Source of the DNA: Chromatiales bacterium USCg_Taylor
GTDB taxonomy: Bacteria > Pseudomonadota > Gammaproteobacteria > JACCXJ01
Reading direction: 5' to 3'
NCBI GenBank assembly: GCA_002007425.1
Contig: MUGK01000047.1
Coordinates: forward strand, 1 to 38,457
Length of the DNA: 38,457 nt
Part shown: positions 1 to 38,457 of the stretch, one piece after another
How positions within the stretch are numbered: the stretch's first letter is position 1
Layout of the letters: each line of letters starts with the position of its first letter
Made by a program: the position numbers and the translations under genes
Notes under the pieces: generated by a model
The model's database searches: none
What the model was told of the DNA's origin: nothing
What the model saw: only the letters and a program-made list of their open reading frames with translations

Positions 1-12
1 TTGGTTTTTCCT

Positions 13-54
13 GTCATGTCCGACTCCCGAGAGGACTCGGGAGGACATCATGAC
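13..54. repeat. Imperfect inverted repeat (hairpin)
   Basis: An 8-bp perfect stem (CTCCCGAG at 24-31 and CTCGGGAG at 36-43) with a 4-nt loop sits inside a longer imperfect palindrome that starts GTCATG and ends CATGAC. It lies downstream of the stop codon of the minus-strand ammonium transporter. Neither strand shows a T-run after the stem, so a classical intrinsic terminator is not supported. It could be an RNA-stabilising hairpin or a dispersed palindromic repeat. Confidence 0.5.
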
Positions 55-140
55 ACCAGCAGGCATATGTGTAAAGATATTACAGTAACGATGTACTAGT
101 CATACCGCTACGAGCCTGTCGCCCTCGAGTTGTCCGGGCG

Positions 141-1619
141 CTACTGCTGATATCCGCGTTCGTCATGCAAGGCGATATCGAGGCCTTGCAGCTCGGCCTG
201 TTCGTTGACCCGCAAGCCGACCATCCCATCGACCACCTTGAGGATGAAGTAGCTCACGATCGCCGTGTAAACCCAGGTGAACGCGACGGCCTTGAGCTGC
301 GCCGCCACTTGCCCACCGATAGTCATGCCCGCGGCGAGTCCGATACCGCCGAGGCTGCCCGCGCACACGCCGGTGAGTAAGGCGCCGACCGTGCCGCCGA
401 TGGCATGCACGCCGAAGGCATCGAGCGAATCGTCATAGCCTAGCCAACGCTTGAGGCGGGTGGACGCCAGGAAACACGCCACGCCGGCCGTGGCCCCGAT
501 CAACAGGGCCCCGAGCGGTCCGGCCGATCCCGCGGCGGGGGTGATCGCCACCAAGCCCGCGACCGCCCCGGTGGCGATGCCGAGCACGCTCGGTTTGCCA
601 TGGGCCGCCCATTCACTGAACATCCAGGCCAAGGCCGCGCTCGCGGCTGCTATCTGCACGACGGCCATCGCCATCCCGGCGACACCGTCGGCGGCCCCGG
701 CGCTGCCGGCATTGAACCCGAACCAGCCCACCCAGAGCATGGAAGCGCCCGCGACCGTAATCCTGAGATCGTGCGGGGGCATGGGTTTCTCGGGATAGCC
801 CTTGCGTTTGCCCAGCACGAGCGCGGCGATAAGCCCCGCGACCCCGGCGTTGATGTGGACCACCGTGCCGCCGGCGAAGTCAAGCGCGCCCCAGTGCGAT
901 CCGATGAGCGATCCGGCGCCGCTCCAGACCATGTGAGCGATCGGGCAATAGACGAGCGTGAGCCAAAGGCCCGTGAACCAGAGCATGGCCGAAAACTTCA
1001 TACGCTCGGCAAAGGCGCCGACCATGAGCGCCGGGGTAAGGATCGCGAAGCTCATTTGGAAGGTCATGAAAACGCTCTCGGGGACGCTCAGGCGCAGGCT
1101 GTCCCGTTCGACGCCATTCAGGAGGGCATTCTTCAGGCTCCCAATAAAGGATCGGAGATTGATGACCCCGTCCTGCATGCCGGTGGTATCGAAGGCCAAG
1201 CTGTATCCCCACAGCATCCACAGGATCGTCACCAGAGAGGCAATGGCGAAACACTGCATCATGACCGAAAGCACGTTCTTGGCCCGCACCATCCCGGCGT
1301 AGAACAATGACAGCCCAGGCATGGTCATGAACAAGACCAGCGCCGTGGCCGTGAGCATCCAAGCAGTATCGCCCGAGTTCAAGCCGGGTGCGGTTGGGGC
1401 GGCCGGCGTTTCTACCGGCGCGGTTGCGGACGTCTCTGCCGGCGCCGGAGCGCTATCCTCCAAGGGGGCTTGAGCCGGTAGCCCGGCGTCCGGTGCCGCG
1501 GCGGGCATAGCAATTGGCTGGGGGTCCGCCGGCGGGATCGGCTCGGCCATCACCGCCATCGGCAACGCTACGACGCTTAGGAGCAGCACCAGCAATCCGG
1601 CGCGCGTGCTTGACATCAT
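141..1619 (-). CDS. amt: Ammonium transporter, Amt/MEP/Rh family
   Basis: Inner-membrane channel that moves ammonium/ammonia into the cell. The chosen start is the ATG at 1619, preceded by GAAGGAG at good spacing; the reading frame stays open to 1682. From this start there is a signal peptide (hydrophobic LLVLLLSVVALP, ending near AMA-E), then a Pro/Ala-rich linker of about 60 residues, then the multi-helix Amt core. Family landmarks seen are the first core helix (GLSLFYAGMVRAKN), WFGFNAGSAG, and the twin pore histidines in VVHINAG and FGVHAIGG. The core is complete to the C-terminus. It lies 25 bp downstream of the membrane-protein gene on the same strand, so the two are probably cotranscribed. 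No P-II (glnK) gene is visible, but the window edge is near. Confidence 0.95.
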   Translation of the reverse strand: MMSSTRAGLLVLLLSVVALPMAVMAEPIPPADPQPIAMPAAAPDAGLPAQAPLEDSAPAPAETSATAPVETPAAPTAPGLNSGDTAWMLTATALVLFMTMPGLSLFYAGMVRAKNVLSVMMQCFAIASLVTILWMLWGYSLAFDTTGMQDGVINLRSFIGSLKNALLNGVERDSLRLSVPESVFMTFQMSFAILTPALMVGAFAERMKFSAMLWFTGLWLTLVYCPIAHMVWSGAGSLIGSHWGALDFAGGTVVHINAGVAGLIAALVLGKRKGYPEKPMPPHDLRITVAGASMLWVGWFGFNAGSAGAADGVAGMAMAVVQIAAASAALAWMFSEWAAHGKPSVLGIATGAVAGLVAITPAAGSAGPLGALLIGATAGVACFLASTRLKRWLGYDDSLDAFGVHAIGGTVGALLTGVCAGSLGGIGLAAGMTIGGQVAAQLKAVAFTWVYTAIVSYFILKVVDGMVGLRVNEQAELQGLDIALHDERGYQQ

Positions 1620-1644
1620 TTTCAATTCTCCTTCGGCGGAATGA

Positions 1645-2610
1645 TCATGGCCGGACCCGATCGAGCGCCTCGCGTCCGGCAAGCAGCGCGGCGGCGAGTG
1701 AGAGCGGGACCAAGTGATAGACTGCGCGGTAGAGCAACAGCGCCGCCGCCAGGGATTCGGTCGAAATCAAGCCATGAAAGCTCAGGAGCAAGATGCTCTC
1801 GAAGACACCGAGCCCGCCCGGCACATGGCTCACCATGCCCGCGAGCGTCGCGATCGAATAGACGGCGAGGAAGGCGATGAAGGGCACATCCGGTGCGTTC
1901 AAAAGCACGTACAAGCACCCTCCGGCGAACACGATGTCCGCAAGGGTGAAGAACAACTGCGCCATCGCGATCCGCGCGGTCGGTAATCGAAACCGCCAAC
2001 GGCCGATCCGCATCGGCGCGCGCCGGAAAACGAACAGAACAGCCAGCGTCATGAACAGGGCTAATCCGGAGACACCGAGGCCGTGCAATAGCCCAGGCGG
2101 AACGGGTAGAAAGCGGCCGATGAGATCCGCGTGCAGAGTCAACGCAGCCGCCCCCAGGACGAAGTTTCCGATCCCGTAGGCGACCATGCCAAAGACTGTA
2201 ACCTGGGCCACATCCAAGGCGCCGAGGCCGGCCGGAACATATATGCGGTAACGCACCGAGCCGCCCGAGACGATGTTGACGCCCACGGTATTGGCAATCG
2301 CGCAACCGCAGAAAGCCGCGAAGGCCACGGTGCGAAAGGCCACCGCCTGCCCGATGTAGCGGAGCGCCGACCAGTCATAGCCGATGAGCACCGTGTAGCT
2401 CGCAGCCGTCAGTAACAATGCGAGCCCCAATTGCCCGGAGGAAAGCTGCCGCACCTCGGCAAGCATGCGGTCGACATTCAGCTCCTGCAGAAGGTGATAG
2501 ATGGCCGAGCTCGCGGCCAAAAACAGGGCGAGCGACAAGAGCGGCATGAGCACGCGCTGCCCGCGGCTCGGCGGCGCCATCGCCCGCGCGATCTCATTGG
2601 CATCCGTCAT
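1645..2610 (-). CDS. Lysylphosphatidylglycerol synthase TM-region (UPF0104) family membrane protein
   Basis: Integral membrane protein of 321 residues with about eight hydrophobic helices. It matches the flippase-like N-terminal half of MprF/YbhN proteins: a cytoplasmic start, a first helix near residues 20-40, a soluble DRMLAEVRQLSS segment, the conserved glycine-rich VNIVSGGSVRYR, and SHVPGGLGVFES near the C-terminus. The aminoacyl-transferase (C-terminal MprF) domain is absent, so substrate and function are open; lipid or lipid-linked sugar transport is the usual guess. The start at 2610 begins MTDANEIARAM. The first 16 codons occur again, degenerate, at 9500-9548, which marks this gene as the left boundary of the island to its right. 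The amt gene follows 25 bp downstream. Confidence 0.85.
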   Translation of the reverse strand: MTDANEIARAMAPPSRGQRVLMPLLSLALFLAASSAIYHLLQELNVDRMLAEVRQLSSGQLGLALLLTAASYTVLIGYDWSALRYIGQAVAFRTVAFAAFCGCAIANTVGVNIVSGGSVRYRIYVPAGLGALDVAQVTVFGMVAYGIGNFVLGAAALTLHADLIGRFLPVPPGLLHGLGVSGLALFMTLAVLFVFRRAPMRIGRWRFRLPTARIAMAQLFFTLADIVFAGGCLYVLLNAPDVPFIAFLAVYSIATLAGMVSHVPGGLGVFESILLLSFHGLISTESLAAALLLYRAVYHLVPLSLAAALLAGREALDRVRP

Positions 2611-2908
2611 GGGGTGTCCGTATTTACTCTTTTAACTTTGATCGAAGAGCTTGGGGAAAAAGTCGTCGCGAGCGAAGGGAAGTCGCGTTCCGCCGGAGCA
2701 CAGGAACCGGAGTGTATATTGAAATACATGAGGATTCCGAGCACCACCGGAACGCGAGGTTCCGAGCGCAGTAGATTTTTTCACAAGCTCTGAGACAATC
2801 GGGCTGATGCGGGCATTATCCATTTGTAGATCGATAAGCCAGACGAGGATGGTGCATCAGGTCGCGCGGCAGTTGCCGCAATTCGAGGCCTACTTCACGC
2901 CCGACTAC
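2562..2908 (+). repeat. Direct repeat, left copy (island boundary), interrupted by a 147-bp insertion
   Basis: Bases 2562-2643 plus 2791-2908 (200 nt after removing the insertion) align without gaps to 9500-9699, with roughly 13-15 mismatches. The repeat holds the 5' end of the 1645-2610 gene (minus strand), the intergenic gap, and the first 34 codons of the gene at 9598. Both copies have the same orientation. The gap-free alignment after excising 2644-2790 shows that 2644-2790 is an insertion. Confidence 0.9.
2644..2790. mobile_element. 147-bp palindromic MITE/REP-like element
   Basis: Absent from the otherwise collinear right repeat copy at 9581/9582, so it is an insertion. Its ends are inverted repeats: the left has GAGCTTGGGGAAAAA and the reverse complement of the right has GAGCTTGTGAAAAAA. 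The pairing continues inward (TCGCGTTCCG occurs in both arms) to a centre TGTAT-N6-ATACA. The whole element therefore folds into one long imperfect hairpin. It encodes no plausible protein. A 2-bp TC on both sides may be a target duplication. No transposase for it is certain, but a possible RAYT remnant lies just downstream. Confidence 0.75.
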
Positions 2909-2944
2909 GAGAAAGCCGCGACGGATACCCTAGCCAGCCTTTGA
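2807..2944 (+). pseudogene. 5' fragment of the polysaccharide gene at 9598
   Basis: The first 34 codons match the start of the intact gene at 9598-10545 (MRAL-IC-SI-QTRMVHQVA), with a handful of substitutions. Homology stops abruptly at 2908 and the frame then runs into a stop at 2942-2944, giving a 45-residue remnant. It is the right end of the left direct repeat and shows that the original neighbour of the 1645-2610 gene was the gene now 7 kb away. Confidence 0.85.
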
Positions 2945-3077
2945 GCAATGAACGTTTCTATGCCAAGATTGATCGCATGTCGGGGCAGCAGCGCGAGACG
3001 AGGCCGCAGGGCCGGCGGCGATTAGACGCTCATTTCACGGGGCAAGCCGTCGCTGGGCAGAGAGAGCTGCCATTGTG
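2920..3077 (+). pseudogene. Possible C-terminal remnant of a REP-associated (RAYT/Y1) transposase
   Basis: An open stretch without its own start reads PLSNERFYAKIDRMSGQQRE followed by TRPQGRRRL, ending at the TGA at 3075-3077. The pattern (L-x-x-x-x-F-x-x-x-I, then an RP-x-GR-rich tail) resembles the C-terminus of IS200-like REP-associated tyrosine transposases. The catalytic HUH and Tyr region is absent. The call rests on recollection of the family pattern over about 30 residues, so it is tentative. The frame overlaps the GTG start of the next gene. Confidence 0.3.
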
Positions 3078-4463
3078 AAAATATCCGAACCTGGCCCTTT
3101 TCGCTCCCTTCAAGAAACCGACCGCCGCTGGGTTCTATTGAGCCATGCCAACCCGGAGGATAACCAAGCAACGATTTGGTTTGCCACGCAGCTCGCGAAT
3201 GAAGGGTACAGCGTCTGGTCAGACGCAATCGGCTTAATAGGTGGGGAAGATTTCTGGGGTGATATTGAGGAAGTGATTCGGTATCGAGCCGCGAAAGTCG
3301 TTTACCTCCTGTCGAGGGCATCAAATGACAAGGACGGCTGCCTGAAGGAGCTACATCTAGCACAGAGCGTGGCTCGCAAAGAGGCCCTCAAAGATTTTGT
3401 CATTCCGCTCAGGATTGGCGATCTATCCCACGCCGACGTGAATATCCGTGTCAGCTCGTTGAACAGCATCGAGTCACGTGCGTGGAATGTTGGTCTGGCA
3501 GATCTGCTTCGCAAGCTTGACGACGACGCCGTACAGCGAGGTTCGGCGAAAGACTTCCGTGCAACGAGCGAGTGGTGGAAATCTCGGTTCGCAACAAGCT
3601 TATCCGTGCGCGAGGAGCCGGAGAATCTCTACTCTAACTGGTTCCGTATTCTGAACAATGAGCTCGTGTTGTATTGGCATGGATTGCGCCGCACCGAGAT
3701 CGGGCCCATTGGCCTACCTCAACATCTACCGTGGCCGGCGCTCGAAAGCTCAGGAGGGATCTGGACCCTAGCGACGGTGGATTCCGTTGCGGCCTGTTTG
3801 CAGAAGCCGTACTACATCGATCGTACCTACAACTTCCTCAAGCGTCGCGGCTTGATGGAACACGAATTATCACAAGACAAGCACTGTTTTGGCTCTCCGA
3901 TTGGTCTCGTAAAAGGCGATGACATCGCCTTTGCTTCTTCGGGTGGGCGTAAGGGCCGCAGGAGCGTCGTCGGATACAAGACGCGTATGAATGCGCACGG
4001 TGAAACGTGGCTTCGGTATTGGCACTACGCAATCCAACCCATACCGGCGTTCCGCCCAGAATTCATCATGATGATCCGTAGCCACGTACTTTTTAGCTCA
4101 GATGGAAAGACTCTCTGGTCAAGCCCAGAGCGGCTACACAAAGCCAGGCGAAATCAATGCAAGAATTGGTGGAACGATGCGTGGCGCGATCGCATGCTGG
4201 CAGTTATGAGCTGGCTTGCGGACGGGAATGCTACGATCTCGATCGACATCGGCGCGTCTGGACCGCTGGTGATCGATCGTCACCCTATGTCGTTCGAGAG
4301 TCCCGTAAGCTACGTACTGCCTCAACGCAAAGAATCTGAGGATGCCGACACCGAAGATGCAACGGATGTGGAGCGTAATGACGAGGGTGACGATGATGGC
4401 TACGGCGACGCCGATGATGAGCACGATGACGAAGAGGATGACGCCGGGGCTGATGAAAAATGA
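3075..4463 (+). CDS. TIR-APAZ protein, effector subunit of a SPARTA system
   Basis: NAD(P)-degrading effector partner of a short prokaryotic Argonaute. Residues about 15-150 form a TIR domain: strand WVLLSHANPED, helix FATQLANEGYSVW, then DFWGDIEEVIR and VVYLLSRAS, with Glu65/66 in IEEVI the likely catalytic region (exact residue not certain). Residues about 165-415 correspond to the APAZ region that docks onto the Argonaute. Residues 420-462 are an extremely acidic tail (25 Asp/Glu of 43). At 462 residues it has the usual length of TIR-APAZ proteins. The start is a GTG at 3075; the frame is open upstream to a stop near 2970 but has no ATG there. Its stop overlaps the Argonaute start as ATGA (4460-4463), a translational-coupling arrangement. 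In characterised SPARTA systems, guide-directed recognition of target nucleic acid triggers oligomerisation and NAD+ depletion. Confidence 0.9.
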   Translation: MKISEPGPFRSLQETDRRWVLLSHANPEDNQATIWFATQLANEGYSVWSDAIGLIGGEDFWGDIEEVIRYRAAKVVYLLSRASNDKDGCLKELHLAQSVARKEALKDFVIPLRIGDLSHADVNIRVSSLNSIESRAWNVGLADLLRKLDDDAVQRGSAKDFRATSEWWKSRFATSLSVREEPENLYSNWFRILNNELVLYWHGLRRTEIGPIGLPQHLPWPALESSGGIWTLATVDSVAACLQKPYYIDRTYNFLKRRGLMEHELSQDKHCFGSPIGLVKGDDIAFASSGGRKGRRSVVGYKTRMNAHGETWLRYWHYAIQPIPAFRPEFIMMIRSHVLFSSDGKTLWSSPERLHKARRNQCKNWWNDAWRDRMLAVMSWLADGNATISIDIGASGPLVIDRHPMSFESPVSYVLPQRKESEDADTEDATDVERNDEGDDDGYGDADDEHDDEEDDAGADEK

Positions 4464-5982
4464 TGCGCACGAGGCTCCAGTATTCGCCTGAGCCAGAACT
4501 CCGGTTTGCCTTCGATCAGACGGCGGAAGATCCTCGAGATGGCATTGCGCTTTTTGGCCCACTTGATGTTGCTCGGCCGTATGGAGTACGTGCCGGCGTC
4601 ATTGGAACCGAACGGGGAATCGAACTCTACCGAAGGTGGGTCACATGGGCCCAGTGCCCCGTGTTTCGCCAGCCGGCTGATCCAAGTCGTCCAGTTTTTC
4701 CAGGATTTTCCGCGGCATTTCGCACGGAATGGGCGCCCGATCCCTGCTGCACTCTGACTCTAACCGATGACGAGCTTGACGAGCGACTGGCAGTTGCCGA
4801 TGCTCATCACCGCGTCTATGGCGTTGTCAGCCTGTATGCCGACCGAATAGTTGCATCGAGACGCGAGGACGAATCGCGACCAGACCTCTGGTTCGTTGTT
4901 GTGCCCGACAGGGTGAAAGTTCACTGCAAGCCCAAGTCGCGCGCACCGCTGGCACGACCGCATCGACCAGTCGGCCCTTCCGGAATGCAGCGCAAGCTCG
5001 CGATTTCCGGCGCAATCAGTCGCTATTCCAAGAGTTGGAAGCAGAAGCCCAGATCTACTTGCACGAAGTAGACTTTCACAACCAACTCAAGGCGCGGCTA
5101 TTGCGCGATCAGGTTGTCACCCAGGGTGTGAAGGAAAAGACACTCGCAAATATCGTGTCTTTGCCCAATGAGGAATTCTCCACGCATGACTTGGCCATGC
5201 AGCCGGATATCGCGTGGCGATTGAGCACGGCCGTGTTCTACAAGTGCGGTGGCAGACCGTGGAAACTTGCGAATGTGCGCCCGGGAGTGTGTTACGTCGG
5301 GGTGGTATTTAAGCAGGATCTCACGCACGCTGATCCGCGTTGGGCTTGCTGCGCAGCGCAGATGTTCCTAGATTCCGGAGATGGCCTGGTGTTCAAGGGA
5401 GCGTTGGGTCCGTGGCACTCACCGGACACAGAACAGTTCCATCTGAGCTACGACGCGGCAAAGGATCTGGTGAGTCGCGTCTTGACGGGCTATCGAAAGA
5501 GCACGGGGTCGGACCCACAGGAAGTCTTCGTGCATGGTCGCACGATGTTCAACTCTGACGAAATCGACGGCTTTAGAGAAGCGGCGGGGAGAGACGTACG
5601 GATAGTCGGCGTTACCATCAAAAAGGACAAGACACTGAAACTCTTTCGTGAGACTGGTACAACTCCCATTCTTCGAGGTTCCTCGCTTGTGGTGGGCTCG
5701 GACACAGCGTATGTCTGGACGAAGGGTTACGTACCGCGACTTCAAAGATATCCCGGATGGGAGGTGCCGAATTGTCTAAAAATCCAAACGCGGGCCAAGG
5801 GGATCGCAATCGAGACAATTGTTGATGACATTCGAATGTTGACAAAGCTCAACTACAACGCATGCAGTTTTGCAGACGGTCTGCCCGTCACGCTGAAGTT
5901 CGCGGATGCGGTGGGTGAAATCCTGACCGCAGCGCCATCCACGGATGATCCTCCGCCTTTGCCGTTTCGGCATTACATCTGA
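4460..5982 (+). pseudogene. Short prokaryotic Argonaute (MID-PIWI) of SPARTA, frameshifted
   Basis: Nucleic-acid-sensing subunit of SPARTA. The first frame (from 4460) carries the N-terminal and MID part: DPRDGIALFGPLD, RAGVIGTERGIELYRRW, and WFVVVPDRV followed by KPKSR. The second frame continues with SLFQELEAEA, VDFHNQLKARLL, the PIWI block EVFVHGRTMF, LRGSS, YVWTKGYVPRL, the near-C-terminal LTKLNYNAC and VGEILTA, and the end PLPFRHYI. Together they give about 506 residues, normal for a short pAgo, which lacks N and PAZ domains and the catalytic DEDX tetrad. The frame changes by -1 (equivalent to loss of one base) somewhere in 4945-5010, where both frames are open. No classic slippery heptamer is seen, so a mutation or an assembly error is more likely than programmed frameshifting. 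Everything outside this spot looks conserved. Confidence 0.9.
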
Positions 5983-6255
5983 GAATTTGCGGTGGCGACG
6001 AGCGCTCCGTCAGCGTTCAGCTAGCAGCCTTTGCCACAAATAGTGGACGACGGGAACGGGCTGTTTCGGTAGTGGTTGTGGCTGAAATTAGCGGATTTCC
6101 GGAAATGAACCACCGACCACATCGAGCGGAAAAAGCCAAGTAGGTTAAAGGGCCTCCTTTCGTTACCGCACCTTGTCTTCGTCACTCTCGGTTTTCCGGC
6201 CGTCGGCTGCCGCACTTTCGGCCAGATAAACGCAATTATCGCGTGAACGACACCA
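5983..6255. other. Non-coding gap downstream of SPARTA
   Basis: No convincing gene. A 64-codon minus-strand frame at 6021-6215 has no recognisable motif. No hairpin-plus-T-run terminator stands out directly after the Argonaute stop at 5980-5982. Confidence 0.4.
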
Positions 6256-6485
6256 TCACTGGCTAGCCGCGAGGGCCCACTCGGCGGTCACAGGCAATTC
6301 AAACGAATCATTGCGCAAGAGCCGCGTCGAAAAGAACAATATTTCAATATTTCTCAACGGCACAGGTTTTAGGATTGAGGCGGGACTATCACATCTTCTC
6401 CGATCTCCTATGACTCCTGTTCGGCATAGGGAGTACATCGGCTGATAAAAAGAATATCCGCCTCGCGATCGTATTTGAAGCTCAG
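6256..6485 (-). pseudogene. DUF2283 family protein, multiply disrupted
   Basis: Reads on the minus strand as the DUF2283 pattern. It begins LSFKYDREADILFISR then YAEQES, followed by an in-frame TAG, then EIGEDVIV. After one frame change comes RLNPKTCAVEKY, and after another NIEILFFSTRLL followed by FELPVTAEW, with the stop at 6256-6258. The family normally reads YD-x-EADxLYI ... DVI-x-x-x-N-x-x-G-x-I-x-x-x-EIL-x-F. One nonsense codon and two frameshifts make it a clear relic. The probable original start (now CTG at 6485) follows GAGGAAGAG. DUF2283 genes are often second genes of small toxin-antitoxin-like pairs; here the upstream partner is also a relic, split by the IS. Confidence 0.75.
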
Positions 6486-6605
6486 TTTCTCTTCCTCACT
6501 AACTAACTCTCCTCCGGTCAGTTTTCGGGCGATGTACGCGGTACTAATCCAATGTCGTCGCGGAGAACTATATTGGCTCATGAGCCGCAGGATTGGAGAC
6601 AAACC
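6486..6605 (-). pseudogene. 3' end of an unidentified small gene split by the IS element
   Basis: Upstream of the DUF2283 relic the minus-strand frame reads LSPILRLMSQYSSP followed by HWISTAYIARKL and TGGELV. If the IS and one target-site copy are removed, the frame stays open across the insertion point into about 8022-7967 (VTFPENLRALTKTNCG). The WISTAYIARKL-TGGE block recalls the C-terminus of small PBECR/DUF4258-like nuclease proteins that are often encoded next to DUF2283 genes, but this identification is weak. No start or 5' half remains. Confidence 0.35.
6597..6605. repeat. Target-site duplication, left (AGACAAACC)
   Basis: Nine bases directly outside the left inverted repeat. They match the nine bases outside the right end at 7967-7975 (GGACAAACC) in 8 of 9 positions. 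Nine bp is the duplication length known for IS10-type IS4 elements. A single mismatch is compatible with an old insertion. Confidence 0.75.
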
Positions 6606-7966
6606 CTGAGAGATCCCCACGAAATATTGGCGCCAAGCACAATCGTTATGATTGGAGGTTCGGGACTCTGGCGTTACGGAGTGGGATACTTTTCCAAGCG
6701 ATGCATAATTCGGCGGCTGTAAAGTGATCCTGCGCTCGTTCGATGATACGAATGCCGAGAAAGATCACGGATAGAACGTCCCGGTGCCGCACGGTATTGG
6801 CCTGATCGTGACGCATCAGTCCGCGTTCCTTGGCGGTGCTGCCGATGAGCCACAACACCAGCAGCGCGAGGGCCAAGATGAGGAGCAAAATCGCCAGCCG
6901 CTGTGGGTCACGGCTACGATGAAACTCGAGCGCCAGACCAAACCGGGCGCTTTTCATATCGCGGAAGCTCTCTTCGATCTGCATGCGTTGGCGATAGATC
7001 TGTACCACGCTATGGGCGAGCTTGCGGCCAGCCGGTAGATTACTCGCCAAAATCCATGGCTCACGCGCTGCTCGGGCGGCCTTGTTGCTGCGCTGACTGC
7101 GTGAGCGCTTGCCGTAGCGGTTGATTTCATGGCGCCCCTTGGCTTTGCTTTTGTAGATCACCAGTTGGCAGACATGCGCCTGACTACGGGCCAACCGCAC
7201 TTCGCCCAAGACCCGGGGTGTAGCGGTCGCCTGTGGGTGCAGCGAGTTGACCGATATCCAGTCGCTCTCGCTACCGAGCTTGACATAGCGCCGGTCACGC
7301 ACCCGCGACACCCAGCACCATCCCCATGCCTCCACGGCCTGAAACCAGGGCGTCTTGAAGCCGGCGTCGGTCACCAAGATCGGCCGGCATCCGACCGGCA
7401 GCACCGCCTGGAGCCGATGCAGAAACTGCACGTGGGTCTTCGGCTTTACCGCCGTCTTGCGACCGTGCACTTCCTCATACACGGTAAGCGCCCGGCCCTC
7501 GACCGCCAGTGACACGCGTAATACCTGATTGCGCCGCCATTCGTCCAGATCTGACCAATCGACCAGCAGCACCGGTTGTCGCTGCGACCCTACCAGCCGA
7601 TGCGCTAGCACTCCATACATCGCCTCGCGTTCGGATTGCAGATGCGCGTTCGACAACAACCGGTCAGCGCGCTTGATGTTGTGCTTCTCGCGGGCAACAC
7701 CCGCAATAGCGCGGCCCAAGCCGGTTACGGTCATCCGCTGCGATGTCAGACCCGCCCAGACCATCGTCTCTAGCGCCTCTCGACGCACAGCGTGCATCTC
7801 GACGCACGTTTGAATCAGCAATTTGTGCAATACTTCTCGCGCCTGCATGGTGTGACCTCCTGTAAGCTTCGAACACTTCCTTGAGATCATCAGACACCAT
7901 GCAGGTTCCTCATCAATTCAACTTTATCTCGTTGTTTGAAAGACCATTTTCTAGGGGATACCTCAG
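6606..7966 (-). mobile_element. IS4-family insertion sequence, IS10-like (1361 bp)
   Basis: Complete element with imperfect terminal inverted repeats. The left end starts CTGAGAGATCCCC and the right end, reverse-complemented, starts CTGAGGTATCCCC, with GAAA shared two bases further in. CTGAGAGATCCCC is also how IS10 (Tn10) begins. The left end contains a GATC site; the right end does not. A single transposase gene fills it, and a near-perfect 9-bp target duplication flanks it. It sits inside the SPARTA island, splitting a small gene upstream of the DUF2283 relic. Confidence 0.88.
6646..7848 (-). CDS. IS4-family transposase (DDE)
   Basis: Transposase of the surrounding IS. The start at 7848 (MQAREVLHKLL) has GGAGG about eight bases upstream; the frame extends to 7890 but that start is poor. 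The three acidic catalytic positions are visible in context: Asp in LLVDWSDLDEW, Asp in ILVTDAGFKT, and Glu in YRQRMQIEESFRDMK, which is the IS4 signature Y-(2)-R-(3)-E-(6)-K. The length (400 residues) matches IS10-type transposases. No frameshift or stop interrupts it, so it may be active. Confidence 0.93.
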   Translation of the reverse strand: MQAREVLHKLLIQTCVEMHAVRREALETMVWAGLTSQRMTVTGLGRAIAGVAREKHNIKRADRLLSNAHLQSEREAMYGVLAHRLVGSQRQPVLLVDWSDLDEWRRNQVLRVSLAVEGRALTVYEEVHGRKTAVKPKTHVQFLHRLQAVLPVGCRPILVTDAGFKTPWFQAVEAWGWCWVSRVRDRRYVKLGSESDWISVNSLHPQATATPRVLGEVRLARSQAHVCQLVIYKSKAKGRHEINRYGKRSRSQRSNKAARAAREPWILASNLPAGRKLAHSVVQIYRQRMQIEESFRDMKSARFGLALEFHRSRDPQRLAILLLILALALLVLWLIGSTAKERGLMRHDQANTVRHRDVLSVIFLGIRIIERAQDHFTAAELCIAWKSIPLRNARVPNLQS

Positions 7967-7975
7967 GGACAAACC
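7967..7975. repeat. Target-site duplication, right (GGACAAACC)
   Basis: Right-hand partner of 6597-6605, immediately outside the right inverted repeat of the IS element. Confidence 0.75.
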
Positions 7976-8030
7976 ACAGTTGGTCTTAGTGAGCGCCCTT
8001 AGGTTTTCGGGGAAAGTCACACGAAGACCC

Positions 8031-9486
8031 CTACTTACGGTTGGCGAGGTCTTTAGCAATGCGCTCCGCCGCGCGCCGGCCGCTCACCACCGCGCCGTCG
8101 GAGTGGGCGCTCACTAACCAGTCCCGGCGAAATAAACCCCGTCCTCCGGTTCGAACAGCGCCTGCGCTTTTGCATCGAGCGGCGAGCGGCCGGGCGGCCA
8201 CACCGCGACCGCCGCGGGGTGATGGCTGTAGAGATAGGGCTCGCGCACGTGCGATTTGAAGCCTGGCCAGAGCTTGGAGAGCGCGGCGGTCATTTCCGCG
8301 ACGGCTTCATCGTGTGGTTTCATGTGGAGTCGGCGCGCGGCAGGGCCGTGGACGAGGAGCGAGAAGACATCGGTCTTGGCATTGGGTTCGCCCTCGCTTT
8401 GCGTCCCGTAGATCACACCCAGCGTGCCGTCGCTCAATACCGGCAGCGGTGTTTCACCGTTGACGCGCCAGAGGTTTTCGGCAGTGCGATCGACGATCAG
8501 GTGCGCGACCACGTACTGGCCGAGGTCCAACGATGCAATGGCCTCGCGTTTGGCGCGCGACAACTCCGGCGTCAGGCTGATCGAATGCACCCGTGTGAAG
8601 GGGACCGCGAGCACCACCGCTTCCGCTTCGACCGTCTCGATGCGTCCGGCGTGCTGATAGTAGACCCGTGCGCGCCGTCCGGCGTCTCCGGTTCTGTCGC
8701 GCACCACACGCACGACGCGGGCGGATAGGAGCTTCGGACCGCGGCAAGCGCCTCGATCAAACGGATATTGCCGCCGCGGACGTGATAATGCTTCTGGCCA
8801 CCCTCGAGAAAGATCCCGAATTCCAGTAGACCGGCCAGCGCGCTGAATCGATCCCAGGGCGCCGCCAGCTCGCATTCGATCGTCAATCGCACGAACTCGG
8901 CGGCATTGGGGGGAAGCTTCTCCCGCTCGATCCATTCCGCGAACGATATGCCCTGGAGCGCCCGCACCGCGCCATCTGCCAGACCTTTGGCGAGCGCCGT
9001 TTTTCTCAGCGCCGAGGCCTTCCCGAGCCACGTCGTGAGCGCCGCCTGCTCGTCGTCCGAAAGAAACGTCGCGAAGTACTGCTCAGCGGTGTCCTGAACG
9101 AAAGCGTGCAGCTTGCCGTCGATGATGACGCTGGAGAACGGCTCGCCGCTCTCTTCGTCGTGCGCAATCCCCAGCTCGCGCGCCATCCCGAGCGCCGGAT
9201 TGTCCCCCCACATCTCCTGCAATCCGTATTCGGCCTGCAGGCCGCCGGGATAGCGCGCCGTCGCCACGCGGCCGCCGAAGACATCGCTGGCTTCGATGAC
9301 TTGTGCCACGATGCCACGCTTTTGTAGCTCGTAGGCCGTCGTAAGCCCCGCCAGCCCACCGCCCACTACCACGACGCGCGTCGCCGCGGGGACTTCCGCG
9401 AAGCTGGCCGGGAGTGCCCCGAGCAGGAGTACACACAGCAGGGTCAGCGTTCTCAGCAAGGAACCTTTCTGCATTCGTTTCGCCAA
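8031..9486 (-). pseudogene. FAD-dependent amine oxidase / NAD(P)-binding Rossmann oxidoreductase, frameshifted twice
   Basis: A flavin monoamine-oxidase-type enzyme with an exported N-terminus: signal peptide (LLRTLTLLCVLLLGALPASFA), dinucleotide-binding fold VVVVGGGLAGLTTAYEL and EASDVFGGRVAT. The first frame runs to NIRLIEALAA, then a one-base loss near 8743 moves homology to the frame reading GPKLLSARVVRVVR, which continues through AEAVVLAVPF to DGVYFAGTG. A second one-base loss near 8113 moves the FAD-binding C-terminus (SAHSDGAVVSGRRAAERI) into a third frame, ending at TAG 8031-8033. Homology is otherwise continuous for about 480 residues. Such enzymes oxidise amines or carotenoid-like substrates; the substrate is unknown. 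The 5' end directly abuts the 16-codon remnant in the right direct repeat. Confidence 0.8.
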
Positions 9487-9499
9487 GCTCGGCAGCGGG

Positions 9500-9548
9500 C
9501 GCGGCTCGGCGGCGTCACCGCCCGGGCGATCTCATTGGCATCCATCAT
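9500..9548 (-). pseudogene. 5' remnant of the LPG-synthase-like membrane gene
   Basis: Reads MMDANEIARAVTPPSRA on the minus strand, matching the first 16 codons of the intact gene at 2610 (MTDANEIARAMAPPSRG). Homology ends at 9500. This is the left end of the right direct repeat. Confidence 0.85.
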
Positions 9549-9699
9549 TGGGTGTCCGTGCTTACTCTTTTGACTTTGATCTGAGACAATCGGGCTGATG
9601 CGGGCATTATACATTTGTGGATCGATAAACCAGACGCGGATGGTGCATCAGGTCGCGCGGCAGTTGCCGCAATTCGAGGCCTACTTCACGCCCTACTAC
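9500..9699 (+). repeat. Direct repeat, right copy (island boundary)
   Basis: A 200-nt, uninterrupted partner of 2562-2908. It contains the 16-codon remnant above, the intergenic gap and the first 34 codons of the gene at 9598. Because the membrane gene is whole on the left and the polysaccharide gene is whole on the right, the ancestral locus was the two genes side by side, and everything in 2909-9499 was gained between them. Confidence 0.9.
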
Positions 9700-10545
9700 T
9701 GTGATGGTTTCATCAAGCTGGTTTGCCGCGCCGGGCTACTCGACTTTACGGTGATGGGTGGTCAGTTCTTGCAACAAACGCTAAGATATCTGGAGACGCA
9801 TCGGCTCGCCCTGGACCTCGAAGGACGGAACGGCCGTTACGATCTGGTCGTCACCTGCAGCGATCTCATCGTCCCGCGCAATATCTTGGGGCCTAAGCTG
9901 GTGTTGGTGCAAGAAGGCATGACCGATCCCGAGACGCTGGCGTTTCACCTCGTCAAGGCGCTCAAGCTACCCCGCTGGATCGCGCAGACCGCAGCCACGG
10001 GACTCTCCGATATGTACGATATTTTCTGCGTTGCTTCCGACGGCTACCGGGACCTCTTCATCCGCAAGGGCGTGCGGCCGGACAAGATCCGCGTGACCGG
10101 GATCCCTAATTTCGATGATTGCGCGAGCTTTCTCGGCAATGATTTTCCCTACCGGGACTATGTCCTAGTGGCGACCTCCGATCGCCGCGAGACGTATAAC
10201 TACGAGAACCGCAAGCGTTTCATCCATAAGGCCAACGGGATCGCCGATGGGCGCAGGATCATTTTCAAGTTTCATCCCAACGAGAACGCCGAACGTGCCC
10301 GCCGAGAAGTGGAGCGTTATTCGCCCGGTGCGCTCAGCTTCAGCGATGGCAATACCGATCATATGATCGCCAACTGCAAGGCGCTCGTCACCCGCTTTTC
10401 CTCGGTGGTCTATGTCGCGGCCGCGCTCGGCAAGGAACTGCATTGCGATCTCCCGGCCGCTGAGGTCAAACGCTTGCTGCCACTCCAAAACGGCGGCCGC
10501 TCGGCCGCCAACATCGCGAACGAATGCCTGGCGCTTTTCGGTTAG
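9598..10545 (+). CDS. GT-B-fold polysaccharide biosynthesis protein (glycosyl/glycerophosphotransferase-like)
   Basis: 315 residues, no signal peptide. The N-terminal half begins MRALYICGSINQTRM, the C-terminal half has IIFKFHPNENAERA and ALVTRFSSVVYVAAALGK, a layout like the GT-B superfamily (UDP-GlcNAc 2-epimerases, CDP-glycerol transferases), with the conserved H-P in KFHPN and a late S/T-S-S loop. I cannot fix substrate or reaction. The stop is followed after one base by the cytidylyltransferase ATG, so it is the first gene of a tight four- or five-gene operon. A promoter would have to lie in the direct-repeat gap, which is preserved in both copies. Confidence 0.65.
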   Translation: MRALYICGSINQTRMVHQVARQLPQFEAYFTPYYCDGFIKLVCRAGLLDFTVMGGQFLQQTLRYLETHRLALDLEGRNGRYDLVVTCSDLIVPRNILGPKLVLVQEGMTDPETLAFHLVKALKLPRWIAQTAATGLSDMYDIFCVASDGYRDLFIRKGVRPDKIRVTGIPNFDDCASFLGNDFPYRDYVLVATSDRRETYNYENRKRFIHKANGIADGRRIIFKFHPNENAERARREVERYSPGALSFSDGNTDHMIANCKALVTRFSSVVYVAAALGKELHCDLPAAEVKRLLPLQNGGRSAANIANECLALFG

Positions 10546-10546
10546 C

Positions 10547-11356
10547 ATGAACGTGATCGTGATTCAGGCCCGGATGGGCTCGACGCGCCTGCCCGGCAAG
10601 GTGATGCTGGACCTCTGCGGTGCGCCGCTCATCGTACGCATGCTCGAACGGGTGCAACGGATCAGAACACCGGCGAGGATCGTGGTGGCCGTCACTACCG
10701 AGGCAGCCGATGATTGCCTGTTCGATGTCTGCCGCGCGCGCGGATTCGAGGTATTCCGAGGCCATCCGACTGATCTCCTCGACCGCCATTACCAAGGGGC
10801 GCGTGCCTACGGGGCCGAGGTGGTGGCTAAGGTGCCCTCGGACTGCCCGCTCATCGATCCCGCGATCATCGACGCCGTATTCGAGCGCTTCGCTCAAGGT
10901 GATTGCGACTATGCGAGCAACCTGCATCCCCCTTCGTACCCCGATGGCAACGACGCCGAGGTGATGTCGATGAGCGCGCTCGCCAGCGCCTGGCGGGAGG
11001 CCGCCCAGGGCTTCGAGCGCGAGCACACGACGCCCTTTCTCTGGGAACATGGCGAGCGCTTCCGGCTCGCGAATGTCGCGTGGGACCCGCGCCCCGGCGA
11101 CGCGCCGGTGCAAGACTATTCAATGTCGCACCGCTGGACGCTCGACTACCCCGAGGATTACGAATTCATCCGCCGGGTGTACGCGGCGCTGTACCCGCGG
11201 AACCCGGCGTTCGGGCTCGAGGACATCTTGCGGCTCTTGGAGCGCGCGCCCGATCTCCTGGCCATCAACGCACGCTACGCCGGCGTCAACTGGTACCGCC
11301 ATCACCTGAGCGCGCTGCGTACGATCACCGCGGCCCAGACACGCGTGATCGGATAG
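10547..11356 (+). CDS. SpsF-like cytidylyltransferase
   Basis: Nucleotidyltransferase that would activate a sugar acid or related building block with CTP. The start at 10547 gives MNVIVIQARMGSTRLPGKVM, the signature of SpsF/CMP-Kdo-synthetase-like enzymes (QARMGSxRLPGK binds the nucleotide). Also seen are APLIVRMLERV, VAVTTEAADD, and KVPSDCPLIDPAIID with the metal-binding Asp. The length of 269 residues is normal. The frame is open upstream to 10412 but that region is coding in the previous gene. The stop is followed by the transketolase start 5 bp later. Confidence 0.85.
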   Translation: MNVIVIQARMGSTRLPGKVMLDLCGAPLIVRMLERVQRIRTPARIVVAVTTEAADDCLFDVCRARGFEVFRGHPTDLLDRHYQGARAYGAEVVAKVPSDCPLIDPAIIDAVFERFAQGDCDYASNLHPPSYPDGNDAEVMSMSALASAWREAAQGFEREHTTPFLWEHGERFRLANVAWDPRPGDAPVQDYSMSHRWTLDYPEDYEFIRRVYAALYPRNPAFGLEDILRLLERAPDLLAINARYAGVNWYRHHLSALRTITAAQTRVIG

Positions 11357-11361
11357 GGCGC

Positions 11362-12210
11362 ATGCAAAACGAGCAACTCATGGCGCTCAGCCACCGGGTA
11401 CGCCGGCATGTCATCAAGATGGCCACGAATGGCGGCTGCTTCATCGGCGCCTCGCTCTCCTGCGTGGACATTCTCACCTATCTCTATGGCAATTGGCTCA
11501 ACCTGCACCGCGATCGCCTGACCGATCCCGACCGCGACTACTGCCTACTGTCCAAGGGTCATGATGTCCCGGCCCTCTACGGGCTTTTTGCCGAGTTGGG
11601 GTTCATCGAGCCGGAGCGGCTGGGAAACCATTTGCGGCCCGACGACGACATTTACTGGCACCCGAACCGCAACATTCCCGGGATCGAATTCCATTCCGGA
11701 TCGCTCGGTCATCTGCTGAGCGTGGGTCTCGGCATCGCGCTCGACATCAAGCTTCGAGGCGGCCCCGGCCGCGTGGTGGTGGTGCTCGGCGATGGCGAGC
11801 TCAACGAAGGCTCGGTCTGGGAGGCGGCGCTGGTGGCGGCGGCCAAGGGCTTGGACAAGCTCATCGCCATCGTCGATCGCAACGGCTTTCAAGCCAACAC
11901 CGCGACCGAGGATCTCATCCCCATTGAGCCCATCGGGCAAAAGTTCATCGCCTTCGGCTGGAGCGCGGCGCGTATCGATGGGCATGACTTCAACGCCTTG
12001 GAGCAAGGACTGGCGACGATCCCGCTCGCGGCCGGACGGCCGTCCGTGATCATCGCCGACACGGTGCGCGGCAAGGGCTTGCCGAGTATCTCGGCGCGCG
12101 CCGATCGGTGGTTTTGTAACTTCTCGCCCCGCGAGATCGAGATGCTGCTCGAAGAGCTCGAAGGCACCCGGCGGGCCGAGCTCGAGAGCGAGACGATCGT
12201 CGCGCGCTAA
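11362..12210 (+). CDS. Transketolase, N-terminal (TPP-binding) subunit
   Basis: Thiamine-diphosphate-dependent transfer of two-carbon units between sugars; this is the first half of a split transketolase. The start at 11362 gives MQNEQLMALSHRVRRH; the long upstream extension of the frame is a shadow of the previous gene. The TPP motif is GDGELNEGSVWEAA followed by IVDRNGFQ (GDG...N). Other landmarks are SKGHDVPALY, HSGSLGHLLSVGLG and VRGKGLP. The 282 residues fit the family. It pairs with the gene at 12225. Inside a surface-sugar operon, a split transketolase probably makes or breaks an unusual sugar skeleton rather than serving central metabolism. Confidence 0.92.
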   Translation: MQNEQLMALSHRVRRHVIKMATNGGCFIGASLSCVDILTYLYGNWLNLHRDRLTDPDRDYCLLSKGHDVPALYGLFAELGFIEPERLGNHLRPDDDIYWHPNRNIPGIEFHSGSLGHLLSVGLGIALDIKLRGGPGRVVVVLGDGELNEGSVWEAALVAAAKGLDKLIAIVDRNGFQANTATEDLIPIEPIGQKFIAFGWSAARIDGHDFNALEQGLATIPLAAGRPSVIIADTVRGKGLPSISARADRWFCNFSPREIEMLLEELEGTRRAELESETIVAR

Positions 12211-12224
12211 TTCATTGGTGGCAC

Positions 12225-13169
12225 ATGCCAGAGGCCGCTCAAACCCTTCATCCAGAATATCGGAGCTACGAGGATCTGCTCTATGGCATGGCGCAAGCCG
12301 ATGAGCGCATCATCGTCATGACCGCAGAAAATCGGGCGGCGATCCGCGGGTTACCGGCGCGCCTCGGTCCGCGTTTCGTCGATGTCGGCATCTGCGAGCA
12401 GACCCTGATCGGCGCCGCGGCCGGCCTCGCCTTGCGCGGCCGCATCCCGGTGGTCCATGCGCTCGCGAGCTTTCTCACCATGCGGGCGTTCGAGTTTATC
12501 CGCACGGATGTGGGGATCCCGAGGCTTCCGGTGAAACTCGTCGGGAGTTTCGCGGGCTTCGTCTCGGAGGCCAACGGACCCACGCATCAAGCGCTCGAGG
12601 ACATCGCCCTCATGCGCGGCATCCCCGGCCTGAACGTCTGGTGTCCCGCGGATCTCGAGGATATGCTGATCGGTCTCCCAGCCATCCTGCGCGATCCGGC
12701 GCCCTACTACATCCGTTACAATCATCTGCCCGCCACTGTGGCGCACACGGATTTTCAGCCCGGCCGCGCCGAGATCTTGAGCCACGGGGAAGACGTGACC
12801 TTGTTGACCTACGGCACCTTCTTCGGCGAGTGCCTCCGGGCCGCGGAGATCCTGCGCGCCCAAGGGATCTCGGCCGGCTTGGTCAATTTACGCACGCTAA
12901 AGCCCATCGATACCGAGGCATTGGTGTCCGCCGCGCGCAATTCGCGCCTGCTGGTAGCGGTCGAGGATCACTTCAAGATCGGCGGGCTGTATTCGATCCT
13001 GGCCGAAACCTTGTTCGAGCGCGGCCTCGCCGTCCCGACGCTCTCTCTCGCGCTCGACAACCATTGGTTTAAACCCGCGCTCATGGCCGAGGTGCTGGAG
13101 TACGAGGGTTTCACGGCCGCGAAGATCTCCGCAAGCGTCTTGCAACGGATCCATGAGGCCCGGAGTTGA
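12225..13169 (+). CDS. Transketolase, C-terminal subunit
   Basis: Second half of the split enzyme: the pyrimidine-binding domain with MTAENRAA, DVGICEQTLIGAAAGLA (the Glu activates TPP) and ANGPTHQALEDIALMR, then the C-terminal domain (LLTYGTFF, RTLKPIDTE, VAVEDHFKIGGL). It starts 14 bp after the N-terminal subunit and ends 2 bp before the aminotransferase ATG. The 314 residues match the family; no defects were seen. Confidence 0.92.
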   Translation: MPEAAQTLHPEYRSYEDLLYGMAQADERIIVMTAENRAAIRGLPARLGPRFVDVGICEQTLIGAAAGLALRGRIPVVHALASFLTMRAFEFIRTDVGIPRLPVKLVGSFAGFVSEANGPTHQALEDIALMRGIPGLNVWCPADLEDMLIGLPAILRDPAPYYIRYNHLPATVAHTDFQPGRAEILSHGEDVTLLTYGTFFGECLRAAEILRAQGISAGLVNLRTLKPIDTEALVSAARNSRLLVAVEDHFKIGGLYSILAETLFERGLAVPTLSLALDNHWFKPALMAEVLEYEGFTAAKISASVLQRIHEARS

Positions 13170-13171
13170 CG

Positions 13172-14429
13172 ATGCCGAACCGGGTCGAATTCAACTCCGA
13201 GCTTCCGGTCATCGAACAATCGAATGCGCTATGGTCACGCGCGCAAGGTCTGATCCCCGCCGGCACGCAAACCCTGGCCAAGGGGCCGACGCAGTTCTCC
13301 GAAGGCGTCGCACCCAAATACCTCCTGCGCGGTAAGGGCGTCCGGGTATGGGACGTCGATGGCAACGAGTATCTCGATTACAACATGGGCATCGGGCCTA
13401 TTATCCTCGGCTATTGCCATGAAGCCGTCGATGAAGCCATCCGGCGGCAGCTCTCGAACGGCATTTCGTTTTCGCTCATGCACCCGCTCGAGGTCGAGCT
13501 GGCCGAGCTCATGCGCGCCTGCATCCCGCACGCCGAGTCGGTGCGTTTCTCCAAGACCGGGTGTGACGTCACCAGCGCCGCGGTGCGCCTGGCGCGCGCT
13601 TATACGCGCCGCGAGAAAGTGCTCTGCTGCGGCTATCACGGCTGGCACGATTGGTACATCGCGGTCACCGCGCTCCATCGACGGCGATACGGCCTGCGTG
13701 ATCCTCGAACCGTTCGTGTTCGAGCGCGAACAAAACGGATTTCTCGCCGAGCTGCGGAAGATCTGCGATCGCAATGGTACGGTGCTGGTCTTCGATGAGA
13801 TGTGGACCGGATTCCGCTGCGCGCTCGGAGGCGCCCAAGAGTACCTCGGCGTGCGGGCCGACTTAAGCCTGTTTTCCAAGGCCATGGGCAACGGCATGCC
13901 GATCTCGGCCATCACCGGCCGCCGCGACGTCATGGCGCTCTTGGAAAAAGACGTGTTCTTTTTTACCACCTTCGGGGGCGAGACGCTGTCGCTCGCCGCC
14001 TCCATCGCGTGCATCGAGTTCATTCGCGACCATGGGGTCATCCGGCACTTGGCACAGGTAGGGCAACAATTGTCGGAGGGATTGAAAAATATCGTGAGCA
14101 AGCTGGCGCTGGACTACGTCTCCCTCACGGGCTATCCCTTCCGCACCCTGCTCAGCTTCTCGCCGGCCGCGGGGGATCCCTTGGAGATGAAGACCCTGGT
14201 GCAACAGGAGCTCATCCGGCACGGGATCTTATGGAGCGGCATCCATAACCTCTGCCATGCCCACGGGTCCGCGGAGATCGACTACACGCTCCAAGCCTAC
14301 GCGGCCGTCCTGCCTATCCTCAAGCAGGCCGTCGAGGCCAAAGACATCGCTGCGCGCCTTAAAGGTCGCCTACTACAGCCGGTGTTCCGCAAGACCAGCC
14401 ACTTTAACACCAAGCCTAAGGCAGTATAA
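13172..14429 (+). pseudogene. Class III (GSA-type) aminotransferase with an out-of-frame internal deletion
   Basis: PLP enzyme that would aminate a sugar or small aldehyde. The first frame is good to about 13670 (KYLLRGKGVRVWDVDGNEYL, SKTGCDVTSAAVRLARAYT, CGYHGWHDWYIAVT). Homology resumes in another frame with DGDTACVILEPFVFE, then DEMWTGFR (PLP-binding Asp), SLFSKAMGNGMP (Schiff-base Lys) and TTFGGETLSLAA. Family members normally have some 30 residues between WYI and the VILEP strand; here they are missing and the frame shifts, so roughly 90-100 bp were lost around 13665-13680. Both halves are otherwise well conserved. The ATG at 13172 is preferred over a TTG at 13166. It is the last gene of the sugar operon. 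Confidence 0.85.
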
Positions 14430-14482
14430 GAACGAGGCTCAAGGTAATTACAAAAGTAAGTAGCTTTTGCTCAGGCACACCC

Positions 14483-15160
14483 ATGCGCGCACTGATCATC
14501 GAAGACGAAGCGAAGACAGCGGCTTATCTCCGGCAGGGGCTTTCGGAGAACGGCTTCACCGTCGAAGTCTGCACCAATGGCGAGGATGGTCTTCATCAGG
14601 CGCTCACGGTAGAGAACGATCTCATCATCATCGACGTGATGCTGCCGGAGCGGGATGGCTGGTCGATTCTCGCGGCGCTGCGCAAGGCGGGTATACAGAC
14701 GCCGGTGTTGTTCCTCACGGCCCGGGACACCGTTTATGACAAGGTGAAGGGGCTGGAGCTCGGCGCGGACGATTACCTGGTGAAGCCGTTCGACTTCGCG
14801 GAGTTACTGGCGCGGGTGCGGACCATTCTGCGGCGGGGCCCGGCGCGCCAAGCGGAGATTCTGCGCGTCGCCGACTTGCAACTTGACTTGCCGCGACGCA
14901 AAGCGAGCCGCGCTGGCGTACGTCTCGACCTCACCGCTAAGGAGTTCGCGCTGCTCGAACTGCTCGTGCGCCGCCAGGGTGAGCCGCTCTCGCGCACGCT
15001 CATCGCCGAACAGGTATGGGACGTGAATTTTGACAGCGACTCGAATGTGCTTGAAGTGGCCATCCGCCGATTGCGCTCGAAGGTGGACGATCCGTTTCCG
15101 AAGAAGCTCATTCATACCGTGCGGGGAGTGGGCTATGTCCTCGAAGAACGCCCTGAATAG
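14483..15160 (+). CDS. OmpR/PhoB-family response regulator (CusR/CopR type)
   Basis: DNA-binding regulator of the adjacent metal-efflux genes. The receiver domain (1-115) has acidic pocket EDE at 7-9, phospho-acceptor Asp51 ([14 protein letters not shown]), Thr79 (FLTARD) and Lys101 (YLVKPF). The winged-helix output domain (125-223) has [21 protein letters not shown] and [13 protein letters not shown] then [10 protein letters not shown]. Length and motifs fit heavy-metal two-component regulators. The kinase start (15135) overlaps its 3' end by 26 nt. Since that kinase is broken, the regulator may be orphaned or served by another kinase. The palindromes at 15942 and 19647 are candidate binding sites. 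Confidence 0.93.
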
Positions 15161-15949
15161 GCCTCTCTTTCGGAACTGGTCCATCGCACGCCGATTGACG
15201 CTGCTCTATGCGGGGTCGAGCTTCCTGATGCTCGTGCTCGCCACGACCTATCTCTATTGGTCGCTGGTTGATAACCTTAAGTGGGAGGACAGCGCCTTTC
15301 TCTCCGATGAGATTCAAGAGTTCCGAAGGTTCCTGAATAAACGTCCAATCGATAAAGACCTGTTAGCTTATGAAATTCAGATCGAGCCGGCGGCAAGCAA
15401 GTTCATCAAGTATTACGTGCGCCTCCTGGATAACCAAGGACGCGTCCTGCTGGAGACACCACGAATGGCCGATGTTCTGCCCGTGGCGTCCTTTCCTGCT
15501 GCCATAGCGACGACGGAGATCCCAACGCGGGGAACAGCTTGGAAATCCGGCGCGGGCGAGTCGTATTTGTTGATGTCGGCGCTGGCACAAGTCAACATGA
15601 AGGAAATCGCCCCGCAAATTCTTCAGGTTGCCCTTGATGTTTCCATGGACGAAGCGGCAAGGTGAGCATCAGCGTCCAGCGGCAAGACGATCGCACCGTT
15701 GAAATAAGCGTCAGCGACACCGGCTGCGGCATCCCGGCCGACCATCTTCCGAAAATCTTCGACCGCTTCTATCGCGTTAACCCGGCGCGTTCGCATCAGT
15801 TGAACGCTTCCGGTCTGGGACTGGCCATCGTGAAATCCATCACGAGCCTGCACCGTGGCACGGTCAGCGTGCAAAGCGAAGTCGGAAAGGGCAGCACCTT
15901 CACCCTTACGTTCCCGCCAGCGGGCGGGCCCACTGGCGCCTGCGGATAA
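15135..15949 (+). pseudogene. Heavy-metal sensor histidine kinase with catalytic core deleted
   Basis: N-terminus as in CusS-like kinases: RLTLLYAGSSFLMLVLATTYLYWSL (first membrane helix), a periplasmic sensor region, and the conserved LQVALDVSMDEA just before the second helix. At about 15657 the sequence jumps directly to the end of the ATPase domain in another frame: VSISVQ, DTGCGIPADHLPKIFDRFYR (G1 and F boxes), GLGLAIVKSI (G2) and GSTFTLTFP. Second helix, HAMP, phospho-accepting His and the N box, about 200 residues, are gone. The frame change makes the downstream part untranslatable from the kinase start. The TAA stop lies inside the first palindromic operator. Confidence 0.88.
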
Positions 15950-15965
15950 CGAAATTGTTATCTGC
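15942..15965. promoter_or_regulatory. Palindromic operator-like site 1
   Basis: GCGGATAAC-N6-GTTATCTGC, a 9-bp inverted repeat with one mismatch, 42 bp upstream of the cmoA-like start. The flank (CGTCAGCTTGGCG then AAGCAGGCG) is repeated after site 2 at 19647-19670, so the whole control region is shared by two transcription units. TTGGCG (15973-15978) could be a -35 element. The binding protein is probably the regulator at 14483, which is inference. Confidence 0.6.
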
Positions 15966-16006
15966 GCGTCAGCTTGGCGTAAGCAGGCGTACGCTAGTCT
16001 AGGTTC

Positions 16007-16765
16007 ATGAGCGATGTCAAAACTAAGCTCACCAAACCGAGGAAGCCAAAGGACCAGGTGTTCCGTGATCCGCAGTCCGTAACCGATTTCGAGTTCGGAG
16101 AGCAGGTCGCTTCTGTGTTTGATGACATGCTGGACCGCTCCGTCCCCTTCTATCAGGAAATCCAACGGATGATCGCCGAGATGGCAACAGACTTCGCCAC
16201 CGCAGGCAGCAACGTTTACGACCTGGGCTGTTCGACGGGCAATACGCTAGTGAACCTCGACGCTGCCGCGGGTGAGAGCGTCAAGTTGATCGGGGTCGAT
16301 TACTCGGAGGACATGCTGAAGCGCTGCCGCCAAAAGCTGGCTGACAGCGGCTTCAAGCACAAGCACGAGTTGATTTGCGCAGACCTGAATCGAGGCGTTC
16401 ACATCGAAAACGCTTCCATGGCTGTCATGGTGCTCACGTTGCAGTTCGTACGGCCGTTGTATCGGGACACACTCACCAAATCCATCCTCCAAGGGCTGAA
16501 CGAAAACGGCTGCCTGATACTCGTCGAAAAGGTGCTGGGCGAAGACTCGGTCTTCAACCGGCTGTTCATCAAGTACTACTACGACCTGAAGAAACGCCAC
16601 GGCTACAACGAGTTGGAAATCGCACAAAAGCGCGAGGCCCTCGAAAACGTGCTGGTGCCCTACAAGCTGCCGGAGAACCGGGAAATGCTGTTGAGGGCCG
16701 GCTTCCGCTACTGCGAGGTGTTTTTTAAATGGTATAACTTCTGTGGAATCGTGGCGCTCAAATGA
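16007..16765 (+). CDS. cmoA: CmoA-like carboxy-SAM synthase / class I methyltransferase
   Basis: Similar over its whole length to CmoA, which makes carboxy-S-adenosylmethionine from SAM and prephenate for tRNA wobble-uridine modification. Seen: DQVFRD near the start, VASVFDDMLDRSVPFYQEI, SAM motif VYDLGCSTGNTL (70-81), IGVDYSEDML, IENASMAVMVLTLQF, ELEIAQKREALENVL and NFCGIVALK at the end. The QKR-x-x-LEN arginine (209) corresponds to the residue I recall as contacting the carboxylate in E. coli CmoA. The N-terminus is some 10 residues longer than usual. No cmoB follows; instead its stop overlaps the ICMT-like gene and then efflux genes. It may therefore be a paralogue with a membrane or metal-stress role rather than the tRNA gene. 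Confidence 0.8.
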   Translation: MSDVKTKLTKPRKPKDQVFRDPQSVTDFEFGEQVASVFDDMLDRSVPFYQEIQRMIAEMATDFATAGSNVYDLGCSTGNTLVNLDAAAGESVKLIGVDYSEDMLKRCRQKLADSGFKHKHELICADLNRGVHIENASMAVMVLTLQFVRPLYRDTLTKSILQGLNENGCLILVEKVLGEDSVFNRLFIKYYYDLKKRHGYNELEIAQKREALENVLVPYKLPENREMLLRAGFRYCEVFFKWYNFCGIVALK

Positions 16766-17487
16766 TGGTCAGGATCGGCAACTTCCTCTTTCATTATCGG
16801 AATGCGCTCTTTCCGGTGGTTTACGCGCTGCTGATTTTTAAGAGTCAGCCGTTGCTGGCAAGCTACCGGCTTGCGGCGATCCCCGGCTTCCTGGTGGCGC
16901 TCACCGGCCAGCTTTTGCGCGCCGTCACCATCGGCCTGGAATACATCATTCGCGGCGGAAGCAACCGCCAGGTCTATGCCGAGAAGCTGGTGCAAGGAGG
17001 CCTGTTCGCTCATTGCCGGAATCCGCTCTGCGTGGGAAATTTATTGCTTCTCCTCGGCGTGGGCATCGCCTCGAACTCGGTGGTGTTTCTCTCTGTGGCC
17101 GTGCCGTTCTTCCTTTTCGCCTATTGGACGATCATCGCCGCGGAGGAGACCTATCTTCGGAACAAGTTCGGCCAAGAGTTTGATGACTATTGTGCCCGCG
17201 TGAACCGGCTCCTCCCCAACTTGTCCGGCCTTGCGCAGACCCTTAGCGGGATGAGATTCAACTGGCGTCGCCTCATCACGAAAGAATACGGGTCCACGTA
17301 TTACTGGCTGGCGGGCATCACCCTCGTGACGCTCAAAAACATCTGGCTGAACGGTGACTATCGGCACGGCGGCTCGGTCGAGGCGGCACTTTGGCTTTCC
17401 TTGGCGCTGGTGACGGTCGGCTACGCCGTGGCGCGATTCATGAAAAAGAGAGGGCTTCTAAAAGAGGTCCCGAAACTTGTATCGTGA
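16762..17487 (+). CDS. Isoprenylcysteine carboxyl methyltransferase (ICMT)-type membrane methyltransferase
   Basis: 241 residues with four to five membrane helices. The family core lies in the middle: GGLFAHCRNPLCVGNLLLLLG (the RNP-x-Y/C motif), then YWTIIAAEETYLRNKFGQEF and DDYCARVNRLLPN. It is a SAM-dependent methyltransferase whose substrate cannot be told from sequence; bacterial members act on lipids, phosphatidylethanolamine or isoprenoids. It starts within the stop of the cmoA-like gene (4-bp overlap), so the two are translationally coupled. A SAM or carboxy-SAM relationship between them is attractive but unproven. Confidence 0.82.
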   Translation: MMVRIGNFLFHYRNALFPVVYALLIFKSQPLLASYRLAAIPGFLVALTGQLLRAVTIGLEYIIRGGSNRQVYAEKLVQGGLFAHCRNPLCVGNLLLLLGVGIASNSVVFLSVAVPFFLFAYWTIIAAEETYLRNKFGQEFDDYCARVNRLLPNLSGLAQTLSGMRFNWRRLITKEYGSTYYWLAGITLVTLKNIWLNGDYRHGGSVEAALWLSLALVTVGYAVARFMKKRGLLKEVPKLVS

Positions 17488-17504
17488 GTTGCCATTTCTA
17501 ACCC

Positions 17505-18413
17505 ATGAGCCGATTGCTGTTGCTTCCATGTGTGGTTCTTCTCGCGGGTTGTGCCGGCTTCGAGCCCAAACCGCTCGCGCTGGCGCAGACCGCGAGCAAG
17601 CTCGAATCGCGCACGCTGGCCGACGCCGGCTTGCGATCGGATTTGGCGGGGCTGACACTCGTCGCCTTCTTCTACCATCCGAGTCTGGAGGTGGCGCGGG
17701 CGCAGTGGGGCGTAGCCACGGCGGGCATCAAGACGGCGGCTGGCCGCCCGAATCCGACGGTCAGCGTCACACCGGGCTACAACTTCAACGCCGCGAGCGG
17801 CATCTCGTCGTGGTTTCCTGGCTTTACGTTCGATGTGCCGATTGAAACCGCAGGTAAGCGCGGAAAGCGCATCAGGCACGCCGAACACCTCGCCGAGTCA
17901 GTCCGGCAGACCCTGACCACCGTTGCCTGGCAGGTGCGCGGCAACTTGCGGACGGCGTTGATTGACCTCACGACGTCCGAACGGCGTCGTGACCTTTTGC
18001 GGCAGCAGTTGGAAGTCCAACAGCGGCTTGCTGAACTTCTGGATCAGCGGCGCCGTGCCGGCGGCGCTTCCGCGGTAGGGGTTTCGGCGGCTCGCGTCGC
18101 ATTGACGAAGCTGCAAGCGGACGAGGCGGACGCTGACAGCCAGGTGGCGGAAGCGCGCAATCGGCTCGCCGAGGCCCTCGGCTTACCGGTCGTGGCTCTG
18201 GATGGCGTTCAGTTTAGATTTCCCTTGGAATCTGTTTCGAACCTTGCCGCGCTGCCGAATAGGGCCGAAGCCAGGCGCCTGGCGTTGCAACAGCGTTCCG
18301 ATATCCGTGCGGCCCTGGCGAACTATGAGGCGAGCCAGTCGGCGCTTACTGCAGCCTATGCCTGTCCAACACCACACCAGAGACGTCCTTGGCAACGGCA
18401 GGCGTCCATATAA
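17505..18413 (+). pseudogene. TolC-family outer-membrane efflux protein, truncated copy 1
   Basis: Lipoprotein-type signal (LLPCVVLLAGC) then the first TolC repeat, nearly identical to the full protein at 19749 (ARAQWGVATAG, AAGRPNPTVSVTPGYNFNAA, DVPIETAGKRGKRI). Two defects are visible. About 18 residues after DAGLRS are missing in frame, and homology stops at 18347 (ASQSAL), after which 21 unrelated residues lead to the stop. The whole second half, needed to complete the barrel and helical tunnel, is absent, so it can hardly form a working channel. The MFS gene begins 6 bp after the stop. Confidence 0.8.
17560..18347 (+). repeat. tolC duplication, copy 1 segment
   Basis: Collinear with about 19800-20645 at an estimated 85-90% nucleotide identity, apart from one in-frame gap. 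With the repeated control region (15942-16008 and 19647-19712) it shows that promoter and tolC were duplicated as separate pieces. Confidence 0.8.
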
Positions 18414-18419
18414 AGAACC

Positions 18420-19589
18420 ATGGCTGAATTATGGCCAATTGTCATTCTGGGCTTTGTCGCGTTCGTAACCTCGTTTGGCGCACATGTCGTGGCCGTGAAT
18501 CTGCCAGTGTATGCAGCACAAGTTGGCGTCGGTGTGGCCATGATCGGTCTCCTGATCGCCGCCTACGACGCTGCTGAGGTGGTCGCGAAGCCAGTTTTCG
18601 GAGCGATTGCTGATCGCCGGGGTATGAAGCAGACCATGCTCGCCGGAATTGCGGTCTTTGTCATCGCCTCCCTTGCCTACTTGTGGGTGGACCCTCGGCT
18701 GTTGCTCCTCATTCGTTTCCTACAAGGGGTTGGCGCCGCGGCACTATCCGCGGTATCGCTTGCCCTGGTCGCGGCATACGCGGTTGAGCGGCGGGGCCGA
18801 GCCTATGGAATCTACAACGCCCTCAAAGGCGCGGGATATGTGGTCAGCCCGATCGTGGGTGGCGCCATTGTCCTGAATAGCGATTTCTCTATGATCTTCG
18901 TGGCGGCGGCGGCCATCGGTGTCGTGGCCTTTGTACTATCCCTGCTCCTTCCCAAGCCGAAGGCGGAGATCAAAAAGGGTCTCGACGATGATGACGCCGG
19001 CATTGGTCTGTTGGGATTAGTGGCAGCCTTTCGCCAATCGTCGTTGTGGCCGTGGTACGTTGTGACTGTGATCAACATGTTCTTTGTCGGCATCCTGTTT
19101 GGATTCCTGCCGGTGCGAGTGTATGCCTTGGGGTACGGCCCGCTGATAAATGGCGTTCTTCTCACCGCAGTCAGCGCCAGCTACTTGTTGGTCCAACCGT
19201 TTGCCGGGGCGCTGGCAGATCGTATCAGTTCGGCACTGACCATCCGCGTGGGCCTGTTCCTTGCGGGCGCATCTATCATCCTGATCCCCTTCGTGACAGG
19301 CTGGGTGCTGTTTGCCGTCTCCATCCTGGCAGGCCTTGGGGTAGGCACCGTCTGGACTAACACCGATGCCCTCGTCAGTCAGCAGGCGCAAGCGGGCAGG
19401 CTCGGCGCTACGATGGGAGTCGCTGGTACCTTCAAGGAGATCGGCGATATGCTTGGGCCGCTGCTTATCGGTGTCGTGTCTCAGGCGTTCGGGCTCACAG
19501 TCGGCTTCGTTGCATGTGGCGTGCTCGGCCTGCTTGCGTTGGGGCTGATAGCGAACAAGAAAGTCGCTAGTCGCGAAAGCGGGGCCTAA
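18420..19589 (+). CDS. MFS drug/metabolite transporter
   Basis: 389 residues and 12 hydrophobic helices. The loop 2-3 signature is FGAIADRRGMKQTM and its second-half echo is FAGALADRISSALTIR; a central charged loop (KPKAEIKKGLDDDD) separates the two halves. It also has YNALKGAGYVVSPIVGG (motif C-like) in helix 5, which is usual in drug:H+ antiporters of the DHA1 type. The substrate is unknown. It occupies exactly the space between the truncated and the complete tolC genes and interrupts homology between them, so it was probably acquired or moved there. It lies directly behind the truncated tolC and could be read from the operator at 15942. Confidence 0.88.
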   Translation: MAELWPIVILGFVAFVTSFGAHVVAVNLPVYAAQVGVGVAMIGLLIAAYDAAEVVAKPVFGAIADRRGMKQTMLAGIAVFVIASLAYLWVDPRLLLLIRFLQGVGAAALSAVSLALVAAYAVERRGRAYGIYNALKGAGYVVSPIVGGAIVLNSDFSMIFVAAAAIGVVAFVLSLLLPKPKAEIKKGLDDDDAGIGLLGLVAAFRQSSLWPWYVVTVINMFFVGILFGFLPVRVYALGYGPLINGVLLTAVSASYLLVQPFAGALADRISSALTIRVGLFLAGASIILIPFVTGWVLFAVSILAGLGVGTVWTNTDALVSQQAQAGRLGATMGVAGTFKEIGDMLGPLLIGVVSQAFGLTVGFVACGVLGLLALGLIANKKVASRESGA

Positions 19590-19646
19590 CCCATCACCGC
19601 GCCCACAAAACCAAGTTGCCGCCCGCGGGAGTGTCCGCCGGGGACC

Positions 19647-19670
19647 GCAGATAACAGGGATGTTATCTGC
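19647..19670. promoter_or_regulatory. Palindromic operator-like site 2
   Basis: GCAGATAAC-N6-GTTATCTGC with perfect 9-bp arms, 78 bp upstream of the full tolC start. The following CGTCAGCTTGGCG and AAGCAGGCG match site 1. A further perfect 14-bp palindrome, AGCAGGCGCCTGCT, lies at 19687-19700, just before TATTCT, a candidate -10. Probably the control region of tolC-adaptor-RND. Confidence 0.62.
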
Positions 19671-19748
19671 ACGTCAGCTTGGCGAAAGCAGGCGCCTGCT
19701 ATTCTGAACCATAGGTGCCGGTTCGGGACGTGAATCGGCCCTCAGACT

Positions 19749-21140
19749 ATGCACCGCGGGCTGCCATTCATTTTGTTTGGGCTTGTTGTTGGCTGCGCCC
19801 ATTACCAGCCAAAGCCGCTCGTGCCGGCGGAGATTGCGAGCAACCTGGAATCGCGCACGCTGGCCGACCCCGGCTTGCGAACGTTCGTTACGACGAACGC
19901 ACCAAAATTGGCCAAGGAGTGGCCGCGCCGATCTTGGGATTTGGCGGGGTTGACACTCGTCGGACTCTTTTACCATCCCACTCTCGACGTGGCGCGGGCG
20001 CAGTGGGGCGTAGCCACGGCGGGCGTCGAGACGGCGGCTGGCCGCCCGAATCCGACGGTCAGCGTCACACCGGGCTACAACTTCAATGCCGCGAGCGGCC
20101 TCTCGCCCTGGATTCCCGGGTTCGCGTTCGATGTGCCGATTGAAACAGCAGGTAAGCGCGGAAAGCGCATCAACCATGCCGAACACCTCGCCGAGTCAGC
20201 CCGGCAGAACGTCACCACCGTTGCTTGGCAGGTGCGAGGCAACTTGCGTACGGCGTTGATCGACCTCACGACGTCCGAACGTCGTCGTGACCTCTTGCGA
20301 CAGCAGTTGGAAGTCCAACAACGGCTTGCTGAACTTCTTGATCAGCGCCGCCGTGCCGGTGGAGCCTCGGCGGTGGAGGTTTCGGCGGCTCACGTCGCAC
20401 TGACGAAGTTGCAAGCGGATGAGGCGGACGCCCAGCGTCAGATGGCGGATGCGCGCAATCGGCTCGCCGAGGCCCTCGGCTTACCGGTCGCGGCCCTGGA
20501 TGGCGTTCAGTTCAGATTTCCCCTGGGGTCTGCCTCGAACCTCGCCGCGCTGCCGGATGAGGCCAAGGCTCGACGCTTGGCGCTGCAAACACGTTCGGAT
20601 ATCCGCGCGGCCCTGGCGAACTACGAGGCGAGCCAGTCGGCGCTTCAGATCGAAGTTGCCAAACAGTATCCGGACCTCCATCTCGGCAGCGGCTACCAGT
20701 GGGACCAGGGCGACAACAAATGGGACCTCGCCCTCACTCTGGAGCTACCGATTCTGAACCACAACCAAGGCCCTATTGCCGAAGCGGAGGCGAGGCGGGA
20801 GGAGGCCGCGGCACAACTGCTCGCGCTCCAGGCTAAAGTCATCGCCGAGATCGACCGTGCGGCGGCCGCTAAATCCACCACTGCCGAGCAACTCAAGAGG
20901 CTGCGCCAGGTTCATCGGGCGTCGAGCGACCAACTGAGGCTCGTGCAAGCAAGACTCGCCGCGGGCGCCGTGGACCAGCTCGAGCTCCAAAACGCCAAAC
21001 TGGAAGTGGGCGTTAGCGCGCTGGTGGTACTGGATGTCGAGGCCAAGTCCAGTCTGGCGGCGGGCCAATTGGAGGATGCGTTGCAAATACCGTTGAGGGG
21101 ACTGTCGGTGGCCCAGCAGCGCGGCACGCAAGGCAACTGA
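19749..21140 (+). CDS. TolC-family outer-membrane efflux protein, full length (copy 2)
   Basis: Outer-membrane channel of a tripartite RND pump. 463 residues with a lipobox-like signal (LFGLVVGC, Cys about 16). Two OEP repeats are present: the first with GYNFNAASG and TAGKRGKR, the second with YPDLHLGSGYQWDQGDNKW, LELPILNHNQGPIAEAEARR and AGAVDQLELQNAKLE. Long heptad-rich helices (RRRDLLRQQLEVQQRLAEL) form the periplasmic tunnel. The last codon overlaps the adaptor ATG (21140). This is the working channel for the adaptor and pump downstream. Confidence 0.93.
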   Translation: MHRGLPFILFGLVVGCAHYQPKPLVPAEIASNLESRTLADPGLRTFVTTNAPKLAKEWPRRSWDLAGLTLVGLFYHPTLDVARAQWGVATAGVETAAGRPNPTVSVTPGYNFNAASGLSPWIPGFAFDVPIETAGKRGKRINHAEHLAESARQNVTTVAWQVRGNLRTALIDLTTSERRRDLLRQQLEVQQRLAELLDQRRRAGGASAVEVSAAHVALTKLQADEADAQRQMADARNRLAEALGLPVAALDGVQFRFPLGSASNLAALPDEAKARRLALQTRSDIRAALANYEASQSALQIEVAKQYPDLHLGSGYQWDQGDNKWDLALTLELPILNHNQGPIAEAEARREEAAAQLLALQAKVIAEIDRAAAAKSTTAEQLKRLRQVHRASSDQLRLVQARLAAGAVDQLELQNAKLEVGVSALVVLDVEAKSSLAAGQLEDALQIPLRGLSVAQQRGTQGN

Positions 21141-22135
21141 TGGTGAAGACGACGATTGTTGCAATGATGGCCGGATTGGCGCTCGGCGCCAGCGTGACGT
21201 GGTGGTTTTCCAGGCACGGAGCGGAGGAAGCCCCGCCAGCCGACAAGTCCGAGGCGCAGGTCGAGCAGGGCACCAACGGCGAGCGCCCCGTGAAGCTGGA
21301 CCACGCCAGGCAGGTCAGCGCGGGCATCGTGACCGCGAACCCGCGGATCATGGAAGTCCCATCGGAGGTCCAGGGATACGGTCGCGTGCTGGACCCGACG
21401 CCGCTGGCGACTTTGCTGCTCGAGATCGAATCGGCCGAAGCCGTGCTCGACGCTTCCGCCAAGGAATATGAGCGCGCCAAGGCCCTGTTCGCGGATAACC
21501 AAAACGCCTCCGCGCGCGATCTGGAATCCGCCAAGGCCGCGATGAAGCGCGACCGGGCGCTCCGCGAGGTCGCACGAGCGCGGTTGCTCACGGGCTGGGG
21601 GAAGGCGCTGGCTGAACGAGACGACTTACCGGCATTGGTCAAGGCGCTGACCGCGCTCGAGTCCGCGCTGGTCCGCCTGAACCTGCCACCGGACGAACCG
21701 CTTTCCTCGCCGCCCACCGGCGCACGCCTCGTGTTCTTGAGCGACGAGAACCGCTCGGCGGAAGCGGACTTCGTAAGTCCTGCGCCGAGGGCCGATGCTC
21801 AAATGCAAGGACAAGGCTTTCTCTTTCTGCTCGGAAAAAACTCGCTGGAGCTCAGACCCGAGATGGCCGTAACCGGCTTTCTGAAGGTTCGTGGCGAAAT
21901 GCTCCAAGGCGTGGTGGTACCGCGCTCGGCCGTGGTGCGGCATGAACAACGGGCGTGGGTGTATGTTCAAACCGACGACGCCGGCTTCGCGAGAAAACCG
22001 ATTGTGTTGAAACACGCGTCCGACGACGGCTGGTCCATCGCTGAAGGCTTGAGCCCCAGCGACAGAATCGTGGTCAGCGGTGCGCAGGTCCTCCTTTCGG
22101 AAGAGATCAAAGCGCACGTTCGCTTCGCGGAATAG
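21140..22135 (+). CDS. RND periplasmic adaptor (HlyD/CusB-type membrane fusion protein)
   Basis: 331 residues: an N-terminal anchor helix (TTIVAMMAGLALGASVTWWF), a beta domain starting near KLDHARQVSAGIVT, a coiled hairpin (EYERAKALFADNQNASARDLE), then the C-terminal beta barrel and membrane-proximal part (GVVVPRSAVVRHEQRAWVYVQ, then SDRIVVSGAQVLLSEE). It links the inner-membrane pump to TolC. It is shorter than CusB, and the lipoyl half-motifs are hard to see. No Met/His-rich N-terminal metal site is visible. Tightly coupled to tolC upstream; the pump gene follows after 45 bp. Confidence 0.88.
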   Translation: MVKTTIVAMMAGLALGASVTWWFSRHGAEEAPPADKSEAQVEQGTNGERPVKLDHARQVSAGIVTANPRIMEVPSEVQGYGRVLDPTPLATLLLEIESAEAVLDASAKEYERAKALFADNQNASARDLESAKAAMKRDRALREVARARLLTGWGKALAERDDLPALVKALTALESALVRLNLPPDEPLSSPPTGARLVFLSDENRSAEADFVSPAPRADAQMQGQGFLFLLGKNSLELRPEMAVTGFLKVRGEMLQGVVVPRSAVVRHEQRAWVYVQTDDAGFARKPIVLKHASDDGWSIAEGLSPSDRIVVSGAQVLLSEEIKAHVRFAE

Positions 22136-22180
22136 GATCTTGCACGGACTTATGATTCGGTCGTAAGGCGTACCGCGCCT

Positions 22181-25100
22181 ATGCTGAAATGGGTCGTTGA
22201 AAGTTCGCTGCGCTTTGGCGGCGTAGTCATAGTCGTGGCCTCTCTAGTGGCCGTTTACGGCATCTACGTTGCCGGGCGCGTCAAGCTGGACGTCTTCCCC
22301 GAATTCGCGCCGCCTCAAATTGTGATTCAAACGGAAGCCCCTGGCCTGTCGGCAGAGGAAGTCGAAGCGCTGGTCACGCGCCCCGTCGAGTACGCTCTGA
22401 ATGGAACTCCAGAATTGGAGGTCATTTATTCCCAATCGATTCAGGGCTTGTCGGTGGTCACCACTATTTTTCGCGAAGACGCGGACATTTACCGAGTGCG
22501 CCAACTGACCGGCGAACGCTTAGCGGAGCTCACCGGCCAACTGCCCGAAGGCGTCGAGGCACCCCGACTGGGTCCACTAAGCTCTTCGACCAGTTTGACG
22601 CTCGCGTTGGGGTTGGTCTCGGACGAACGGACGCCTATGGAGTTGCGGACATTCGCCGACTGGACAGTTCGGCTGCGGCTACTGGGTGTGCCCGGGGTGG
22701 CGCGGGTCGAGGTCTTCGGTGGCGAGGTCCGGCAAATTCAAATCCAGGTCAAGCCGGAGCGGCTGATCGCGTACAGGCTGTCGATTGATGACGTGCTAGC
22801 GGCGGCCCGCAAGTCCACTGGCGTGCGGGGCGCCGGGTTCATCCAAAATGAAAATCAGCGCATCGTCCTCCGCACGAAAGGCCAGGCTCTCTCGCCCGAA
22901 GCTTTGGGCGAGGTCGTGCTGGCCCATCACGCCGGATTCAGCGTCCGATTGAAGGACGTGGCCAGCGTCGTGGAAGGACCTGAGCCAACGCTGGGCGGCG
23001 GCCAAGTCATGGGCCGACCGGCCATCGTGATGCTGGTCCACAGCCAGTATGGCGCCAATACGCTGGAGGTCACGCGCGCGGTCGAGGCGACCTTGGGCGA
23101 ACTAAAACCGCTTTTCGCCGCAGAGCAAGTCACTCTCCATCCGGCGTTGTTTCGCCCGGCCAACTTCATCGAGGCCTCGATTCGGAACATCAATCAATCG
23201 CTGCTGATCGGTGGCGTGCTGGTCATCGCGGTCTTGTTTTTCTTTTTGGCCAACCTGCGCAGCGCCTTTATCGCGATCACCACCATCCCGCTTTCGCTAC
23301 TCGCGGCAGTGATCGTGCTGGAATGGTTCGGCGCATCACTGAACACCATCACGCTGGGTGGCTTTGCCATTTCCATCGGCGTCGTCGTGGATGCTGCCAT
23401 CGTGGGCCTGGAGAATGTCTGGCGGCGCCTGCGCGAGAACCGCACGCGCGAGCACCCAAAATCGTTCTTCTCCGTGGTGCTGGATGCGAGCCTGGAAGTG
23501 TGCAGCCCGAGCGTCTATGCCACATTCATCATCGCCGCCGTGTTTTGGCCGGTGCTGACGATGTCCGGCGTCAACGGCCGGCTGTTTGCGCCGCTGGGCG
23601 TCGCGTTTATTCTGGCGACGCTGGCTTCACTGGTGGTGGCGATCACGCTGACGCCGGCGCTCTGTTACCTGCTGTTGGCGCGAGCCAGGGCGACTGAGCC
23701 GGCTTATATCGTTTGGTTGAAACGCCGGCACCGCCGCTGCTTGGAAGCCGTTTCTCGGCGTCCCACGACCGTCATCGGCGCGACGCTGGCGATTTGCGTC
23801 GCGGCGGCAGCGGCCGTGCCCTTTTTTGGCGGGGAATTTCTGCCCGAGTTCAAGGAAGGCCACTACATCATCCGGCTGCTGATGGCACCGGGCACTTCAA
23901 CCCAGGCTTCGCTGAAAATCGGCACCGCCATCACGGAGGAGCTGCTCAAGAATCCGCGCATCCGTTCGGTATCGCAACAGGTCGGACGGGCCGAGCAAGG
24001 GGAAGATACCGCGGGGCCGGAATTCAGCGAGTTCCATGTCGAATTGCCGCCTTTGGCCGGCGAGGAAGAAGAGAGAGTCAAGGACGAGATCCGCGCGGCG
24101 CTGGAGAACTTCCCCGGCGTCACCTTCGCCATCACCCCATTCTTGGAGGAGCGCATCGAGGAGATCCTTTCCGGCGGGCGCGGCGAAGTCGTGATTAACC
24201 TCTTTGGGGACGACCTGCGGGTGCTCGACCGAAAGGCCGAAGAAGTGCGCCAACTCATGGCCACGATTTCCGGCGCCAGGGACCTGTTGTTGCAGGCCCA
24301 ATCCGGCTCTCCGGAGGTCACGGTCAGCCTGCGCCACGACCGGCTCAAGCAATTCGGATTTCAGCCCGTGGACGTGCTCGAAGCCATCCAGACCGCTTAC
24401 CAGGGGACCGTGGTCGCCCAAGCGTATGACAATAATCGTGTCTTTGACGTGACGGTGATTCTGGACCCCGCCAGCCGAAGGGATCCGGAGGCCATTGGCA
24501 CCCTGTTCGTCCGCAACGCCGCCAAAACCCGGCTGCCACTGCGTGAATTAGCCGAAGTGGGCTACACCGCCGGGCGCGACGTGATCGTTCACGAAGCCAC
24601 GCTCCGGCGGCAACAAGTCACCTGCGACGTTGAGGGCCGCGACGTGGCTTCGTTCGCGGCGGAGGTCAAACGGAAGATTCAATCGCAAATCGCTTTTCCA
24701 CCAGGCGTCTTTGTGGCTTATGGCGGAGTGGCGGAAGCCCAGACCAAAGCCCGCCGGGAGTTGCTGTTTCACTCCACGGGGGCTGCCGTGGGGATTGTCC
24801 TGCTGCTGTCGATGGTGTTTGCCAATTCGCGCAACATGCTGCTGGTGCTGGTCAACCTGCCCTTTGCGCTGGCGGGTGGAGTGTTGGCCGCGTTCCTGAG
24901 CGGCGGGTCGCTCTCGATCGGTTCCTTGGTTGGGTTTGTTTCGCTGTTCGGCATCAGCATGCGCAATTCGATCCTCATGATCTCGCACTACGAGGATCTG
25001 GTCGCCCAAGAGGGAATGGAATGGGGGCTCGACGCGGCCGTTCGTGGCGCCACCGAGCGGTTGCTGCCGATTTTGATGACCGCGCTGTTGGTGGCGCTGG

Positions 25101-25270
25101 CGCTTTTGCCGATTGCCATTGGCAGCGCGGAGGCCGGACACGAAATCGAAGGACCGATGGCCATCGTCATTCTGGGTGGCCTGCTGACTTCGACTGTCCT
25201 GAACCTGCTGGTGCTGCCGACGCTGGCGTTGCGCTACGGACGATTCGAGCGGCGAGAATCGCCGGCGTGA
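22181..25270 (+). CDS. RND efflux pump, inner-membrane subunit (CusA/CzcA-like)
   Basis: 1029 residues with the RND layout: helix 1 (GGVVIVVASLVAVYGIYVAG), a first periplasmic loop (PEFAPPQIVIQTEAPGLSAEEVE), helices 2-6 (LLIGGVLVIAVLFFFLANLR), a second large loop from about 560 (FFGGEFLPEFKEGHYI), and helices 8-12. The proton-relay segment in helix 4 reads SIGVVVDAAIVGLEN: the second Asp and the Glu of the HME-RND pattern are present but the first Asp (of DFG in CzcA) is replaced by Ser. Overall it resembles the metal (HME) branch more than the drug branch. The export substrate (Cu, Ag, Co, Zn or other) is not decided by sequence. Last gene of the efflux operon, convergent with polA. Confidence 0.92.
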   Translation: MLKWVVESSLRFGGVVIVVASLVAVYGIYVAGRVKLDVFPEFAPPQIVIQTEAPGLSAEEVEALVTRPVEYALNGTPELEVIYSQSIQGLSVVTTIFREDADIYRVRQLTGERLAELTGQLPEGVEAPRLGPLSSSTSLTLALGLVSDERTPMELRTFADWTVRLRLLGVPGVARVEVFGGEVRQIQIQVKPERLIAYRLSIDDVLAAARKSTGVRGAGFIQNENQRIVLRTKGQALSPEALGEVVLAHHAGFSVRLKDVASVVEGPEPTLGGGQVMGRPAIVMLVHSQYGANTLEVTRAVEATLGELKPLFAAEQVTLHPALFRPANFIEASIRNINQSLLIGGVLVIAVLFFFLANLRSAFIAITTIPLSLLAAVIVLEWFGASLNTITLGGFAISIGVVVDAAIVGLENVWRRLRENRTREHPKSFFSVVLDASLEVCSPSVYATFIIAAVFWPVLTMSGVNGRLFAPLGVAFILATLASLVVAITLTPALCYLLLARARATEPAYIVWLKRRHRRCLEAVSRRPTTVIGATLAICVAAAAAVPFFGGEFLPEFKEGHYIIRLLMAPGTSTQASLKIGTAITEELLKNPRIRSVSQQVGRAEQGEDTAGPEFSEFHVELPPLAGEEEERVKDEIRAALENFPGVTFAITPFLEERIEEILSGGRGEVVINLFGDDLRVLDRKAEEVRQLMATISGARDLLLQAQSGSPEVTVSLRHDRLKQFGFQPVDVLEAIQTAYQGTVVAQAYDNNRVFDVTVILDPASRRDPEAIGTLFVRNAAKTRLPLRELAEVGYTAGRDVIVHEATLRRQQVTCDVEGRDVASFAAEVKRKIQSQIAFPPGVFVAYGGVAEAQTKARRELLFHSTGAAVGIVLLLSMVFANSRNMLLVLVNLPFALAGGVLAAFLSGGSLSIGSLVGFVSLFGISMRNSILMISHYEDLVAQEGMEWGLDAAVRGATERLLPILMTALLVALALLPIAIGSAEAGHEIEGPMAIVILGGLLTSTVLNLLVLPTLALRYGRFERRESPA

Positions 25271-25314
25271 CTACCCGAATCACATAGGCTTGGCGGGAGA
25301 TGCGGCGCCCGGGC

Positions 25315-27916
25315 TCAATGCGCTTCGTCCCAGTTAGCGCCCACGCCAATATCCACCACCAAGGGCGCCGCGAGCTCCGCGGCCCCTTCCATGATGCTCG
25401 CGAGCCTCGCACGCACCTGCTCGACCGCATCCTCCTCGACCTCGAGCACCAGCTCGTCATGGACCTGCATAATCAGCTTAGCGTTGATTTTCTCCTCATG
25501 GAGCCAGCGATCGACTTCGATCATCGCCCGCTTGATGATGTCGGCGGCGGTCCCTTGCATCGGGGCGTTGATGGCCGTGCGTTCCGCGTACTGGCGGCGC
25601 TGGGTATTTCTGGAATTGATCTCCGGTAGATGCAGGCGGCGGTGATAGACCGTCTCGACGTAGCCTTGCCGTCGGGCGCGTACACGGATCTCTTCCATGA
25701 AAGCTTTTACCCCCGGATAGCGGGAAAAATAGCGATCGATATAGTCCTGGGCCGCGCCGCGATCGATCCCGAGCTGGCGGGCCAGCCCGAACGCGGACAT
25801 GCCATAGATGAGGCCGAAATTGATGGCCTTGGCCGCGCGCCGTTGGTCGGCGCCGACCGTTTCGGGCGTGAGCCCGAAGATCTCCGCCGCGGTGGCGCGA
25901 TGAACATCCTGTCCGGTCGCAAAGGCTTGCCGCAGCAACGGATCACCCGAAAGATGAGCCATGATCCGGAGCTCGATTTGTGAGTAGTCGGCCGCCACCA
26001 AGCGCTGGCCGGGCGGCGCCACGAATGCCCGCCGGATGCGTCGCCCCTCCTCGGTGCGCACCGGTATGTTTTGGAGATTCGGATCCGAGGATGACAGGCG
26101 TCCGGTCGCGGCCACGGCCTGATGGTAGCTCGTATGCACCCGTCCGGTGCGCGCATTGATCTGCTGGGGAAGCTTGTCCGTGTAAGTTGATTTCAGTTTC
26201 GCGAGGCCACGATATTCGAGTATCAATCGCGGTAAGGGATACTCGGCCGCGAGGTCCTGGAGCACCGGCTCGGCGGTGGAGGGCTGCCCCGTGGGAGTCT
26301 TGGCCCTAACAGGTAAACCGAGCTTGTGGTACAAAATTTCCTGGATCTGCTTGGGCGAATCGAGATTGAAGCGCTCACCCGCGAGCGCATGCGCCTCGGC
26401 TTCGACTTCCAACAACCGCCCGCCCAAGGCCCGGCTTTGCTCGTCCAACATTTCCGCATCGATTTGAACACCGTTGCGTTCCATGCGCGACAAGACCGGG
26501 ACCAGCGGCACTTCCATCTCTTCGTAGAGCCGTCGCAACCCGGACTCTTCGGCGAGGCGCGGCCAGAACGCTTGGTGCAACCGCAAACACACCTCCGCAT
26601 CTTCCGCGGAATAGGTCGCGGCTCGATCGACGGGCACCTGGTTGAAGCTGAGCTGGTGAGATCCCTTACCCGCCACGTCCTCAAACAGAATCGTGCGCAC
26701 CCCCAGGTACTTGAGTGCCAGGGAATCCAGATCGTGGCGGGTGGCGGTACTATCGAGAACATAGGACTCCAGCATCGAGTCACAGCGGATCCCACGCAAC
26801 TCCACGCCGTGGTTCGCCAATACGCTCATATCGTACTTAAGATTGTGGCCGAGCTTGAGCGACCGGTACATACGCCGCTTCCCCGGCTTTTAGGGAAAAC
26901 GAGACGCCCACGAGCCCCGCCTGCATGTAGTCCAAACTAGTCGTCTCGGTATCAAAGGCGATAAGCTCGGCATGCCTCAGCCGCTCTATCCATCGATCGA
27001 GCTGTCCACGATCCAGGATCGTTTCATAGCCGGCGGCTTCGACCGGCGGGTCGGGCCGAGGCGCCTCTTCCAGAAGATCGTTCAACCAGGTCTTGAACTC
27101 AAGCTGGGTGAAAAGCGCTTTCAGCGTCTCATTGTCTTGGGGCCCCGGCTTAAGGTCTCTCGGTGTGGCATCAAGGGGGACCGCGCAGGCGATCGTGACC
27201 AGCTTTTTGGAAAGGGCAAGCTGCTGCATGCTCGCGCGCAGGTTATCCCCCAATGTCCCTTTGATGTCGCCGGCATGGGCGAGCAGATTATCGAGACCCC
27301 GGTACTGCTTAAGCCATGCCACGGCGGTTTTGGGTCCGACCTTCGGCACCCCGGGGACATTGTCGACCTTATCCCCGATCAAGCTTAAATAATCCACGAT
27401 GAGCGCGGGCGGGACCCCGAATTTGCGCTCGACGCCTTGCGCATCCATGACACTATTGTCCATCGTGTTCACCAGGGTCACCGCCCCGCTGACGACTTGC
27501 GCGAAGTCCTTATCACCGGTTGCGATGAGCGTGCGAAGACCGGCCTCAGCTGCTTGGATCGCCAGCGTTCCGATGACATCGTCGGCCTCGACGCCCTCGA
27601 TCACCAGCATCGGGACACCCATGGCGCGGACGACCGCGCGCAGGGGCTCGAGCTGAACCCGCAACTCCTCCGGCATAGGGGGCCGGTGCGCCTTGTAAGC
27701 GGGATACATTTCATCGCGAAAGGTCTTGCCCTTGGCATCGAATACCACCGCCAGGTAGTTCGGTGTATAGTCTTTCAGCAACCGGCGCAGCATGGCGATA
27801 AACCCGTGAATGGCTCCCGTGGGTTCTCCGCGCGAGGTGCTCAATGGAGGCAGGGCGTGAAACGCGCGATAAAAGTAAGAGGAACCGTCGACCAGAACCA
27901 GGAGATCTTCCGCCAT
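25315..27916 (-). pseudogene. polA: DNA polymerase I with an out-of-frame internal deletion
   Basis: Repair and Okazaki-fragment polymerase. The start at 27916 (MAEDLLVLVDGSSYFYRAFH) opens the 5'-nuclease domain (VIEGVEADDVIGTLA, ATGDKDFAQVV). The proofreading domain follows (LIAFDTETTSLDYMQAGLVGV). After AAYVPVA (about 26865) the frame breaks and homology resumes in another frame at [18 protein letters not shown], which runs intact through the polymerase motifs [32 protein letters not shown] and [14 protein letters not shown] to the stop at 25315. About 29 residues of the family sequence between these two blocks are missing and the frame changes. The first frame stops at 26837. The flanking domains show no other damage, so an assembly deletion is a real alternative. 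Both halves could in principle still be translated separately. Confidence 0.92.
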
Positions 27917-27952
27917 GGTGTCGTTGCTCGCAATGTGTGCTGATGTTCCATT

Positions 27953-28675
27953 ATGAATAAGAACACTAAAGCCAGCCACCCGGCGCTCGCGCCCGTCAAT
28001 GATTCGGCGCTCGTGCGGGAATCATGGAAGGTGTTCCAAATCATGGCGGAGTTCGTCGAGGGATTTGAGCGCCTGGCCGCCATCCGGCCCGCGGTCAGCA
28101 TCTTTGGGTCCGCCCGTTTCGGCGCCGAGCATCCCTATTACAAGCTGGCCGAAGAGATCGGGTATAGCGTATCGGACGCGGGTTTCTCGGTAGTCACCGG
28201 AGGGGGACCGGGGATCATGGAGGCCGCGAACAAGGGCGCCTATTCGGGTCGCTCACCGAGCATCGGGCTCAACATGCAACTACGGGAAGAGCGCGGTAAC
28301 GCCTTCCAAAATATCAGGCTGAATTTTCGTCATTTCTTTCCCCGCAAGGTGATGTTCGTCAAATACGCTTCAGCCTATGTCGTGCTGCCGGGCGGGTTCG
28401 GCACCCTGGATGAGCTGGCCGAGATCTTGACACTGGTCCAAACCGGCAAGACGCGGAAGATCCCGATCATCCTGGTCGGAAGCGACTTTTGGCGTGGTTT
28501 GATCGAGTGGTTCAAGAATACCTTGGTCGGCTAAGCCACTATTGACGCTACGGATATTGACCTATTTGAGGTAGTAGACCATCCGCGGGAGGTGGTCGAT
28601 GCGATCTTCCGGCATTATGAACATCGCGAGTTTGCGCTCTCGGCGGAAGAGCAAGAAATGCACATGCACTTATAA
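27953..28675 (+). pseudogene. LOG-family protein (TIGR00730-like) with an in-frame stop
   Basis: Cytokinin-riboside phosphoribohydrolase-type (LOG) Rossmann protein. Seen: VSIFGSARFGAEHPYY, VVTGGGPGIMEAANKGA, then the LOG signature PGGFGTLDELAE. At 28532-28534 a TAA follows WFKNTLVG. The same frame continues without interruption for 46 more codons (ATIDATDIDLFEVVDHPREV, EEQEMHMHL) to TAA at 28673-28675. Those 46 codons are the normal C-terminus, so a single base change (most simply GAA to TAA) is the cause. The truncated 193-residue product still holds the whole active site and may work. It is divergent from polA with 36 bp between the starts. Confidence 0.85.
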
Positions 28676-28814
28676 GGCGCACGCAAAAATTTTACGCCGG
28701 CTACAGGCACCCTTATCGCTTAAGCAAGCCCACGCTCGGCATGTGCTACAATCGAATACACCCGGCATGAACACGAAAAGTCGGTAAAGCAATGAGCTCT
28801 AGAACGCTAAGTAT

Positions 28815-29165
28815 ATGCAGGCAATGAAGCTATTGGCCTTGGGGATTTTTTGCGCGGCGCAGGTCAGCGCCACGGAACCCGGTGTGCCCGCGAATTTGGA
28901 ACCGCTGCCGGAAGCCGCCCCGGCCCCTCCCGAGCCGGTTCAAAGCGGCGAATCCCTCGAGCCGGACATTCGAATCATCCAAAAGAAAGACGCGATCATC
29001 GAGGAATATCGCCTGAACGGAAATCTTTACATGGTCAAGGTTATCCCCGCCGTGGGTAGACCCTATTACTTGCTCGACCAAGACGGGGACGGGCGCATGG
29101 AAACGAATATGAGCGAGATCTACTCGGATTTCGTGGTGCCTCAATGGGTGCTCTTCAGTTGGTAA
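28815..29165 (+). CDS. DUF2782 family exported protein
   Basis: 116 residues: a signal peptide (LLALGIFCAAQVSA), a Pro/Ala/Glu-rich stretch, then the DUF2782 domain with IIEEYRLNGNLYMVKVIPAVG, PYYLLDQDGDGRMET and the C-terminal VVPQWVLFSW. Its function is unknown. In Gammaproteobacteria it is commonly found beside polA, as here, which supports the taxonomic reading. A -10-like TACAAT at 28747-28752 may mark its promoter. The preceding 139 bp hold nothing else recognisable. Confidence 0.9.
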   Translation: MQAMKLLALGIFCAAQVSATEPGVPANLEPLPEAAPAPPEPVQSGESLEPDIRIIQKKDAIIEEYRLNGNLYMVKVIPAVGRPYYLLDQDGDGRMETNMSEIYSDFVVPQWVLFSW

Positions 29166-29230
29166 GGATAGACTGCCCCGAGTCTAGAGATCGGGCCGGC
29201 CTGGTGTCTTTAGGCTAGCTCAGCAAGCGC

Positions 29231-30499
29231 ATGGCCGTTCCTCAGCCCCTAAACATTCACGCCTACATGCAGGACGTCGGGCGCCGCGCGCGCGCTGCGT
29301 CCTGGACGATGGCCCGTGCCGCGACCGCGCTTAAGAACGCGGCCCTGACCGGCATCGCCGAAACCATTGAACGCAACCAGCAAGCGCTGCTCGAGGCCAA
29401 TGAGCGGGATCTGGCGGCCGGCGCCGGGTTGGACGCCGCACTGCTCGATCGATTGGGGCTCAACCCGGCGCGAGTGCGGGCGATGGCGGACGGGTTGCGC
29501 GAAATCGCCGCGCTGCCCGATCCCGCGGGCGAGATCACCGGCTTGCACTACCGCCCCTCGGGGATTCAGGTCGGGCGCATGCGGGTGCCGCTGGGGGTCA
29601 TCGGCATCATCTATGAGTCGCGTCCGAACGTGACCGCCGACGTCGCGGGCCTGACCCTGAAATCTGGGAACGCCGTAATCCTGCGCGGCGGCTCCGAAGC
29701 CTTGCACTCAAACCAGGCCATTGCATCCTGCGTCCACGAGGGATTGGCCGTCACCGGGCTGCCGCGCGATGCGGTGCAGCTCGTCGAGACCACAGATCGC
29801 GCCGCGGTCGGCGAGCTCCTGCGCATGCAGGACTTCGTCGATATGATCGTGCCGCGCGGGGGCAAGGGTCTCGTCGCGCGCATCAGCGAAGAGGCGCGCG
29901 TTCCGGTCATTAAACACTTGGACGGGGTGTGCCACGTCTACATCGACGATCGCGCCGATCTCGACAAGGCGGTCGCCGTGGCCTTCAACGCCAAGACGCA
30001 GCGCTACGGCACCTGCAACACCATGGAGACCTTGCTGGTGGCCGAAGCGGTGGCGCCGGCCGCCCTCGGGCGTTTGGGCCCGATGTACCGGGAGAAAGGC
30101 GTGGAGCTTCGGGGTTGCCGAATCACCTGTCGCCTGTTGCCCTATGCGGTCCCGGCCGCCGAGGATGATTGGTATGCGGAGTACCTGGCCCCGATACTCG
30201 CCGTGCGCGTGGTGCGCGATCTCGACCAGGCGATCGACCACATTCGCTGCTACGGCTCCCAGCATACCGACGCCATCGTGACCGAAGATCTCACCCGCGC
30301 CCGCCGGTTTCTTACCGAGGTCGATTCCAGCTCCGTGATGGTAAACACCTCGACCCGTTTCGCCGATGGCTGCGAATACGGGCTCGGGGCAGAAGTCGGG
30401 ATCAGCACCGATAAACTCCACGCCCGCGGGCCGGTGGGCCTCGAAGGACTCACGTCGCAGAAGTTTGTCGTGATCGGAGACGGCCACGTTCGCAAATAA
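29231..30499 (+). CDS. proA: Glutamate-5-semialdehyde dehydrogenase (gamma-glutamyl phosphate reductase)
   Basis: NADPH-dependent second step of proline biosynthesis. 422 residues, full length: [16 protein letters not shown] at the start, [20 protein letters not shown] (cofactor fold), [12 protein letters not shown], then the catalytic Cys in [12 protein letters not shown], and the late [23 protein letters not shown] and [12 protein letters not shown]. First gene of a run with nadD, rsfS, rlmH and maf, spaced 6 bp from nadD. Confidence 0.97.
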
Positions 30500-30505
30500 C
30501 CGCGG

Positions 30506-31153
30506 ATGACGGCCGTAGGCATCCTCGGAGGCACCTTCGATCCCATCCATCATGGCCATCTGCGCTTGGCGCTGGAGATGGCGGCCGCGCTCGAGCTCGC
30601 GGCCGTGCGCTTGCTCCCCTTGCATGCCCCGCCGCACAGAGAGCCGCCGATCGCTCCTCCCGAGCTGCGCCTGCGGATGATCCTGGCCGCGATCGAGGGT
30701 CAAGAAACCCTGCTCGCCGATGACCGGGAGATCAAGCGGCAGGGGATCTCCTATACCGTGGACACGCTCGCGGAGCTCCGCCGCGAGCACGCCGAAGTTC
30801 CGCTATGCCTGATCCTTGGCATGGACGCGTTCCTGAGTCTCCCCACCTGGCGCCACTGGGAACGGATCATCGGGCTTGCCCACATCGCGGTCGCGCATCG
30901 CCTCAACACCGCGCCCTTGCCCTCGGCCGCTTTGCATGCGTTCCTGCATCGACATCGAACCGGCGATCCCAAAGACCTGCATCGGACTCGCGCCGGGCGA
31001 GTCTACTTCGCCGTGATCCCGGTGCTCGAGATTTCCGCCTCCGGCATTCGTAAGCGCATCGCCGCCGGAGGTAACGTGCATTTTTTACTACCGGAACCGG
31101 TGCTGCAATTGATCCACCGCTACGGCCTTTACAGAACCGCTAGTTCTCTATGA
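30506..31153 (+). CDS. nadD: Nicotinate-nucleotide adenylyltransferase
   Basis: Adenylates nicotinate mononucleotide in NAD synthesis. The 215 residues show the nucleotidyltransferase motifs GILGGTFDPIHHGHLRLA at the N-terminus and EISASGIRKRIAAG near the C-terminus, with LILGMDAFLSLPTWRHWE between. The stop overlaps the rsfS start (ATGA). Complete. Confidence 0.96.
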   Translation: MTAVGILGGTFDPIHHGHLRLALEMAAALELAAVRLLPLHAPPHREPPIAPPELRLRMILAAIEGQETLLADDREIKRQGISYTVDTLAELRREHAEVPLCLILGMDAFLSLPTWRHWERIIGLAHIAVAHRLNTAPLPSAALHAFLHRHRTGDPKDLHRTRAGRVYFAVIPVLEISASGIRKRIAAGGNVHFLLPEPVLQLIHRYGLYRTASSL

Positions 31154-31518
31154 ATCCCCAACAAATTACCGATCTCGTAACCACGGCGTTAGCAGACATC
31201 AAAGCCTTTGATATCGAGGTGCTCGACGTACACGAGATGACCAGCATCACCGATTTCATGGTGATCGCCAGCGGCCGCTCGAACCGCCAGGTCAAAGCCA
31301 TGGCAGGCAAGGTCGTGGAGGCGGCGCGCGCCGCGGGAATCAAACCCCTCGGAATCGAGGGCGAGGGCCAAGCTGAATGGGTCTTGGTCGATCTCGGCGA
31401 TGTGCTCGTACACGCGATGCAACCCGCGACCCGGGACTTCTATCAGTTGGAAAAACTCTGGAGTCCGGTCGAAGAGAGCCGCAAGCACCTCCCGGACACT
31501 CACCCCGCGGTTCCCTGA
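31150..31518 (+). CDS. rsfS: Ribosomal silencing factor RsfS
   Basis: Binds ribosomal protein L14 and blocks subunit joining under starvation. 122 residues with the family blocks VLDVHEMTSITDFMVIASG, SNRQVKAMAG, GIEGEGQAEWVLVDLGDVLVH and TRDFYQLEKLW. Overlaps nadD by 4 bp, the standard proteobacterial order. Confidence 0.96.
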   Translation: MNPQQITDLVTTALADIKAFDIEVLDVHEMTSITDFMVIASGRSNRQVKAMAGKVVEAARAAGIKPLGIEGEGQAEWVLVDLGDVLVHAMQPATRDFYQLEKLWSPVEESRKHLPDTHPAVP

Positions 31519-31550
31519 TCGTCTACGCCGTGGGCCGCTGCGGCTTCTCC

Positions 31551-32042
31551 ATGCGCATCCACCTCCTCTGCGTCACGCATCGCGTACCGGCATGGGTGAA
31601 AGCCGCGTTCGAGGAGTATGCGATGCGACTCCCGCCGAGTTGCCGGCTCGGGTTGGTCGAGATACGAGCGGCGCGCCGCCACACTAGCGCCGATCCGGAT
31701 CGCGCGCGCACGGAGGAGGCGTCGCGCTTGCTGAAGGCAGTCCCGGGTGGCGCCGGAATCGTTGCTCTCGACGAACACGGCGAGGCCTGGACCACGGCCG
31801 CGCTCGCGCGGCACCTCGGTTCCTGGACCCAAGCCTCGAACGACATCGCCCTCTTGATCGGCGGTGCGGACGGCTTGGCGCAACGTTGCTTGCAACAGGC
31901 CAACCATGTGTGGTCGCTGTCGGCGTTAACCTTGCCGCACGCCTTGGTGCGTGTCATCGTCGCCGAGCAAATCTACCGGGCGTGGAGCCTATTGCAACAT
32001 CATCCCTACCATCGGACAGCGTGCGCGCCGCGCTCTATCTGA
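31551..32042 (+). CDS. rlmH: 23S rRNA (pseudouridine1915-N3)-methyltransferase RlmH
   Basis: SPOUT-class methyltransferase of the 50S subunit. The start at 31551 gives MRIHLLCVTHRVPAWV; the frame is open upstream but that part overlaps rsfS. Seen: VALDEHGEAWTT, IALLIGGADGLA (SAM knot), SLSALTLPHALVRVIVAEQIYRA and HPYHR. The family normally ends at YHR; here seven more residues (TACAPRSI) run into the beginning of maf, giving 163 instead of about 156 residues. That suggests the original stop was lost by a small change; the enzyme is probably unaffected. Confidence 0.93.
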   Translation: MRIHLLCVTHRVPAWVKAAFEEYAMRLPPSCRLGLVEIRAARRHTSADPDRARTEEASRLLKAVPGGAGIVALDEHGEAWTTAALARHLGSWTQASNDIALLIGGADGLAQRCLQQANHVWSLSALTLPHALVRVIVAEQIYRAWSLLQHHPYHRTACAPRSI

Positions 32043-32641
32043 ACTCCGAATCGTCCCGCCGCCAGGCGCTCCTCGGGCAGCTTGGCGTTGCATTCGTCCC
32101 GATTTCCGCGGCCATCGACGAGACTTGGAATGGCTTCGAGACACCCGCATACTACGTCGAGCGCCTGGCGCTCGAAAAAGCCCAGGCCGGCTGGCGATCC
32201 ATAGCCCAACGTGATCCGCTCCCCGTGCTTGGCGCCGATACGGCGGTGGTCCTCGAAGGCACGATCCTCGGTAAACCCAGCGGCCCAAGCGACGCGGTGA
32301 ACATGCTGGCCGCGCTATCGGGCCGTCACCACGATGTCTATACCGCGGTAGCGCTCGTGGAACCGTCCAGCGCGAGCCACCGCTCCCGTGTCAACGTGAC
32401 CCGTGTGACCCTGCGCGCGATTGCAGCGTGGGAGCGCCAGGCCTATGTCGCCACCGGCGAGCCCTTCGGCAAGGCCGGAGCCTATGCGATTCAGGGACTG
32501 GCGGCGGCCTTCATCGAAGGTATCGAAGGCAGCTATTCCGGGGTGATGGGCCTGCCCCTTTATGAAACCGCGGAGCTTCTGCGCGCAGCGGGCATCGAGA
32601 TCTTGGCTGCTGCGCCACATGCTTTCGCAACGAAGTTTTAG
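32021..32641 (+). CDS. maf: Maf-family nucleoside triphosphate pyrophosphatase (YhdE type)
   Basis: Hydrolyses non-canonical or excess nucleotides (dTTP/UTP-type in the YhdE branch). The GTG at 32021 is chosen because the family starts right before the hydrophobic strand (RAALYLNSESSRRQALL); the frame is open upstream to 31886 but overlaps rlmH. Seen: PVLGADTAVVLEGTILGKP, SGRHHDVYTAVAL and EPFGKAGAYAIQGLAAAF followed by IEGSYSGVMGLPLYETAELL. The N-terminal S-x-SPRR signature is altered to SESSRR. Its stop overlaps the convergent membrane-oxygenase gene. The usual follower, rng, is absent, which marks a synteny break. Confidence 0.9.
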   Translation: MRAALYLNSESSRRQALLGQLGVAFVPISAAIDETWNGFETPAYYVERLALEKAQAGWRSIAQRDPLPVLGADTAVVLEGTILGKPSGPSDAVNMLAALSGRHHDVYTAVALVEPSSASHRSRVNVTRVTLRAIAAWERQAYVATGEPFGKAGAYAIQGLAAAFIEGIEGSYSGVMGLPLYETAELLRAAGIEILAAAPHAFATKF

Positions 32642-33369
32642 GCGGTTTGTGCGCGCTGCAGATCAATGGCTTTCCGCCATTGTTCGACGCGTGCTCGTAT
32701 AGCTCCTGATCTAGGCGTTATATAGCCGAGTCGTAATAACTCACGTAGGTCCGCGCGCGTCGGCTTGGCCCTGGTGCGAAATAGAAAATCAGCAAAGGGA
32801 AAAACGACATTGTGGTTTCGACGGGTATCTTGATGATGCAGGAAATGATTTATCGCCAAGAATCTAAAAAACGCCCAGTCCTGGTAAAACACGTTCCGCG
32901 GAATGTGCATCTGGCGATGAAACATGCTCCACAAACGATTGTGTGCCAGTGCCGTGGCTAGAAAAATGCCGCCGCCGTAAATCGATACCCAGAATATCGG
33001 GGCCCAGAGAGGAAACGCCGCGACGAGCATCAACACCGTTTCCTTGAGGGGTATAGGCAGATTTTCCTCGCGTCCGATCTCGTCGGGCTCGTAGTCGAAC
33101 TCCTTGTACCATCTTGCATGATGCCGTATCGCATGGGCTTCGAACGCATCGAGAACATAGGGGAAGGCTCGATAGACTCGCGCGGGCAACGGTCTGCTGT
33201 GCATGAGGCGCTTGTGAATTTGATGCTCTCCGATGGAAATGTACATATAGCTGAAAGCGATCCACCCCAGGCCGGCCAACATGTCGGGCATCATGATTTC
33301 TTGGTGTGAAACACGTTGTAAGAATTTATCCGCAGCGTTCATGATAGGAAACGCAATTGATTTCCGCAA
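32638..33369 (-). CDS. Membrane fatty-acid hydroxylase/desaturase-like diiron protein
   Basis: 243 residues with about four hydrophobic segments and a histidine array typical of integral-membrane diiron oxygenases: HKRLMH (52-57), HAIRHH (79-84), HRQMH (151-155) and HFLHH (175-179). A hydroxylase of fatty acyl or other lipid chains is likely; the substrate is unknown. The start is uncertain: TTG at 33369 or ATG at 33342 (MNAADKFLQ), which I slightly prefer. Last gene seen of the minus-strand polysaccharide cluster; it could modify a lipid or lipid-linked sugar. Convergent with maf, stops overlapping by 4 nt. Confidence 0.75.
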   Translation of the reverse strand: MRKSIAFPIMNAADKFLQRVSHQEIMMPDMLAGLGWIAFSYMYISIGEHQIHKRLMHSRPLPARVYRAFPYVLDAFEAHAIRHHARWYKEFDYEPDEIGREENLPIPLKETVLMLVAAFPLWAPIFWVSIYGGGIFLATALAHNRLWSMFHRQMHIPRNVFYQDWAFFRFLAINHFLHHQDTRRNHNVVFPFADFLFRTRAKPTRADLRELLRLGYITPRSGAIRARVEQWRKAIDLQRAQTA

Positions 33370-33490
33370 CGAGTAGTGCTTCCCAGGACCGCATTACGGC
33401 GTTGAGCCGAAGTATCTCCAGAGCTCTATTTGGTATGGGTCGTAGAAATGAAGATACCGCTCGATTTCCAACACCGCTTGCGGGAGCGAG

Positions 33491-34675
33491 TCATACGCTT
33501 TGAGACACACCTCGAAACGTGTCATAAAGCAGGCGATGCGTTATCGCTTCCCAAGAATAATTGCTTGATTGATCCTTGGCGCTTAGTCCTATTTTGGCTC
33601 GTGTCCTGTCGTTATTTACGAGATTTTTCACCTGGGAAACAAATTCTTCCATGCCGTCGGCCAACAACAGAAAATCCAGCTTACGTCTCGTTAATTCGGC
33701 CGTTCGAGTTGCAACCACTGGCAATCCGCTGGCACCATACTCAAATAGCTTCATCGGACTCCTTCCATCATTCGCCGGATGATCGCTTAACGGAAGTAAT
33801 CCTATGTCAGCGTGCTGAAAGTAGGCCGGCAGCTGATCGTATTTCCGCGGTCCTAATAAATGGATGTTGTTACCGGCACCTAACTGCTTGACAACATCGT
33901 TTCCGTACGGACCGATTAGAATGACGTTGGCGTGCGGAAGACACTTTGCTGTCGCGCTTACGGCCTTGTATCCGAACCGTCCATCCAGCGCACCGGCATA
34001 AACGAGTCTGGGAGAGGGTATCTCGGCATATTCAGGAGGCGCCATAGCAGGCTTTGAAAAAAACAGGTAGTCCACGCCGTTTTCCAACATTGTAGCAGGT
34101 TTGTCCGGCGCCAAACTTCGTAATCTGTTGAAAACCGGCTGCGACGTTCCAATAAGAAAGTCCGCTCGATTTGCCATCTCTTTCTCGGTCGTTTCATTAC
34201 GTAGATCACCAAGCATTTCACTGTATAGGTCAGTCGCTCTATAGACCGTTATCTTGGGGTTAACGATCTTTTCTAAACCAACGAAAATGGGCTGATCAAC
34301 TAGAAGGAGATCGACAGCAGTAAATTTATATCGCCGAAGAATTTGCCGGATAGGTGGAAGCGTGAGGAGACACGGACCGCACTGCGTGGAAAGTCGATAG
34401 GCAATCCTCTTGGGAATTAAGCCCAGTGGTACATAATCGATCACCCCATCGTGATACGCTCTCCCACCATGCCACCAAGTCTCAAAGCGACCTTTGGTTT
34501 CGGCATTAGACCAACCGACTAGATGAAATGGCGTCACGGGAGTACTTAGGTGCAACACGCGGTGACCTTGGTTCGCTAAGCATCGTGCGAGATGATGGGA
34601 ACCCACCACAAATGTCCCGCCCATGAAGGTATGGCTAGCGAAAACAATCGTTAGCTTTTTGAAACCGATTGTCAT
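33491..34675 (-). CDS. Glycosyltransferase, GT-B fold (GumK/GT4-like)
   Basis: 394 residues. N-terminal domain: LTIVFASHTFMGGTFVVGSHHLAR. C-terminal domain: RLVYAGALDGRFGYKAV, VILIGPYGND, DIGLLPLSDHP and SPMKLFEYGASGLPVVAT, the acidic nucleotide-sugar loop region. KITVYRATDLYSEM with a following LENGVDY resembles GumK-like glucuronosyltransferases and relatives. Donor and acceptor sugars cannot be predicted. 80 bp downstream of the BY-kinase gene on the same strand, so most likely cotranscribed in an exopolysaccharide operon. Confidence 0.85.
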   Translation of the reverse strand: MTIGFKKLTIVFASHTFMGGTFVVGSHHLARCLANQGHRVLHLSTPVTPFHLVGWSNAETKGRFETWWHGGRAYHDGVIDYVPLGLIPKRIAYRLSTQCGPCLLTLPPIRQILRRYKFTAVDLLLVDQPIFVGLEKIVNPKITVYRATDLYSEMLGDLRNETTEKEMANRADFLIGTSQPVFNRLRSLAPDKPATMLENGVDYLFFSKPAMAPPEYAEIPSPRLVYAGALDGRFGYKAVSATAKCLPHANVILIGPYGNDVVKQLGAGNNIHLLGPRKYDQLPAYFQHADIGLLPLSDHPANDGRSPMKLFEYGASGLPVVATRTAELTRRKLDFLLLADGMEEFVSQVKNLVNNDRTRAKIGLSAKDQSSNYSWEAITHRLLYDTFRGVSQSV

Positions 34676-34755
34676 CGATAACTCAATCGCTAATTGCTGT
34701 TATCAGTTACTCCTCTTTGAATGCGTGGCGAACGGGTTTGGTGTGATGAAAATTG

Positions 34756-37700
34756 TCACGATAGTTGGGTATGCTTAGGGAGCTTCATATAGTATTTATT
34801 TAGGCTCGTATTATAGGCAGCTGCGTCCGGGAACCTTGAAGCCGCGTGGATTTTTGAATCGACCATCGACAACACAACTCCATTAACGCGGCCTCCGGCG
34901 CTGGCGATCATCTTTATTCCATACTTAACGATTTCTCGGCGTGTCGAGGCCCATTTCGCGATGTACACGGTGGTATCAACTTTTGTTGCAAGAACGCGTG
35001 AATCCGTGACGGCCATCACCGGCGGCGAATCTAGGATTACTAAATCGAATCTGTTTGCCAACTGGTCGAGTAGCACGTCCAACCGCTCGGAATTGATATA
35101 GTAATTCGGGTTCGTGACAGGGCGTCCGGCGCATATCACACGCGCGCCAGATGCTTCGTCTGTTCGGATTGCGTCGTCAAGAGATACCTCGTCGTCCAAG
35201 ATCTCGATAAGGCCCGGTTCGCGTTTGATGCCTAAGGTGCTGTGAATTCTCGGAGTTCTAAGATCGGCGTCCACAATAAGTACCTGTTGCCCAGTGAGGG
35301 CCCAAAGTCTCGCTAAGCACAAAGCTATCGTTGTCTTACCTTCCAGTGGCAACGACGAAGCGATAAGAACGGTTCTTGGCGGCGCGCCCACCGTACTGAA
35401 ACGAATACTCGTGTAAAGCGCGTGGAACGACTCGGTGATTGCCGATCGGGGCTGATTGAGAATATATGATTCTAGTTTTTTTCCAATACTGCCAAGTCCA
35501 CCGAACTTGGGGATCGAACCAAGACCTGGAAATCCGGTGGCACGTTCAATCTGTTCGCTACTCCGAAAGCCTGGGTCCAACTCCTCGATGACGTATATAA
35601 CAGTGAACGCGATAAACAGCGAAACGACGAAGGCCAGAGCAAGGATTATTTTTTTTCTCGGATAAGTCGGTTTGTTGGGCACATCTGCATAAGAGATGAC
35701 ATGCGCATCAGCCTGCCGTGCCCCAAGATATTCTTGCGAATTCGATTCCTTTGTGCGCGTCAAAAAGGTCGCTAAGAGCACCTTATTCGCATCGGCTTCC
35801 CCTTGCAATGCTCGTAATTGAACATCGCTTTCGTTGGACTTACCCACCTGCTTCTCAAGCTCTCTTAGTCGTGACTGAAACGCATATTCGCGCGCGCTGG
35901 CAATATCAGCCTCGTGCTGCAACCCTCTAGAAATCTTACCGATTTCCGCGTTTATCTTGGTTTGTAAATCGCGCTTTTCAGCTTGTAGCTGCAGCATGGT
36001 GGGATGTTTTTCCCCGAGATCCTCGGAAAGCTCGGCAGACTTGCGCACTAGCTCTGCTTCTTGTCCTCTGAGCCCCTGGATCAAACCAGATCCGAGTACT
36101 TCTGAAATAGAATCGGCGCTACCGTCCGCTGCAGTTGACCCTCGTCTTTGGTCTCTGAGGCGGGCCTGCGCCGCCGCTCTCTCCGCTCGTGCCTGGACTA
36201 ACTGTGTGTTTAATTCAGAGATCTCCTGCGCCACCAAGGTCCCGTCCCGGCCTTGGATTAAACCGGACTCCCGGCGGTACTTTTCGACTGCCTTCTCGGA
36301 GTCCTCAACTTGCTTACGTACTGCGGCGATGCGCTCGTCCAGCCATTCGGTCGTTTGTCGGGCCGCCCCGAGCTTGTTTTCGATCCGCGCCCCAATATAA
36401 AGGTCGGCAACAACGTTGGCTATATTGGAAGCCTTTTCGGCGCCCTCTGACGCAAATGCCACAGTGATTACCCGCGATCGCCCCTTCGGAGCGACGCTAA
36501 GTTGTCCTAGAAAGGTATCCACGACCGCTGCTCGCTCACGCGCTTGACGCTGCGCATCGGACTCCGCCCCTTCTTCCGTAGAGCCAAACATTTCTGTTAC
36601 CGTTTGCTTCAGTTGCTCGATAACGGCGGCGAACTCTGTTTTCGGTTGCAATTCGGCGTTAAATTCTGGATCTTGCTCTAGTTTCAGCCGATCCACCACT
36701 TTGCCTACCATGCTACGTCCGAGAAGGACTTCAATTTCGCTGGCAATAGTCTCGGAATCCATAGGCAGATTCGGCATCACTTCCGGTAGCCCGATGTTCA
36801 CGCGTTCCTGGCCGTCAACCATGATCGATGCTTCAGCCTCGTATCGTGGAGTCAACATGAATAAAACCACGGTCGTTAAGGCCAATAATGTACCTACGAC
36901 ACCCATCAGTATCCATTTTCGCTGCAATAGCGTGGAGAAAAAGTCTGCTAACGGCATTGACGAGCCTGCGCTAACTAGTGGCTCACCAGATATCGCTTCA
37001 TGGGGCATCATCAAGGGCCGCCCGGTGTTTTTCACTAATGATGATCCGGGATCGTTTACGGTAGTGATACTGCTCATGTCTTTAGCTTCGCGCCGGCGCT
37101 TCACGTGTAGCTCGCCGCTCTTGACCCGCTGGCGGCGCCAGCCCGAAATTTTTGCAGTGGAAATGCCTTCCCGATCGAAGATCTCCAAGATTTTAGTAAC
37201 GTTATTGCAACGCCCTACCTGCTTAAGAATCCGGCGTTCACGATCGGCGTCGAAATAGCGTAGCTCGTGTTCCCCCTCCGGCGCGCTATCGTCTTTCGGG
37301 AAATCTTCTATTGAGTCTCCAATGGCTTGGAGCAGGGAATGCAGTTCGTTAGCCTCTGGTCTTACAGCTTGGCGCCGGATACGCTCTATTGTTTCGCCAA
37401 GAGAGCGGAGTAGGGAACGAGATGCCATAGCCACGGGCGCATTGTCCGGTTGCGGCGTATGCTCTATTGATTCGGTCACGAAGGCATCCGTGATCTCATG
37501 CATAAACGCATCTATGATCGAACTCTTTGAACCAAGCTCTTTAGCTCTGCCATGCCGGCGCCGCCAGCGCCCGACTTGTACAGGTAAAACACCTTCTTTA
37601 TCCAGTATTTCCACGATCTGGCTCGCATTCGTGCAGCCCTCAATCTCCACCAGGACACGGTGTTCGTTATTCAGGTTGGAAGAGGGCAGTTCGTGTTCGT

Positions 37701-37935
37701 CGGGGTCTTTATTCTCTGGAGTGCCATCCTCTTGCGGAAAATCTTCGATTGATTCTGTAAGAGATCGGCACAGGGAACGAAGCTCCTCAGCCTCACGTGT
37801 GTTATCGCCCTGCGGGATCCGTGCTATTGATTTGATAACGGCTCGGAGTAGGGAACGGTGTTCCTTTGCCTTTGGCATGTCATCTTCCTGCAAACTCTGT
37901 CCTGTTGATTTCGTCATAACTGCCTCTATTCTCAA
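34756..37935 (-). CDS. Polysaccharide co-polymerase / BY-family tyrosine kinase (Wzc-like) with a duplicated HTH-repeat N-terminus
   Basis: Controls chain length and export of an exopolysaccharide. From about residue 328 it is a standard Wzc protein: Wzz domain (PLADFFSTLLQRKW), helix 1 (342-361), long coiled coils (QTTEWLDERIAAVRKQVED), helix 2 (ILALAFVVSLFIAFTVIYVI), then the kinase with Walker A SSLPLEGKTT (Lys867), Walker A' LIVDADLRTP (Asp889, Asp891) and Walker B VILDSPP (Asp969). Only three tyrosines (1041, 1048, 1049) form the C-terminal cluster. Residues 1-327 are extra. They form two units, each of two or three short repeats (RSLLRA-x-x-x-SI-x-x-x-PQ-x-D type) followed by a helix-turn-helix-like block (90-137 and 230-283) ending GRWRRRHGR or SGWRRQRVKSGEL, like the N-terminal HTH of IS3-type transposases. 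The start at 37935 is an ATG; a later start near 287 (MSSITTV) would give a normal-sized kinase. Confidence 0.9.
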   Translation of the reverse strand: MRIEAVMTKSTGQSLQEDDMPKAKEHRSLLRAVIKSIARIPQGDNTREAEELRSLCRSLTESIEDFPQEDGTPENKDPDEHELPSSNLNNEHRVLVEIEGCTNASQIVEILDKEGVLPVQVGRWRRRHGRAKELGSKSSIIDAFMHEITDAFVTESIEHTPQPDNAPVAMASRSLLRSLGETIERIRRQAVRPEANELHSLLQAIGDSIEDFPKDDSAPEGEHELRYFDADRERRILKQVGRCNNVTKILEIFDREGISTAKISGWRRQRVKSGELHVKRRREAKDMSSITTVNDPGSSLVKNTGRPLMMPHEAISGEPLVSAGSSMPLADFFSTLLQRKWILMGVVGTLLALTTVVLFMLTPRYEAEASIMVDGQERVNIGLPEVMPNLPMDSETIASEIEVLLGRSMVGKVVDRLKLEQDPEFNAELQPKTEFAAVIEQLKQTVTEMFGSTEEGAESDAQRQARERAAVVDTFLGQLSVAPKGRSRVITVAFASEGAEKASNIANVVADLYIGARIENKLGAARQTTEWLDERIAAVRKQVEDSEKAVEKYRRESGLIQGRDGTLVAQEISELNTQLVQARAERAAAQARLRDQRRGSTAADGSADSISEVLGSGLIQGLRGQEAELVRKSAELSEDLGEKHPTMLQLQAEKRDLQTKINAEIGKISRGLQHEADIASAREYAFQSRLRELEKQVGKSNESDVQLRALQGEADANKVLLATFLTRTKESNSQEYLGARQADAHVISYADVPNKPTYPRKKIILALAFVVSLFIAFTVIYVIEELDPGFRSSEQIERATGFPGLGSIPKFGGLGSIGKKLESYILNQPRSAITESFHALYTSIRFSTVGAPPRTVLIASSLPLEGKTTIALCLARLWALTGQQVLIVDADLRTPRIHSTLGIKREPGLIEILDDEVSLDDAIRTDEASGARVICAGRPVTNPNYYINSERLDVLLDQLANRFDLVILDSPPVMAVTDSRVLATKVDTTVYIAKWASTRREIVKYGIKMIASAGGRVNGVVLSMVDSKIHAASRFPDAAAYNTSLNKYYMKLPKHTQLS
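37087..37248 (-). other. Transposase-like HTH module 2 within the BY-kinase
   Basis: Residues 230-283 of the kinase: RERRILKQVGRCNNVTKILE followed by DREGISTAKISGWRRQR and KSGEL. The order (helix, C-x-x-x-x-x-I-x-x-x-L/F-x-REG, S/A-x-I-x-x-WRRQR, x-GEL) is that of the N-terminal HTH of IS3-family transposase subunits. Paralogous to module 1. Confidence 0.6.
37525..37668 (-). other. Transposase-like HTH module 1 within the BY-kinase
   Basis: Residues 90-137: EHRVLVEIEGCTNASQIVEI followed by DKEGVLPVQVGRWRRRHGR and AKELG. Aligns with module 2 without gaps over about 45 residues (E/R-R-x-L-x-x-x-x-x-C-x-N, DxEG, WRRxR). More diverged from the transposase pattern than module 2. Confidence 0.55.
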
Positions 37936-38457
37936 ACTTTAGTGATAGCTTTTTCGAGTGTCGCTAAATTGACAAAGACCAAGAATGACCTACTCCAATG
38001 CTATCCGGCTGCTACTATAACCAATTCAATCTGAGGGCCTTGCTTCTTTGGCCATCATCAATTACCTCTAGCGCGTACCCGGATTGAACGCCATCGTAAT
38101 ACCCTAAGTCTACGATTCATATGATTCGATCCGTTTGGGGACGCCACAACGAATGGCAAGGGAAAAGACTGCAGACTGCTGTGCGGGTGCGTTTGTACCT
38201 TCCATGTTCTTACCATGTCCATGCGCGGCGCTGACGGCCGTTTCTCAATAATGCGGAGCGAAATAATAAACCCTCTTGCCCGCGTTCCAAGGACAGCAGA
38301 TGCACTATCCCAGGCACTAACCATACTAGAGCCTGATCGGGTTCAAATGTCAATAGTGGACAGTATTTTCTAATCTTAAAATGAGCCTGAAAAGGGTAAT
38401 AGAGTCCCCCTTAGAGAGAAGGACTCCTGGACCTCAGGGGATGCCTGGGGGCGTTGT
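37936..38457. other. Upstream region of the polysaccharide operon
   Basis: About 520 bp of AT-richer sequence with no convincing gene; a small minus-strand frame at 38058-38324 lacks any recognisable motif. The promoter of the kinase operon should lie here, but no clear -35/-10 pair, operator or riboswitch could be fixed by eye. Confidence 0.4.

Follow-up and report, generated by a model that had tools for sequence, protein, structure and literature searches.

The 38,457-nucleotide stretch of DNA analysed here (the window), from Chromatiales bacterium USCg_Taylor, encodes what its sequence identifies as a genuine Wzc-type tyrosine kinase carrying a captured pair of transposase helix-turn-helix (HTH) domains. 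The kinase class is already known, and the HTH capture appears to be new. An earlier note on this DNA knew of no described protein with such an architecture. In a search of the open-access literature (subscription papers lay outside its scope), no BY-kinase or PCP carrying a domain of this kind was found described, but versions of the fusion are carried by three other genomes.

The kinase and its extended N-terminus

By its sequence, the window gene encodes a Wzc-type polysaccharide co-polymerase whose tyrosine-autokinase domain is intact. The features are given below; residues of the protein are counted from TTG 37935, and ATG 37917 is residue 7.

34756..37917 (-): complete HTH-fused gene for a Wzc-type co-polymerase and tyrosine autokinase; 1053 aa when read from ATG 37917 (open frame; Pfam Wzz and AAA_31, with GNVR just under cut-off; NCBIfam eps_transp_fam and tyrosine autokinase; start choice)
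37923..37927 (-): Shine-Dalgarno sequence AGAGG ahead of ATG 37917 (sequence)
37522..37878 (-): N-terminal unit 1, two helical repeats of about 25 residues followed by HTH1 (unit self-alignment)
37534..37677 (-): HTH1, IS3-OrfA-like, diverged (OrfA profile; placed with HTH profile A3)
37093..37437 (-): N-terminal unit 2, with HTH2 behind a pair of helical repeats (unit self-alignment; AlphaFold helices)
37108..37260 (-): HTH2, IS3-OrfA-like, basic (OrfA profile; AlphaFold; tblastn; charge)
36847..36918 (-): first membrane helix (hydropathy)
36688..36951 (-): Wzz (chain-length determinant) domain (Pfam PF02706, E 5e-10)
35575..35655 (-): second membrane helix (hydropathy)
34846..35433 (-): BY-kinase P-loop domain (NCBIfam TIGR01007, E 2.5e-34; motifs from the translation)
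34759..34842 (-): C-terminal tail with a tyrosine cluster (translation)

Pfam places Wzz at residues 329-416 and AAA_31 (the ParA/BY-kinase P-loop) at 866-983, while the GNVR segment ahead of the second membrane helix (PF13807) reaches 27.4 bits against a cut-off of 27.7 (E 3e-6). The protein also matches the NCBIfam eps_transp_fam and polysaccharide tyrosine autokinase models, with TIGR01007 above cut-off, and two hydropathy maxima, near residues 340 and 761, mark the membrane helices on either side of Wzz. The Walker A, A' and B motifs read EGKT, VDADLR and LDSPP, and the tail, AYNTSLNKYYMK, holds three tyrosines, whereas E. coli Wzc has more. At the EX2RX2R oligomerisation motif the kinase sequence is degenerate (ESFHALYTSIRF, ESFHALY), as it is in two relatives described below (ESIRSIY in L014, ESIRGLQ in L013), and the kinase is 34-38% identical to its closest homologues. 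With Wzc/ExoP-type PCP-2a BY-kinases (TIGR01005, TIGR01007) it shares the Wzz domain, two membrane helices, a coiled periplasmic region, and a P-loop tyrosine kinase bearing Walker motifs and a tyrosine tail. In ordinary members, however, the first membrane helix is preceded by about 20-50 residues, whereas the window protein has around 320 extra residues there, including two HTH units. This extension, taken as the first ~326 residues, is predicted to be cytoplasmic because it precedes the first membrane helix, which begins near residue 340.

Translation of the extension, which the earlier note had assumed, is supported by codon usage, as the kinase frame scores highest of the six frames across this region, and by a ribosome site. 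The start proposed there is not retained: ATG 37917 is the sole in-frame ATG with a clear Shine-Dalgarno sequence and is the best predicted start, rather than TTG 37935. Internal starts at M287, M309 and M310, which have no ribosome site, and at M327, which has a weak one at most, were rejected, since a convincing ribosome site is absent and the extension looks coding. Two antisense open reading frames (36701-37258 and 37322-37942, both +) were set aside as shadows, having lower codon scores and lying opposite the conserved HTH units.

The extension reads as two tandem paralogous units. Residues 20-138 align with residues 167-281 at a score of 212, compared with a maximum of 56 among 500 shuffles, and the similarity spans both the front part (112 vs 44 shuffled) and the HTH part (99 vs 46 shuffled). 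Ahead of each HTH stand two amphipathic helical repeats of about 25 residues, of the RSLLRSLGETIERI type. AlphaFold models HTH2 as three helices (224-235, 240-250 and 254-281; pLDDT 80-89) and HTH1 as three helices at lower confidence, with the majority of the extension at low confidence; Foldseek with both models, which are all-helical and mostly low-confidence, returned no significant match. HTH2 carries a net charge of +8 across residues 228-286, and the whole extension is slightly acidic (net charge -8). The earlier description of a Wzc-like tyrosine kinase with a duplicated N-terminus, cytoplasmic by topology and containing HTH modules, is upheld. Its picture of each unit as a block ending in an HTH is right as to the HTH and is corrected by the helical repeats in front of it.

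Origin of the modules in IS3 OrfA

Curated libraries (Pfam, NCBIfam and PHROGs) and a PDB sequence search gave no significant HTH match in the window modules. PF01527 (HTH_Tnp_1) did not match them, and it remained below threshold for the relatives L024 (15.2 bits) and L013 (19.7 bits). Relatives were therefore sought by profile. Profile A3, built from four kinase HTHs, was run over 369 genomes of the class; besides kinases, it matched mostly short open reading frames of 105-165 aa, together with two longer ones, with E values as low as 1e-10. Over all its searches the OrfA-type frames matched by A3 were mostly 94-165 aa long, reaching E 1e-7 to 1e-11 in several genomes. Many of these short frames directly precede an OrfB-sized frame (340-380 aa). 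In a tblastn search of HTH2 against plasmids, the best matches were IS3 OrfA/HTH proteins (E about 0.01-0.02), and plasmid relatives of the HTH modules are annotated as IS3. A further profile was made from seven OrfA proteins only, a set that was gathered with A3 or HTH2 and is thus partly dependent on them, its members being identified as OrfA by gene order. This OrfA-only profile gave 31.1 bits for HTH2, 16.3 for HTH1, 41.1 for L030 and 36.6 for L031, against 5.7 for the best of 2000 shuffled N-termini. The relationship to IS3 OrfA claimed in the earlier note consequently holds for both HTHs by this profile, while a search of the N-terminus against curated families yielded nothing significant. 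Of the two outcomes that the earlier note named as refuting it, a start near residue 287 or 327 and a lack of HTH-family relatives, neither was observed.

The kinase and OrfA HTH modules all share an invariant Leu, Cys, Glu and Trp, and Trp has been described as the most conserved residue of IS3-family transposases (PMC3219604). HTH2 keeps all invariant positions and a basic WRRQR recognition helix; HTH1 has diverged from OrfA much further, perhaps losing its DNA-contact residues. The window modules thus resemble IS3 OrfA in their predicted three-helix HTH, the invariant L/C/E/W and the WRRQR helix. Unlike OrfA, they have no OrfA-type leucine zipper, no OrfB/DDE domain and no identified IS ends, and they are fused in frame to a membrane kinase.

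When the N-terminus was searched alone, neither GTDB species nor a set of 94 related genomes yielded a close relative, and viral-contig scans returned two OrfA fragments and nothing more. No OrfB or other IS remnant was identified beside the gene, whose single open reading frame runs on into Wzz. Matches to rve in the window genome lie on other contigs only, and A3 detected no further such module across that genome. Taken together, the window HTHs are best described as descendants of IS3 OrfA, apparently captured and then duplicated as a unit of helix repeats plus HTH.

Recurrence, gene neighbourhood and selection

A whole-protein search across the class and a scan of GTDB contigs recovered three further kinase-HTH fusions. 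Two species of one genus in family f66 (L014/L030 and L024/L031) carry one OrfA-like HTH, placed about 30 residues ahead of the Wzz region, with a recognition helix (WWKEF/WWREF) that is less basic than that of OrfA. The third, from Chromatiales bacterium Ww634 (L013/L069), has a different IS3 HTH at its extreme N-terminus, followed by a Pro-rich linker of about 300 residues. This HTH is 75% identical to residues 1-44 of IS3 OrfA from plasmids. The HTH profiles matched none of about 100 other kinases that were retrieved, of which nearly all had short N-termini, and in a 399-genome sample of the phylum no other kinase found there aligned to the HTH region. In the Ww634 kinase gene (L069:6924-10172), the linker between HTH and kinase consists of tandem Pro-rich repeats (PAQAGSPPPAETAPAAPQEDQPDSGGT), and the gene adjoins a LuxR-type two-component pair. 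The window genome also encodes another Wzc-like kinase, an ordinary one that is about 800 aa long and lacks an HTH (L007; G000:C173:5856-7922); it has a counterpart (L006) in the related genus.

In the kinase tree, the window protein is sister to the f66 proteins (SH-aLRT 80), and L069 falls just outside them, within a group supported at 94 that also contains HTH-less kinases. In the HTH tree, the f66 modules lie within the REKLYSNQL subgroup of IS3 OrfA (98/96), and the window modules are placed elsewhere. A single ancestral capture common to the window and f66 is disfavoured though not rejected, as forcing all four of their HTHs into one group carries a cost of 6.8 log units (AU p = 0.056). 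Because the f66 and window HTHs sit apart on the tree, and L069 adds a further case, the data suggest at least two and probably three separate captures, on alignments that are short and with HTH1 on a long branch.

The L030 kinase begins at an ATG 14 bp after the Wza gene, within a Wzx-Wzy-BBP2-Wza-Wzc cluster. At the window locus, the gene downstream of the kinase is consistent with a polysaccharide cluster:

33491..34675 (-): predicted group-1 glycosyltransferase on the same strand as the kinase gene (Pfam Glyco_trans_1_4)

Elsewhere in the window, polA (25315-27979, -) is apparently split into a 5'-3' exonuclease part (26837-27979) and a polymerase part (25315-26871), the break falling within the 3'-5' exonuclease domain. 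As the parts occupy two overlapping frames, a frameshift, due to sequencing error or real, is indicated near 26840-26870. At 3075-4463 (+), a gene for a TIR-domain protein (PF13676; 462 aa) overlaps the next open reading frame (4460-5071) by 4 bases, and the pair could serve defence or signalling. At 6646-7890 (-) lies a DDE_Tnp_1 transposase that has no relation to the IS3-type modules.

Synonymous change has reached saturation between L030 and L031, and pN is 0.19 for the HTH, 0.18 for the Wzc body and 0.49 for the linker behind the HTH (linker identity 17%). The closeness of the HTH value to that of the Wzc body indicates that the HTH has been kept by selection inside the fused protein. These figures bear on the explanation that the extension is neutral and functionless, either a tolerated remnant of an IS insertion or an assembly artefact. 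IS3 OrfA sequences are common, the genomes are MAGs, and the Ww634 HTH is still so close to an IS3 OrfA over 44 residues, all of which would fit this explanation. It is nevertheless very improbable, given the purifying selection at saturated synonymous divergence, the duplication in the window with the invariant residues kept, the unbroken 320-codon frame with its ribosome site, the recurrence of fusions in independent assemblies, and the lack of an IS remnant beside the gene or of another A3-matched module in the genome.

Possible functions of the captured modules

We infer that the HTHs still bind DNA and that the kinase would thereby tether the polysaccharide machine to the nucleoid or to a promoter. 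Stated in full, this likeliest mechanism, a membrane-anchored, oligomerisation-controlled DNA-binding platform joining polysaccharide assembly to nucleoid or promoter DNA, has in our judgement about an even chance of being correct. Wzc octamers assemble and disassemble with tyrosine phosphorylation, and the N-terminal helix alpha1, which lies beside the membrane ahead of the first membrane helix, shifts together with the tyrosine tail and relays the signal (PMC11986026). With the octamer model taken over from E. coli Wzc, HTHs attached ahead of alpha1 would be gathered sixteen to an octamer, so that the assembled form would bind DNA avidly and the phosphorylated, dissociated form weakly. Such an avidity switch would couple export status to DNA.

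Supporting a DNA tether, the OrfA-only profile matches both window modules and those of the relatives but not the shuffled sequences, and HTH2 is strongly basic and well modelled; DNA binding by IS911 reportedly requires its HTH (Rousseau 2004, cited in PMC3219604). The slow evolution of the HTH in L030/L031 and the place of the L030 kinase in a polysaccharide cluster also count in its favour. Against it stand the divergence of HTH1, the less basic f66 recognition helix, the lack of a significant Foldseek match, the low confidence at which most of the extension is modelled, the slight acidity of the extension and the degenerate EX2RX2R motif. The main rival assigns the modules a protein-protein role: derived from OrfA and no longer binding DNA, they would act in oligomerisation or docking, tuning the Wzc ring or binding a partner protein, for example Wzy, a phosphatase or some regulator. 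The two amphipathic helical repeats per unit, the diverged HTH1, the loss of basic residues from the helix after the turn in L030/L031 and the place of the Wzc N-terminal helix in the phosphorylation relay (PMC11986026) all argue for this role, which we consider rather unlikely, as HTH2 retains its basic WRRQR helix with every invariant position, and the apparent repeated capture of one class of DNA-binding domain is easier to explain by DNA binding.

Alternatively, the modules might recognise specific DNA in the promoter or cluster of their own gene, in which case the kinase would regulate itself from the membrane, comparably to ToxR-type one-component factors. For IS911 and IS2, sequence-specific recognition of IS ends by the OrfA HTH is established (PMC3219604), and an ancestral upstream IS insertion would have brought in the domain together with its binding site. 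Promoter and repeat scans, however, found nothing above chance in the 522 bp between the gene and the contig end, and autoregulation appears distinctly unlikely.

For a DNA tether, the best precedent is the CpsD-ParB-RocS system of Streptococcus pneumoniae, in which a polysaccharide BY-kinase is coupled to chromosome partition; the window protein is compared with it by analogy, from sequence. Phosphorylation of pneumococcal CpsD affects ParB movement (PMC4574921), and CpsD works with RocS, a membrane-bound HTH protein (PMC7022226). There, however, the kinase is divided between CpsC and CpsD, and the MarR-like HTH belongs to a further protein, whereas the window protein carries an unrelated, IS3-type HTH in the same chain. 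Recruitment of mobile genetic elements by host genes has been reviewed (PMC8987985), and nematode F-box genes have captured a Tc1/Mariner HTH (PMC12062965). Such capture resembles the window case in that a transposon DNA-binding domain is taken up by an unrelated host gene; unlike the nematode example, the window case is bacterial, IS3-type and on a membrane polysaccharide kinase.

A wider reading is that Wzc-type kinases have repeatedly and independently taken IS3 HTHs to become phosphorylation-switched membrane DNA tethers controlling nucleoid positioning or transcription, which we regard as a tentative possibility, less likely than not. If true, the window protein would fuse into one what CpsD, ParB and RocS do separately, and polysaccharide export state would directly control nucleoid positioning or transcription. 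The protein represents a natural fusion of a polysaccharide-assembly regulator with transposon DNA-binding domains, apparently made on more than one occasion in one kinase subfamily, and would be a clear bacterial case of an insertion-sequence HTH domesticated as part of a membrane kinase. Should the modules bind DNA, the open idea of crosstalk between the capsule/EPS machine and the chromosome would be brought down to one directly testable protein.

Follow-up and report, generated by a model that had tools for sequence, protein, structure and literature searches.

A membrane tyrosine autokinase with an N-terminal extension of tandem repeats and IS3 OrfA-type helix-turn-helix domains

Results

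The kinase gene and its surroundings

The window (the whole stretch of DNA analyzed, 38,457 nucleotides from contig MUGK01000047.1 of Chromatiales bacterium USCg_Taylor) carries on its minus strand one uninterrupted reading frame (34756..37935) for a BY-kinase / polysaccharide co-polymerase with an N-terminal extension; all features of this gene given below lie on the same strand. The product has 1059 residues when read from TTG 37935 and 1053 when read from ATG 37917; the ATG is the more likely start, with an AGAGG just before it at about 37923-37927, and residue numbers are counted from the TTG. A glycosyltransferase gene identified by Pfam follows downstream on the same strand (33491..34675), and on the upstream side of the kinase gene 522 bp remain to the end of the contig. 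A promoter scan and an inverted-repeat search upstream of the kinase gene returned nothing striking except one imperfect 16-bp palindrome (38113-38128, ~200 bp upstream of the likely start), which is a candidate operator and could be due to chance. Elsewhere in the window, DNA polymerase I is divided between two overlapping minus-strand frames (25315-26871 and 26837-27979), one holding the 5'-3' exonuclease and the start of the 3'-5' exonuclease and the other the remainder and the polymerase, a frameshift that is either real or from assembly; a DDE_Tnp_1 transposase gene lies at 6646-7890 (minus strand).

Past the extension, the protein has the predicted make-up of an intact-looking Wzz/GumC-type tyrosine kinase, that is, a BY-kinase polysaccharide co-polymerase. 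The Wzz domain (36688..36951; PF02706, E 5e-10, 40 bits against a Pfam cut-off of 25.5) includes the first of two transmembrane helices seen by hydropathy (about 36844-36918, residues 340-364), the second of which is at 35575..35661 (residues 759-787), so that Wzz is accompanied by two flanking transmembrane helices. The ATPase core (34987..35340; AAA_31, E 3e-9, 37.4 bits against a cut-off of 27) has Walker A, A' and B motifs at residues 866, 887 and 967, as in ParA/MinD-like P-loop kinases; BY-kinases are relatives of the ParA/MinD ATPases. Three tyrosines within the last 40 residues (Y1041, Y1048 and Y1049; 34789..34815) form a modest C-terminal cluster. The NCBIfam matches are to exopolysaccharide transport and tyrosine autokinase families, TIGR01007 above its cut-off (118.6 against 108) and TIGR01005 under its curated one (350 against 412 bits), and the Pfam match to GNVR is just under cut-off. 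The protein thus shares Wzz, two transmembrane helices, Walker motifs and C-terminal tyrosines with Wzc/GumC/ExoP-type co-polymerases (TIGR01005, PF02706 plus PF13614), from which it differs by about 290 additional cytosolic residues that precede the first transmembrane helix and contain two helix-turn-helix domains (HTHs) along with six repeats. The cytosolic location follows from the known topology of this kinase family, in which the N-terminus preceding the first transmembrane helix is cytosolic. Repeats and HTHs are therefore predicted to extend, at its N-terminus, a membrane tyrosine autokinase by which exopolysaccharide polymerization and export are controlled.

A unit of three repeats and one HTH occurs twice

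Residues 1-290 consist of two tandem units, each made of three repeats of ~26 residues and one HTH, in the order r0-r1-r2-HTH1-r3-r4-r5-HTH2, where four repeats are clear and two degenerate. In ungapped self-comparison of residues 1-310 the two units align with scores of 133 (offset 146) and 127 (offset 142) and the 26-residue offset scores 68, against a mean best score of 31 and a maximum of 53 in 500 composition-preserving shuffles. The preliminary description, made from the sequence alone, had proposed that such repeats stand as sets before each HTH and that the unit of repeats plus HTH was duplicated as a whole; with scores of this size, three repeats ahead of each HTH and 38% amino-acid identity between the units, both proposals are borne out, and the repeats are real. 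The BY-kinase / polysaccharide co-polymerase nature of the host protein and the IS3 OrfA type of the HTHs had gone unrecognized in that description. The similarity extends to DNA, where 81-nt copies of the repeat are 67-73% identical to the reference copy.

The clear copies, found by self-comparison and shuffle test, are r1 (residues 27-52; 37780..37857), r2 (residues 53-78; 37702..37779), r4 (residues 173-198; 37342..37419) and r5 (residues 199-224; 37264..37341), each of 26 residues; in all six pairings among them 0 of 2000 shuffles score as well. Four of the five repeat starts first suggested (27, 53, 173 and 199) coincide with these copies, while the remaining one (154) falls in the middle of r3 (residues 147-172; 37420..37497), a half-degenerate repeat by shuffle test whose similarity to the others lies mainly in its second half. 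The degenerate copy suspected near the N-terminus is r0 (residues 1-26; 37858..37917, with coordinates taken from the likely ATG), for which 1 to 139 of 2000 shuffles are as good, depending on the partner repeat. The whole repeat and HTH region spans about 37099-37917, in agreement with the 37087-37890 originally assigned to it.

Each clear copy begins with a short amphipathic helix-like stretch and ends in a tail resembling PQ-x-D-x-x-PE. The repeats had been called amphipathic without distinction, which holds for r5, r2, r4 and r1 (amphipathicity exceeded by 1, 3, 14 and 59 of 2000 shuffles, respectively) and not for r0 and r3, which do not stand out against the same number of shuffles. The repeat segments are net acidic (18 D/E against 7-11 K/R). 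By codon comparison dN/dS between the units is 0.45 (bootstrap 0.24-0.72), with 0.29 (0-0.63) for the HTH part and 0.57 (0.29-1.08) for the repeat part, estimates that are rough because there are few codons and dS is near 1; the duplicated part therefore appears to have stayed under constraint, mostly in the HTH.

Among the loci and genomes searched, the 26-residue repeats are found only in the window. They are absent from all three related HTH-bearing kinases described below (G213, G197 and G301), so that a variable repeat number among homologues cannot be demonstrated. Searched against the 369 class genomes, a repeat profile (A8) has five matches at E <= 0.01 that lie outside the window, the best of which (E 1.1e-4, in a helical frame of 1,847 residues) is taken as coiled-coil likeness; against the loci of the kinase survey, the best match outside the window's own copies has E 0.68.

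Both HTHs resemble that of IS3-family OrfA

HTH1 (37525..37671) and HTH2 (37099..37245) both keep W-R-R in the third helix, and HTH2 is strongly basic (18 K/R against 9 D/E). Scans of the extension against Pfam, NCBIfam, PHROGs and PDB sequences gave nothing above threshold, with no Pfam HTH match at all in the window N-terminus; no relative was found for the whole extension among genome contigs and viral contigs, or for its first 172 residues among phages. A tblastn search of the extension against plasmids gave five weak matches, all at the HTH2 region. Four of the five were examined: two are immediately followed by an annotated IS3 family transposase and two by a DDE-type integrase/transposase, and the four plasmid-encoded proteins score 22.0 to 26.0 bits against HTH_Tnp_1 (cut-off 24.1). 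A profile of OrfA built from these four proteins scores 33.8 bits with HTH2, a value biased by the fact that HTH2 led to the profile; the unbiased tests are HTH1 (15.8 bits) and the HTHs of loci L025 (25.4 bits) and L037 (24.9 bits), compared with 10.4 bits for the best of 2000 shuffles.

In the reverse test, a profile built solely from kinase-fused HTHs (A7) matched 16 of the 369 class genomes at E <= 0.01, of which three are kinase carriers (the window's genome, G197 and G301) and 13 are others. Seven non-carrier genomes (eight places) reach E <= 2.1e-5, all in OrfA-like frames of 136-165 residues. For six of the seven such frames read, a long transposase-like frame lies directly downstream, its transposase nature being judged by eye and partly from mutual likeness; at L185 no transposase-like frame was seen downstream. 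Since A7 thus finds mainly free-standing IS3 OrfA genes, the window HTHs can be placed in the IS3 OrfA family, and at the level of sequence profiles these comparisons show them to be homologous to the HTH of IS3-family OrfA. With IS3-family OrfA (HTH_Tnp_1, PF01527) they share the HTH pattern R-R-I-L...C...E-G...W-R-R. They differ from it in being present in two copies, in being fused to a membrane kinase, in lacking a matched leucine zipper (the OrfA profile match covers positions 37-104 of 153 and ends there) and in lacking OrfB: no overlapping OrfB/DDE frame lies downstream, where the kinase continues in the same frame and is followed by the glycosyltransferase.

For the extension as a whole, AF2 gives a poor model (pLDDT 41). 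HTH2, modeled with HTH1 as a second row, forms three helices at pLDDT 66, about 80 over the first two; Foldseek places homeodomains first for this model, with all matches at E > 1. A decayed IS3 OrfA-like stretch with stop codons is present elsewhere in the window's own genome (G000:C71, L057/L209, near 8983-9087, minus strand) and is a possible local source of such HTHs.

Related kinases with and without an HTH

The kinase core has matches at E <= 1e-40 in 51 of the 369 class genomes. Apart from the window, the best are in G213 (39% identity, frame of 1088 residues), G197 (38%, 828 residues) and G059 (36%, 764 residues); G301, a relative of G197, is cut by a contig end. The G059 kinase has no HTH, whereas those of G213, G197 and G301 carry an N-terminal OrfA HTH in frame, at the same place as in the window. 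The idea that chance read-through joined an unrelated stretch to the front of the kinase was rejected because these three other kinases have an HTH at that same place in the frame. G197 and G301 have one HTH each, of the window's OrfA subtype, with a less basic third helix (SKWWKEF/SKWWREF), so that DNA binding may be lost there. The HTH of G213 (L024) belongs to a different OrfA subtype and is 75% identical over 44 residues to plasmid IS3 DNA (E 3e-15), with further matches to annotated IS3 family transposases (e.g., H9, 70.5%). The L037 HTH, which is of the window's subtype, matches a plasmid IS3 OrfA beside OrfB (E 5e-7). Scores of the L037 and G213 HTHs to Pfam HTH families are under the curated cut-offs, and the L025 HTH has no Pfam HTH match.

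The G213 kinase also has three near-identical Pro/Ala-rich repeats of 27 residues between its OrfA HTH and Wzz (residues about 170-250), unrelated in sequence to the 26-residue repeats of the window. Its gene has a LuxR-type response regulator and a histidine kinase among its neighbors, and the G197 kinase gene adjoins Poly_export (Wza-like) and BBP2_2 genes. G066, the third species of the genus of G197 and G301, has no core match.

The HTH scan took in 146 kinase rows, a few of them partial (37 from the class search, window included; 80 named genome loci; 29 phylum loci drawn from 110 matching genomes), and 14 further long frames were added to the survey. Profile scans of 229 loci found fused HTHs in the window, G197 and G301, and in G213 with its own subtype, and in no others; the fusion is thus rare, with four carriers among the part of genomes sampled. 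A second BY-kinase in the window's own genome (C173, L019) lacks the extension, and three BY-kinase matches contain one in-frame TAG each (G347:C4:500679-502850, G682:C8:121774-123927 and G716:C35:30394-32544).

In a tree of 32 kinase cores, from which the truncated G301 was left out, the window forms a group with L025 (HTH) and L063 (no HTH) at 94/93, to which L024 (HTH, other subtype) and L064 (no HTH) are added at 95/83, so that three of the five members have an HTH, of two OrfA subtypes. Among named kin, the nearest are metagenome bins from the alphaproteobacteria and gammaproteobacteria. Some close kin in the branch have no HTH (L061-L064); the module is therefore not needed for the kinase. 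With two OrfA subtypes among kinases of one branch, OrfA HTHs were probably recruited at least twice. Two captures are the simplest reading of the tree; one capture with replacement and losses is a less simple alternative.

Discussion

For the function of the extension, the most likely proposal is that each subunit contributes two DNA-contacting HTHs, set apart by short amphipathic helices, which would attach the kinase ring to DNA or allow it to sense DNA. We put the chances at about even that OrfA-type HTHs and repeats act in this way, as a DNA-contacting extension coupling DNA to the ring; both the contact and its effect are what we infer from sequence. The HTHs would face the cytosol and still bind DNA, while the short repeat helices would pack mutually or against ring neighbors and keep the HTHs aligned. 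With its 16 HTHs, an octamer would contact DNA avidly at the membrane, the partner being the promoter of its own operon or the nucleoid. Such contact would couple DNA to the way in which the kinase ring assembles and disassembles, making the protein either a membrane-bound transcription regulator or a kinase with a DNA-sensing switch.

Wzc octamers form and dissociate along with phosphorylation of the tail (PMC11986026), and the N-terminal part of IS911 OrfAB, with its HTH, binds DNA (PMC2909936). A parallel that works alike is YabT of Bacillus subtilis, a membrane Ser/Thr kinase activated through a cytosolic, DNA-binding juxtamembrane region (PMC6333020); unlike the window protein it is Hanks-type and not a polysaccharide co-polymerase, and its basic region is disordered without DNA and is not an HTH. 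In Streptococcus pneumoniae the BY-kinase CpsD interacts with ParB and affects chromosome segregation, but CpsC/D, which has no such domain, was not found to bind DNA (PMC4574921), in contrast to what is proposed here; it therefore offers no BY-kinase precedent for direct binding.

It is unlikely, yet deserves weight, that the HTHs derived from OrfA no longer bind DNA and, together with the repeats, form a protein-protein scaffold that stabilizes or regulates the kinase ring or recruits a glycosyltransferase. The amphipathic character of the clear repeats, the net acidity of the repeat segments and the less basic third helix in G197 and G301 would all suit a scaffold, as would the multimerization of IS3 transposases themselves, reported for IS911 (PMC2909936). 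However, the leucine-zipper part of OrfA is unmatched in the window, and HTH2 is strongly basic and retains the third-helix W-R-R. A functionless ornament, in which an IS3 remnant lying ahead of the kinase came to be read in frame with it and was then duplicated, is improbable. IS3 remnants do occur in the same genome (the decayed OrfA of C71) and in the same family (G001), the fusion is rare and the G213 HTH is close to living IS3 elements; against this, dN/dS between the units is below 1 even at its upper bootstrap bound, codon-position G+C of the extension is like that of the kinase core, 300 residues have been kept open, two species of one genus (G197 and G301) have both kept the HTH, and one kinase branch holds two OrfA subtypes. 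That an internal ATG (MSSITTVND, about residue 287) yields an ordinary kinase, the upstream part being a separate product or a partial read-through, would fit the many kin that begin 20-50 residues before Wzz, but is very improbable given the uninterrupted frame, the AGAGG before ATG 37917 and the in-frame HTHs of G197, G301 and G213.

Returning to DNA contact as the preferred reading, a wider scenario may be advanced only tentatively: that this branch captured IS3 heads at least twice, giving DNA-binding export machines, and that duplication of the head together with repeat spacers produced, in the window, a multivalent tether that couples polymer export and the state of the kinase with transcription or the position of the nucleoid. 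A literature search found no paper on a BY-kinase bearing an HTH or a transposase domain, which is weak evidence of absence, as subscription journals were mostly uncovered and no protein-architecture database was included.

The link of the pneumococcal BY-kinase to the chromosome runs only through a partner protein. With a BY-kinase that has DNA-binding domains of its own, the connection of polymer export to DNA could be tested directly. Such a protein would also illustrate the reuse of DNA-binding heads from transposases within a membrane machine, and there are hints that they were captured repeatedly in one protein branch. The likeness to OrfA suggests that the helix part of the extension module was borrowed from a transposase, and that sugar export may here be tied directly to DNA.
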